This document shows positions 1 through 40,616 of a DNA stretch of 40,616 bases, one piece after another. Position 1 is the first letter of the stretch; every line of letters starts with the position of its first letter. Origin of the DNA: a virus; the IMG/VR virus record IMGVR_UViG_3300050821_005689, positions 1 through 40,616 of that record. One strand, given 5' to 3'. Under the pieces are notes generated by a model. It was not told the origin of the DNA. It did no database searches and saw only the letters and a list, made by a program, of their open reading frames with translations. The position numbers and the translations under genes are program-made.

Positions 1-61
1 GAACAGGGTTCTTTCTATGTGGAATGGCTTCGGGGAGCGTCAAGGGGGTGCGGCAATCCGT

Positions 62-79
62 CATCCCCGCCGGGGGATG
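62..79. terminator. Short hairpin downstream of the winged-helix gene
   Basis: Seven-base arms CATCCCC and GGGGATG enclose a 4-nt loop, just past the 3' end of the leftward gene that stops at 117. There is no T-run on either strand, so it would be at best a weak or factor-dependent terminator. The remaining bases 1-116 show no gene. Confidence 0.3.
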
Positions 80-116
80 CTACAGGTTGCACCCTAGGGG
101 GAGTTCGCCGGGAAAT

Positions 117-1067
117 TCATGTCGAATCGAGGCATAATGACGCATCTGAGTCGGGGTAGTTATCCACAACCCCCCTTGACTTATCGACTTCGTTGGGGCA
201 GGGCCGCAAGTAGAAGCGGTTCTGACTCTTGTTGTTGTCGGATTTCTGGAACCACCCCCCCACCGGGCCTTTGCGTATCCAGTCCAATAGTCTGGCGGAC
301 ACGATCTTCACCACAGTCGGCAGCGATCTTGCTTGCGAGAGGCGTCGTTCTTTGCATGAGATTTCACCAGCAGCCTTCAAGATGGCTTTGGTCTCGGCCA
401 CTATAGTCCGTCCAACGCCCGCCATCGCTGCTATGTTCGCGTTGCATAACTCACACTTTTGAAATCGCCTATCCTGCTCAAACATCACCAGCGCAACGGC
501 TTGCTGGCCTTGTGTAAGCATCTTCCTAATCCACGGTGGCAGACCCTGATTGCCACCTATCATTCTTCGGAGTTCGATAGCCCTTTGTTTCTCAGGGCTT
601 CTAGGTATATATTTCTGAATCTTGGCGGCAACAGCGGCGGCTGCTCTAATGAATGAGTGAGGCTTTCTTGAAACGAGACCTTCCTGCGTCCGCTCAGTCG
701 TTTCTCGGCACGTCGGGCCGCTCGAAACCTGCTCAAGATACTCGTCAACCATTCGATCATTCTGCACCCTTTGGTCGGAAGCCTCCCGGTCCTGCCACCT
801 TTCCTCTGGATAAGGAGTATCGGCCGATACCGTGGTGGGTTCAACAGCTTGAGGCGCCGCGGCCGTACCCTTCCTTGAATGATCCAGAGTGGAAAGGTAT
901 TGCTCCAAGTCGCGAATTGGAGGCGCTTGTTTCGAAGCGTCTAAAATTCCGCGAGCAAGACGCTCTGCAATCCTCCGATCCATCTCCGCACGATCAACAC
1001 GTAAGTGATCAGGAGTTGACGACAGAGGAAGCTTGACATTCGCTGTAGATTGATCAAATTTCATCAT
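117..1067 (-). CDS. Winged-helix DNA-binding protein (replication/regulatory type, Rhizobiales-like)
   Basis: This 316-residue protein has a disordered, charged first half. A helix-turn-helix follows at about residues 205-245, where CELCNANIAAMAGVGRTIV has the pattern of an HTH with a recognition helix. The tail (SLPTVVKIVSARLLDWIRKG) closely resembles Rhizobiales winged-helix proteins whose conserved ending reads like 'LPNIVRIVSREWLAWIRRG'. That family is annotated as HTH or replication-initiator-like, and the exact role is not established. It probably binds DNA as a regulator or replication initiator. It is monocistronic: a terminator at 1145-1184 separates it from the operon upstream, so it should have its own promoter within 1068-1144. 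The start could be either of two adjacent ATGs. Confidence 0.7.
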   Translation of the reverse strand: MMKFDQSTANVKLPLSSTPDHLRVDRAEMDRRIAERLARGILDASKQAPPIRDLEQYLSTLDHSRKGTAAAPQAVEPTTVSADTPYPEERWQDREASDQRVQNDRMVDEYLEQVSSGPTCRETTERTQEGLVSRKPHSFIRAAAAVAAKIQKYIPRSPEKQRAIELRRMIGGNQGLPPWIRKMLTQGQQAVALVMFEQDRRFQKCELCNANIAAMAGVGRTIVAETKAILKAAGEISCKERRLSQARSLPTVVKIVSARLLDWIRKGPVGGWFQKSDNNKSQNRFYLRPCPNEVDKSRGVVDNYPDSDASLCLDST

Positions 1068-1144
1068 GTGATGTCACTCTATGGTGGCATTGTGCGTGTG
1101 CCCAACACTACGCGCTGTATTTGCGGATTGGTCCCCTCCAAGAA

Positions 1145-1184
1145 GCAAAAGGGCCCGGAGGTTTCAAACCTCCGGGCCTTTTGC
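1145..1184. terminator. Strong near-perfect hairpin, probable bidirectional terminator
   Basis: The arms GCAAAAGGGCCCGGAGGTTT and AAACCTCCGGGCCTTTTGC pair with a single bulged G and a 1-nt apex, and a T-rich tract is built into each outer arm. It lies between two leftward genes, so it should end the 2642-1204 operon before the winged-helix gene. The inner arm GGCCCGGAGGT recurs as the right arm of another inverted repeat at 4082-4091. Confidence 0.75.
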
Positions 1185-1203
1185 ATTTCTGTCAAGAAGG
1201 AAC

Positions 1204-1386
1204 CTAGCGCTCTGGGGCCGTTGACATTCCGACATCTCGCGCGAATCGAATGAGGGCCGAAAATACGGTCGGCTCAAGCCCGACCCAATGCGTAGCGCCG
1301 TTCTGTCTCGGGGCCGTCAAAGTGACCATGTAGCCGTCGAAAGACGCATAGAGACCATCGCCGAGGTAGCGCTCTCGATCATTCAT
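1204..1386 (-). CDS. Small conserved phage protein (RYLGDGLYASFDGY type)
   Basis: The protein has 60 residues. Its N-terminal RYLGDGLYASFDGYMVTL is a signature I recognise from many unrelated phages and prophages, where the protein has no known function. Its ATG overlaps the previous stop (ATGA), and AAGGA lies just upstream. It is the last gene of the leftward operon 2642-1204, ending about 20 bp before the terminator hairpin. No membrane segment is present, so it is presumably cytoplasmic. Confidence 0.8.
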   Translation of the reverse strand: MNDRERYLGDGLYASFDGYMVTLTAPRQNGATHWVGLEPTVFSALIRFARDVGMSTAPER

Positions 1387-1559
1387 CCTTGAAACTCCCC
1401 CGCCTCTAGGTCTCTATCGTGCCTATATTCCTGAGCTGATTTGTCGCACTCCGGATCGGAGCACACATACTCGTGCGGTCCGCTCTCGAACAAAGGTTCG
1501 TGGTGCTCGTTTTTGCTCAATTCTTTACCACACGAAAAGCAATGCTTTATCTTGTCCAT
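1383..1559 (-). CDS. Small zinc-ribbon-like protein
   Basis: The 58-residue protein starts MDKIKHCFSCGKELSKNE. One CxxC pair (residues 7 and 10) and a second pair, CSDPEC (33 and 38), should bind one metal ion, probably zinc. The rest is acidic. Upstream, AGGGGG stands 4 nt from the ATG, and the stop overlaps the next start (ATGA), so it is translationally coupled to the 1204-1386 gene. The role is unknown. It belongs to a striking set of metal-binding microproteins in this genome. Confidence 0.75.
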   Translation of the reverse strand: MDKIKHCFSCGKELSKNEHHEPLFESGPHEYVCSDPECDKSAQEYRHDRDLEAGEFQG

Positions 1560-1573
1560 GTAACCCCCTGATC

Positions 1574-2083
1574 TCAGTCATAAAAACGATCGTAAAGGCC
1601 AAGCCTAAAACATAGGCGTCCCGGTTTGTACTTTGGTGATTTTCTAGGCGCTCGTTCCGAAGGGTAGTGAACCTTCGGTTTTCGCCGGATCGAGTTGCGC
1701 CTTGCCCTACGGGCGGCAAGGCCGCCCCGCCAGTTGGGGTTTGTAGGACCCGGTGCATTCATGCTCTTGCGCATCGGAAGCCCCATGCGCCTTACTTTGC
1801 CGCACACGGCACCTTTGTTGAGGTCGAACGCGATCCCGATTTCGGCGGCAGTCACGCCCGCAAGCCACATCTCTTTCAGCTTGGCCTCGAGCGAGGCTGG
1901 CCATTTCCGAGGCGGTCTAAGGAACCTCTGGCGCTGCGCTTTGGCGATCACGGCGCCAGGTTCGCACCCGAGTTCGATCCCGATCGAGGCCGTCGGGACG
2001 CCCGTTTCCCAGAGGTGTTTGAGTTTGGAAATTCGCTCCGGCGACCAACGTTGACGCACTTGACGATTCATTCCATCAGTCAT
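1574..2083 (-). CDS. Tandem GcrA-like regulator
   Basis: The 169-residue protein contains two copies of a GcrA-type DNA-binding unit. Copy one is at about residues 12-50 (RWSPERISKLKHLWETGV, then GAVIAKAQRQ). Copy two is at about 60-100 (EAKLKEMWLAGVTAAEIGIA, then GAVCGKVRRMGL). GcrA is an alphaproteobacterial cell-cycle regulator that works with RNA polymerase at CcrM-methylated promoters, and its core is W-[ST]-x-E-[RK]-hydrophobic helices followed by a recognition helix ending in GKxHRL. Here the GKVRRMGL version is retained. The tail is strongly basic. It may steer host or phage transcription. Two ATGs are possible starts, at residues 1 and 5. Confidence 0.8.
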   Translation of the reverse strand: MTDGMNRQVRQRWSPERISKLKHLWETGVPTASIGIELGCEPGAVIAKAQRQRFLRPPRKWPASLEAKLKEMWLAGVTAAEIGIAFDLNKGAVCGKVRRMGLPMRKSMNAPGPTNPNWRGGLAARRARRNSIRRKPKVHYPSERAPRKSPKYKPGRLCFRLGLYDRFYD

Positions 2084-2154
2084 TTTGCCGACATCCTTTC
2101 CCGAAAGGGTTGTTGGACCACACGATAGTACGCGCTTTCTTCAACACCTCCCTT

Positions 2155-2189
2155 GATGGCCCGCCTCTCTTAGCCGAAGGTGGGCCATC
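2155..2189. terminator. Hairpin between leftward genes
   Basis: Arms GATGGCCCGCCT and AGGTGGGCCATC pair with one mismatch around an 11-nt loop. It lies between the end of the 2194-2337 gene and the start of the GcrA-like gene. There is no T-run, so it may attenuate, terminate with help, or process the mRNA. A GcrA promoter could lie in 2084-2154. Confidence 0.4.
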
Positions 2190-2193
2190 CTGT

Positions 2194-2337
2194 TTATTCC
2201 TCGACCTTGAGCACCTCGAGCGCGATCAAGATCGCAACAATAGTGCTCTCGAAACAAACACGGTTATCGTAGTAGCGCGGTAGACGCTGCTCGATCATCA
2301 CCTGTTTGACGGTCTCGATCGCCTCGTCGCGCGTCAT
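2194..2337 (-). CDS. Small hypothetical protein
   Basis: The 47-residue protein starts MTRDEAIETVKQVM and ends in a hydrophobic helix (STIVAILIALEVLKVEE). The start is chosen because its ATG overlaps the upstream stop (ATGA) and GGAAAG lies about 9 nt upstream. An alternative longer reading frame upstream has no ribosome site. No family is recognised. It is probably helical and soluble. Confidence 0.65.
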   Translation of the reverse strand: MTRDEAIETVKQVMIEQRLPRYYDNRVCFESTIVAILIALEVLKVEE

Positions 2338-2642
2338 GGCAGCAATCTTTCCCCGGCCGCGTCCGGGATCTTGCACCGATCGGGATGTGCCTCGCGCCAT
2401 TCCATCACGCGTTTGTACATCGCCACAACAGCCACCATCTGTTCGCTGTCGCAGCCGAGATTTGCGCACTCGTTAACGTACTTGGCGAGGATGCGCGCAA
2501 ACGCGTTGTCCTTGGCGAGGAAAATGCACCACTCGTCATCCGGCACCGCGCTATTGTCTTTGGCTTTGCGGATGACACCTATGCGGTCGCCAAAATCATC
2601 GACCATCGACGACGCATAGAATTTCTTGTCCAGCTTCTCCAT
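2334..2642 (-). CDS. Hypothetical early protein
   Basis: The 102-residue protein is mixed alpha/beta with no membrane segment and no recognised family. It is the first gene of the leftward operon. Its ribosome site, GAAGGGGACCAA directly before the ATG, matches the site used by several early genes near the right end (37805, 38062, 38430), so these genes may share control. The promoter should lie in the G-rich region upstream. Confidence 0.75.
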   Translation of the reverse strand: MEKLDKKFYASSMVDDFGDRIGVIRKAKDNSAVPDDEWCIFLAKDNAFARILAKYVNECANLGCDSEQMVAVVAMYKRVMEWREAHPDRCKIPDAAGERLLP

Positions 2643-3377
2643 TTGGTCCCCTTCGTTGCGGTTAGTGGCCTATCCCGCGAGGAGCTTGGGAGCTCACGGG
2701 AAGGGCACAACAGGGCGTTAAAGCTTCCACGCGACGCTTCCCCCGCCGTGCCTTTTCGGCCGACCTCGAGGGTAGCCCTTTTCGACCTCGCCATCACTTT
2801 CCGCGAACGCATGGCCGGTATGCCTGCGGCTGGATCGCAGCGCGATCGGCGCGATTTTTTTACGAAAACCCCTCCGAAAACCCACGGGACACATTGCGGC
2901 CACAAGCCCTGTTAGTTGGACAAACGGGGGGTTTGTCCCGGTGTTTTGTGGGAAAGGGGGGTTTTTCCCGGTTGGACAATGGGGGTTTGTCCAGACAGGG
3001 GGGGGCGCCAAAGGTGTCAAGATTGGAGTTGACGGCCAACCTCGGGTTTTTTTTGGGGGGTGGACGGAGTGGGGGGCGCCCGCGCGGGCGGCGCCGGTCC
3101 CATCGGCGGGGGTGGTCGCAGACGCGTCTCCGCACCCGTAGGTCACCCCGGGAGGGGAGGGGGAGGCTCGCCGCGGTTACTGAGTAACCATCGACCTCGA
3201 TCGAGACCATCATCCACAGCGTTCTCTCGCCGCGTGGGGGAATGCTACCGATTGTAACGCTTGGCCCATGTTGTACATCCATAAGCATGCTTAAGATCGA
3301 TCGCGTCCGTCGGACCGAATCTTCGTAGGGTCCGAAGCTGACGGGTTGTAGTCGATGACGATCGCAACCCGACAAGC
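2643..3377. promoter_or_regulatory. Long non-coding G-rich intergenic control region
   Basis: About 735 bp lie between a leftward operon and the rightward late genes, with no convincing gene in any frame. The sequence is very uneven: G-runs of 5-8, an 8-T run near 3047, a GC palindrome (CGCCCGCGCGGGCG, 3077-3090), a dyad GGTTAC-TGA-GTAACC (3175-3189) and the palindrome CTCGATCGAG (3196-3205). The dyads look like operators and the G-rich hairpins (separate entry) look structural. It probably holds the leftward promoter and possibly the replication origin. Neither role is proven. Confidence 0.6.
2918..2992. repeat. Three consecutive hairpins with G-tract loops
   Basis: Hairpin 1 (2918-2938) is GGACAAAC, then GGGGG, then GTTTGTCC. 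Hairpin 2 (2950-2969) is GGGAAA, a G-run and TT, then TTTCCC. Hairpin 3 (2974-2992) is GGACAA, then TGGGGGT, then TTGTCC. Hairpins 1 and 3 share the unit GTTGGACAA followed by a G-run. Every loop is a G-tract on the plus strand, so the array could also form G-quadruplex structure. An 8-G run follows at 2998-3005. Confidence 0.7.
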
Positions 3378-3475
3378 CGAGCTATGCATTATTGCTGTGT
3401 GGTTGATACCGCTAGCGAACTGTGCTCTCTGTGGAAGCTTCACCACATGAATAGGAGACGAGGACTATGGCGGTA
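3378..3475 (+). repeat. 98-bp leader repeat, inverted copy of 40519-40616
   Basis: This stretch, from CGAGCTATGCATTATTGC through the ribosome site AGGAGACGAGGACT, the ATG and the first three codons (Met-Ala-Val), is an exact reverse complement of the last 98 bases of the window. It therefore gives two unrelated genes (3467-3739 and 40045-40527) identical untranslated leaders and start regions. It may contain a promoter, but no clear -35/-10 pair is visible. The match stops at 3475 and at the edge of the window on the other side. Confidence 0.9.
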
Positions 3476-3739
3476 CGTCTATCCCATTACTTATTATTCT
3501 TTGCGGCCACTATTTACACTACAAGCGCAATTGCTCAAGTATACTTGCCGCCACCTACCGGTACATACTCGTGCCCACCGTACTGCGGTCCTGGCGTGAT
3601 CATGCCGGTTCCGAACGACCCGGGACCGGACTACTACAGGGAGTATCGGAGGTATCGGGATTATACGCCGCGCAGTGACGAGCGGCGTATGTGCCTCGAT
3701 GATTACGGGCGTCTCGTCCCGTGCAGACTACGCCGCTGA
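3467..3739 (+). CDS. Small secreted protein
   Basis: The 90-residue protein has a clear signal peptide: residues 1-24 are hydrophobic and end SAIAQ, with cleavage likely after the final Ala. The mature part is rich in Pro and Tyr, with four cysteines (SCPPYC, MCLDDYGRLVPC) that could form disulfides in the periplasm. AGGAG lies upstream in the duplicated leader. It resembles small secreted proteins of Bradyrhizobium-type hosts. The function is unknown. Its 3' end overlaps a convergent gene (3703-3999) by 37 bp. Confidence 0.75.
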   Translation: MAVRLSHYLLFFAATIYTTSAIAQVYLPPPTGTYSCPPYCGPGVIMPVPNDPGPDYYREYRRYRDYTPRSDERRMCLDDYGRLVPCRLRR

Positions 3740-3999
3740 GTGGCGGGGGTAGACTTCTTAGGAGGCTTTTCGGCCAGATAGTAGCGGCACGACTTGTTGG
3801 AAGGGGCGATCGGCGGCCCTTCCTTCCCCATGATTTCTTCGTACTTGTGGCAGTACGCCAGTCCCTTTCGCCATATCAGGAATATGCACGCCTGACACCA
3901 TGTGTGTTGCGGTCCGGTGCCTCCAAAGTGAGCCATCCCCGGTTGGCTGTGCGACTGTATAGGCGTGATGTCGGTATGTTGCATTTTCCCTATCGGCAC
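3703..3999 (-). CDS. Cysteine-motif phage protein (PGMAHFxGTGP type)
   Basis: This 98-residue protein carries PGMAHFGGTGP followed by CQAC, then YCHKY and CRYY. That order (PGMAHFAGTGP, CxxC, C, C) is one I recognise from many alphaproteobacterial phages and prophages. The four Cys residues should bind zinc or an iron-sulfur cluster, and the role is unknown. A GTG start at 3999 is chosen because AGGAG lies 8 nt upstream. An in-frame ATG at 3984 is the alternative. It runs against the surrounding late genes and overlaps the end of 3467-3739. Confidence 0.75.
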   Translation of the reverse strand: MPIGKMQHTDITPIQSHSQPGMAHFGGTGPQHTWCQACIFLIWRKGLAYCHKYEEIMGKEGPPIAPSNKSCRYYLAEKPPKKSTPATQRRSLHGTRRP

Positions 4000-4021
4000 G
4001 ATTTGATCTCCTAAAGATTGA

Positions 4022-4152
4022 ACCTCCGGGCTACAGAGCAAATCAATCGTCGAAATCGACATTGCCCCTCCCTTGGGGTTGGCCCGGAGGTATTGCTTCT
4101 TACGTCAATTATATCATACTCTTACACGTCAAATTTTCATAGCAGAGATGCA
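4022..4152 (+). promoter_or_regulatory. Probable promoter region for the packaging genes, with long-loop inverted repeat
   Basis: ACCTCCGGGC (4022-4031) and GCCCGGAGGT (4082-4091) are perfect 10-bp inverted arms 50 bp apart. Directly after comes a possible promoter: TTGCTT (4093-4098), a 16-bp gap, then CATACT (4115-4120). Two copies of TTAC-GTCAA-type sequence flank the -10 and could be a regulator site. The AT-rich stretch stands out against its neighbours. The promoter call is by eye only. Confidence 0.4.
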
Positions 4153-4386
4153 ATGCGCAACAGGCGAGTTTTGATGCAGATGGCCGGCCTCGTTCCGACG
4201 CCGCAAGAAAAGGCCATGCTTCGCTACGGTCGCAAGATGGCCCGCGTAGATCGAGAAGGTAAGGCTCAGTTGTTGCTAGTTGACATGATCCAGCGCCGAG
4301 AGAAGGGCGATGAAGGGCTTCGGCCTATGCCGTTCGCAAAGGATTCCAATGTCACGGATGTCAATGAAGACGGGTCAAGTAGCTAA
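4153..4386 (+). CDS. Small protein before the large terminase, possible small terminase subunit
   Basis: The 77-residue basic-helical protein starts MRNRRVLMQMAGLVPTPQEK. Position is the main argument: it directly precedes and overlaps the large terminase, the usual place for the DNA-recognition subunit. It is short for that family, which is normally 100 residues or more, and no HTH is evident. A weak GAGATG-type ribosome site favours the ATG at 4153 over longer upstream frames. It could instead be an unrelated early-late boundary protein. Confidence 0.55.
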   Translation: MRNRRVLMQMAGLVPTPQEKAMLRYGRKMARVDREGKAQLLLVDMIQRREKGDEGLRPMPFAKDSNVTDVNEDGSSS

Positions 4387-6184
4387 ATTCCCGCTAGCCA
4401 AATTCAAGAAATTTCTATCGTATCTCAAGATCAACTCACGAGATTACGGTCGCGTCCCGTTCCGTCTACTCGGAAGCCAACGATATGCTTTAGACGAGGT
4501 GGTGAAGGGTATTAACGACGGAATCACTACCTTCGTGATTTTGAAGGGTCGAGGTGGTGGTATAACAACACTTTTTATAGCTGTAGATTTCTTTTACGCC
4601 ATGCGCACCCGAGGTCTGCTTGGAACCTTCATCTTGCACGAGGAAAAGGCGCTAGAAAAATGGCGAGCCATCATCGAGTTGTTCGTGGATTCTATGCCGA
4701 ATTTCATCATAGACGGCGGTCGAAAGATAAAGTTTAGACCTAAGATCATCAAACATAACCGAAACCTTTTGATGCTCTCTAATGAGTCGTCGTTCTCGTA
4801 TCTCACGGCGGGAGTTGACGAGAATCGTAGCGGAGGTCTAGGCCGATCGCAACACACAAACTTTGTTCACTCAACGGAGACGGCTTTCTATGGCAACGAC
4901 GAACAACTCAAAGAATTTAAATCTTCGGTCTCGCATTTATACGAGTACAGACTGCAAATTTATGAATCAACTGCAAATGGATTTAACCACTATTATGATC
5001 AATGCGAGGACGCAAAAACCTCACAAACGATGCGATTCATTTTCATTGGATGGTGGCGCGATGAAAGAAACCAATTCCATGTCAGAGACAAAAGATTTCA
5101 ACAATTCGTACCAAATAATAAGATATCAGTATTAGAACGTCAGAGAATTCGTGCAGTTAAAGAACGATTTGGTTTTGAAATCAGTTTGCAGCAAATAGCT
5201 TGGTACCGATGGAAACTCGTTGACGAGTTTAACAACGACCAAACGACGATGGATCAAGAATTTCCGTGGACAGAGGATGACGCTTTTCAAGCGACAGGTG
5301 CAAAGTATTTCCAGTCTCCAACTCTGACTCAGTTATACAGAGCGGCCCATAAAATTCCATTTGAAGGATATCGGTATCACATGACTCGGCGATGGGAAGA
5401 CACAAGCGTAACGCAAGTTTCCCGTTCGGGAGACGCGCAATTGAAAGTATGGGCGCATGCTTCAAGGTTCGGATATTATGTCGTCGCCTGCGATCCGGCG
5501 TATGGTTCGAGTGACGATGCGGACAACTTTCTGATCCAAGTTTGGCGCTGCTACTCCGAGGGGATAACACAAGTCGCCGAGTTCGCATCGCATGACCTTT
5601 CCTACTACCAGTGCGCATGGATCATCGCGCATCTCGCCGGCTTCTACGGTCGCAAGGACGTTCGCGTTATCATCGAGATAAACGGCGCTGGAAAGGCAGT
5701 GTTCCGCGAGCTTATGGAATTGAAGCACGACCTTGCCATGATGCCGTCACGAGGTTCCGACGCGGAGTTACGCAAGTGCCTCGACAACATGAAACATTAC
5801 TTTTACAGCCGAGTCGACACAATGTCGGGCGAGCTAGCATATCAATGGATAACGTCGGATGATCGCAAGCGGGAGATAATGGCGAGGTTCAAGGACGCCA
5901 TAGAGTTGCAGAAGATGCACGTGTGTTCCGTTCCGATGATCGCCGAGATGCAGCGGCTTGTGAATGACGCCGGATCGATCGCGGCCGACGGCGCCGGCAA
6001 TGATGATCGCCCTGTGACGGCGGCGCTCGCGTGGGAATGCTACAGCAAATGGTTGCGACCAATCCTCGTTGGTGAAGGAATGACGCGCGCTGCCGCAGAG
6101 AAGATAGACGCTCGCGGCGGCATTGAACCGATAGACCGACTTGTGGTCAACTACTTGAAGCGATCAAACATCAAGGTGGCGTGA
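4349..6184 (+). CDS. terL: Large terminase subunit (packaging ATPase-nuclease)
   Basis: The 611-residue protein drives DNA packaging and cuts the concatemer. In the ATPase half, a divergent Walker A is LKGRGGGITT (about residues 65-74), the acidic Walker B-type pair is HSTETAF (E near 177), and a coupling motif is ESTANGF (about 207-213). The nuclease half has YYVVACDPAYG (Asp near 382) and VIIEINGAG (Glu near 443), as in RNase H-fold terminases. The Walker A Lys/Arg arrangement follows the 'KxRxxGxT' form of many phages. The start at 4349 has AAGGA 5 nt upstream, and an in-frame ATG at 4310 is the alternative. The first half is visibly more AT-rich than neighbouring genes, suggesting mosaic origin. 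Confidence 0.92.
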   Translation: MSRMSMKTGQVAKFPLAKFKKFLSYLKINSRDYGRVPFRLLGSQRYALDEVVKGINDGITTFVILKGRGGGITTLFIAVDFFYAMRTRGLLGTFILHEEKALEKWRAIIELFVDSMPNFIIDGGRKIKFRPKIIKHNRNLLMLSNESSFSYLTAGVDENRSGGLGRSQHTNFVHSTETAFYGNDEQLKEFKSSVSHLYEYRLQIYESTANGFNHYYDQCEDAKTSQTMRFIFIGWWRDERNQFHVRDKRFQQFVPNNKISVLERQRIRAVKERFGFEISLQQIAWYRWKLVDEFNNDQTTMDQEFPWTEDDAFQATGAKYFQSPTLTQLYRAAHKIPFEGYRYHMTRRWEDTSVTQVSRSGDAQLKVWAHASRFGYYVVACDPAYGSSDDADNFLIQVWRCYSEGITQVAEFASHDLSYYQCAWIIAHLAGFYGRKDVRVIIEINGAGKAVFRELMELKHDLAMMPSRGSDAELRKCLDNMKHYFYSRVDTMSGELAYQWITSDDRKREIMARFKDAIELQKMHVCSVPMIAEMQRLVNDAGSIAADGAGNDDRPVTAALAWECYSKWLRPILVGEGMTRAAAEKIDARGGIEPIDRLVVNYLKRSNIKVA

Positions 6185-6357
6185 TGTTTTTCCGGCAAGT
6201 GTTGCGCATACCCGAAGGTGACGAGGATTCGCTGTGCCCAAAGGCGGGATGGTGGATAATTTATTGGCCCGTTGACGGCGGAGACGATCGATCGGTGGGG
6301 CCGTTCGATAGCATGGATGAAGCTTGCGACTACCGCGACAACGGAGTTTTGCAATGA
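6184..6357 (+). CDS. Small hypothetical protein
   Basis: The 57-residue protein has a Trp-rich middle (AGWWIIYWPVDGG) and an acidic end. Its ATG shares a base with the terminase stop (TGATG), and its own stop overlaps the next ATG (ATGA), so it is tightly coupled on both sides. The pattern xWWxIYWP...GPFDSxDEA resembles a small beta fold, but no family is assigned. Confidence 0.65.
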   Translation: MFFRQVLRIPEGDEDSLCPKAGWWIIYWPVDGGDDRSVGPFDSMDEACDYRDNGVLQ

Positions 6358-6830
6358 TCTCTCGCGACTGGCATTGCCTTAACGAGCGCTGCGGCGCCGA
6401 GTTTCACTCTTTCGAGAAAAGCAACCCGCCCTGCCCAAAGTGCGGGTGCGTGCGCGTCTCGTGGATTCCTGGCGGCGGTCACATAATGGGGATGGCGCCG
6501 CGTATCGACAAAAGATTGCAACTCATCGCCGAGACTCAGGGCTTGAAGAATTTGAATTCCCCCTCCCCCTCGCGGCTGAACCGGGCGGCGCCTCGCGTCA
6601 ATACCCCGCCGATGTCCCCGGAGTTAGGGCAAAAGCATTGGGGATTGGGGATTAGCTCCGAGATGTCGAGGCACGGCCCGGTGTGCGTGGAATCATCGTC
6701 GGGCGTCAATCTTGTCGGAAAGCTTCCGGTAGGCCAATTCGCCTCGCCGCGCGGCCCTAACCCGGCATTCCCGGGACCGGGCGCAAATGCTATCATCGAG
6801 GGCCGAACGATTCAAAGGTCAATCAAGTGA
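6354..6830 (+). CDS. Zinc-ribbon phage protein
   Basis: The 158-residue protein starts MISRDWHCLNERCGAEFHSF. An N-terminal zinc ribbon, C-x4-C then CPKCGC (about residues 8-35), is followed by WIPGGGHIMG and a Pro/Gly-rich, probably disordered tail. Such proteins sit between terminase and portal in several phages of this group, and the function is unknown. The start at 6354 is favoured by GGAG 7 nt upstream and the ATGA overlap with the preceding gene. Confidence 0.75.
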   Translation: MISRDWHCLNERCGAEFHSFEKSNPPCPKCGCVRVSWIPGGGHIMGMAPRIDKRLQLIAETQGLKNLNSPSPSRLNRAAPRVNTPPMSPELGQKHWGLGISSEMSRHGPVCVESSSGVNLVGKLPVGQFASPRGPNPAFPGPGANAIIEGRTIQRSIK

Positions 6831-8596
6831 TTTTACCGACAGACTGGAACGCCCTGACGGAAGCCGTTTCGTACCTGATCGGCCGCTGTCTCTCGACGCG
6901 AGAAGATCGCGACAGGCTTTATCAATGGCGTGAAAAATACTATTTGTTCGGAACCACGGGTTATGAACAATCAAAGTACAATAAGCTAGCGGCTCATCTC
7001 GATCTTGTTTCATCGTTTTTGTATTCTCCGGACCATGCGTTTTATCACATCGCGGCAGACCGCAACGCGAGCGATCTCGACGTACAGAAAACTATATCGC
7101 TTCAGGACGATTTCAACGATGAATTCCAGGCCAACGGCGCCGAGTTGTTGGCAGAGGCGATTAAATGGTCTCTGATCTATGAGGCGATGATACCAAAATT
7201 GGGATGGAATAGAGACCGCGGTCACTGGTTTATAGAATTGGTTCCGCCTCACAATTTCGGAGTATACCGGGAATCGGTAACAGACCTCGATAGCCAGGAA
7301 TGTTTCGCTCACACGTATTTTATGGATTATCAGAAAGCTTGCGGGAAGCTTATGCTATCCGGGAAAGAGGACGAGATTAAAGATTTGACTATAACGCACA
7401 CGGACGCGATAGCTCCGTTTCCTCAGATGCTACAGAGAATGATCATTTCCGGGACTGGCGGGTCAAACCTTGCCGGCACCATCTTCGGGCAGATGAATCC
7501 AGACTACCTTCCATCGCCTGTGTATCAGCCTAAGACGGAGGTTCCTCTTGTCAGGTTCACTGAACTATGGGCTTGGGATGACTCGTGTATGGATTGGCGG
7601 GTTTTCAACATGCTTGAACCGGACATTTTAATCTATGACAGCAAAATTGAAATCGAGTCATACAAAAAGGCAACCCGTAACGTTGAATATCTATTCGGGC
7701 GACTCAAAAAGATGGGAAAGGACACGTCAGATTGCAATCCTTTCTTTCCCGAAGAACATCCCTTTGAGATTATCCGCCCGTATCAGAAATTCAATTATTT
7801 TTGGGGTCAGGCTCATATCGATGCGCTGGTGTATCTACAAGAGTGGTACTTGGAACGCCTCGATCAGATATCCGATATGTTGGAAAGCCAAGCCGATCCG
7901 CCGCGAGTTGGTTCCGGATTCCTCGGCCTCAACGAAGAAAAGATGCAAGCCTTCGGAGCGGCCGGAACCTATCTTTTTGACTCTCTACCCCAAGCGAAGA
8001 TGCAAACCTTTGCGCCGGAAATGCCGCCAGACCTGTTCGCCGAGGTTAAAGAGATATCGAACCTATTCTTGGAGGCAAGCGGGCTTACCGAAGTTATGGC
8101 CGGCCGGTCCGAACAGGGCGTTAGGTCACGGCAACACGCTAGCGAGCTTAAGAAGAGTGGTAGCGGACGAATTAAGAAAGCGGCCCTTGCGATCGAGGGC
8201 CCGTTAGTGCGCCTCGGCGACAAGGCGGTTAAGCTTAAGCAGGCGCACGACCCTAAAACCCTGAAAGCTGGACCGGATGAAAACGATCAGGTGCACGATT
8301 TCTTTGCGGCTGATGTGAGAGACCCGCGCATAAGAATCGACGGGCACTCACACTCGCCATTGTTCGGTGACGAGGCCGAGGGAATGGCCGTCCTCTTGAA
8401 GCGTTCGCAGGCGATCGACAACGAGGATTTTATCCGCATGTTGAACCCGCCGGCTCGTGACAATCTGTTGCACGCCCTGGCCAAGCGCGAACGCAACCAG
8501 AAAAAAATGATGAAGAAACTTGAGGCAACAGACCCGGCCGGTTTTTCCAAGATGCTCGAAGGCGGCCATGGGGGAGCTAGCCACAAGAAAAAATGA
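6827..8596 (+). CDS. Portal protein
   Basis: The 589-residue protein follows the terminase and precedes the scaffold and capsid genes, which is where the portal is expected. It begins at GTG overlapping the previous stop (GTGA), with AAAGG 8 nt upstream. The portal forms the dodecameric ring at one capsid vertex through which DNA enters and leaves and to which the tail attaches. The stretch around residues 320-375, with long charged helices and an ESQADPPRVGSGFL turn, and a basic C-terminal helix ending HGGASHKKK fit podovirus-type portals. The call depends on size and order as well as similarity. Confidence 0.8.
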   Translation: MILPTDWNALTEAVSYLIGRCLSTREDRDRLYQWREKYYLFGTTGYEQSKYNKLAAHLDLVSSFLYSPDHAFYHIAADRNASDLDVQKTISLQDDFNDEFQANGAELLAEAIKWSLIYEAMIPKLGWNRDRGHWFIELVPPHNFGVYRESVTDLDSQECFAHTYFMDYQKACGKLMLSGKEDEIKDLTITHTDAIAPFPQMLQRMIISGTGGSNLAGTIFGQMNPDYLPSPVYQPKTEVPLVRFTELWAWDDSCMDWRVFNMLEPDILIYDSKIEIESYKKATRNVEYLFGRLKKMGKDTSDCNPFFPEEHPFEIIRPYQKFNYFWGQAHIDALVYLQEWYLERLDQISDMLESQADPPRVGSGFLGLNEEKMQAFGAAGTYLFDSLPQAKMQTFAPEMPPDLFAEVKEISNLFLEASGLTEVMAGRSEQGVRSRQHASELKKSGSGRIKKAALAIEGPLVRLGDKAVKLKQAHDPKTLKAGPDENDQVHDFFAADVRDPRIRIDGHSHSPLFGDEAEGMAVLLKRSQAIDNEDFIRMLNPPARDNLLHALAKRERNQKKMMKKLEATDPAGFSKMLEGGHGGASHKKK

Positions 8597-8668
8597 GTGG
8601 TAGCCTCGGGGCGTCGCTCGACCCGTCCGGGGGGACGCCCGGACAGAGAGCAGAATGGAGCAAACATC

Positions 8669-8749
8669 ATGAACATTAAGGCAGAGATTGCCGCCCGCGA
8701 GGCGGCCATTCGTTCCCGCCGAGGCAAGCGCCGGCATCGCCGTCGGTAA
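8669..8749 (+). CDS. 26-residue arginine-rich micropeptide
   Basis: An ATG with GGAG 8 nt upstream opens a 26-residue frame: an amphipathic start (MNIKAEIAAREAAI) and an extremely basic end (RSRRGKRRHRRR). It sits alone between the portal and a terminator hairpin at 8785-8810. The peptide could bind DNA or RNA, condense DNA, or be a virion component, but no family is recognised. A second Arg-rich micropeptide lies at 30581-30670. It is too short for statistical gene finding, and the ribosome site is its main support. Confidence 0.55.
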   Translation: MNIKAEIAAREAAIRSRRGKRRHRRR

Positions 8750-8784
8750 GTATTTCCCACGGATTTCTCTCTCTCCTCCCGTCG

Positions 8785-8810
8785 AACCCCCTAGCTAACC
8801 CTAGGGGGTT
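8785..8810 (+). terminator. Rho-independent-type hairpin after the portal block
   Basis: Perfect 10-bp arms AACCCCCTAG and CTAGGGGGTT enclose the loop CTAACC and are followed by TCTTGCTATTG. The rest of 8750-8875 is non-coding. It probably ends or attenuates the packaging transcript, so the downstream genes may need their own promoter between 8811 and 8875. Confidence 0.65.
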
Positions 8811-8875
8811 TCTTGCTATTGACCACCACACCTTTTAGTCCTAGCGTTTATGCATAGTTGCTAGGACCACCCCGC

Positions 8876-9313
8876 ATGTCTGATATCAATTTGGCGCCGC
8901 CTCCGGGCGGTCCTCCGAAACCCCCGGCAACACCGGGGGCACCGGGCGGTCCGCCACGCTCGCCTCTCGGCGGGCCGTCCGGTCCAGGGGCCTCGCCAAT
9001 GGTATCGCCGGGCACTGGCGCCGGCATGCAAGCCCGGGCGATGCAGGGCGTTAAGCGGATCATCGACGACCTTATGGCGATCGGTAAGGATTTCGACGCG
9101 GGGACTCCCGCGTTCAACGGCATCGTCAGCGCGATCAAGGCGCTGAATTCCGTGTTCTCGAAACCACCAACGCCAGAGGCGCCGAAAACGCCGCTCCCGG
9201 TCGCCCCGACACCTCCGGGGATGGGCCTCGGCGGCGCGCCCAAGCCTCCAACTGGCCTTCCCTCACCCGGCGGCGCGCAACCAGCGCCATCGCCGGGACT
9301 AACCCCACAATAG
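8876..9313 (+). CDS. Proline/glycine-rich virion-associated protein
   Basis: This 145-residue protein has Pro/Gly-rich ends around a short helical core (about residues 50-95, with VKRIIDDLMAIGKDFDAG). It is probably disordered outside the core. It lies in the small-gene cluster between portal and capsid, where head-assembly or scaffold partners are usual. AGGA lies 9 nt before the ATG. No family is recognised. Confidence 0.65.
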   Translation: MSDINLAPPPGGPPKPPATPGAPGGPPRSPLGGPSGPGASPMVSPGTGAGMQARAMQGVKRIIDDLMAIGKDFDAGTPAFNGIVSAIKALNSVFSKPPTPEAPKTPLPVAPTPPGMGLGGAPKPPTGLPSPGGAQPAPSPGLTPQ

Positions 9314-9322
9314 GAGTCCGTC

Positions 9323-9523
9323 ATGGCCGGTGATTTGTTGCACCCCAAGGGAGTCGACACTAGCGACCTCGATCGCCGCAAGATGAAGAACGGGCAGTTT
9401 CACAATCCGCCGTTCTACATGGAATACGGCGGCGGCTCGTCCGCGCAGAAATTCCAATTCGAGCAAAACAAGATGTCGCTCGAAAAGGGTGGACCGCAGG
9501 CGGTCAAGGGGCGTCCAATCTGA
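9323..9523 (+). CDS. Small hypothetical head-region protein
   Basis: The 66-residue protein starts MAGDLLHPKGVDTSDLDRRK. It is basic and glycine-containing without membrane segments, with a good AGGAG site 7 nt upstream. Its stop overlaps the start of the Acb2-like gene (TGATG). It may be a minor head component. No family is recognised. Confidence 0.65.
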   Translation: MAGDLLHPKGVDTSDLDRRKMKNGQFHNPPFYMEYGGGSSAQKFQFEQNKMSLEKGGPQAVKGRPI

Positions 9524-9738
9524 TGACGATCGGCGAGGAGAGAGTTCGCGTCAAATTCAATCCGTCCGCTAACGGTGACGTTGACACGATAAAACAGGCG
9601 ACCGCGCATCTCATTGACTTGTGCGAGGTGCAAAAAAGCAAGGACGCCCGCCTCGCCGCACTCGCTCAAACCGCATATGAGGAGGCCGCTATGTGGGCGG
9701 TAAAGGCCGCAACAGCGGAGCCGAAAAATGTCCCGTGA
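9523..9738 (+). CDS. Acb2/Tad1-like cyclic-nucleotide sponge (anti-CBASS/anti-Thoeris candidate)
   Basis: The 71-residue helical protein has RVKFNPSANGDVDTIKQA near the start and LAQTAYEEAAMWAVKAAT at the end. The combination FNPS...VDxIKxxxAxLID, then LAxTxxExAAMWAVKAAT, is one I associate with small phage proteins of the Acb2/Tad1 hairpin family. Members form hexamers that bind cyclic oligonucleotides or gcADPR and so block CBASS or Thoeris defence. It is a minimal version of the family. It sits inside the head gene cluster and is coupled by TGATG to the previous gene. Function is inferred from resemblance only. Confidence 0.6.
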   Translation: MTIGEERVRVKFNPSANGDVDTIKQATAHLIDLCEVQKSKDARLAALAQTAYEEAAMWAVKAATAEPKNVP

Positions 9739-9943
9739 AATAGCTCGCCCGCGCAATCCAACGCGCGAAGAAATGTTGGAGACGGTCGGCGACCAGGGCC
9801 TCAAGCACTACCGCAATCCGATTCATCTGCGCGCCGTCGAAAGAACCTGGCCCAAGCCGCAAACAGAGGAAGCCAAAAACGAACACAAGATAATGGCGAT
9901 GGAAATGCATCCATCGGCTCGTAACGGGAGTCTGCCGAAATGA
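9728..9943 (+). CDS. Small hypothetical protein
   Basis: The 71-residue charged protein starts MSREIARPRNPTREEMLETV. GGAG lies 7 nt upstream, and it overlaps the Acb2-like gene by 11 bp and the scaffold-like gene by ATGA. It is rich in Arg, Glu and Pro with no recognised family. It may assist head assembly, given its place. Confidence 0.65.
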   Translation: MSREIARPRNPTREEMLETVGDQGLKHYRNPIHLRAVERTWPKPQTEEAKNEHKIMAMEMHPSARNGSLPK

Positions 9944-10503
9944 ACACGCGCCAGCTATCGCCCGCCGAGATGGCCTCTCTCAGTGATCTCGCGTTCAAGA
10001 TCGCTCACAACGAAAAGACCAGGCCATATTTCGCGCAACTCGTTAAGGCGGTGGCGCCGGCAGAGGCGAAAGCATTCAACGACGTTTTCATCAGGAACGA
10101 GCTCTCTGCTTTCAAAAAGCAGATCGATGACGACCGGATGAAAGACAAGATGGAAAAGGTTGCGGAGCGCCGGCAGGCTCAACGCAACGAGGTTCAGCGT
10201 CGATTCAAGTACAACGATGCTCAAATGACGGAGATGCAGAAGCTATACGATAAGTACGGCGATTGGGAAGCCGCGCAGGCTTTGTACGCGCAGAAGAACC
10301 CGCCGGAAAATCCGATGCTCAAGCCTCCGAAAGAGGTTGTCGAGATGGGCCAGCAGTGGGAATTCCCCACTGTGCCGGGCCCTGACGGCAAAATGCTTGA
10401 ATTCAAGGATTACGTGAAAGACCCGCGCAAGCACAGCAACAATTTAGCAATACAGATGATCACCGACTTTAAACGCGGAAAGCTTTCCCCCGCGTTTGCG
10501 TGA
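9940..10503 (+). CDS. Probable scaffolding/head-assembly protein
   Basis: The 187-residue protein directly precedes the capsid gene. It is highly charged and mostly helical, with a likely coiled coil at about residues 45-105 (DDDRMKDKMEKVAERRQAQR). Size, helical content and position fit a scaffold protein that guides procapsid assembly and then leaves. No protease is seen nearby, apart from the small HEIGH protein much further on. The identification is by context, not by sequence family. Confidence 0.6.
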   Translation: MNTRQLSPAEMASLSDLAFKIAHNEKTRPYFAQLVKAVAPAEAKAFNDVFIRNELSAFKKQIDDDRMKDKMEKVAERRQAQRNEVQRRFKYNDAQMTEMQKLYDKYGDWEAAQALYAQKNPPENPMLKPPKEVVEMGQQWEFPTVPGPDGKMLEFKDYVKDPRKHSNNLAIQMITDFKRGKLSPAFA

Positions 10504-10518
10504 CTTTAGGAGTCGACA

Positions 10519-11532
10519 ATGCCGCAATTTGGTTCTGGTATCATCCCGGCGCAAGGCGCGATTGCTCAAGAGCTAAACGCGGTTGTTCGTCGGGCCTACA
10601 TGCCTCGCGTCTATGTGCAGATTTGGAAGGCGGCGCCTCTCGTGGCGGCCCTTCTGTCGAGCGCGCAAGTCGCGACCGGCGGTTTGTCGCCCGTGACCGT
10701 ACCTGTGCAGGGCGCTCCGATGGTTTCGGGGCAATGGTCCGACTATTCCGGATCATTCAACCAACCCGCCAATCAGCCCGGCATCCAGAACGCAGAGTTC
10801 AATCTTAAGGCGTTCATTACGCCGATCCCGTTCCTTGGTTTCGAAGGACTGGTCCAGGTTGACTATGGCGTTGTCCCTCTGATTGACGCCAGGTTCAACG
10901 ATGCGACTAACGTTACGATCGATGCGTTTGCTACCGCGCTCTATTTCAACATCGCCAACAACCAGCAGCTTGTTGGACTGCCCGGCGCGATCGATGACGG
11001 AACGTTCCTGAATTCCTACGGCGGAATAACTCGCCTCACACAGGCGTTTTGGAAATCGACTTTCGTCAACAACACAGGCAACGTGGTTCCTACGCGGAAC
11101 CTGATGATTCAGTACATCGCGCAAGTCACCAAAACTACCGGCGAGATGCCGACAATTGGCGTGATGGGAGCGGGGACGTGGGCGTTACTCGCCGAAGATT
11201 TCACCCCGCAAGAACGTTACAATATCAACCCCACCGAGCGACTCGACTCGGCGAATTTCGTTGGCCACAGCAGCTTTCAGGCTCTCGATATCGCAGGAAT
11301 TCCCTTCTATGCCGACGTATACTGTCCAGAGGGGACGATTTTCTTGATCAACACAAACTACCTTAACCTTTTCTTGCATGAGCGCGCGGCCTTCTCGTTC
11401 TCCGGGTTCGAGAGCACTCTACCGAACAACCAGTTCGGATGGGTCTCGGCGATCTTGAGCCTGCTTGAGTTGGTCAACGTCAAGCCAAAGTGTCACGGAA
11501 AGTTCTCGGGGTTACAATTCCTCCCAATCTGA
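10519..11532 (+). CDS. Major capsid protein
   Basis: The 337-residue protein is in the canonical place after portal and scaffold, with a strong AGGAG site 7 nt before the ATG. The start, MPQFGSGIIPAQGAIAQELN, and the long beta-rich domain with sequence like TVPVQGAPMVSGQW and TPIPFLGFEG are what I expect of an HK97-fold shell subunit of podovirus type. It is probably present in several hundred copies. No N-terminal prohead propeptide is evident. A later stretch (SFVNNTGNVVPTRNLMIQYI) is likely part of the peripheral domain. Confidence 0.85.
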   Translation: MPQFGSGIIPAQGAIAQELNAVVRRAYMPRVYVQIWKAAPLVAALLSSAQVATGGLSPVTVPVQGAPMVSGQWSDYSGSFNQPANQPGIQNAEFNLKAFITPIPFLGFEGLVQVDYGVVPLIDARFNDATNVTIDAFATALYFNIANNQQLVGLPGAIDDGTFLNSYGGITRLTQAFWKSTFVNNTGNVVPTRNLMIQYIAQVTKTTGEMPTIGVMGAGTWALLAEDFTPQERYNINPTERLDSANFVGHSSFQALDIAGIPFYADVYCPEGTIFLINTNYLNLFLHERAAFSFSGFESTLPNNQFGWVSAILSLLELVNVKPKCHGKFSGLQFLPI

Positions 11533-11582
11533 CGACGCTTTCACTGTCCGAGGTTACATCATCCCCTATCTGAGGTTACGTC

Positions 11583-12791
11583 ATGGCACAAATGCGAGGC
11601 CAATTCCCCTTCCCGCCGACCTCACCTCAGGTTCAGGGGACCGGCGCCGTCATCACGCTACAGTCTGGCGGCATCTACTATCCTCCCGCGGGCGAATACC
11701 TGTGTGAGACGGGCTCGCAAACCGTGTTGCAGTGGTTCGATCCGCAAAACTCTATGTGGCGATGTTACGCGCAGTCTGGCGAGCTAACCACGTTCTCTTG
11801 CGACGGCGGCAATTATCGCTTCGTGAACATGTCTGGCGTGATCGTCGGCGCGCAGATCACCAACGCGGGTTCCGGCGGCGTCAACGGTATCGGTCCTAAC
11901 CAGACCGGTTCAACAGTGAGCTTCGCAGCCGGCGGCACGGGTGCGGGCCTTACGGCGCAAGGCTACGCGATCGTTGGGGGTTCCGTGCCCGTCCCCACGA
12001 TCAACAACGGTGGTTCGGGGTTCCTCGTCCCGCCGACCATCTTCTGCGATCCGCCTCCGACCGGAGGAATTCAGGCCACGTTCACGGCGACGATCTCGGC
12101 CGCTGGCGTCATCACGGCAATCAACCAGATCAATGCCGGCGCCGGCTACACCGCGATCCCGCAATTTTACATCGTTCCGCAGTGGCAGTTCTATAACGGC
12201 GCTCCGCGGTTCCCTGGCGACACCGCAATCCCACCGATCCCGGCGACGGCTTGGGCGCCGGGCCTCATCAACCCCGCGAACATCTGGAACGGCTCGCCCT
12301 ATCAGGGGAACCTCTCGTCAGCTTCCGGCGCGCAGCTTACCGGCAATGCCCTCACGGGATCAGGGACGCTCACCGGCATCGTTGTGACGGAGTTCGGCGG
12401 CGGCTACACGGGCGCGGCCTCGGCGACCGTAACGCTCGCCGGAACGTCTCTAGGCGCCGCGGCGGCGACCGCAATCTTCTCTTTCTGCTTGATCGGCAGT
12501 CCCATCACGGGATCGAGCGGTACCGTCTACTCTGTTGGGGCGCCGGCTATCACGACCCTCGGGGCGCTTGTGACAAGCATCGACAACAGTGTGTTGTTTG
12601 GTCGGCCCGGGCGTGGCAAGATCACCAATGCGACGGGGCCCGTTTTCACTGTTGAAGACCCGGGCTTCGGTATCCAAACCGCGACTGGCGTCGGTATCGG
12701 CGGCGGCCCGTTTACGGTGCTAGGGACCATACCGGCGGCCAATCTCGGCGGCATCAACGACTTTATTGAAATTCAAGGCAGTGTCCAATGA
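11583..12791 (+). CDS. Virion decoration/accessory structural protein with GxGY repeat domain
   Basis: The 402-residue Gly/Thr/Ala-rich beta protein follows the capsid gene. An N-terminal domain (residues 1-85) has FPFPPTSPQVQGTGAVITLQ and a Cys-rich turn. Repeat units at about 135-195 read INNGGSGFLVPP, then INAGAGYTAIP, with related units later (VTEFGGGYTGAASATVTLAG). The same unit occurs in the 13786 and 18676 genes. It may decorate the head or form a beta-helical spike. The upstream gap holds GAGGTTAC twice, and only the second copy is followed by an ATG. Confidence 0.7.
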   Translation: MAQMRGQFPFPPTSPQVQGTGAVITLQSGGIYYPPAGEYLCETGSQTVLQWFDPQNSMWRCYAQSGELTTFSCDGGNYRFVNMSGVIVGAQITNAGSGGVNGIGPNQTGSTVSFAAGGTGAGLTAQGYAIVGGSVPVPTINNGGSGFLVPPTIFCDPPPTGGIQATFTATISAAGVITAINQINAGAGYTAIPQFYIVPQWQFYNGAPRFPGDTAIPPIPATAWAPGLINPANIWNGSPYQGNLSSASGAQLTGNALTGSGTLTGIVVTEFGGGYTGAASATVTLAGTSLGAAAATAIFSFCLIGSPITGSSGTVYSVGAPAITTLGALVTSIDNSVLFGRPGRGKITNATGPVFTVEDPGFGIQTATGVGIGGGPFTVLGTIPAANLGGINDFIEIQGSVQ

Positions 12792-13021
12792 GCGACGAAA
12801 ACCAAGGCGAGGACGACACCGAAGTCACGAAGCCGCCCCGGCCGGTTGACCCTGGCCCAGCGGCCGACCCGGCGGTGCATCAGGCATACGCGCAGGCGGT
12901 CGCCAAATGGGAGGAGTGGATCAGAGACCACCCCGAGGACGGCGACGACGATGGAGTCGAACAGGACTTCGAGGAGTCGATGGAAAACGAGACCAGCCGA
13001 CTACTTGACGAAAACAAATAA
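12788..13021 (+). CDS. Acidic small protein
   Basis: The 77-residue protein is strongly acidic (many Glu/Asp) with a Pro-rich stretch at residues 15-30 and a short helix (HQAYAQAVAKWEEWI). Its ATG overlaps the previous stop (ATGA). It is likely part of the head or an assembly factor. No family is recognised. Confidence 0.65.
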   Translation: MSDENQGEDDTEVTKPPRPVDPGPAADPAVHQAYAQAVAKWEEWIRDHPEDGDDDGVEQDFEESMENETSRLLDENK

Positions 13022-13036
13022 CCCCCAGCCCACCAA

Positions 13037-13071
13037 GGGGCGGCCTTGCACAGAGTTCGCTTGGCCGCCCC
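13037..13071. terminator. GC-rich hairpin between head genes
   Basis: Perfect 9-bp arms GGGGCGGCC and GGCCGCCCC enclose a 17-nt loop in the 72-bp gap between two rightward genes. No T-run follows. It may be a weak terminator or an mRNA stabiliser that adjusts late-gene levels. Confidence 0.45.
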
Positions 13072-13093
13072 GTCCGTTTGAAAGGCGCATAGA

Positions 13094-13591
13094 ATGGCCC
13101 GCATAGAAGACGAGGCAGAGCTGCAGTCACAGCCGGCCGTCATGTTGCTTGAGGTCACGAACCACAACGATTTTGAAATCAATGACATGTTTAACGGGAT
13201 TCCCGTCACGTTTCCCAAGGGTCAGCGGGTAGAGATTACGCCAGACCAGGCGCTTCATTTTTTCGCCTGGCCAGGAGACGACGCGGATCGCGCCATGCAT
13301 ATGGCCAAACGGTACGGCTGGGGTAGCCGGCAGACGCTTGAGTGGACTCCCGGGACGCGCCAGCCGCTATGGTTCGAAATGGCGATGAAGATCGAGGTCC
13401 ACCCGGTTTACTTTGACCTCGTTCGCCGCCGGCCAAGCGATCCGATCCCGGCCGATGACGGCAGCGACCCTGATGACACCGGTCCTCCGAAGATTCGCGC
13501 CGAGGAGGCGGGACTTACCAAGGCCGGAAAGCGCAACAAGCGCGCCGCTCCGGGCCGCCGCAAAATGCGCGAAACGGAACGTATTCGATAG
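13094..13591 (+). CDS. Hypothetical head-tail region protein
   Basis: The 165-residue protein has a beta-type N-terminal domain (VTNHNDFEINDMFNGIPVTF, then ITPDQALHFFAWPGD) and a long basic Lys/Arg-rich tail from about residue 130. AAAGG lies 8 nt upstream. The first domain resembles small beta-barrel proteins found next to capsid genes, but no named family fits. The basic tail could touch DNA or an acidic partner such as the 12788 protein. Confidence 0.65.
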   Translation: MARIEDEAELQSQPAVMLLEVTNHNDFEINDMFNGIPVTFPKGQRVEITPDQALHFFAWPGDDADRAMHMAKRYGWGSRQTLEWTPGTRQPLWFEMAMKIEVHPVYFDLVRRRPSDPIPADDGSDPDDTGPPKIRAEEAGLTKAGKRNKRAAPGRRKMRETERIR

Positions 13592-13774
13592 TCAATTCAT
13601 CGACCTAGCAAGGTCGGCTAATAGGCTGTCGAGGTGGTCAACCCGCCTCCGCAACTCCGTAACTACTAGCGAAGATGTCAGGCTTGCCGTCGGGTCTCCA
13701 TAGACGCCGACCGCGTGGCATAAAGCTTTGACCAACATAATTAAGTCGTCTTGTGGCATGGTCTGACCCGCCAT
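13592..13774 (-). CDS. Small reverse-strand gene inside the structural operon
   Basis: The 60-residue protein starts MAGQTMPQDDLIMLVKALCH and ends with a charged coiled-coil-like helix (VTELRRRVDHLDSLLADLARS). It fills the only gap between two structural genes and runs opposite to them. Its support is an excellent GGAGG site 6 nt from the ATG. Such reversed insertions are typical of moron genes. The start region lies within the leader of the next rightward gene. No family is recognised. Confidence 0.6.
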   Translation of the reverse strand: MAGQTMPQDDLIMLVKALCHAVGVYGDPTASLTSSLVVTELRRRVDHLDSLLADLARSMN

Positions 13775-13785
13775 AGAATGCCTCC

Positions 13786-14700
13786 ATGCAGCTACAAGAT
13801 TACATTAACGACGTACAAGAAATCTTGCACGACACCACCGCGAGTTCGTGGCCCGTGTCGCGCGTGATTGCCCGAATCAATACGGCGCGGATCGATGCCG
13901 CCAGGGATATGCAATGCATTCGCCGCAACGTAACGGGAATTCAACTGATTCCGACGGTGGAAATTTACAATCTCAACGGCGCCGTTGCCGGGGCGAACGT
14001 CCTTAATGGCGGTTCCAATTACGGTTCGAGCACGACCGTCGCGACGATCTTCGATCCGCCTCCCGCGGGCGGGCAACAGGCGCTCGGGTTCGGAAACCTC
14101 GTTAACGGGTCTCTAGCGTCAATCTCGATGACGCAATGGGGCGCCGGCTATACCTCGATCCCCAATATCACAATCGGCGGCACGGGATCGGGGGCGGTCG
14201 CGTCGCCCGTGTGCTTGTTCCAATCCAACCCCCTCTCATCCGTCATCGGAAACCCCCTCACTCTCGATTGCATTTCGTTCATTTGGAACAACGAGCGCAG
14301 AAGCCTCAAATATCTAAGTTTCATTTTGTTCCAAGCTTATGCACGAATGTGGACATTCAATTTCAATGCGCCGCCAGGTGTGTTTACAATTCATCCGCAG
14401 TCCACCGTCGTGTATATACAACCCCCGCCGGATCAATTGTATTTGTCGGAATGGGATATCGTGTATCTGCCCGCCCCGCTGGTATCAACTACCGATGTTG
14501 ATTACATCGGTAGCCCTTGGGATCAGGCGGTGCAATTCAAAGCGTGCGAATACCTGCTTATGAAGCACCAAAATTGGGGGATGGTGAATTCTCTTGAGCA
14601 GAAATATGACGCCTACGTGCCTCGGATTATTACTACGTCGGCGGGCGTTAGAATTCCGAACATATATAATCGCAATTTCCAGCGGCGAGTTATGAGATAA
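13786..14700 (+). CDS. Head-tail adaptor protein with inserted GxGY repeat domain
   Basis: The 304-residue protein starts MQLQDYINDVQEILHDTTAS with an adaptor-like helical domain (residues 1-50, VIARINTARIDAARDM) and a C-terminal domain with a conserved-looking WDQAVQFKACEYLLMKHQNW. Between them, about residues 75-140, lies an insertion with GGSNYGSS, DPPPAGGQQA and GAGYTSIPNITIGGTGSGA. These are repeats also seen in the 11583 and 18676 proteins. The adaptor part should join the portal to the tail. The ribosome site is weak, since only AGAA is visible upstream. Confidence 0.65.
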   Translation: MQLQDYINDVQEILHDTTASSWPVSRVIARINTARIDAARDMQCIRRNVTGIQLIPTVEIYNLNGAVAGANVLNGGSNYGSSTTVATIFDPPPAGGQQALGFGNLVNGSLASISMTQWGAGYTSIPNITIGGTGSGAVASPVCLFQSNPLSSVIGNPLTLDCISFIWNNERRSLKYLSFILFQAYARMWTFNFNAPPGVFTIHPQSTVVYIQPPPDQLYLSEWDIVYLPAPLVSTTDVDYIGSPWDQAVQFKACEYLLMKHQNWGMVNSLEQKYDAYVPRIITTSAGVRIPNIYNRNFQRRVMR

Positions 14701-15056
14701 TGCCGAATTCAACACTTAGCGGGCTTCAAAACTCGTGTTTCACGGCGTTCAATAATATATCAACAACGCCTCAACAGGTTGCCACTACGAACGGAGCTCG
14801 ATCGCGTATAACGTTTAGCGTTGCCGGCGGCGTTGACGTGATCATATTTCCGCTAACCGCCTTTATCGGGCTTCCGACGCCTCAGAACAATCAGAGCGCC
14901 CCGCTGTCGCCGACTACGGCTTTGCTCGGCGGCGGGTTCCGCGTGTTCGCTGGGGGCGGCGATGTCGTCAGAGAGGGCCAGGCGGCCAAGCAGGGCTACC
15001 AGGCTCTTTCGGTCACCGGCAGCGGAAACCCCCTCACCGTCATGGAAGAATCATGA
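14700..15056 (+). CDS. Small tail-region structural protein
   Basis: The 118-residue protein starts MPNSTLSGLQNSCFTAFNN and is beta-rich and Gly/Ala/Thr-rich, without membrane segments. Its ATG overlaps the preceding stop (TAATG), and its stop overlaps the next ATG. A minor neck or tail protein is likely. No family is recognised. Confidence 0.65.
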   Translation: MPNSTLSGLQNSCFTAFNNISTTPQQVATTNGARSRITFSVAGGVDVIIFPLTAFIGLPTPQNNQSAPLSPTTALLGGGFRVFAGGGDVVREGQAAKQGYQALSVTGSGNPLTVMEES

Positions 15057-16555
15057 TGAAGCCGTTCCTTTACATGGTGCTCGGCGCGATTCTGGTCGCC
15101 GCCGGGGCCGGTGCGCAGCAAATATTGGTTCCGGAGCGCCCGCCGAACGACAACAGCAACGCAGCGGCATCGACCTCCTATGTTGACAGGGCGATAGGCG
15201 GAATCGGCGCGGCCATCACCGGTTTGACTGGCGATGTTGTGGCGACCGGTCCCGGAAGCGCTACGGCCACGATACAGCCCGGCGCGGTGACGAACGCCAA
15301 ACTTGCCAATGAGACAGCGCTGACAGTTAAAGGGAATAGCACGGGATCAGCCTCGGCCCCGACCGACCTGGCGTCCCTTCCTAATCCTTTTTCAGTAGGC
15401 GGCACGCTATATCCGACATTGAACGGATTCGAATTCAACGGCACCTCATCATTCGGTTCCAATACCGTAGGGGCAAAGAATGTCGTGGTCGGAACACCCG
15501 CGGCAACGGTGTCGTGTTGCACGTGGCTAAACACTTACTTGTCGGGAGTCGATACGGTCGGGCAAACTACGCTCTACGCAATCAGTCCCCCGAATTCAGG
15601 ACCGGGCGGGTGGACCTCTGTTTTTGCAGCTCGATCAAGTGACTTTACCGACGCCACTCCACAGAACATTATCCCTTCCAACTGCGTAGTTGTTCACGAC
15701 AACACGACGATCGCGCATCTATCATGGTGCGGCTATGACGCGACATATATAACGTCTGGAGCAATATCCTCTCACCACATCGGGAGAGAACTATCTGTAT
15801 TCAATTCAGGAGCTGCGTGCGGCGCGTCCGACCCCTTCACGCCTAACCCGGCCGGTGGTTGTTCTGGATATAGATACGATTGCGCTGCCGGAGGAGGATT
15901 TGGCGGAAACGACTGTACCTCTGGTCTAGAGATAATAAATAATGGCGCCAAGGCTATCAGCGGAATCATCATTGGAAGCACAGCGCTAGATTCCGGAACA
16001 AACCCTAATCCAGATTGGATTGCTCTACCGCCGGCCTATTCTCAAACTTGGTACAACAGTGCAGGCGCAAAGACGTGGCAGCTATTCGCGAGCGTCGGCG
16101 CGAACGGAAACCTAAATCTCAACACAACGGGAACGGGAGTCCTAAATTCCAACGGCGGGGCCACATGGTCGGGAGTTGTCTCGACAGGGATACTGCAAGA
16201 GCAGACCGGCGCTGCGTGGACCGCCTATACCGCGTCGCCGGCTTGCGGAACCGCCACCATCACGGTTAACAACACAAGATTCCGTCGTTTGGGAAAGACA
16301 ACGTTTGTTGCAGTAGACCTTACCCTGTCGGCGATTGGCACATGCAACGGAACGACCGTCTCTTTCACCTTCAACACACCAAACACTGCTTTTGTGAACG
16401 GAGCTATGTCGGGGCGAGAGGTTGTCGTGAATGGAAAGGGCGTTGTGTGCTCCATAACAGGATCGTCAACCGGTGTCGTTTGCACTCACGCCGACGCGAC
16501 CGCTATGGGCGTTAACGAAAGATTCTATATTTCCGGCGTTTACGAGAGTCAGTGA
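15053..16555 (+). CDS. Tail fibre/receptor-binding candidate with signal-peptide-like N-terminus
   Basis: The 500-residue protein begins with a hydrophobic segment typical of a secretion signal (residues 1-22, ending GAGAQQ). A linker SYVDRAIGGIGAAITGLTGD and the motif GPGSATATIQPGAVTNAKLA follow, a signature of many tail fibres and tail-associated proteins. The remainder is a beta-rich, Ser/Thr/Gly/Asn-rich shaft with a cysteine-containing C-terminal domain. It probably attaches the particle to the host surface. The signal-like start is odd for a virion protein and may be a membrane-anchoring or maturation element. Confidence 0.7.
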   Translation: MMKPFLYMVLGAILVAAGAGAQQILVPERPPNDNSNAAASTSYVDRAIGGIGAAITGLTGDVVATGPGSATATIQPGAVTNAKLANETALTVKGNSTGSASAPTDLASLPNPFSVGGTLYPTLNGFEFNGTSSFGSNTVGAKNVVVGTPAATVSCCTWLNTYLSGVDTVGQTTLYAISPPNSGPGGWTSVFAARSSDFTDATPQNIIPSNCVVVHDNTTIAHLSWCGYDATYITSGAISSHHIGRELSVFNSGAACGASDPFTPNPAGGCSGYRYDCAAGGGFGGNDCTSGLEIINNGAKAISGIIIGSTALDSGTNPNPDWIALPPAYSQTWYNSAGAKTWQLFASVGANGNLNLNTTGTGVLNSNGGATWSGVVSTGILQEQTGAAWTAYTASPACGTATITVNNTRFRRLGKTTFVAVDLTLSAIGTCNGTTVSFTFNTPNTAFVNGAMSGREVVVNGKGVVCSITGSSTGVVCTHADATAMGVNERFYISGVYESQ

Positions 16556-16556
16556 A

Positions 16557-16886
16557 ATGTTGAAAACTCAAGTATTCGCGGACTACGGCGTAGTCGTTCA
16601 AATCTACTCTGGGAACACCGGGGATGAATTGCCCTGGCACGACCATACATGGACGCATGGCCATTATGTCGTGCGCGGGTCAACGCTAATATGGATCGAG
16701 GGCAAGGATTTCGTGGGGCGCCGTCCGGGCGACCCGAATCTAGAGTTGCCGGCGAACATCCCCCATCGAATTATGATCGCGGAGGATGATACGGTTTTCG
16801 TCAACGTGCAGCCGCAAAAGACCATTGAAGCGCCGCCGTACAAAAACGCGGTTTTGATGGTTGACGGTTCCGTACAAGAGGCTTGA
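16557..16886 (+). CDS. Cupin-fold small protein
   Basis: The 109-residue protein carries a recognisable cupin pattern: LPWHDHTWTHGHYVVRGSTL (first motif with clustered His) and LELPANIPHRIMIAED (second motif with a third His). This is a metal-binding beta-barrel fold. What it does in a phage is unknown. It may bind a sugar or a metal or act as a structural barrel near the tail fibre. It begins two bases after the fibre stop with little ribosome site of its own, so it depends on coupling. Confidence 0.65.
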   Translation: MLKTQVFADYGVVVQIYSGNTGDELPWHDHTWTHGHYVVRGSTLIWIEGKDFVGRRPGDPNLELPANIPHRIMIAEDDTVFVNVQPQKTIEAPPYKNAVLMVDGSVQEA

Positions 16887-16887
16887 T

Positions 16888-17628
16888 ATGGCGCTTCCAA
16901 TTACGTTCGCGACGCTCCCCGGAGGGCCACAGCCGCTCCAAGATTTCGATACGCAATTTGCGGCAGTCGCGGCCCTTGGTTCCATCCCCTGCGTTGCGGC
17001 GGGCGTCAACACTCTGGCGCTGACTCCATTCATCAACACGCCGACGGTTAGCGCGTACACGGACCTCGCGCCATCGTTTATCTTTGTGGCACCCGCTACG
17101 AGCACGGGCGATGTCACGATCAACGTGAATGGTCTCGGAGTTAAGAACGCTCTGAAAGCCAACGGCTTTTTGTTCGTAGGGGCCGGCGATCTCATTGCGG
17201 GCGCTGTTTACCGGGCGGCCTACTATTCGGGCTTGCCGGGCTTCGTGGTTGACGCGATGTCAGGGCCAAGCCTCAACAACGCGACTATAGAATTCATCAT
17301 TGACGGCGGCGGCAGTCCAATAACGACGGGCGTAAAGGGGTATCTCAAAATAGGTTATCCGGCATCAATTTCCGCGTGGGAGGTTATGGGCGATCAGTCC
17401 GGATCGATCGCGATCGATATCCTACGACTCAATGGCGGCGTTCCGGTCACGTCTATGATCGGGGGCGGTACTAAGCCAAACTTATCAGCGCAGCAATTCG
17501 CGGTAGGGGTGCCGCCCGTTGGCTGGACATCTACGCTTTTGGCGGAAAGCGATTGGCTGGGCTTTAACGTGACATCGGCGAGCACCGTCACTCGCGTTAC
17601 GCTCGCGCTGGACCTTGGCAAACTATGA
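16888..17628 (+). CDS. Tail-associated structural protein
   Basis: The 246-residue beta-rich protein starts MALPITFATLPGGPQPLQDF, then DTQFAAVAALG. This opening recurs in tail-region proteins of alphaproteobacterial phages. Gly/Thr-rich repeats suggest a fibre or tip protein. GAGG lies 6 nt before the ATG at 16888. An upstream in-frame start at 16861 is less likely. Confidence 0.65.
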   Translation: MALPITFATLPGGPQPLQDFDTQFAAVAALGSIPCVAAGVNTLALTPFINTPTVSAYTDLAPSFIFVAPATSTGDVTINVNGLGVKNALKANGFLFVGAGDLIAGAVYRAAYYSGLPGFVVDAMSGPSLNNATIEFIIDGGGSPITTGVKGYLKIGYPASISAWEVMGDQSGSIAIDILRLNGGVPVTSMIGGGTKPNLSAQQFAVGVPPVGWTSTLLAESDWLGFNVTSASTVTRVTLALDLGKL

Positions 17629-18671
17629 AGCACCCGGTCAATCAGGGCCGCAGATACATCACTTTCGCAGCGGGTTTCGCGGCGTTCGATATCATTCTCA
17701 ACGCATGTATCAACCGCGGTTTTGATCTTCCGGTACGCAATCCGATATCGGGACAATGGATCGTAGACCGCGACGTTCTCGATTGGCACGAGTGGCGCAA
17801 TCTCAAAGAAAAATATCCGATCGTCCTTGGGCTCACGTGGCTGTTCTTCACCTCGGGTTCGAGTCTAACGCTAGCCGCGGACTTCAACACGTCGTCGAAT
17901 GCCGTCTACGGGATTGGCGCGGGCGCTGGGGCGGGGCCCGGCGCGCCAGGCAATACTCCCTGCCCTTGTGTAGGGTCTACCAGCGGGCGCGGCGCCAATG
18001 GCGGCGGCGGCGGCGCCGCGGCCGGAATTGCGAATTACAGCGCCCACGGCGCCGGCCAGGTGGTTAGTATCCAAGTCGGGGCCGGTGCCACCATTTTCGA
18101 CTCGAGTTCGGTCCTTCTCGCCAACGCCGCGAGCGCTCAAACTGGCGGCAACGGGGCCTCTAGCGTTGGAGCATTCAAGGCCACAGGCGGCAACGGTGGG
18201 ACCGGTGGAAATGGAATTTTCGGCAACGCTCCCAGCGGGGGAGGTGGCGGCGGGGGAGGTGGCGGGGGCGGTTTTGGCGCCAACGGAAGCGCCGGGGCCG
18301 ACGGACAGAACGGAACAAACAACACGGGGCTTCCGTCTCCCGGCGGGGCGGGTGGACAGGGAGGGGCGGGCGGGCTTGGCGGCAGCAATCCGGGCGGCGC
18401 TGGCGCCAACGGAACGCAGTTGGGGCCAAACGCAGGCAGTCAATTTGTTGGGGCCGGCGGCGGCGGGGCAGGGGGGCAGGGCCTCTACTCCTCTGGATCG
18501 GCCGCGGGCGGCAACGCTGGATTTTATGGCGGCGGCGGGGGAGGCGGCGGGGGAGGTGGATCGAATAATCAGCCCGGCGGCAATGGCGGCAACGCCACAC
18601 AAGGAGTCCTGGCCTACAGCTACACACCGTCGGTGGTCCACACGCGATCATTCGCAATCCTCGTAGGCTAA
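17625..18671 (+). CDS. Glycine-rich tail tip protein (polyglycine-helix candidate)
   Basis: The 348-residue protein has a short N-terminal domain (to about residue 85). A long Gly/Ala/Asn-rich region then runs to about residue 330, with units such as GGNGGTGGNG and GGAGGQGGAGG and a pure glycine run around 205. Regular Gly-Gly-X patterns are known from phage adhesins that fold as layered polyglycine-II helices (Salmonella phage S16 gp38 is the reference). The C-terminal SYTPSVVHTRSFAILVG is not glycine-rich. It could bind a receptor or be a tail tip element. It overlaps the previous gene by ATGA. Confidence 0.6.
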   Translation: MKHPVNQGRRYITFAAGFAAFDIILNACINRGFDLPVRNPISGQWIVDRDVLDWHEWRNLKEKYPIVLGLTWLFFTSGSSLTLAADFNTSSNAVYGIGAGAGAGPGAPGNTPCPCVGSTSGRGANGGGGGAAAGIANYSAHGAGQVVSIQVGAGATIFDSSSVLLANAASAQTGGNGASSVGAFKATGGNGGTGGNGIFGNAPSGGGGGGGGGGGGFGANGSAGADGQNGTNNTGLPSPGGAGGQGGAGGLGGSNPGGAGANGTQLGPNAGSQFVGAGGGGAGGQGLYSSGSAAGGNAGFYGGGGGGGGGGGSNNQPGGNGGNATQGVLAYSYTPSVVHTRSFAILVG

Positions 18672-18675
18672 CGCC

Positions 18676-20469
18676 ATGGCAACACGTCAAGCAGCCTCGC
18701 CGATAGGCAATTCCAAATTCATTGCCTTTGTCGGCTTTGAAAAAATGAACACCAAGGTCGCCAGACAGAATTTGCCGGAAAATCAGGCCGCATGGATTGA
18801 GAATCTACAGCCGATTGCGCCGAACGTTTTGACTGCGGTTCCCGCGCCGAATGCGCCCATCGCTACCGTCACAGGAAAGACGGTCGCCGTTGAATTCCAA
18901 GTCAACATCAAGGGTGTTGACTATGTGATGTTCTTTGCGACCGACGGATCATTGACCGCGGTCAACGCGAACACGGGCGCTCAAACGTCGGTTGCCGGTC
19001 CCGGCACGTTCTCGACAACACCGGACGCGACGGTCTTTGGTTCGCAGCGCTTGCTAATCATGGACCAAACGTCGGGCTATGCGACGTGGGATGGAACGCT
19101 GTTCGTCAAGTCGGGCGGCCTCTCGCCCAACATCAACATAACGAACGCCGGTAGCGGCTACTCAAGCGCGCCAGCGATCAGTTTTTCGGGCGGCCACGGG
19201 ACGGGCGCCACGGCGACCTCGCAAGTCGCGGGCGGATTCCTCATCGGCATCACGTTGACGAACCCGGGCACGGGCTATCAGCCGGGCGATGTCGTGACGG
19301 TTGTGATTGGCGGGCCGGGTACTGGCGCGACCGCGACGGTTGTTATCTGGCCACAACTCCAAGGAACCACGATCACGGTAGGATTTGGCCGCGTTTGGTA
19401 CGCGAACGCGCGGTTGCTTGGATTCACCGGGACCGGCTTGAGCACGGGGGAGACTTGGGACGATACCGCCTCGGGGGACGCCGCCGGCACCACCCCGATC
19501 GATGACGCGGACCTCTCGCACAACATTGCGGCGCTGCGGTTCCTCAACAATTTCTTGTTCATTTTCGGCGATTCGAGCATCAAGCAAATCGGATCGATCA
19601 CCGTTTCGAGCTCGGTCACTCTGTTCACGATATTGACGCTCGCCTCGGACATCGGAACGACCTTCCTTTACACGATCCTTTCGTACAATCGCCTCGTGCT
19701 TTTCGCGAACAAGAACGGCGTGTACGGAATCTTCGGCGCGAGCGTCCAGAAAATTTCCCTCGACCTCGACGGGATTTTCACAACGGCGGATTTTTCGTTG
19801 AACATGTCCGCGTCGCTTCATGACGTACATGTCGCGAACCCGGCTGGCAGCGCGGGCGGATCGATCCACACCTACATGTTGCTAATCAAGTTTTTTGACA
19901 TTCGTCAGAACATCACTCGCACGATCATATGTGTCTACCAGAATGACAGGTGGTTCATCGTCAACGTAGGCAACAGCTTGCTATTCATCGCCGGCAACGT
20001 CCTGGCGTCAACGGAGCAATTCGAAACGTTCGTTTCTTCGGGCGCGGACGTGACTCAGATACTCGAAAATAGCAACGCAGCCGTGCAGTTTTTGCTTATC
20101 ACGTCGCTGTCGTTCCATGGCAACCCTATCATGGCCAAGAGGGTGCTTAGATCAGGCATCGCGGCGACCGTGCAGAACGCGCAATCGATCAATGTCACGT
20201 TGGATACGGAGTACGTCACGAACAATTATACATTCTTGCTCGCGCAACCGGTGATTTGGGAAAACAACAGCGACGCCATCGTCACGTGGCAGAACAACTC
20301 TGCGGCCACTGTCACCTTCGAGGGCGGCGGGTTCTTCGTTCTCGATCAGGACACGGAAGGCTATGGAAAATTCGTTGGCAACACGATCACCGGCACCGTG
20401 AAGCAATTCTCGTTCAACATGGCGATAAACGAGTACGTTGACGCCGACCCGTGGGGCAAGCTGCCGTGA
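18676..20469 (+). CDS. Podovirus-type tail protein with inserted GxGY repeats
   Basis: The 597-residue protein has residues 25-60 (NLPENQAAWIENLQPIAPNV) in the pattern of tail or nozzle proteins of short-tailed phages, followed by a beta-rich, possibly propeller-like body. Around residues 150-220 two GxGY units appear (ITNAGSGYSSAPAISFSGG, then LTNPGTGYQPGDVVTVVIGG). They also occur in the 11583 and 13786 proteins. The C-terminus (FNMAINEYVDADPWGKLP) looks like a closing strand. The ribosome site is weak, and the gene follows the glycine-rich gene by 4 bp. Confidence 0.65.
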   Translation: MATRQAASPIGNSKFIAFVGFEKMNTKVARQNLPENQAAWIENLQPIAPNVLTAVPAPNAPIATVTGKTVAVEFQVNIKGVDYVMFFATDGSLTAVNANTGAQTSVAGPGTFSTTPDATVFGSQRLLIMDQTSGYATWDGTLFVKSGGLSPNINITNAGSGYSSAPAISFSGGHGTGATATSQVAGGFLIGITLTNPGTGYQPGDVVTVVIGGPGTGATATVVIWPQLQGTTITVGFGRVWYANARLLGFTGTGLSTGETWDDTASGDAAGTTPIDDADLSHNIAALRFLNNFLFIFGDSSIKQIGSITVSSSVTLFTILTLASDIGTTFLYTILSYNRLVLFANKNGVYGIFGASVQKISLDLDGIFTTADFSLNMSASLHDVHVANPAGSAGGSIHTYMLLIKFFDIRQNITRTIICVYQNDRWFIVNVGNSLLFIAGNVLASTEQFETFVSSGADVTQILENSNAAVQFLLITSLSFHGNPIMAKRVLRSGIAATVQNAQSINVTLDTEYVTNNYTFLLAQPVIWENNSDAIVTWQNNSAATVTFEGGGFFVLDQDTEGYGKFVGNTITGTVKQFSFNMAINEYVDADPWGKLP

Positions 20470-20819
20470 ACCAATTCTTGCCAAACACCTTCGAATTCGG
20501 GGACGCCGCGGGCCTCGGCGCATGGCTTGTCGGTCACTATCGCCAACACCTCGCCTACAACGTTTTTATCGCTGCGAATACGAATCCTCCGACGGAGTTG
20601 CCGGAATTCAACATCTTGACTGTTGAAGGCGCGCGCCTCGGCGCTCAAACGTGGTTGAACGACCATGAGTCCTGGCATGAATTGGTGCGCCCGTTCGCAA
20701 ACGTCACCGGGGTCGATTTGTCCGCCGTGGACATGAACAAGCCCGAAGATTTTTACGAATGGATTGACCTCCACAATCAGGAACACGCCGCAATCGACCA
20801 AGCTTTCGGATTGGCATGA
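20466..20819 (+). CDS. Tail-region hypothetical protein
   Basis: The 117-residue protein starts at GTG overlapping the previous stop (GTGA), though an in-frame GTG at 20451 is also possible. It is helical and His/Trp-containing (DHESWHELVRPFANVTGVDL, HNQEHAAIDQAF), suggesting a compact fold. Its stop overlaps the GNAT start. No family is recognised. Confidence 0.65.
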   Translation: MNQFLPNTFEFGDAAGLGAWLVGHYRQHLAYNVFIAANTNPPTELPEFNILTVEGARLGAQTWLNDHESWHELVRPFANVTGVDLSAVDMNKPEDFYEWIDLHNQEHAAIDQAFGLA

Positions 20820-21346
20820 TGTTGAAATCTTTCAAGCGAGGAAAGACGGCCGCCGAAGACGCCATCGTCAAACAGGCCGAACGTCACATACGGATTCAAG
20901 ATGAGGTTTTCCCACCTCCGTTGCGCCAGGGCGAGTTCGCCACGCTATTCAAAATGCACGGGCTTGAGGTGGCCGGTCGCTCGTTCGATTTGGACTATAA
21001 GCGCTATTTTCAGTTGGAGGCTGACGGCCGCCTTGTGTTCGTTGTGGCGCGGGACGATCACGCCGGGCCAACAGCGCCCGCCGTCGGATATTCCTGTCAT
21101 TTCTGGTACCGCGACTTGCACTTTAACGAGCGGGTTGGAGCGGATGATTTGTGGTTCGTGGCCCCGCACTACCGCAAGCGCGGCATCGGCGCTTGCCTGA
21201 AGCTTTGGGGCCATGAGCTCATGAGGTATCGAGGTTGCGTGCGTATTCGCGATGTTATCCGCGACGAATTCGATCACCCTAACTTGATGCAGGAAATAGG
21301 GTTTACTCGGCGGGCGGCACAATGGATCAGAGATTTGGCGAAATAG
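20816..21346 (+). CDS. GNAT-family acetyltransferase
   Basis: The 176-residue protein has a GNAT core: strand-rich VGYSCHFWYRDLHF (about 93-106), a second strand ADDLWFVAPHYRKRGIG (about 112-128) with the RxRGIG pyrophosphate loop, and a following helix (CLKLWGHELMRY). These bind acetyl-CoA. The substrate is unknown and could be a virion protein, a host protein or a small molecule. It lies among tail genes, where GNAT-like proteins appear in several short-tailed phages. Two adjacent ATGs could start it. Confidence 0.8.
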   Translation: MMLKSFKRGKTAAEDAIVKQAERHIRIQDEVFPPPLRQGEFATLFKMHGLEVAGRSFDLDYKRYFQLEADGRLVFVVARDDHAGPTAPAVGYSCHFWYRDLHFNERVGADDLWFVAPHYRKRGIGACLKLWGHELMRYRGCVRIRDVIRDEFDHPNLMQEIGFTRRAAQWIRDLAK

Positions 21347-21354
21347 AATGGTGT

Positions 21355-21516
21355 ATGTTGCCGACGCCGACGCCTGACAGGGTTGTAGAGGCAATCATTG
21401 CCGTTTGTGGGGTAGATCGTCCGGACATCAAAAATGCGCTGTTGATCGAGTTATGTTTTCTCTTGCAGCAGCTAAACCACCCGCCGACGCCCGCTCCGCT
21501 TAAGCCTTCAAAATGA
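21355..21516 (+). CDS. Small hypothetical protein
   Basis: This short frame starts MLPTPTPDRVVEAIIAVCGV (53 residues) and has a hydrophobic helix (NALLIELCFLLQQL). An in-frame ATG at 21322 inside the GNAT gene is an alternative. No good ribosome site is visible for either. Its stop overlaps the next ATG (ATGA), which is the best support for it being real. Confidence 0.5.
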   Translation: MLPTPTPDRVVEAIIAVCGVDRPDIKNALLIELCFLLQQLNHPPTPAPLKPSK

Positions 21517-21782
21517 CCGACGCTTTACCGCCGGGCCAATACGATCACGAGCCTACCAAATTCGTAGTCGAGCACGTCCTGACATCTGACGAGGTAAACA
21601 AAATCTGCCACGCAAACGGCGCGACAGATTGGAACGGGCAAAAGGCGGCGCCAAGTTCCCGTTTTTGGGCCTGTTCGCACGTCACCTCATCGGGATGCGA
21701 GATTTGGCGCATAGATGACGGAATTGTCCGCAGGCACGAAATAGGACACTGTAACGGATGGCCCGCTAATCATCCGAGGTAA
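21513..21782 (+). CDS. HEIGH-motif mini metalloprotease-like protein
   Basis: The 89-residue protein contains RRHEIGHCNGWPANH near its C-terminus. HEIGH is a full HExxH zinc-protease motif, and the downstream His in WPANH could be the third zinc ligand. The HExGHCNGWP pattern is one I recognise from short phage proteins. Four cysteines sit across the protein. It might process a virion or host protein or be a structural zinc protein. It is much smaller than known proteases. ATGA overlap with the previous gene. Confidence 0.65.
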   Translation: MTDALPPGQYDHEPTKFVVEHVLTSDEVNKICHANGATDWNGQKAAPSSRFWACSHVTSSGCEIWRIDDGIVRRHEIGHCNGWPANHPR

Positions 21783-21786
21783 GCCT

Positions 21787-23415
21787 ATGTTCCGCGATGA
21801 TCTCCCCTATTGGGTGTGGAAATTGATCCGCAACGCCAATTTCGGCGATGGCGGTGGCGACGGCGGCGGCGACGGCGGCGGAGATGGTGGCGGCGGCGAC
21901 GGCGGGGGAGGCGATGGGGGCGGCGGCGACTCCGGTGGCGCCGCGGCTGGCGGCGACGCAGAGGGCGGCGGCGGGGAAGCTGGCGCGGCGTTTGGCGGCG
22001 ATAGCGGTTCGTCGGGCGAGGCCGGCGGCGTATCGGGCGGCGGCCCTGGCGATTCGGGCGAGGGCGGCGGCGTATCGGGTGGCGACGCGGCCGGCGCGCC
22101 GGGTGGGGTCTCCGATAGTAGTTCGGGCGGCGCTGGTGAGGGTGCCGGCCCCGGCGGTCCCAGCGGCGATCCTGGCGCCTCTACGGGCAACGCCGGGGGA
22201 GCGTCGCAAGGCGGGGAGTCCGTCGGCGGCACTGGCGGCGCGTTTGGCGTCTCAACGGGCGCGAGTTCAACCGATCCGGGCCCTGGCGCCGGAGATGTTG
22301 GCGGTCCGGGCCCTTCGGTAGGACTTCAGGGCGGATTCGGCGGGATGGACCCGGGAGCGTTCGCGCCGGGTGGATCGCAGGGTCTGAGTTCGCCGGGAAC
22401 CGATTTCAGCGGCGCCGCAGGACCGCAGGGCGGCCCGGCATCGACCTCGATCGATGTTGGCACCCTCGGGACCGGACCGCCCTCTCCCGGATCGCTGGGC
22501 GGGGTCGGCGCGGGCGGTGGCGGCGCTCCGGCAGGCGATCAAGAGAGCGCCTTTTCGGAAGCCATCGGGCCGGCCCCAAGCGCCAATGCGACAGGCACGA
22601 TGGCCGGCGGATTCGGGGGAGTAGACCAAGGCGCTTTCGGCGATCCCGGCGTGGGACCGTTTGTCGGTTCTTTCGGCACTCCGGCCTCGAACGTGCAAGG
22701 AGATTTTGCATCCTTGGGCGCGGGCGCGCCGCCGAGTAACCCGGGGTTTACCGGTCCGTCATCGTCCGGGCCGGTCGGGGTCGGCGGCGAGGGGGGCGCG
22801 TTGCCGGGAGAGGCGGTCGTGGCGGCCGGGCAGGGCAAAGGCGGCCCGCCGGGCGATAGCGGCGGCGATCAGGGTCAGGGCGGCGGCCAGCAAACGAGCA
22901 TTCTGGCCAGTCCGCCGACCGACGCAGAGTTGAATGCGGCGTTTCCAGGCCTCAACAGCGGCCAGAGCGGCGAGAGCATCGGGCTATCCGGACCGACGGG
23001 CGTTCCGAGCGGCCCGACGGACACTCAAACTGGCGGGCAACTCGGCGCCGGTGGGCTGGGAGCGCCGACCGACGCGGAATTGGCCGGCGCGGGCGGCACG
23101 ACCGCGAGTTCAACCGGGGTCGGGCCTCTCAACAACCCGCTTGCGCCAGGTGGCGATAATATCCTCGGCGGGCTTCTCGAACCTGGCGTCGGCGGCGGCA
23201 TCGAGTTGGCGAGCGGCGAGGTGGTCGGCGGCGGCCAGCAAATGAGTCAGGATCAGATCGCGGCGGCGACCGCGCAGCAAGATTCGCTGTTGCAGCAATG
23301 GTCAACCGTCATTCCGCAATCCGATCCGCGTTGGCCGCAAGTCGAACAGATGGTGGCCCAGCAAGTTTGGGGACAATCCGGCGCTCCGTCGTTCCAGCTT
23401 CCGATCGGACAGTGA
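21787..23415 (+). CDS. Low-complexity Gly-rich virion protein
   Basis: The 542-residue protein has an N-terminal helix (MFRDDLPYWVWKLIRNANF), a Gly-Asp repeat region (about 20-45), a very long Gly/Ser/Pro/Ala region with multiple FGG(V/M)D(Q/P)GAF repeats, and a helical end (DQIAAATAQQDSLLQQWSTV) with SDPRWPQVEQMVAQQ. The same DxRWPxxxxxxxQQ motif ends the next protein. It is likely a virion or ejection-type protein, largely disordered. GAGG lies 7 nt upstream. Confidence 0.6.
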   Translation: MFRDDLPYWVWKLIRNANFGDGGGDGGGDGGGDGGGGDGGGGDGGGGDSGGAAAGGDAEGGGGEAGAAFGGDSGSSGEAGGVSGGGPGDSGEGGGVSGGDAAGAPGGVSDSSSGGAGEGAGPGGPSGDPGASTGNAGGASQGGESVGGTGGAFGVSTGASSTDPGPGAGDVGGPGPSVGLQGGFGGMDPGAFAPGGSQGLSSPGTDFSGAAGPQGGPASTSIDVGTLGTGPPSPGSLGGVGAGGGGAPAGDQESAFSEAIGPAPSANATGTMAGGFGGVDQGAFGDPGVGPFVGSFGTPASNVQGDFASLGAGAPPSNPGFTGPSSSGPVGVGGEGGALPGEAVVAAGQGKGGPPGDSGGDQGQGGGQQTSILASPPTDAELNAAFPGLNSGQSGESIGLSGPTGVPSGPTDTQTGGQLGAGGLGAPTDAELAGAGGTTASSTGVGPLNNPLAPGGDNILGGLLEPGVGGGIELASGEVVGGGQQMSQDQIAAATAQQDSLLQQWSTVIPQSDPRWPQVEQMVAQQVWGQSGAPSFQLPIGQ

Positions 23416-23416
23416 C

Positions 23417-24739
23417 ATGAGCCTTTTAAGCGACGTGTTCGAAGGCAACTTTTCTAACGTCGGCAACGACATCTCGGACGCGCCGTCATCGTTCGTTCGA
23501 GACCTCCCGAGCGAAGAACCCTACTTGATCGGGGCCGGTGCGCTCGGGGCGTTGGCCACAGGCGGCCTTTTGCTTGGACCGGAACTTCTCGGGACGGGCG
23601 CGGCGGCGGCGGGCGGCGACCTGGCGGCCGGCGGGATAGATGCGGCGGCCGGCGGATTGGATGCCGCTAACACTACTTTCGGCGCGTTCGACCCCGGAAT
23701 CATCGCGGCAGAGGGCGGGGACGCTGGGACCGCACTAGGAACGGCAGAGACGGCCGGCGCACTCGATGAACCGGCACTGGCGGCCCTTGACCCAGCCGCA
23801 GCGGCGATCGATCCGGCGGCCACGGCTGTCGGTGCAGTAGACCCGGCGCTCTCGGGAATAGACCCGGCGAGCGCGCTGGCGTTCGATTCTCCGGCAACCG
23901 ATGTCTTGGGAGGCGGCACGGGCGGCGTCGGATCGATCTTTACGGATTCGGGTGCGTTCTCGCCGGGCACGTTCGACACCGCGTTGCCAGAAGACGTTTC
24001 GGCCCTGACATCGCCGTCGGCTATCGATCAATCAGCCCTGGCGACCTCGGCCGTAGACCCGGCGGCGCTCACCAGCGGCGCGATCCCAGAGACGACCGCC
24101 ACGGCCGGGGAGACGGGCGGCATCGCTAACCTGGCGAACACGGAGATTACGGCACCAGCGGCAACAACCGGCGCTTCCACGGCCGCGAGCAACGTGCTCG
24201 GAATTCCTGGCGTGTCAAACATGCAGCTTGGAATGCTTGGCCTCGGCGCGGCGCCTCTGGCGATGACGCTTGCGATGGGCCAACCGCAATTGCCGTCCTC
24301 TGCGACTGCCTTGCAGAGTCAAGCGAACGCCCTTTCAGCGCAGGGTCAGCAAGACCTATCGAACGCCCGCGCGGGGATTCTCAACGCCGGGCAATCCGCG
24401 CAGATAGCCGTCATGGGACAGAACCTCACAAACCAGTGGCTTCAGACTCTCAAAAATCAGGGCGTTATGGACCCCACCAAAGATTCGCGGTGGCCGGAAA
24501 TTCAAGCGCAGATCGATCAGCAAACGACGGCCGCGACCGCGCAAATGTTGCAACAGAACATGACTAATGCGTTGGCGGAAACGGGACAGGCCGCGAGCGC
24601 TCTCACCTCGATCGCGCAAATGCAAGTGACGCAGGACGCGAATTTCACAAACAATTTGATCGGCGCAACCAAGTCGCTCGGCACCGTCGCGGCGATCGGT
24701 CTCGGCGGAGTCAAGCCAACTGTGCAGGTAGCAGCCTAA
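23417..24739 (+). CDS. Ala/Gly-rich internal virion protein
   Basis: The 440-residue protein has a hydrophobic Gly/Ala stretch (YLIGAGALGALATGGLLLGP, about 36-55) that could enter a membrane, then Ala/Asp/Pro repeats (AALDPAAAAIDPAATAV). A long alpha-helical C-terminal part is rich in Gln (SQANALSAQGQQDLSNARAG) and contains DSRWPEIQAQIDQQ. Position and composition fit an ejection protein delivered with the DNA. It starts 1 nt after the previous stop. Confidence 0.6.
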   Translation: MSLLSDVFEGNFSNVGNDISDAPSSFVRDLPSEEPYLIGAGALGALATGGLLLGPELLGTGAAAAGGDLAAGGIDAAAGGLDAANTTFGAFDPGIIAAEGGDAGTALGTAETAGALDEPALAALDPAAAAIDPAATAVGAVDPALSGIDPASALAFDSPATDVLGGGTGGVGSIFTDSGAFSPGTFDTALPEDVSALTSPSAIDQSALATSAVDPAALTSGAIPETTATAGETGGIANLANTEITAPAATTGASTAASNVLGIPGVSNMQLGMLGLGAAPLAMTLAMGQPQLPSSATALQSQANALSAQGQQDLSNARAGILNAGQSAQIAVMGQNLTNQWLQTLKNQGVMDPTKDSRWPEIQAQIDQQTTAATAQMLQQNMTNALAETGQAASALTSIAQMQVTQDANFTNNLIGATKSLGTVAAIGLGGVKPTVQVAA

Positions 24740-24936
24740 TGGGGACCGTTGTGTCTTTTCTCGACTTACTGCGCAAGAAATCGAAGGCGCACGCAGCGCT
24801 TAAGGCGATCTTTGACCATCCGCCGTCCATGCCGGCCGGATCAACGGCAAGCGATTGGGCTGATTTGTTCATGGAACGGTTGTGGCTTGAGGGGTTCAAG
24901 ATCGTTCCGCGCGAGAACAAAGACGAGGCGTCGTGA
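24739..24936 (+). CDS. Small hypothetical protein
   Basis: The 65-residue helical protein starts MGTVVSFLDLLRKKSKAHAA. Its ATG overlaps the previous stop (TAATG) and its stop overlaps the next ATG. A Trp/Leu-rich helix (SDWADLFMERLWLEGFKIVP) may bind another virion protein. No family is recognised. Confidence 0.6.
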   Translation: MGTVVSFLDLLRKKSKAHAALKAIFDHPPSMPAGSTASDWADLFMERLWLEGFKIVPRENKDEAS

Positions 24937-25091
24937 TGCTCGATCGCAACTTTACAATCGTCTGTCCGTTCTGCGGCGACACCGATTTCGACAAGGTTGG
25001 CCTTAAGCGTCACCTGCTTATGTGGTGTCAAGAGTACGAAGCGACGCCGCCAGAGGACGAGGACGAACCGGAGGAATGCGACCATGCCTGA
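24936..25091 (+). CDS. C2HC zinc-finger microprotein
   Basis: The 51-residue protein contains CPFCGDTDFDKVGLKRHLLM followed by WCQEY. The arrangement C-x2-C-x12-H-x4-C is that of a classical zinc finger with Cys as last ligand. An acidic tail (PPEDEDEPEECDHA) follows. GAGG lies 7 nt before the ATG, and the gene overlaps both neighbours. It might bind DNA or a protein partner. It sits between two internal-protein genes, so a virion role is possible. Confidence 0.65.
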   Translation: MLDRNFTIVCPFCGDTDFDKVGLKRHLLMWCQEYEATPPEDEDEPEECDHA

Positions 25092-26658
25092 TGACACTTT
25101 TGACCAACGCTTTCCCAGCGATCCAAGTGTCTTTGCGCCGTCGCCTCCGACGCCCGACCCGCGTACAACGCTTCGCAATGCGATGGCGCCTCCCGCGCCT
25201 CCCGCACCCCCGCCGCCGGAACCGGAACCCAATCCTCTCGATGCTCGCATTGAGGAGGATCGCCGCAAGGCCGAAGAACACACAGAGAGGGCGGAAAAGT
25301 ATTTTGAGGATGAAGCGAAAGGGTACGATACCCGCTCGCGCGACCTTGAGCCTCGGCGGAAGGCTCTTATGTCGGAACTTGAAAAGCCTCTCCCCGCCAG
25401 ACCGCATTTGCGGGAGTCGCCGCCCGCCCCACAGGTAGACACCGAGTCCGCGCAGTCTTGGATCATGGCGTCAATGCTTCTCGGCGCGCTCGCCGGGGCA
25501 TTCACGCGCAATCACGTGACCAATGCGCTCGGGGCGATGCAAGGCGCGCTCGACGGCTATGCGGCCGGCTCGCAAACCAAGTTCAACGACAACATGAAAA
25601 TTTGGGAGGCTGAAAATAAACGGGCGATCGAGGCGAACGAGAACGCCCTGACCGATTACCGTGAAATCATGGAGGATCGAAAGCTAACGATCGAACAGAA
25701 ATCGGTCGAATTGCAGATAGCCGCGCAGCAACACCAAGACCAGGCAATGGCGACGGCGGCGCGCGCGAAGAACGAGCTAACGATCGCGCAGCTTTATGAC
25801 AAACAAGCGCAAGCGCAGGAAAAGCTTAAATCGGACGGCGCGAAGATCGCAGAGCGAAAGGACGAATTCCAGCAGCGCCAGGCGGTCGCGCAAATGCGCG
25901 CGCTTGGGTACGATCCCAAGAAAGCGGACGCCTTTGTGGATCAGATCGGAAACTATCAATTGCCGCCGATTCCTGGCGCGCGCGGCGCGGCCATCATGCA
26001 ATTGGTCGCCGAGAAATATCCCAATTACGACGCCAAAAAATACAGAGCAGAGGCGGCGGCGCAAACCGCCGAGTCAAGGACGGTCGCAACCGCGGGCGCA
26101 AATATCGATCTCGTGATGCGCAGCGCTGGACCGGTTCTCGAAAGAGCAGCGCAAGCCGCTCAAGCGGTGCCCGCGACGGCATTTCCATACGTCAACAAGA
26201 TAATCCAGAGCGCGGCGCAAGCTAGCGGCGATCCGGCTATCAGAAATTTCCAACTGGCGAACATGGAACTTGCGACGACACTCGCTCGCGTGCTCAATCC
26301 TCGATCAAACATCGTCACTGTTTACGCGCGGCGAGAGGCTGAGGATAAGATTTCTGAGGCTGACAGTCCGGAGGCATATCAGGCAATCCTCGATCAGATC
26401 AAAAGGACAATCGAGAGAGAGCACAGGGCGGTGGGCGAACAGCGCAGAGGCGAGGAAATGCCGCCGATTAACGCGCCAGATTCAACGCAACGGCAGCTAC
26501 AGCCAATACATCGCCAGATTCTGCCAAAGGCGGGCGGTCCTCTCAGTACGTCAACCGGGAAAAAACAAGAGGACTTTGACTTGCCGAGTCCTTTCGGCAA
26601 ACCGCCAGGACCGCAATCATCCCTGCCAGAGGGTTGGAGTTCGGAGCAAGTAGGATGA
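25084..26658 (+). CDS. Large helical internal/ejection protein
   Basis: The 524-residue protein has a Pro-rich N-terminus (to about residue 60), long charged coiled coils (about 60-105 and 180-280), and a Gly/Ala-rich hydrophobic segment SWIMASMLLGALAGAF (about 125-140) that could insert into a membrane. Such layout is common in internal virion proteins that form a channel or travel with DNA. GGAGG is 9 nt upstream of the ATG at 25084. Confidence 0.65.
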   Translation: MPDDTFDQRFPSDPSVFAPSPPTPDPRTTLRNAMAPPAPPAPPPPEPEPNPLDARIEEDRRKAEEHTERAEKYFEDEAKGYDTRSRDLEPRRKALMSELEKPLPARPHLRESPPAPQVDTESAQSWIMASMLLGALAGAFTRNHVTNALGAMQGALDGYAAGSQTKFNDNMKIWEAENKRAIEANENALTDYREIMEDRKLTIEQKSVELQIAAQQHQDQAMATAARAKNELTIAQLYDKQAQAQEKLKSDGAKIAERKDEFQQRQAVAQMRALGYDPKKADAFVDQIGNYQLPPIPGARGAAIMQLVAEKYPNYDAKKYRAEAAAQTAESRTVATAGANIDLVMRSAGPVLERAAQAAQAVPATAFPYVNKIIQSAAQASGDPAIRNFQLANMELATTLARVLNPRSNIVTVYARREAEDKISEADSPEAYQAILDQIKRTIEREHRAVGEQRRGEEMPPINAPDSTQRQLQPIHRQILPKAGGPLSTSTGKKQEDFDLPSPFGKPPGPQSSLPEGWSSEQVG

Positions 26659-26822
26659 CGGAACCGGTTGAGGCAGAAGCCTATTTGGCACCTCGCGAGG
26701 CTCGCGAATACGCGCGGCTTGCGAATATGCCAGCAAAGCAGGCGACACCTGAAGACTTCAAGCGGTTTAACGATTTGTTGGAGAAGGCAGAGAGGCGACG
26801 CAATGGGAACGGACAAAAGTAG
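26655..26822 (+). CDS. Small helical protein
   Basis: The 55-residue protein starts MTEPVEAEAYLAPREAREYA. Almost all of it is charged helix, including a DFKRFNDLLEKAERRRNG repeat-like end. The ATG at 26655 overlaps the previous stop (ATGA) with GGAG 8 nt upstream. It overlaps the next gene by 20 bp. No family is recognised. Confidence 0.6.
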   Translation: MTEPVEAEAYLAPREAREYARLANMPAKQATPEDFKRFNDLLEKAERRRNGNGQK

Positions 26823-26907
26823 CATGAAGGTTCTGGTCTTCGCTATCGTCTTCGCCGTTGTCGGCGCCTTTCTTTGGCACCTCTACGGACTGCACGGAGT
26901 CATGTGA
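26803..26907 (+). CDS. Small single-span membrane protein
   Basis: The 34-residue protein has one strongly hydrophobic helix (MKVLVFAIVFAVVGAFLWHL, residues 8-27) and short polar ends. GAGG lies 7 nt before the ATG, and its stop overlaps the next ATG (TGATG). It could be a pinholin-like or accessory lysis protein, or an assembly membrane protein, but it is far from the GH25/holin cassette, so its role is open. Confidence 0.55.
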   Translation: MGTDKSSMKVLVFAIVFAVVGAFLWHLYGLHGVM

Positions 26908-28316
26908 TGCCGACATTCAAATTCACGTCGCCCGAAGGGACCGACTACTACGGTGAAGGCTCGGACGAGACCGAAGCGTTCTCGAACGCAAAGCCGATGT
27001 CCGCAGGCGAGGTGGCGGCCATGCGCACGCGCCAGGCGGCCAAGCCATCGGGCGGCCGGCAGGAATCCGAATTCACGGGCGAGCTAGAAAATATGCTCGT
27101 GCCCGGACTCAATGCCGCCAAAAGCGCTATGCGAGGCGAGTACGGCCAGGCGGCGAAAGAGGCGGGCATGTCCGCGGCGGGGTGGGCGGCCGGTCCGGTC
27201 CTGTCGCGCATTCCAAACGCGCTCAAAGCCGGCGGCGCCATGGGGGCGGGCTTGTTCTCGCCGACCGCAACGGCGGCAGATTCGAAATTCCCGTTTATCG
27301 CCGACCCTGAAGAACGCCAAGCCGCAGATATGCGGTACAACAACATTAAGGAGTATTCGCCAGACCCGAAAACGGGTCGCATGCTTCCCGATCGGGAAAA
27401 GACCGCTAAAGCGCGCGATGCGTTCTTCGGTGAGCAACAGAAGCTTTCGAAAGAGCGCGCGGAAAATCTGGCTGAACAGAAAGACTTTGACGAACACGTA
27501 AAAGAGGGGGTCGAGAAGCTTTCCCCGGAGGAAAAGCAAATCTACAACTCGATTACCGTTCCCGGCGATCCAGGCCAGACCCGCGCGCAGAAAGCGCAAT
27601 TTCTCCAAGCGGCGGCAGAGCATCGCAAGCAATTGACGATGACGTGGGCGGAAAAACATCCGCAGGAAATGGAAGAATTGCAGATGGGAGCCGTTGGTCT
27701 CTCAACGATCGCGCCGATATATCAAAACTGGCGCCGAGCGCTCGGTCTCAACAGATCAGCAAAGGACGCAGAGCAGGCGTTCCTGAAAACGACCAAGGCT
27801 CGCGCTCCGAAAAGCGCAAAAGACGAATTGGCTTGGCGCACGAAGCTTGCCGAGGAAATGGACGGGGTAGAAGACCCTGCGTTTTTAAGGGCCATGGCCA
27901 AGTCGGCGCTCGTTGGCGGGCTCGCCTCTAGCGCGGCAACGCAGGCGCCTAATTTCGTTGATTGGGCGAGGCAACCGCCGGGCGAGGCTCGCGACAAGGC
28001 GCGCGCGGCGGCGCTCGATCCCGAAGCCTATGCGCGGTCGGCATTAGAGGGCGGCCTGTTCGCTGGGGCGGGGAAAGGCATGTCCGAAAAATTCGGGATG
28101 CTTCCGACCGCGAAAGCGCGCAATCGGGCAATCATCGGGACGGTGCGAGAGAAGGAGGCCGCCGCGGCCGACAAGCTTCGCATGGCCCAAGAGGCGAAAG
28201 ACAAGGCCGCGCTTGCCAAGGCGCTAAAGGCGGGCGGCGCCGGTTCGGCGCTCAAGCCGCAAAGCCCGCTCAGTCCTCAACACCAACTCGATATCCTGAC
28301 ATCCGGCGGCGCGTGA
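26907..28316 (+). CDS. Internal virion/ejection protein
   Basis: The 469-residue protein opens MPTFKFTSPEGTDYYGEGSD, a short beta domain resembling those seen at the start of phage tail or internal proteins. A mostly helical Ala/Glu/Lys-rich body follows, with a hydrophobic segment near residues 80-130 and a Lys/Ala-rich end. GGAG lies 7 nt upstream of the ATG. It is probably delivered into the host at infection. No enzyme motif is visible. Confidence 0.65.
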   Translation: MPTFKFTSPEGTDYYGEGSDETEAFSNAKPMSAGEVAAMRTRQAAKPSGGRQESEFTGELENMLVPGLNAAKSAMRGEYGQAAKEAGMSAAGWAAGPVLSRIPNALKAGGAMGAGLFSPTATAADSKFPFIADPEERQAADMRYNNIKEYSPDPKTGRMLPDREKTAKARDAFFGEQQKLSKERAENLAEQKDFDEHVKEGVEKLSPEEKQIYNSITVPGDPGQTRAQKAQFLQAAAEHRKQLTMTWAEKHPQEMEELQMGAVGLSTIAPIYQNWRRALGLNRSAKDAEQAFLKTTKARAPKSAKDELAWRTKLAEEMDGVEDPAFLRAMAKSALVGGLASSAATQAPNFVDWARQPPGEARDKARAAALDPEAYARSALEGGLFAGAGKGMSEKFGMLPTAKARNRAIIGTVREKEAAAADKLRMAQEAKDKAALAKALKAGGAGSALKPQSPLSPQHQLDILTSGGA

Positions 28317-28867
28317 TGTCGGACTCGGTGTGGATTACGTTGGGGCGGGAACACATAGAGTTCGCCGATGATCTCGCGCGCAGATGGTTGGAGAGCGCCA
28401 CATCAAAGAACAGGCCGCCCACCAACGGCGCGCCGACGGATCGCAAAAAGGCACACAAGCTAGATATTATCGGCGCCAGGTGTGAGGCAGCCGCGAAGCT
28501 TTATCTCAATCCGGTGAAATGGAACATTTGCGAGAACATCGGCGGAAAAATCCCGGACTTCGAAGATTGGATCGATGTCAAAGGTAGGTCGAAATGTACT
28601 TACGACCTGTGTGTGCAGATAAAGGGAAACCCGTGGTGGGCGTATCTGCTTGTGTACGGTGACAAGCACCCCCTCTACGAAATAGTTGGTTGGTGTTGGG
28701 GGTTTGAAGCGCAATGGACTCGCATCACAGACCCGGCAGGCGGCCGTCCCGGTCATTTCGTCAAACGGGACGCGCCGGTTATGAAGCCTCCGAAAACGCT
28801 GTTTAACGAACTCAGGGACAGACAGAGATTAGACGCTCTGGCGCATGAGTGGACAGATGGCCGATGA
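28316..28867 (+). CDS. PD-(D/E)XK nuclease-like protein
   Basis: The 183-residue protein has GGKIPDFEDWIDVKGRSK in the middle. An Asp followed by a hydrophobic strand ending D-V-K is the core of PD-(D/E)XK nucleases, and the next strand (YDLCVQIKGNPWWAYLLVYG) is the expected partner. A conserved-looking YEIVGWCWGFEA follows, then DPAGGRPGHFV. I recognise similar proteins in phages of related hosts, annotated as hypothetical. It could be a nicking or recombination nuclease. The first Asp and the later Lys should be tested. It overlaps the previous stop by TGATG. Confidence 0.55.
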   Translation: MSDSVWITLGREHIEFADDLARRWLESATSKNRPPTNGAPTDRKKAHKLDIIGARCEAAAKLYLNPVKWNICENIGGKIPDFEDWIDVKGRSKCTYDLCVQIKGNPWWAYLLVYGDKHPLYEIVGWCWGFEAQWTRITDPAGGRPGHFVKRDAPVMKPPKTLFNELRDRQRLDALAHEWTDGR

Positions 28868-29249
28868 TGACGACTTTGAGCAACAGGGCTTTCAGCCGCG
28901 CAATCGCGCCGCAGAAATTGCCGAGACTGTTGCGGCGGCAGCGGCGGCGCTGGCGAGCGGCGCTCTGTTACGGGCTCAAGAGATTATCGCCCTGGCTGAC
29001 GACCTCGGGAACTTTCAAACCAACGTGGATTCGTCGGTCATAGAGTCAATCGGCTATAACCTGGCGACCAACAGCGTTACGGCCAATTTTCGGGATGGCT
29101 CGCAATGGACCTGGCCTAACATCCCGATCGGCGAGTTTCTGAGGTGGTTAAATGCCTCGTCTAAGGGGCAATTCTTCAACAGCGAGGTAAGAGGCCGATG
29201 GGCGCCGTTGTCTCATCTAAGCGAAGGAACGAAGGGCCGGCGGAAGTAG
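28857..29249 (+). CDS. KTSC-domain protein
   Basis: The 130-residue protein has a helical, Ala-rich N-terminal half and a KTSC domain at about 65-115, with SVIESIGYNLATNSVTANFR, then QWTWPNIP and SKGQFFN. KTSC domains are small beta folds found in phages and in a lysyl-tRNA synthetase-linked family and may bind nucleic acid. The start at 28857 is chosen. In-frame ATG codons at 28845 and nearby are equally possible since no strong ribosome site is visible. Confidence 0.65.
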   Translation: MADDDDFEQQGFQPRNRAAEIAETVAAAAAALASGALLRAQEIIALADDLGNFQTNVDSSVIESIGYNLATNSVTANFRDGSQWTWPNIPIGEFLRWLNASSKGQFFNSEVRGRWAPLSHLSEGTKGRRK

Positions 29250-29419
29250 AAAAGCCAGAGGACGCTTTCGTAACGGTGGTGCGCGAAAAGATGCAAAAAG
29301 CCCTAAATGCGGAGGGCTGGGACGCTAAAGAGCAGAACTTGCTTTTCGCCAATTGCATCAAGTTCATAGCTGTCACGATGAAGCTTAAAGGCGACGATGG
29401 ATCGTTCTTCGATGACTGA
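29198..29419 (+). CDS. Small hypothetical protein
   Basis: The 73-residue protein has a basic start (MGAVVSSKRRNEGPAEVEKP) and a helical middle (TVVREKMQKALNAEGW). The ATG follows a GAGGTAAGAGG stretch and overlaps the KTSC gene by 52 bp. No family is recognised. Confidence 0.55.
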   Translation: MGAVVSSKRRNEGPAEVEKPEDAFVTVVREKMQKALNAEGWDAKEQNLLFANCIKFIAVTMKLKGDDGSFFDD

Positions 29420-29789
29420 GCAGCAAGATTCCAAGATTCAAGTACGCAAGCCGACCGCGTATGAACAAATCCCAACCCCCTCGCCGAACGGGTCCGAACG
29501 CGTGACCGTGATCGGATCGACCGGGACCGGCGCCCGACTCAATCTTCGGCCGGCCGAGTCGGCGGAATCCGGATCGACAGACTTAATCGAGGCCGTCGGG
29601 ACGGTTTTTCGGGCAGTGACGGCCAAGATCGCTTTTCACGAAAACGAAGCCAGGCGCCTCCGGGAGGCTCTTGCGCCGTTCGGCCAACTTGCGCGACAAT
29701 CCGCCGCGCCACCCCCCGACACGGAAAGCGCCACCATCGAGGCATTGTTGGCCGTTGCCTCGGAACTCAAAAAAGGAGAATCGCCGTGA
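29397..29789 (+). CDS. Hypothetical late protein
   Basis: The 130-residue protein has a disordered N-terminal half and a charged helical second half (FRAVTAKIAFHENEARRLRE). AAAGG before the ATG at 29397 supports that start, and an in-frame ATG at 29412 is the alternative. Its end overlaps the next gene's GTG. The role is unknown. It is helical and could oligomerise. Confidence 0.6.
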   Translation: MDRSSMTEQQDSKIQVRKPTAYEQIPTPSPNGSERVTVIGSTGTGARLNLRPAESAESGSTDLIEAVGTVFRAVTAKIAFHENEARRLREALAPFGQLARQSAAPPPDTESATIEALLAVASELKKGESP

Positions 29790-30217
29790 GATTTGACGCC
29801 CGCGCCCGCGAAGCATCGTGGACCGCTGCTTTCGCGCTGTTCGCCGCCATCTTCGTTCTGACCATCCTCTATTGGGGGTTCGGCGGAAAGGCGAAGGCTC
29901 AACCGACGGCGAACCTTCCGGACATGATCATCACGAGCGTCACGACCGGCGCGGTAGCGGCAATCGCGCCCGTCAACCCGTCGCGGCGATCGTTTCAAAT
30001 TTGCACGGCGACAAATCCGATTTGGTGGGCGCCAACCAACCCGCCCGGAATGACACAGGTGACGCCCGCCGCGAACAACGGAATCCTGATTGCGGCCGGC
30101 ACGTGTTTCGTTCCTCCAGCTCTGATAGCCGCCTCGGGGACATCTGGCGGGATGGGCGCCGCGCTTAACGCTATCGCGACCGGCGGAACGGCGATCGTCA
30201 CTGTTTTGGAGTATTGA
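29786..30217 (+). CDS. Membrane-anchored small virion or envelope protein
   Basis: The 143-residue protein starts at GTG with AGGAG 7 nt upstream. Residues 12-32 form a hydrophobic segment (AAFALFAAIFVLTILYWGFG) that may be a signal anchor, with a KAKAQ-type cleavage possibility. The mature part is Ala/Thr/Pro-rich and beta-like. It could be a minor envelope-associated or late virion protein. No family is recognised. Confidence 0.6.
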   Translation: MRFDARAREASWTAAFALFAAIFVLTILYWGFGGKAKAQPTANLPDMIITSVTTGAVAAIAPVNPSRRSFQICTATNPIWWAPTNPPGMTQVTPAANNGILIAAGTCFVPPALIAASGTSGGMGAALNAIATGGTAIVTVLEY

Positions 30218-30221
30218 TCAA

Positions 30222-30578
30222 ATGTCGGGCGGCCTACGCTTCCGAAACGAAGAACAACTGTTTTCGAGCAAGGGAACGCCGCTCGTTGCCGGCACGCAAA
30301 CGATCGTTCCAGCGGCGGCGCTCGTTGGCGTTCAACGGGCGTGCATCTATCGCTATCGGATTCAGGCGGTCGCCGCCTCGACCTACCAGTTTCAGGACAC
30401 GGGCGGCAATCTTCTGTCTACCGTGTACAGTTTGACGCTCGGCCAAATCGACATCGAGCGTATGGCGATCAACGGCGACTATCTATGGCAGTCCAGCGCG
30501 CCCGGTCTCGGAATTCAGCTAATCGTCGGCGGCACCGGTCCGATTAACTGTGACATTTGGTGGGCGCCAGGAGCGTAG
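30222..30578 (+). CDS. Small beta-rich virion protein
   Basis: The 118-residue protein starts MSGGLRFRNEEQLFSSKGTP and is composed of short beta strands with Gln and Gly (YRYRIQAVAASTYQFQDTGG). It ends with IQLIVGGTGPINCDIWWAPG. It lies just before the lysis cassette and resembles small decoration or head-fibre proteins in composition only. The upstream gap is 4 bp. Confidence 0.6.
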   Translation: MSGGLRFRNEEQLFSSKGTPLVAGTQTIVPAAALVGVQRACIYRYRIQAVAASTYQFQDTGGNLLSTVYSLTLGQIDIERMAINGDYLWQSSAPGLGIQLIVGGTGPINCDIWWAPGA

Positions 30579-30580
30579 CT

Positions 30581-30670
30581 ATGCGCAGACCGATGATAGT
30601 TCGCGTGCGACCTCGGGGCCGGCGGCGACGCATGATGCCGCGAAGGCGTGTGATCAGATTGCGGAGATGA
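30581..30670 (+). CDS. 29-residue arginine-rich micropeptide next to the lysin
   Basis: An ATG with AGGAG 7 nt upstream opens a 29-residue frame that is more than half arginine (RPRGRRRRMMPRRRVIRLRR). Its stop overlaps the GH25 start (ATGA), so it is coupled to the lysin. Possible roles are a nucleic-acid binder, a membrane-disrupting cationic peptide that aids lysis, or a leader that sets lysin translation. It is distinct from the micropeptide at 8669, but shares extreme basicity. Confidence 0.55.
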   Translation: MRRPMIVRVRPRGRRRRMMPRRRVIRLRR

Positions 30671-31350
30671 CCTTTATGACGTTGCGGCCACTCGTTTTTG
30701 ACATGTACCACAGCGACGCTTCCGAGGAGCGCGACGGCAAGCTGGTAGACCTGGCGGACTTCACCAAGGCATACGCGGCCGGTTATCGCGGCGTACTCCA
30801 TAAGGCGACGGAGGGCGTGACGTTTGTTGACCCCCTCTACAAGTCGCGCCGGGCGAAAGCGATTGCGGCCGGGCTCAAATGGGGCGCCTATCATTTCATG
30901 CGCCCCGGGGATGTCGGCGATCAGGTTTCTTTTTTCCTCAAGGCGGTCGGTCCGTCGGCGCTAGTTCCGGCGACGCGGTACGCGCTCGACTACGAAGACG
31001 ACCGGCTCGCGCTCTGGCAAGCGATCCAATGGCTCGAACTCATCCGGATCGCTACCAACCAAACGCCATGGATGTATGGCGGCGGCGTAATCAAGGACCA
31101 AGTTGCGCGCGGCGCTCCGTCGCCTGCCCTGGCGCAATATCCGCTTTGGCTCGCCGAATACTCGCAAGGTGACGCCATCCCGAGGCCATGGACTAAGTTT
31201 GTGCTCTGGCAGCGCAGCGGCGATGGGGAGGGGCCGAACCCCCACCAAATCCCCGGAATAGGCGCCAAGGAGGATGTCAGTTGGTTTGACGGTTCCGACG
31301 CCGAACTCGCCCTAGCGTGGAACACCACCCCGGCAGGAGTCCAAATATGA
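30667..31350 (+). CDS. GH25 muramidase (endolysin)
   Basis: The 227-residue protein is an N-acetylmuramidase that cuts the peptidoglycan glycan backbone at lysis. The GH25 fold is recognised by the N-terminal strand LRPLVFDMYHSD (Asp near residue 12) and by the DxE motif YALDYEDD (Asp near 108, Glu near 110), with KATEG and YHFMRPGD in the expected spots. No signal peptide or cell-wall-binding domain is seen, so a holin should release it. The ATG at 30667 is preferred because it overlaps the micropeptide stop. An in-frame ATG at 30676 is possible. Confidence 0.9.
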   Translation: MTFMTLRPLVFDMYHSDASEERDGKLVDLADFTKAYAAGYRGVLHKATEGVTFVDPLYKSRRAKAIAAGLKWGAYHFMRPGDVGDQVSFFLKAVGPSALVPATRYALDYEDDRLALWQAIQWLELIRIATNQTPWMYGGGVIKDQVARGAPSPALAQYPLWLAEYSQGDAIPRPWTKFVLWQRSGDGEGPNPHQIPGIGAKEDVSWFDGSDAELALAWNTTPAGVQI

Positions 31351-31556
31351 ACCCGAACACCGCGGCCGTGATAATGGCCATTTTCACTTTCATAGGAATT
31401 GCGGGGCAAACGCCGCTACCGGTATGGATTCCAACCGCAATCGCCATGGACATCCAAAGTACATGTGTATGGTTGGCGTTGCTTGGAAACGGGGTGGGTA
31501 CGTACCTGCATCTGACATCAACGGCGGTGGCCGGCGCGCTTGGCCCTAAGACTTAA
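31347..31556 (+). CDS. Holin-like membrane protein
   Basis: The 69-residue protein has two hydrophobic helices, about residues 6-30 (AAVIMAIFTFIGIAGQTPLP) and 32-55 (AIAMDIQSTCVWLALLGNG). Short polar ends and direct position after the muramidase fit a small class II holin that opens the inner membrane. AGGAG lies 7 nt before the ATG, which overlaps the lysin stop (ATGA). Function is inferred from position and topology. Confidence 0.7.
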   Translation: MNPNTAAVIMAIFTFIGIAGQTPLPVWIPTAIAMDIQSTCVWLALLGNGVGTYLHLTSTAVAGALGPKT

Positions 31557-31729
31557 TCGTCGCCGTTCAAAAGTTTAAATTTCCGCTTGATGGCGTGCGC
31601 CCAAGCTATGCATACGTGCCATCCAAGACCCGTATTGCGGTGCAAGTAGGCGGCGCGCTCCCACAGGGAACCGGATTTGGCGGCGGTGGCCTCAATCCTG
31701 TTTATCTCGTCCGGAGTCCACCCGTTCAT
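31553..31729 (-). CDS. Small hypothetical protein, convergent with the holin
   Basis: The 58-residue protein starts MNGWTPDEINRIEATAAKSG and has helical, His/Trp-containing sequence (LHRNTGLGWHVCIAWAHAIK). Its stop overlaps the holin stop on the opposite strand. GGTGGCGGACA precedes the ATG. It belongs to the reversed block 31553-32610. No family is recognised. Confidence 0.6.
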   Translation of the reverse strand: MNGWTPDEINRIEATAAKSGSLWERAAYLHRNTGLGWHVCIAWAHAIKRKFKLLNGDD

Positions 31730-31922
31730 TGTCCGCCACCATTTGCAGAGTGACTACGTAGCTGTGCCAAGTTCTCGGCACCTCGCCGTCCTCGAACGCG
31801 TGAAACGGTGCCTTCATCAATATCTCGGCGCTTCCCTTGCCGTTGAGGTCGCCCGACATGTGAATGGACAGGCGACCGTCATCGTCAGAGCGAACAGAGT
31901 GGCAATAGAACCGCGCGCGCAT
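31692..31922 (-). CDS. Small hypothetical protein
   Basis: The 76-residue protein has a beta-type core (DDDGRLSIHMSGDLNGKGSA) and a His/Trp stretch (VPRTWHSYVVTLQMV). Its ATG follows the upstream stop by one base. No membrane segment is visible. It may belong to a moron block, and no family is recognised. Confidence 0.55.
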   Translation of the reverse strand: MRARFYCHSVRSDDDGRLSIHMSGDLNGKGSAEILMKAPFHAFEDGEVPRTWHSYVVTLQMVADNERVDSGRDKQD

Positions 31923-31923
31923 G

Positions 31924-32094
31924 TCAGTCGCGGCATCGCCTCACAAAGTGATGGTGCACACGCACAGTCTTGCAGTGCGCGCCAGGGCCATCGTAATGGG
32001 CGCTACGAGGATCGACGCGCGGCGTGTCCGACGGCATTGCCAGCGCCGAGGTCACGCAAAATGCGGAGATAGTGCACACAACCAGTGTTTTCAT
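31924..32094 (-). CDS. Small secreted protein
   Basis: The 56-residue protein opens with a signal peptide (MKTLVVCTISAFCVTSALA, cleavage after ALA). The short mature part holds two Cys residues (near 41 and 54) that could form one disulfide, plus a basic HHHFVRRC end. AGGAG lies 9 nt upstream. It lacks a lipobox cysteine, so it is not a classical outer-membrane spanin. The role is unknown. Confidence 0.65.
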   Translation of the reverse strand: MKTLVVCTISAFCVTSALAMPSDTPRVDPRSAHYDGPGAHCKTVRVHHHFVRRCRD

Positions 32095-32106
32095 GACCGC
32101 CGACTC

Positions 32107-32610
32107 CTATGTTTGTTCGCTATCCGCGCGAACGGTTGCATTCCCCCGCTCTCTTAAGGCGGTTTCCAGGGAGGAAACCGCCGTTTCCAAATTCGAAAGG
32201 GCGGACCTTGCCGCCTCGTCCGGTTCAAGGCCGTTGTGTCTGTTGAGTCTGATCACCTCACGGCTGAGAATTACTTGAGCGCGCAGGGACACCAGACGCT
32301 CGCCCATCTCCTTTGTCAGGTTCGAATTAACCAGAGTGTGAATCTGATTGAGTTTCCCTTGTGTCTCGACGTTTTGGGAGGTGGTCTTGGCCTGCGCTGC
32401 CAGCAACAGAGCCGCGGCTTGGGCTGCTTGGGCGGCGACGATATCTTGCCGCGCGTAGTCCTCTAGTTTTTCCTTATGCCTCAATTTGGCGTTTACGATC
32501 AGGGAGAGAATAGGGGCCACGGCAGCAACGCTAGCCGCCGCTAGAGTGTAAAGACCTATCGTCTCTGCCGATTCCACGACCAACGTTCCCAGCCGAGTCA
32601 GGCCAATCAT
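32107..32610 (-). CDS. Membrane-anchored coiled-coil protein (spanin- or holin-partner-like)
   Basis: The 167-residue protein has one transmembrane helix (about residues 16-42, LYTLAAASVAAVAPILSLIV). A long charged coiled coil then runs (about 45-160, with QAAQAAALLLAAQAKTTSQN, then GKLNQIHTLVNSNLT). The last motif recurs in Bradyrhizobium-type phage proteins. An anchored coiled coil of this size near lysis genes fits an inner-membrane spanin, though no outer-membrane partner with a lipobox is found beside it. It is the first gene of a reversed block. Confidence 0.65.
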   Translation of the reverse strand: MIGLTRLGTLVVESAETIGLYTLAAASVAAVAPILSLIVNAKLRHKEKLEDYARQDIVAAQAAQAAALLLAAQAKTTSQNVETQGKLNQIHTLVNSNLTKEMGERLVSLRAQVILSREVIRLNRHNGLEPDEAARSALSNLETAVSSLETALRERGNATVRADSEQT

Positions 32611-32787
32611 CGCCGCAGACTAGACACACTGCAATCATCAAATCGGTTGTATGCAACTTGTGGTAATCGGTGAATTTTTTTATACGCGCAAAACGAGAAA
32701 ATTTCGTCACTTTTTTCCAGCCTGTTGCACAAACGCAACTCTCCCCCGTGATAGTGATTCATCACGCACTCCAACTCGGGGGAACAC
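32611..32787. promoter_or_regulatory. Divergent control region between spanin-like and OMP genes
   Basis: This is an AT-rich 177-bp gap between leftward 32610 and rightward 32788. It holds a T-run with ATACGC near 32680-32687, a TTGTGG-type -35 about 18 bp upstream, and the partial dyad GTGATAGTGATTCATCAC at 32749-32766. The OMP ribosome site (GGGGGAACAC) ends it. The base composition differs from both flanks, consistent with an inserted host-derived promoter. Promoter calls are by eye. Confidence 0.4.
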
Positions 32788-33504
32788 ATGAAACGGATTC
32801 TTCTTGCCGCCTTGCTGGCGAGCGCGCCGATCGGCGCCGTCTCCGCAGCCGACCTTCCCGTCAAGGCGCTGCCGCGCACGATCCCGCTCTCGGGGTGCGG
32901 CCTCTATATGGGTCTTGGCACTTCGGGCGTTGCTGGGGTGGTCAAGGACTCGCCCGTACCTGGCGCCTCGATTGTTCAGGGCGAGCTTGGCGTCAATATC
33001 GGCTACACGTGCACCACGGGCACGGCTGGCGGGTTTTGGTTCGTAGAGGGGCAAGCCAATTGGGTCAACGCCAACGGCGCTACGAACGGTCTTAGCCTCT
33101 CAGGACCGATCGATCTTTTCCAGCGCGTAGGCGTCGGCGCTCCGATGATTACGCAGATTTTCTCGATGTTCCCCGGGCTCGGCGGCCTACAGCCTCCCGG
33201 CTTGCCAATCCTGCCCGTGGGCGTCACGGCCGGGCCGGCGGTCCCGTATCTCTACGCAGGCGTTCACGAGCAGGACATCAGCGCGCAATTCATCCTCGGC
33301 GACGGGACTACGCTCGGGTCGAACCGGGAATGGATGGTTGCGCCAGAAATCGGGATCGGTATGTGGACGCGGCTGTCAAACAGCGTCATCGCCGACGTGT
33401 ACGCTGGCTATAAGATCCAGACGACCGGCGTGTGCCTCGGGTTCACGAGCATTTGCCCGGCGCTAGGCAACTCGTGGACGGCGGGCGTTCGCTTCGATTT
33501 CTAA
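32788..33504 (+). CDS. Host-like outer-membrane beta-barrel protein
   Basis: The 238-residue protein has a clear signal peptide (MKRILLAALLASAPIGAVSA, cleavage after residue 20). The mature N-terminus ADLPVKALPRTIPLSG is typical of outer-membrane opacity-type porins of Bradyrhizobium and relatives. Glycine- and aromatic-rich strands follow, and the protein ends in the strand SWTAGVRFDF, whose final Phe is the outer-membrane insertion signal. It stands alone with its own leader. It probably came from a host and may alter the surface of a lysogen or infected cell, for example to block superinfection. The small size (about eight strands) fits OmpW/OmpA-type barrels. Confidence 0.8.
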   Translation: MKRILLAALLASAPIGAVSAADLPVKALPRTIPLSGCGLYMGLGTSGVAGVVKDSPVPGASIVQGELGVNIGYTCTTGTAGGFWFVEGQANWVNANGATNGLSLSGPIDLFQRVGVGAPMITQIFSMFPGLGGLQPPGLPILPVGVTAGPAVPYLYAGVHEQDISAQFILGDGTTLGSNREWMVAPEIGIGMWTRLSNSVIADVYAGYKIQTTGVCLGFTSICPALGNSWTAGVRFDF

Positions 33505-33890
33505 CCGGGATATACGGCGAACGGGTCAATCTTCTTTTCCATGACTCGGCGCTTCGTTTCCTTATTCAAATTGCGCCACCGAACCCAATAGCGGCGGCGC
33601 TCCCTTGCTCGTTCTTCGGTCATTCGCTGCGGATTCCACGGCGCCGTCGGAGAAATTTCCACAAGCTGATACAACGTTGAGCCTTTACCTCTCCCGGGAT
33701 GCTTTTTGATTGCGCGCAGACCTTGATTGCCGATTCTCTTGTTGAGCATAGAGACGTGATTCCGGAGTGAATTGTAAGGCCACTCCGGACCGTCTTTGGT
33801 CCCCCAGATCGCGTACATCAAATTGACGATCGTTTGCGGCCCTTTCTTCAATTCATCGAAGATCGCCTGATGACAGGGGGAGAGTTTCAC
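33501..33890 (-). CDS. Winged-helix DNA-binding protein
   Basis: The 129-residue protein starts at GTG with AAGGA 8 nt upstream. Residues 5-70 look like a winged helix (AIFDELKKGPQTIVNLMYAI, then YNSLRNHVSMLNKRIG, then wing KGSTLYQLVEI). A basic tail (ERARERRRYWVRWRNLNKET) follows. It may regulate early genes. It is the last gene of the leftward recombination block, and its stop overlaps the OMP stop. Confidence 0.65.
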   Translation of the reverse strand: MKLSPCHQAIFDELKKGPQTIVNLMYAIWGTKDGPEWPYNSLRNHVSMLNKRIGNQGLRAIKKHPGRGKGSTLYQLVEISPTAPWNPQRMTEERARERRRYWVRWRNLNKETKRRVMEKKIDPFAVYPG

Positions 33891-33894
33891 GGCG

Positions 33895-34143
33895 TCATTC
33901 CTTGTTGGCGATAGGCTCGTAGACGAACGTAAATATGTCGCTGGCGACCTCCGACACTGGACCGGTACCTTTCGGATCAGCGCCGGTTATCGCCTCGATG
34001 GCCCTTTCGACGGACCATTGGCGCAACTGCACCTCAAGCGACATGCGCTCGATCTCGGCGACGCTTTTAGCCTGCGTAGCGGCAAGCGCCGCCAGACGTT
34101 GAGATTGCGGCACCGACAGCCGCGGCGTGTCATTCTTTTCCAT
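33895..34143 (-). CDS. Small hypothetical early protein
   Basis: The 82-residue helical protein starts MEKNDTPRLSVPQSQRLAAL and has a long helix (KSVAEIERMSLEVQLRQWSV). Its ribosome site is GGTGAGACC just upstream of the ATG. It overlaps the 34130 gene by 14 bp. No family is recognised. Confidence 0.65.
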   Translation of the reverse strand: MEKNDTPRLSVPQSQRLAALAATQAKSVAEIERMSLEVQLRQWSVERAIEAITGADPKGTGPVSEVASDIFTFVYEPIANKE

Positions 34144-34456
34144 GTGGTCTCACCATCTCGAATTCGTCGTCGAAGGGGGGCGCCGTTCCGGCCGGCCGCC
34201 AGTGGTGGCAGCGGCGCGTCTCGAATGTCGGCGGCACGATGCCTTGAAACATCGGGCGAGCCTGATTCGTTATCTGGTTGACTTGCATCGCCTGACTCGG
34301 GATGGGCGGATTGTAGAGGCACCAACCGGCCCAAGGATCGTTGTTCTTCGGTTCCTCGTTGACGCGCTCGAACCAAAGGCACGTTCCGCAGTCCCCACGC
34401 TTCGCCTTATGGCCCTTCGGCGCGGGACGGATAATTTCCTTGCTGCTTTCGTTCAC
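34130..34456 (-). CDS. Four-cysteine protein beside recT
   Basis: The 108-residue protein contains CGTCLWFERVNEEP, WCLYNPP and RRCHHWRPA, which is a CxxC followed by two single Cys residues. This matches the layout of the 39006 and 3703 proteins and suggests a zinc or iron-sulfur site. It starts at GTG overlapping the recT stop (GTGA). Its place in the recombination operon hints at a DNA-related role, but no function is known. Confidence 0.65.
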   Translation of the reverse strand: MNESSKEIIRPAPKGHKAKRGDCGTCLWFERVNEEPKNNDPWAGWCLYNPPIPSQAMQVNQITNQARPMFQGIVPPTFETRRCHHWRPAGTAPPFDDEFEMVRPHGKE

Positions 34457-35391
34457 TTTCCTAGTTCCCTCTCTGCTTGTTCGACGACCGGTCGCAGGCT
34501 TTCAAGAAACGGCCTTATTGAGTCGTACTGCGATTTTTTGAGGCGCTTGCAGAACGCCGAAAAGGTGTCCCGTCCGCGCTCGGCGGCCATGCGCGCCTCT
34601 GTCTCTAATCCAACGGGCGCCATCAATTCCGCGGCCGTTGGCGTGTTGCTTGTGTGATTTGGTTTGATCACCTCCCCCTCGATCATCACGCCCTTGTCGG
34701 GATGAATCCACGAGTGCTCGCCGCGTTCCTCGTGCGCTTCCTCCATGACGGCCGCCATTTGGTACACGTTGAGAGGCATGTCGCGACGGAGTCGACGCTT
34801 AGCCGTCTTCTCGCACATGGCCGGGAAACCGATCGCCGGGTCTCCCCAAGGGGGTTTGCTTCCTTGGGGCGACTTGGCCTTGACCGCAAGCAACTCGTCT
34901 ATGGAAAGCACGCGGACGGCCGGCGGGCGATCGTTGCTTGCCGCCTTGGCCCAAGCGGCAATGATCCTGCGATCGGACTCGCCGCCGAGTTTGCGCACGT
35001 GCTCGACGTACCCTCGACCCTCATCGAATTCGAACCCGTCCCCCTCGCGCACGACGCGGCCGGTTATCGTCAGCTTGGCGCGAGCGGCAAGCGTGGTGTA
35101 TCCAAGGTAGCCGATGATCGGTTGCACGACCTCCCGGTTATTCTTGGTGTCCCCGAACGGGACAAGGAAGCCCTGCCCCGTCACCCCATCGACCTCCAAT
35201 CCCAACACGGCGAACGTCATCGCCGCGTTGAGCAGAGTTTGACGGTCACACTTTAAGAGGCGCGGGTTTCGATCGCACGAGACGATGACGGTTCGGACCA
35301 TGCGCTCGACCGGCATCGTCTTGCCAAGCACCTCGGCGAATATTGGAGCGAGCGGCTTTAGTTGCTGCTCGAACAAGACCAAATCATTCAT
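34453..35391 (-). CDS. recT: RecT-family single-strand annealing protein
   Basis: The 312-residue protein anneals complementary single strands during phage recombination, working with the exonuclease at 35648. The RecT core is visible as QTLLNAAMTFAVLGLEVDG (about 65-83), GQGFLVPFGD, then VVQPIIGYLGYTTLAARAKL (about 105-124). A conserved-looking PPWGDPAIGFPAMCEKTAKR follows. The C-terminus is charged and helical. It overlaps both neighbours by a few bases. This is one half of the classic two-gene recombination set, beside the RusA resolvase nearby. Confidence 0.9.
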   Translation of the reverse strand: MNDLVLFEQQLKPLAPIFAEVLGKTMPVERMVRTVIVSCDRNPRLLKCDRQTLLNAAMTFAVLGLEVDGVTGQGFLVPFGDTKNNREVVQPIIGYLGYTTLAARAKLTITGRVVREGDGFEFDEGRGYVEHVRKLGGESDRRIIAAWAKAASNDRPPAVRVLSIDELLAVKAKSPQGSKPPWGDPAIGFPAMCEKTAKRRLRRDMPLNVYQMAAVMEEAHEERGEHSWIHPDKGVMIEGEVIKPNHTSNTPTAAELMAPVGLETEARMAAERGRDTFSAFCKRLKKSQYDSIRPFLESLRPVVEQAERELGK

Positions 35392-35557
35392 CGTCCCAAT
35401 CCTCTTTCACGGCCACGAACACCAGAGCGAGGCCGATGACCATCCATCCCCAAGCGGCGCCGAAAATTTCTCCGACGCAGATAGCGACGATCAGGAATCC
35501 GGCAATGAACGTCCAACCCGCCACGGCCTTTCGTTCGTCTTGTTCCCCGGTGCTCAT
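35384..35557 (-). CDS. Small two-span membrane protein
   Basis: The 57-residue protein has two hydrophobic helices: residues 13-33 (AGWTFIAGFLIVAICVGEIF) and 34-51 (GAAWGWMVIGLALVFVAV). The ends are charged. The stop lies inside the start of recT, so it is coupled. Its start is preceded by GGTGATCAT. It could be an early membrane effector. No family is recognised. Confidence 0.6.
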   Translation of the reverse strand: MSTGEQDERKAVAGWTFIAGFLIVAICVGEIFGAAWGWMVIGLALVFVAVKEDWDDE

Positions 35558-35561
35558 ATGA

Positions 35562-35651
35562 TCACCATGGTATGTCGATGAAGAAAATCAGGATGGTGGC
35601 GACCGCGACAAGCGTAATCGCAATCCAAGCCTCGCGTTGTTCTTCTGTCAT
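35562..35651 (-). CDS. 29-residue membrane micropeptide
   Basis: The peptide has a charged start (MTEEQREAWI) and one hydrophobic helix (AITLVAVATILIFFIDIPW). GAGGGGATCAT precedes the ATG, a near-perfect extended ribosome site. Its ATG overlaps the exonuclease stop (ATGA). It belongs to a run of very small membrane genes between exo and recT. The role is unknown. Confidence 0.55.
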   Translation of the reverse strand: MTEEQREAWIAITLVAVATILIFFIDIPW

Positions 35652-36568
35652 ATGATCCCCTCTACTAGCTCTGGCGGTGGCGGAGGTGGTGACAAGCGAT
35701 CGGGAATGTAGGGCACGATGATTCGACCCCTCCCCGATCGCCTGATTCGGTAGTTGACGCCGCACGGCAAAAGCACCTTCTCGTTGTCTTTCGCCAGGGC
35801 GAGCAATTGAGCCTTTAACGCTTGCGCAGAGCGCTCGTTGAAGCGCCAATCGTCGTCGAATTTCTTATAGTCCGACACCATCGTCATGGTCGCCAGGTGC
35901 GCTCGATCGTTCGACAGATCGAGCACCTTTTGAGGCGTTGGCGCGTAGAGGCGGTTTAGCAGCGGCAACTCTATAGAGGACCCGAATGGATCGGGGGCTG
36001 GCCCATCATCCAAGCGACGGAAAAACTCGTTAGACTCACTAATGAGTGCATCATGAAGATCAGGAATAGGGCGCCGCTCAAAATAGTGCATATCAGCGCA
36101 TACCCAAACAGCAATAATCCCCCACGAATATATGTTGGGATTGTCTTGCTCTCCGTCACCGACCAACATTTGTGTTTGGAGTTGTATTTCATATTGACGT
36201 GGGACATCGGCGCCTCCGTTCCAATTTGTCATCCACGAGTGATAGTCAAACACGCACTTTATTTCGAGGGCACCCGGTCCTCGATCAGGGCACACAATAA
36301 GAGCGTCGCGAGTGGCGCCGAGACGAGCACGACGAAAATAGCTATCGCCAACATTGGGAACCACCTCCATTTTTTTGTCTTGCGCGACTTGCTCGATGAT
36401 TAGCGGCTGAAGCTTCTTGCCCCAATTCATGCGGGGGTCGCCATCGCGCTCGACCTCCATGCCACTCTTGAATTTGTGATAGAGCATCCAGTACGTTAAC
36501 GAAGGATTGGCATTGAACAGCGCCGAGGCTTCGGTCGCGCTAATCGTTGTCTTTGTGGAGTCTGGCAT
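35648..36568 (-). CDS. YqaJ/lambda-type exonuclease
   Basis: The 306-residue protein resects double-stranded ends to give the single strands RecT uses. The nuclease core is visible: RLGATRDALIVCPD (Asp near 88), GALEIKCVFDYH (the E-x-K pair near 102-104) and RQYEIQLQTQMLVGD, the QxxxQ helix of YqaJ-type recombinases. An N-terminal substrate-recognition part (TISATEASALFNANPSLTYW) matches family expectation. GAGG lies 6 nt before the ATG. The sequence around 36050-36300 is more AT-rich than its surroundings. Confidence 0.88.
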   Translation of the reverse strand: MPDSTKTTISATEASALFNANPSLTYWMLYHKFKSGMEVERDGDPRMNWGKKLQPLIIEQVAQDKKMEVVPNVGDSYFRRARLGATRDALIVCPDRGPGALEIKCVFDYHSWMTNWNGGADVPRQYEIQLQTQMLVGDGEQDNPNIYSWGIIAVWVCADMHYFERRPIPDLHDALISESNEFFRRLDDGPAPDPFGSSIELPLLNRLYAPTPQKVLDLSNDRAHLATMTMVSDYKKFDDDWRFNERSAQALKAQLLALAKDNEKVLLPCGVNYRIRRSGRGRIIVPYIPDRLSPPPPPPELVEGII

Positions 36569-36722
36569 CCTTCACCTCTCTTAGTATTTCAAGATTGATG
36601 GCAAGCAGAGCGAGCAACGCGAACGTGTCGAACGTCATGCCGGCGGCAACCGCCGTGACAAGAACGGCCGCTAGGATGATCGAACCAAGGACTACAAATG
36701 CCGCATCAAATCTATTCGTCAT
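36540..36722 (-). CDS. Small two-span membrane protein
   Basis: The 60-residue protein has a signal-like first helix (AAFVVLGSIILAAVLVTAVA, residues 7-26) and a second hydrophobic helix (FALLALLAINLEIL), with a charged end (REVKDARLHKDND). Its ATG overlaps the repressor stop (ATGA). No family is recognised. It is another of the membrane microproteins in the early block. Confidence 0.6.
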   Translation of the reverse strand: MTNRFDAAFVVLGSIILAAVLVTAVAAGMTFDTFALLALLAINLEILREVKDARLHKDND

Positions 36723-36957
36723 CGCAACAACCGCATATTTTGCATGGATGTACGTTAAGCAGTTTCGCTATGTCTCGTATGCGCGCAACGCTGGGACAGT
36801 TAACCCCGGCCTCATACTTATGTAATTGGTTAAAGGCCATTCCGAGCATACGAGCGAGTTGCGCCTTGGGAAGGTTGCGAGCCTCGCGGGCCGCTGTTAT
36901 TCTGGCGCCGATTTCAAACTGTAGTTCTGGATTTAGGATTTTTGGCATGACGCACAC
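36712..36957 (-). CDS. XRE-type HTH regulator
   Basis: The 81-residue protein has a helix-turn-helix at about residues 17-60 (IGARITAAREARNLPKAQLA, then MAFNQLHKYEAGVNCPSV), followed by LLNVHPCKICGCCDD. XRE-type proteins bind operator DNA as repressors or activators. The unusual C-terminal CKICGCCDDE cluster could bind metal. GTG at 36957 is preferred (AAAGGATCATC upstream), with ATG at 36948 as an alternative. The start overlaps the RusA start on the other strand. Confidence 0.8.
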   Translation of the reverse strand: MCVMPKILNPELQFEIGARITAAREARNLPKAQLARMLGMAFNQLHKYEAGVNCPSVARIRDIAKLLNVHPCKICGCCDDE

Positions 36958-37363
36958 GATGATCCTTTACATACCTTATCCGCCGTCAGCGAACGCCCTT
37001 TGGAGGTTCAACCGTGGCGGTCGCGTCACAACCAGCGTCAAATACAAAAAATGGCACCATGACGCATCGCGGGCTTTGACGCCGCAGATCAGAGGCAGCG
37101 GGGTTTTCGGCGCTTACGAATTGAATATAAGTCTTTCGAAAGCCGTCAAACGTGGCGATGCAGATAACAGAATTAAGGCCGTCCACGACCTTCTGCAAAG
37201 TGTTGGTGTGATCGTCAATGACAAGCTCTGCACTCGCACCACCGTAGAACGGGCTGACACGGGGATTCATGATTGCGTCCTTATGATCGCGGGCGAATTT
37301 GCGTACAAAAACCAATGGGAATTCGCGGAGGATAAGGCGAGGAAAAAACCTGGCCGGCGCTGA
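36947..37363 (+). CDS. rusA: RusA-family Holliday-junction resolvase
   Basis: The 138-residue protein cleaves four-way DNA junctions made by RecT and the exonuclease. The N-terminus YIPYPPSANALWRF is typical of RusA. The acidic catalytic pattern is present: KRGDADNRIKAVHDLLQ (Asp near 71 and 73) and IVNDKLC (Asp near 92). It runs opposite to the surrounding early genes. The ATG at 36947 has AGGA 8 nt upstream, and its first bases lie inside the start of the XRE gene. The C-terminus is basic (KARKKPGRR). Confidence 0.88.
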   Translation: MTHTMILYIPYPPSANALWRFNRGGRVTTSVKYKKWHHDASRALTPQIRGSGVFGAYELNISLSKAVKRGDADNRIKAVHDLLQSVGVIVNDKLCTRTTVERADTGIHDCVLMIAGEFAYKNQWEFAEDKARKKPGRR

Positions 37364-37434
37364 GGGCAACAGGTACTCGGACATCATGAATACCATCCGA
37401 CCAGGCTCGTTTTTGTCCTCGCACCCCCTTTCTG

Positions 37435-37545
37435 TTAGTGCATGGCGCACATGTTGAGCGCGCCACCAATCCAGATGACGAGGTTCGCGCCAATGAGCGA
37501 ACCCATGAGCACTCCAAACAGGAAAGCTTGCGACGGCTTGATCAT
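37435..37545 (-). CDS. 36-residue membrane micropeptide
   Basis: The peptide is almost wholly hydrophobic (MIKPSQAFLFGVLMGSLIG, then ANLVIWIGGALNMCAMH). Its ATG overlaps the upstream stop (ATGA), so it is coupled to the KOW-like gene. It converges with RusA, leaving 71 bp between them without a gene. It is too short for a family assignment. A membrane effector is possible. Confidence 0.5.
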   Translation of the reverse strand: MIKPSQAFLFGVLMGSLIGANLVIWIGGALNMCAMH

Positions 37546-37805
37546 GATAGGTGCGACGCGCGGCTAAACTCGGGGACGCCCGTGCCCGTGCCGCGGGACT
37601 TGGCCGACCCGTCGTCGAACGTCATGCCCGGCGCTGGGATGACTTGATCGAACATCACCGACACCAGGCGGCCGTTAAAGCGCTTGAGAAGGAGCACAGC
37701 GGCGGCGCCGTCGGCGAGCACCGATCGGACGGTCCCGAATTCCCCGCAATGGGGATGGCTGTAATGGACGATACGAACCTGTTGGCCGATTGAGAATTTG
37801 TGCAT
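37542..37805 (-). CDS. Small SH3/KOW-like protein
   Basis: The 87-residue protein starts MHKFSIGQQVRIVHYSHPHC. The IGQQVRIV...GEFGTVRSVLAD...LVSVMFDQVIPAP pattern fits a small SH3-like barrel as in KOW proteins. It may bind nucleic acid or ribosomes. The ATG at 37805 is chosen for the AAAGGGGACCAAA site. A longer upstream frame lacks such a site. The C-terminus is disordered. Confidence 0.65.
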   Translation of the reverse strand: MHKFSIGQQVRIVHYSHPHCGEFGTVRSVLADGAAAVLLLKRFNGRLVSVMFDQVIPAPGMTFDDGSAKSRGTGTGVPEFSRASHLS

Positions 37806-37816
37806 TTTGGTCCCCT

Positions 37817-38062
37817 TTAGCACCCTATTAAGGCAACGGTTGCGATTGCTTCCGGTCCTGCGCAGTGCAGGCAATAGCGTGTCAACACAAACGGATTTGG
37901 CGACACGTCGTCATAGTCCCCCTCCGCGTAAAAATGCCCCTTCTCGATTCGAGTTTCACAGCGACCCTTTCCGAGTCCTCGCCAATAGGCGCAACGTCCC
38001 GCTTTGCGAGCTTGCCGCACCATTTTGCCCTCTAACCATCCCCCGATTATTTGGGCTGGCAT
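37817..38062 (-). CDS. Small cysteine-containing early protein
   Basis: The 81-residue protein contains RCAYWRGLGKGRCETRIEKG and YCLHCAGPEA, giving two Cys pairs likely to bind zinc. The pattern GRCxYWRGxGxxxRCxxRIxKGxxYAEG recurs in phages of similar hosts. The ATG at 38062 has AGGTGACCAAC directly upstream, and an in-frame GTG at 38071 is possible. The function is unknown. Confidence 0.7.
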   Translation of the reverse strand: MPAQIIGGWLEGKMVRQARKAGRCAYWRGLGKGRCETRIEKGHFYAEGDYDDVSPNPFVLTRYCLHCAGPEAIATVALIGC

Positions 38063-38130
38063 GTTGGTCACCTATGTTTGGAGGTAGTGGCCGGCTATTT
38101 CTCGCGCCGCCGGCCGTGGCCTTCCGTGGG

Positions 38131-38430
38131 TTATTCGTCGCCGTGCAGAACGCTATGCGTAATCTCGACCTCATCAGTCTTGGCGATAGCCTCGTCCGTC
38201 ATCGCCTGATCAACGCGCAACTCGGGAAAGTCGGCGGCGAAAGCCTCGCGCGTCGCCCGGTCGAGGCCGCCCTGATTTTGGATCAGAGTGCGCAGAGCGC
38301 CGATATCTCGACCCGTTGACGGCATGTCATTGCGGTTGCAGTACGACTCCGCATCGTACAGAGCGATAAAAAGCATATTCCATTGAGAGTAGGTGAGAGT
38401 GATAGAGGCGGTCTTTTCGATGTTGCGCAT
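38131..38430 (-). CDS. Hypothetical early protein
   Basis: The 99-residue protein starts MRNIEKTASITLTYSQWNML. It is acidic and helical after residue 15, with no membrane segment. The ribosome site AGGGGACCGCAA links it to the other early genes that share this signal. No family is recognised. Confidence 0.7.
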   Translation of the reverse strand: MRNIEKTASITLTYSQWNMLFIALYDAESYCNRNDMPSTGRDIGALRTLIQNQGGLDRATREAFAADFPELRVDQAMTDEAIAKTDEVEITHSVLHGDE

Positions 38431-38458
38431 TTGCGGTCCCCTGTGGGTTGGAGATGGT

Positions 38459-38674
38459 TTAGGTGCGAACGGTATTGGGCTTTAGTCCGTGCCTTTTTTC
38501 GAAGCGGCGCAAAACTCGTCGCGCGAGCTCGGCCTTAATTCTCTCGGCCGTGTCTTTGTCAATTGAGGGGGAGCGTAAATCGCGCTCTAACTCTTTCGTG
38601 GTGTGGTGGCGGAAAGCAATCGCGTCGCCAGAAGGACCTCGACCGTAGAGTTGACCGCATCCCGTGCCAGACAT
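38459..38674 (-). CDS. Small hypothetical early protein
   Basis: The 71-residue protein starts MSGTGCGQLYGRGPSGDAIA and has a charged helical second half (STIDKD-like stretch SIDKDTAERIKAELARR). The ATG is chosen because AGGAG lies 6 nt upstream. A longer frame crosses the promoter-like elements described for 38675-39005. No family is recognised. Confidence 0.7.
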   Translation of the reverse strand: MSGTGCGQLYGRGPSGDAIAFRHHTTKELERDLRSPSIDKDTAERIKAELARRVLRRFEKRHGLKPNTVRT

Positions 38675-39005
38675 TGCGTTCTCCTGTGGTTGAACTAAAA
38701 GTATATAACCACAGGTGAGAGGCACCCACAACCGGAATTATTGCATGACTTGAATATGAGCTATGAATTATTGCGGGGAGCACTAAAGCGCTACAGCGGC
38801 CTATCTGAGCATGTGTTTCGGCGGCCCTCGTGCTCCCCTGGCGCCGCGTTGATCATGAGTGCTCACAGGCTAATCGCGGCGATTCGTACCGGCATCGGGG
38901 CGCTTGCGGTGGTTGCCAGAAAACAAGTTCCCCGAATAAACAAAGCCGCCGGTACGGCTATAACCGCGGTTCGGTTATTCCCGAACGCGTACGAACTACC
39001 CGCGG
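38675..39005. promoter_or_regulatory. Non-coding control region with leftward promoter and repeats
   Basis: On the minus strand, TTGTGG (38726-38731) and TATATA (38702-38707), 18 bp apart, form a promoter candidate for the 38674 gene. Plus-strand GAATTATTGC occurs at 38735-38744 and 38765-38774, 30 bp apart. The second lies in GAGCTATGAATTATTGC, which differs at one base from 3379-3395 of the 98-bp leader. Palindromic GC stretches lie near 38950-38980. No gene is convincing in the 331 bp, despite an open plus-strand frame. Confidence 0.5.
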
Positions 39006-39179
39006 CTATTCCTTTTCTCTATACCAATCGCACAACCAATTCTGCGCGATCGTTCCCAAAACCTTCGTACACTTTTGCGGTTCCTCTCGCTCAAAGTAGC
39101 GACAGGTGCCGCAACGCCTCGTCCCCTTCGGGTTGGCAAGGCGATAGTTGGCGTGCTCCTTAGTGTCTTTGGCGATCAC
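39006..39179 (-). CDS. Small four-cysteine protein
   Basis: The 57-residue protein contains RRCGTCRYFEREEPQKC, then WLCDWY. The CxxC plus two later Cys is the same layout as the 34130 and 3703 proteins. It likely holds zinc or an iron-sulfur cluster. It starts at GTG with GGGAGG 9 nt upstream and overlaps the next gene upstream by 20 bp. The function is unknown. Confidence 0.65.
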   Translation of the reverse strand: MIAKDTKEHANYRLANPKGTRRCGTCRYFEREEPQKCTKVLGTIAQNWLCDWYREKE

Positions 39180-39291
39180 GTTTCTTAACCTCCCACCACC
39201 AAGCCAATATGCAGCAAGTCAAACCGCCAGTGCACCAACAGATCATGCCAGTAAAGGCGTATGCGTACCACTCGGCGAATTGGCAACTCAT
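39160..39291 (-). CDS. Small cysteine-rich membrane protein
   Basis: The 43-residue protein has an aromatic and Cys-rich hydrophobic region (FTGMICWCTGGLTCCILAWW) and a basic end (VKKRDRQRH). GAGG precedes the ATG by 5 nt, and the ATG overlaps the upstream stop (TGATG). No family is recognised. Confidence 0.55.
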   Translation of the reverse strand: MSCQFAEWYAYAFTGMICWCTGGLTCCILAWWWEVKKRDRQRH

Positions 39292-39392
39292 CAGTACCTC
39301 TTAAAAAGACGACGGAGCGCATGCTTTAGCTTCGTTATGCGCCAGCCAAGGAGAACCATAAACAGCGGTCGCTCGCCGTGGCTGTAGGTCAT
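39291..39392 (-). CDS. 33-residue basic microprotein
   Basis: The peptide starts MTYSHGERPLFMVLLGWRIT and ends with a basic amphipathic helix (KLKHALRRLFKRY). AGGGA lies about 6 nt upstream, and an in-frame ATG two codons earlier is possible. It is coupled to the next gene by TGATG. A membrane-surface peptide is possible. No family is recognised. Confidence 0.5.
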   Translation of the reverse strand: MTYSHGERPLFMVLLGWRITKLKHALRRLFKRY

Positions 39393-39414
39393 GCGCATTC
39401 CCTGCAATCAGCCA

Positions 39415-39588
39415 TCAGATGTTATCTGAGCACTCAACCTGACAGTCCCAACAGCAAGTGCATAAAGTTTCAGAATCGTCGTTGATTTCAGACTTGTACG
39501 GGCAAGAATGGGGCTCTCTGCCGGCTTCCTTGCCGCACCGCTCGCACTTACTGGCTATCGCCGCCTGTACTGTTCGTTCACTCGTCAC
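39415..39588 (-). CDS. Zinc-binding small phage protein (HSCPYKSEIND type)
   Basis: The 57-residue protein contains KCERCGKEAG, HSCPYKSEINDDSETLC, then TCCWDCQVEC. The core HxCPYxxxINDDxxxLCxCCxDCxxEC is one I recognise from many bacteria and phages as a small metal-binding protein of unknown role. GTG overlaps the upstream stop (GTGA), with GGAGA 8 nt before. It is a strong candidate for a real gene despite its size. Confidence 0.75.
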   Translation of the reverse strand: MTSERTVQAAIASKCERCGKEAGREPHSCPYKSEINDDSETLCTCCWDCQVECSDNI

Positions 39589-39781
39589 CGGAACCGTCTC
39601 CGTCTAGTTCGTATATATCGAGCTTGGCAACGACGGGCTTGCGCTCCAATCGACTTATCTCATCAAGCAAAATGTAGACGTCATAGCGCGTTATATGGGC
39701 GACATCGTCGTGACCGCGGCTTAACCACGCGCTCCATTTCTCGATTATTGCTTGTGTCCACGTTGGCCTTGAAGGTTGCAT
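39578..39781 (-). CDS. Small hypothetical early protein
   Basis: The 67-residue protein starts MQPSRPTWTQAIIEKWSAWL. It is helical at first and acidic at the end (ELDGDGSGDE). GGAGGGG lies 6 nt before the ATG, a strong ribosome site. It is the first gene after the tRNA on the early strand. No family is recognised. Confidence 0.7.
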   Translation of the reverse strand: MQPSRPTWTQAIIEKWSAWLSRGHDDVAHITRYDVYILLDEISRLERKPVVAKLDIYELDGDGSGDE

Positions 39782-39802
39782 ATCGATCCCCTCCGTGAGA
39801 TT

Positions 39803-39879
39803 TGGTTGCGGGGGCAGGATTCAAACCTGCGACCTTCAGGTTATGAGCCTGACGAGCTATCGGGCTGCTCTACCCCGCA
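39803..39879 (-). tRNA. tRNA-Met, initiator type (anticodon CAT)
   Basis: This 77-nt cloverleaf carries CCA in the gene. Stems: acceptor TGCGGGG/CCCCGCA, D-arm GAGC/GCTC, anticodon arm TCAGG-CTCATAA-CCTGA, T-arm GCAGG-TTTGAAT-CCTGC. Initiator marks are A11:T24 in the D-stem and the same length and D-loop pattern as bacterial initiator tRNA. Unlike the classic form, position 1 is T (pairs with A72), and the third pair of the anticodon stem is A:T rather than G:C, as in rhizobia. D-loop G19 is A and T-loop C56 is T, a matched change. It lies among the leftward early genes. Confidence 0.85.
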
Positions 39880-40032
39880 ATCTTGCTGCCACGATCGCCA
39901 GACAATTCGGCCGTTGTACCAGAGGACGAATCCTTCGGACCATCTTGACAGCCTGATGATGCCGCCATCTGGTGTGTGTTGTTCGTAACACGTGTTGGAA
40001 TGCAAGGCGCTTGTATGGCGACTATTCTCCAT
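39841..40032 (-). CDS. Possible small gene ending inside the tRNA
   Basis: This 63-residue frame starts MENSRHTSALHSNTCYEQHT, with protein-like sequence in the middle (GGIIRLSRWSEGFVLWYNGR). GAGG lies 7 nt upstream, and it starts 12 bp after the first early gene ends. Its last 12 codons lie within the tRNA, and the stop is the TAA of the anticodon loop. It may be real, truncated by tRNA insertion, or a chance frame. Confidence 0.4.
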   Translation of the reverse strand: MENSRHTSALHSNTCYEQHTPDGGIIRLSRWSEGFVLWYNGRIVWRSWQQDCGVEQPDSSSGS

Positions 40033-40044
40033 TCCGTCGCCTCG

Positions 40045-40527
40045 CTACAGTCGAAAGGTGAGGTTGCGCTCGCCACGCTTCTGGCGCTGCCCCTCAATCT
40101 TCGGTGGCTTGGGTTCGAGCGCCTTTGCGAAATTCTTGCGCAGCGCCGCCAGGGAGGACTCAAGAGCGCTCAACATCCGCTCTACCTGCGGTTCGTCAAA
40201 CAGATAGCTCGTTGTGTTCGCCAGGTGACCTATGCCGCGCATCGCGTCCAAGGCGTTCGATGCCCGTATCGAGGCTAGCCTCGTGAATGACTCGCGCTTC
40301 TCTTGATCGGTGCGCTTATTTGTCGCACGAACGTCTGCCGTGGCTGTACCGCCAGCGCCGCCGCTGTTTTCGTCGTTCATAGCGGCGTTGAGCAGATTGC
40401 CGCCGTTTCCGGTGAATTGGTTGGGGTCGATTACTCCAACCGTTTCCCCTGCGTGCTCGTGCGCCATCTGAGAGACTGTCCGATTATCGTCCTCGTCGTG
40501 CTCCCGCGCCTTTCCCTTTACCGCCAT
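40045..40527 (-). CDS. First early gene: charged coiled-coil-like protein
   Basis: The 160-residue protein starts MAVKGKAREHDEDDNRTVSQ. The first half is acidic and disordered, and the second half is helical (TRLASIRASNALDAMRGIGH, then VERMLSALESSLAALRKNFA) with a basic Lys/Arg end. AGGAG and the first three codons are part of the duplicated leader. It probably opens early expression. The function is unknown. Confidence 0.7.
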   Translation of the reverse strand: MAVKGKAREHDEDDNRTVSQMAHEHAGETVGVIDPNQFTGNGGNLLNAAMNDENSGGAGGTATADVRATNKRTDQEKRESFTRLASIRASNALDAMRGIGHLANTTSYLFDEPQVERMLSALESSLAALRKNFAKALEPKPPKIEGQRQKRGERNLTFRL

Positions 40528-40616
40528 AGTCCTCGTCTCCTATTCATGTGGTGAAGCTTCCACAGAGAGCACAGTTCGCTAGCGGTATCAACCACACAGC
40601 AATAATGCATAGCTCG
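40519..40616 (-). repeat. 98-bp leader repeat, inverted copy of 3378-3475
   Basis: The exact reverse complement of 3378-3475, this copy leads the first early gene. The window ends within it or exactly at its edge, so the true length of the repeat and what lies upstream cannot be seen. It holds AGGAGACGAGGACT and the start ATG-GCG-GTA. The position at the end may mean the assembly stopped at the repeat. Confidence 0.9.

Follow-up and report, generated by a model that had tools for sequence, protein, structure and literature searches.

A phage-borne initiator-type tRNA gene with A19-U56 in place of G19-C56 at the elbow

Many phage-carried tRNA-Met or tRNA-fMet genes have been annotated (PMC12429752), among them initiator-type tRNAs of the Komagataeibacter phages phiKX1 and phiKX2, Caulobacter phages, Sinorhizobium phage phiLM21 and mycobacteriophages. 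A hallmark of initiators is a run of three consecutive G:C pairs at 29-31:39-41, and the E. coli initiator has C1xA72, with no strong Watson-Crick pair at 1:72 (PMC7949028). At the tRNA elbow, the 19-56 pair presents a flat face for stacking by the ribosome, RNase P and further RNA and protein partners (PMC4810234). The tRNA-Met genes of phiKX1 and phiKX2, the closest of these that we read, retain both G19-C56 and C1/A72, unlike the phage tRNA described here. In cellular tRNAs G19-C56 is so nearly invariant that comparison reveals little of the constraint on it; phage tRNAs, however, include natural variants compensated at 19-56 as well as at 18-55, in which the pairing is conserved and the letters are free.

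Here we report an intact gene for an initiator-type tRNA on a 40,616-base IMG/VR virus record with linear ends, the whole of which was analysed (hereafter the window). Genes for a terminase, a major head protein, an endolysin, RecE/RecT and a RusA-like resolvase identify the contig as that of a tailed phage, and the carrier of the tRNA is a soil-type phage; a DNA similarity search of INPHARED with window positions 20000-40616 returned no match. The only tRNA in the window, tRNA-Met(CAU), was found by ARAGORN and by the Rfam covariance model RF00005 (64.7 bits, cut-off 29, E 5.7e-12), and no other RNA family reached threshold anywhere in the window. The covariance-model detection recommended with the original prediction thus recovers the tRNA, and the letters given there for positions 19, 56, 1 and 72 are all correct, on a minus strand that had gone unstated. 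The gene reads TGCGGGG TA GAGC AGCCCGATA GCTC G TCAGG CTCATAA CCTGA AGGTC GCAGG TTTGAAT CCTGC CCCCGCA A CCA; a residue 17a shifts the numbering, such that gene positions 20 and 57 correspond to standard positions 19 and 56 (Table 1).

Table 1. Positions in the window of the tRNA gene, its diagnostic residues and its neighbours on the same strand.
Feature	Position	Strand	Remarks
RecT-like annealing protein and RecE-like exonuclease	34453..36568	-	Strand shared with the tRNA
Initiator-type tRNA-Met(CAU), 77 nt, 3' CCA encoded	39803..39879	-	ARAGORN; RF00005, 64.7 bits
CCA end, encoded	39803..39805	-	
A72	39807..39807	-	
U56 (gene position 57), T-loop	39823..39823	-	Neighbour G57 at 39822
Anticodon loop CUCAUAA, canonical	39841..39847	-	Anticodon CAU
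A29	39850..39850	-	Pairs with U41 at 39838; anticodon stem AGG/CCU, not GGG/CCC
A19 (gene position 20), D-loop	39860..39860	-	Neighbour G18 at 39861
A11	39869..39869	-	Pairs with U24 at 39855; this pair marks the D-stem of bacterial initiators
U1	39879..39879	-	Formal pairing with A72 at 39807
160 aa ORF, upstream of the tRNA	40045..40527	-	Without family match

The assignment to the initiator class, as first proposed, is borne out by the CAU anticodon in a CUCAUAA loop, the A11:U24 pair of the D-stem and the encoded CCA. The anticodon stem AGG/CCU provides two of the three hallmark G:C pairs, the third position being A29:U41, but 30 of the 31 closest bacterial initiators that we read share this stem; it is therefore a natural variant and no ground for exclusion from tRNA-fMet. 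A19-U56 replaces G19-C56 with pairing preserved, and G19-C56 is in any case a general tRNA feature rather than one that defines initiators. In a comparison with initiators from 200 genomes within a single bacterial phylum, the closest bacterial tRNA-fMet, CGCGGGGTGGAGCAGCCCGGTAGCTCGTCAGGCTCATAACCTGAAGGTCGCAGGTTCAAATCCTGCCCCCGCAACCA (L345-L347), was identical at 72 of 77 positions, sharing with the phage tRNA all stems, the anticodon loop, AGG/CCU, A11:U24 and CCA. Where the bacterial gene has C1, G9, G19-C56 and A57, the phage tRNA has U1, A9, A19-U56 and G57; the five differences (C1U, G9A, G19A, C56U and A57G) are all transitions and leave the four stems undamaged. The best named relatives of the tRNA are the tRNA-Met genes of the Komagataeibacter phages, at 90.4% identity. 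Elsewhere in the window, an ORF at 1574-2083 on the minus strand matches the GcrA cell-cycle regulator (Pfam PF07750, E 8e-16), a family typical of Alphaproteobacteria, and gives a hint both of an alphaproteobacterial-type host and of interference with host cell-cycle transcription. Taken with the AGG/CCU initiator type and the similarity to the Komagataeibacter phage tRNAs, the GcrA-family ORF indicates that the source was probably an alphaproteobacterial-type initiator gene, and on the best reading the tRNA was recently acquired from a bacterial initiator.

The original prediction took the matched change at 19 and 56 as a sign of selection on structure, not of decay, and this is upheld by the behaviour of viral tRNAs picked without regard to the state of the partner position. 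Among the matches listed for a T-arm pattern with T56, A19 is present in 68 of 79 viral tRNAs and G19 in eight; after clustering of this set at 85% identity, which is the sole control for kinship in these tests, 48 of 59 clusters have A19 exclusively, and about 20 anticodons are represented. The reciprocal exchange behaves likewise, T19 accompanying A56 in 15 of the 17 viral tRNAs listed, each its own cluster. In 1236 viral tRNAs unselected at either position, G-C was counted 1186 times, A-T 21 times, T-A five times and C-G once, the remaining ∼23 being non-standard or unassigned at 19/56, and the two positions are strongly associated (Fisher p 4e-37, with sequences treated as independent). 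Apparent C19/C56 and T19/C56 mismatches turned out to be largely A18G19 loops with G55 and were reassigned. A19-U56 is thus a rare but recurrent phage variant, found in 1-2% of viral tRNAs and in many isotypes, and comparison across these tRNAs indicates that the 19-56 pair is kept by compensation. Strong as the coupling is, it has exceptions: A19 occurs with C56 in L010 and L012. A search of open-access papers turned up no A19/U56 in phage tRNAs, which does not by itself establish that the variant is new.

Initiators with A19/U56 are themselves found on at least four independent viral contigs (L002, L003, L304 and L333) and on one prophage-like contig (L008), and phage initiators with the reverse pair, U19/A56, on L339 and L425. 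The five A19-U56 genes share with the phage tRNA the elbow pair and the initiator signatures but differ in the T- and anticodon stems, and at 1:72 have U:A (L304, L333), U.U (L002, L003) or A.C (L008); like L339, their contigs are unrelated to the window outside the tRNA. This recurrence also bears on whether A19 or U56 could be a sequencing or assembly error, a concern insofar as the gene was read from one metagenome contig only. We find this explanation barely credible: matching errors at both positions are unlikely to coincide, and the independent contigs L002, L003, L008, L304 and L333 carry the identical pair.

Bacterial genomes present a different picture. A T56 pattern found no intact tRNA in 200 bacterial genomes, its single match being a degenerate, sub-threshold tRNA-like sequence, whereas the corresponding C56 pattern matched more than 100 times across 50 bacterial genomes. 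When initiator D-loops with A19 were sought in 84,980 species, each represented by one genome, only five matches were obtained, and just one of these, L008, is A19/U56. As the L008 tRNA adjoins DUF2303 and S24-repressor genes, the locus is prophage-like and was dropped as a cellular counterexample. The other four candidates were also set aside: L009 realigns to G18G19, L010 and L012 are both A19/C56, and in L011 the gene is broken. The L011 break, at about 577-616 of an actinobacterial MAG contig, follows the anticodon arm and is perhaps an insertion or an assembly junction.

Within the phage lineage, we compared 49 viral records that were reached through RecT or the major head protein. A tRNA match of any kind was seen in eight of them and exceeded the family cut-off in seven, but only L020 has another initiator; the initiator tRNA is therefore accessory and not essential to the lineage. 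L020 is the nearest phage relative (DNA ∼77% identical, major head protein closely similar), and its initiator, at 7685-7761, has G19/C56 and U1.G72 in contrast to the A19/U56 and U1:A72 of the phage tRNA. Relatives with only one of the two changes, which would have told against a matched exchange, were looked for: L020 has neither, and T56 without A19 is uncommon. The L020 gene also occupies a different site, between regions matching window positions 8749 and 8840 and adjoining sequence homologous to window 8602-8749. Given the difference in both position and 19/56 state, this lineage has acquired or relocated initiator tRNAs more than once.

That the tRNA is missing from nearly all relatives and has five changes with respect to the nearest bacterial gene is what one might expect of a captured gene, functionless in the phage, that is drifting to loss. 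Set against this are intact stems, CCA and initiator signatures, a compensated tertiary pair and a high covariance score, and five changes in 77 positions would strike both 19 and 56 with a chance of 0.003 (∼0.09 for any pair); we therefore consider decay distinctly improbable. Another origin to be weighed is that the tRNA is the att site copy of a temperate phage, restoring the host initiator gene upon integration. tRNA genes are common att sites (PMC12429752) and the tRNA-Met of phiKX2 adjoins an integrase; however, no integrase was found among the large ORFs tested in the window. The tRNA gene is, moreover, complete, and two of its departures from bacterial initiators (positions 56 and 57) fall in the 3' half, where identity would be expected, making this a very remote prospect.

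In our view the gene probably encodes an intact and functional initiator of alphaproteobacterial-type source, carried as an accessory and with a compensated elbow that would be largely neutral. A phage, most likely of an alphaproteobacterial-type host, would have taken up a bacterial initiator gene, which now sits as an accessory on the minus-strand side with the recombination genes; the structural genes are on the plus strand, opposite to the tRNA. No promoter-like site was found near the tRNA on the minus strand, which tells against a functional gene; the gene may be transcribed together with the other minus-strand genes. Host enzymes would then take over, RNase P for processing, MetRS for charging and Fmt for formylation, U1:A72 being a weak end pair; with IF2 the tRNA would enter the P site and enlarge the host initiator pool during infection. 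Use by the host machinery is the simplest account, as all parts required of an initiator are present. Comparison shows that the 19-56 pair is kept Watson-Crick, G19-C56 having become A19-U56 through a compensatory exchange that recurs in phage tRNAs of many isotypes, and if elbow recognition reads the stacked pair and not its letters, the swap should be mostly neutral. In human mitochondrial tRNA-Ser, A19:U56 or C19:G56 rescues the activity that is lost when G19-C56 is broken, and A19:U56 brings back aminoacylation (PMC10412605), which supports tolerance of a matched swap and shows that integrity of the pair matters rather than its identity. A neutral compensated change under relaxed constraint is accordingly the leading explanation, and the lesson from this tRNA is a modest one: it is an initiator of ordinary appearance whose elbow is rare but recurs.

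Two functional proposals of the original prediction find no support. The anticodon nucleases treated in eLife 2023 (PMC10264068) cut the anticodon loop, and the phage tRNAs that evade them are changed at or near the cleavage site; such changes are absent here, the loop CUCAUAA being identical to that of bacterial initiators, and resistance to cleavage by host anticodon nucleases is therefore not indicated. The favouring of phage starts fares no better: the loop is canonical, and the A-U swap spans many isotypes and is not specific to initiators. There is no support for A19-U56 as a special weapon of the phage. A broader adaptive case can be made, in which the altered elbow, while still accepted by the ribosome, escapes a defence enzyme or host factor that recognises the G19-C56 face. 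The apparent enrichment of A19-U56 in viral tRNAs, compared with one degenerate T56 match in 200 bacterial genomes, would fit such an escape, as would the matched change of the second contact, 18-55, described below. On the other hand, the occurrence of both A-U and U-A forms in many isotypes is what relaxed compensated drift predicts, most tRNAs of the same phages retain G19-C56, and our analysis identified no elbow-reading antiphage nuclease; on balance we regard escape as unlikely.

The second elbow contact shows a parallel pattern. In the same tRNA set, the D-loop is A18G19 in all 31 viral tRNAs with G55, as against 5 of 1375 with U55, and the G55 tRNAs have TGC or AGC in the T-loop. From these loops, A18 with G55 would be a matched replacement of the G18-U55 contact, and the site of pseudouridine-55 would disappear with it. 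An equivalent G55 pattern had two matches in 200 bacterial genomes, neither of them recognised as a tRNA. Six to eight phage initiators are of the G55/A18G19 type (L405, L424, L432, L434, L444, L463, L232 and L243), and the combination is also seen in many tRNAs of L169 and others. It is conceivable, though we would not expect it, that host factors read the matched phage elbows (A19-U56, U19-A56 and A18 with G55) differently, making the phage tRNA pool distinguishable from that of the host during infection; if so, that pool might, for example, be shielded from elbow-reading enzymes or bypass pseudouridine formation at position 55. With such natural variants one can test directly whether a given elbow-binding factor recognises the shape of the contact or its sequence.

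Several relatives of the window phage (L100, L101 and L071) have a tRNA-Gln(TTG) instead of an initiator, which suggests that tRNA cargo is variable in this phage group.

Finally, the paired T1:A72 end had been singled out as a departure from bacterial initiators, but this aspect loses its significance on wider comparison. U1:A72 is able to pair, if weakly, and is the commonest 1:72 state among 185 viral initiators (49, followed by C.A in 35 and U.U in 32); it is also present in the bacterial initiators L376 and L377. We thus ruled it out as a special feature and see in it no sign of anything unusual. Nearly every weak 1:72 combination can be found among the viral initiators, with G:C (five) and C:G (one) rare and in part parsing artefacts. 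On the minus strand of L425, near 5620-5690, the initiator-like tRNA with U19-A56 combines G:C at 1:72 with C.A at 2:71, as though the mismatch at the end had shifted inwards by one pair.
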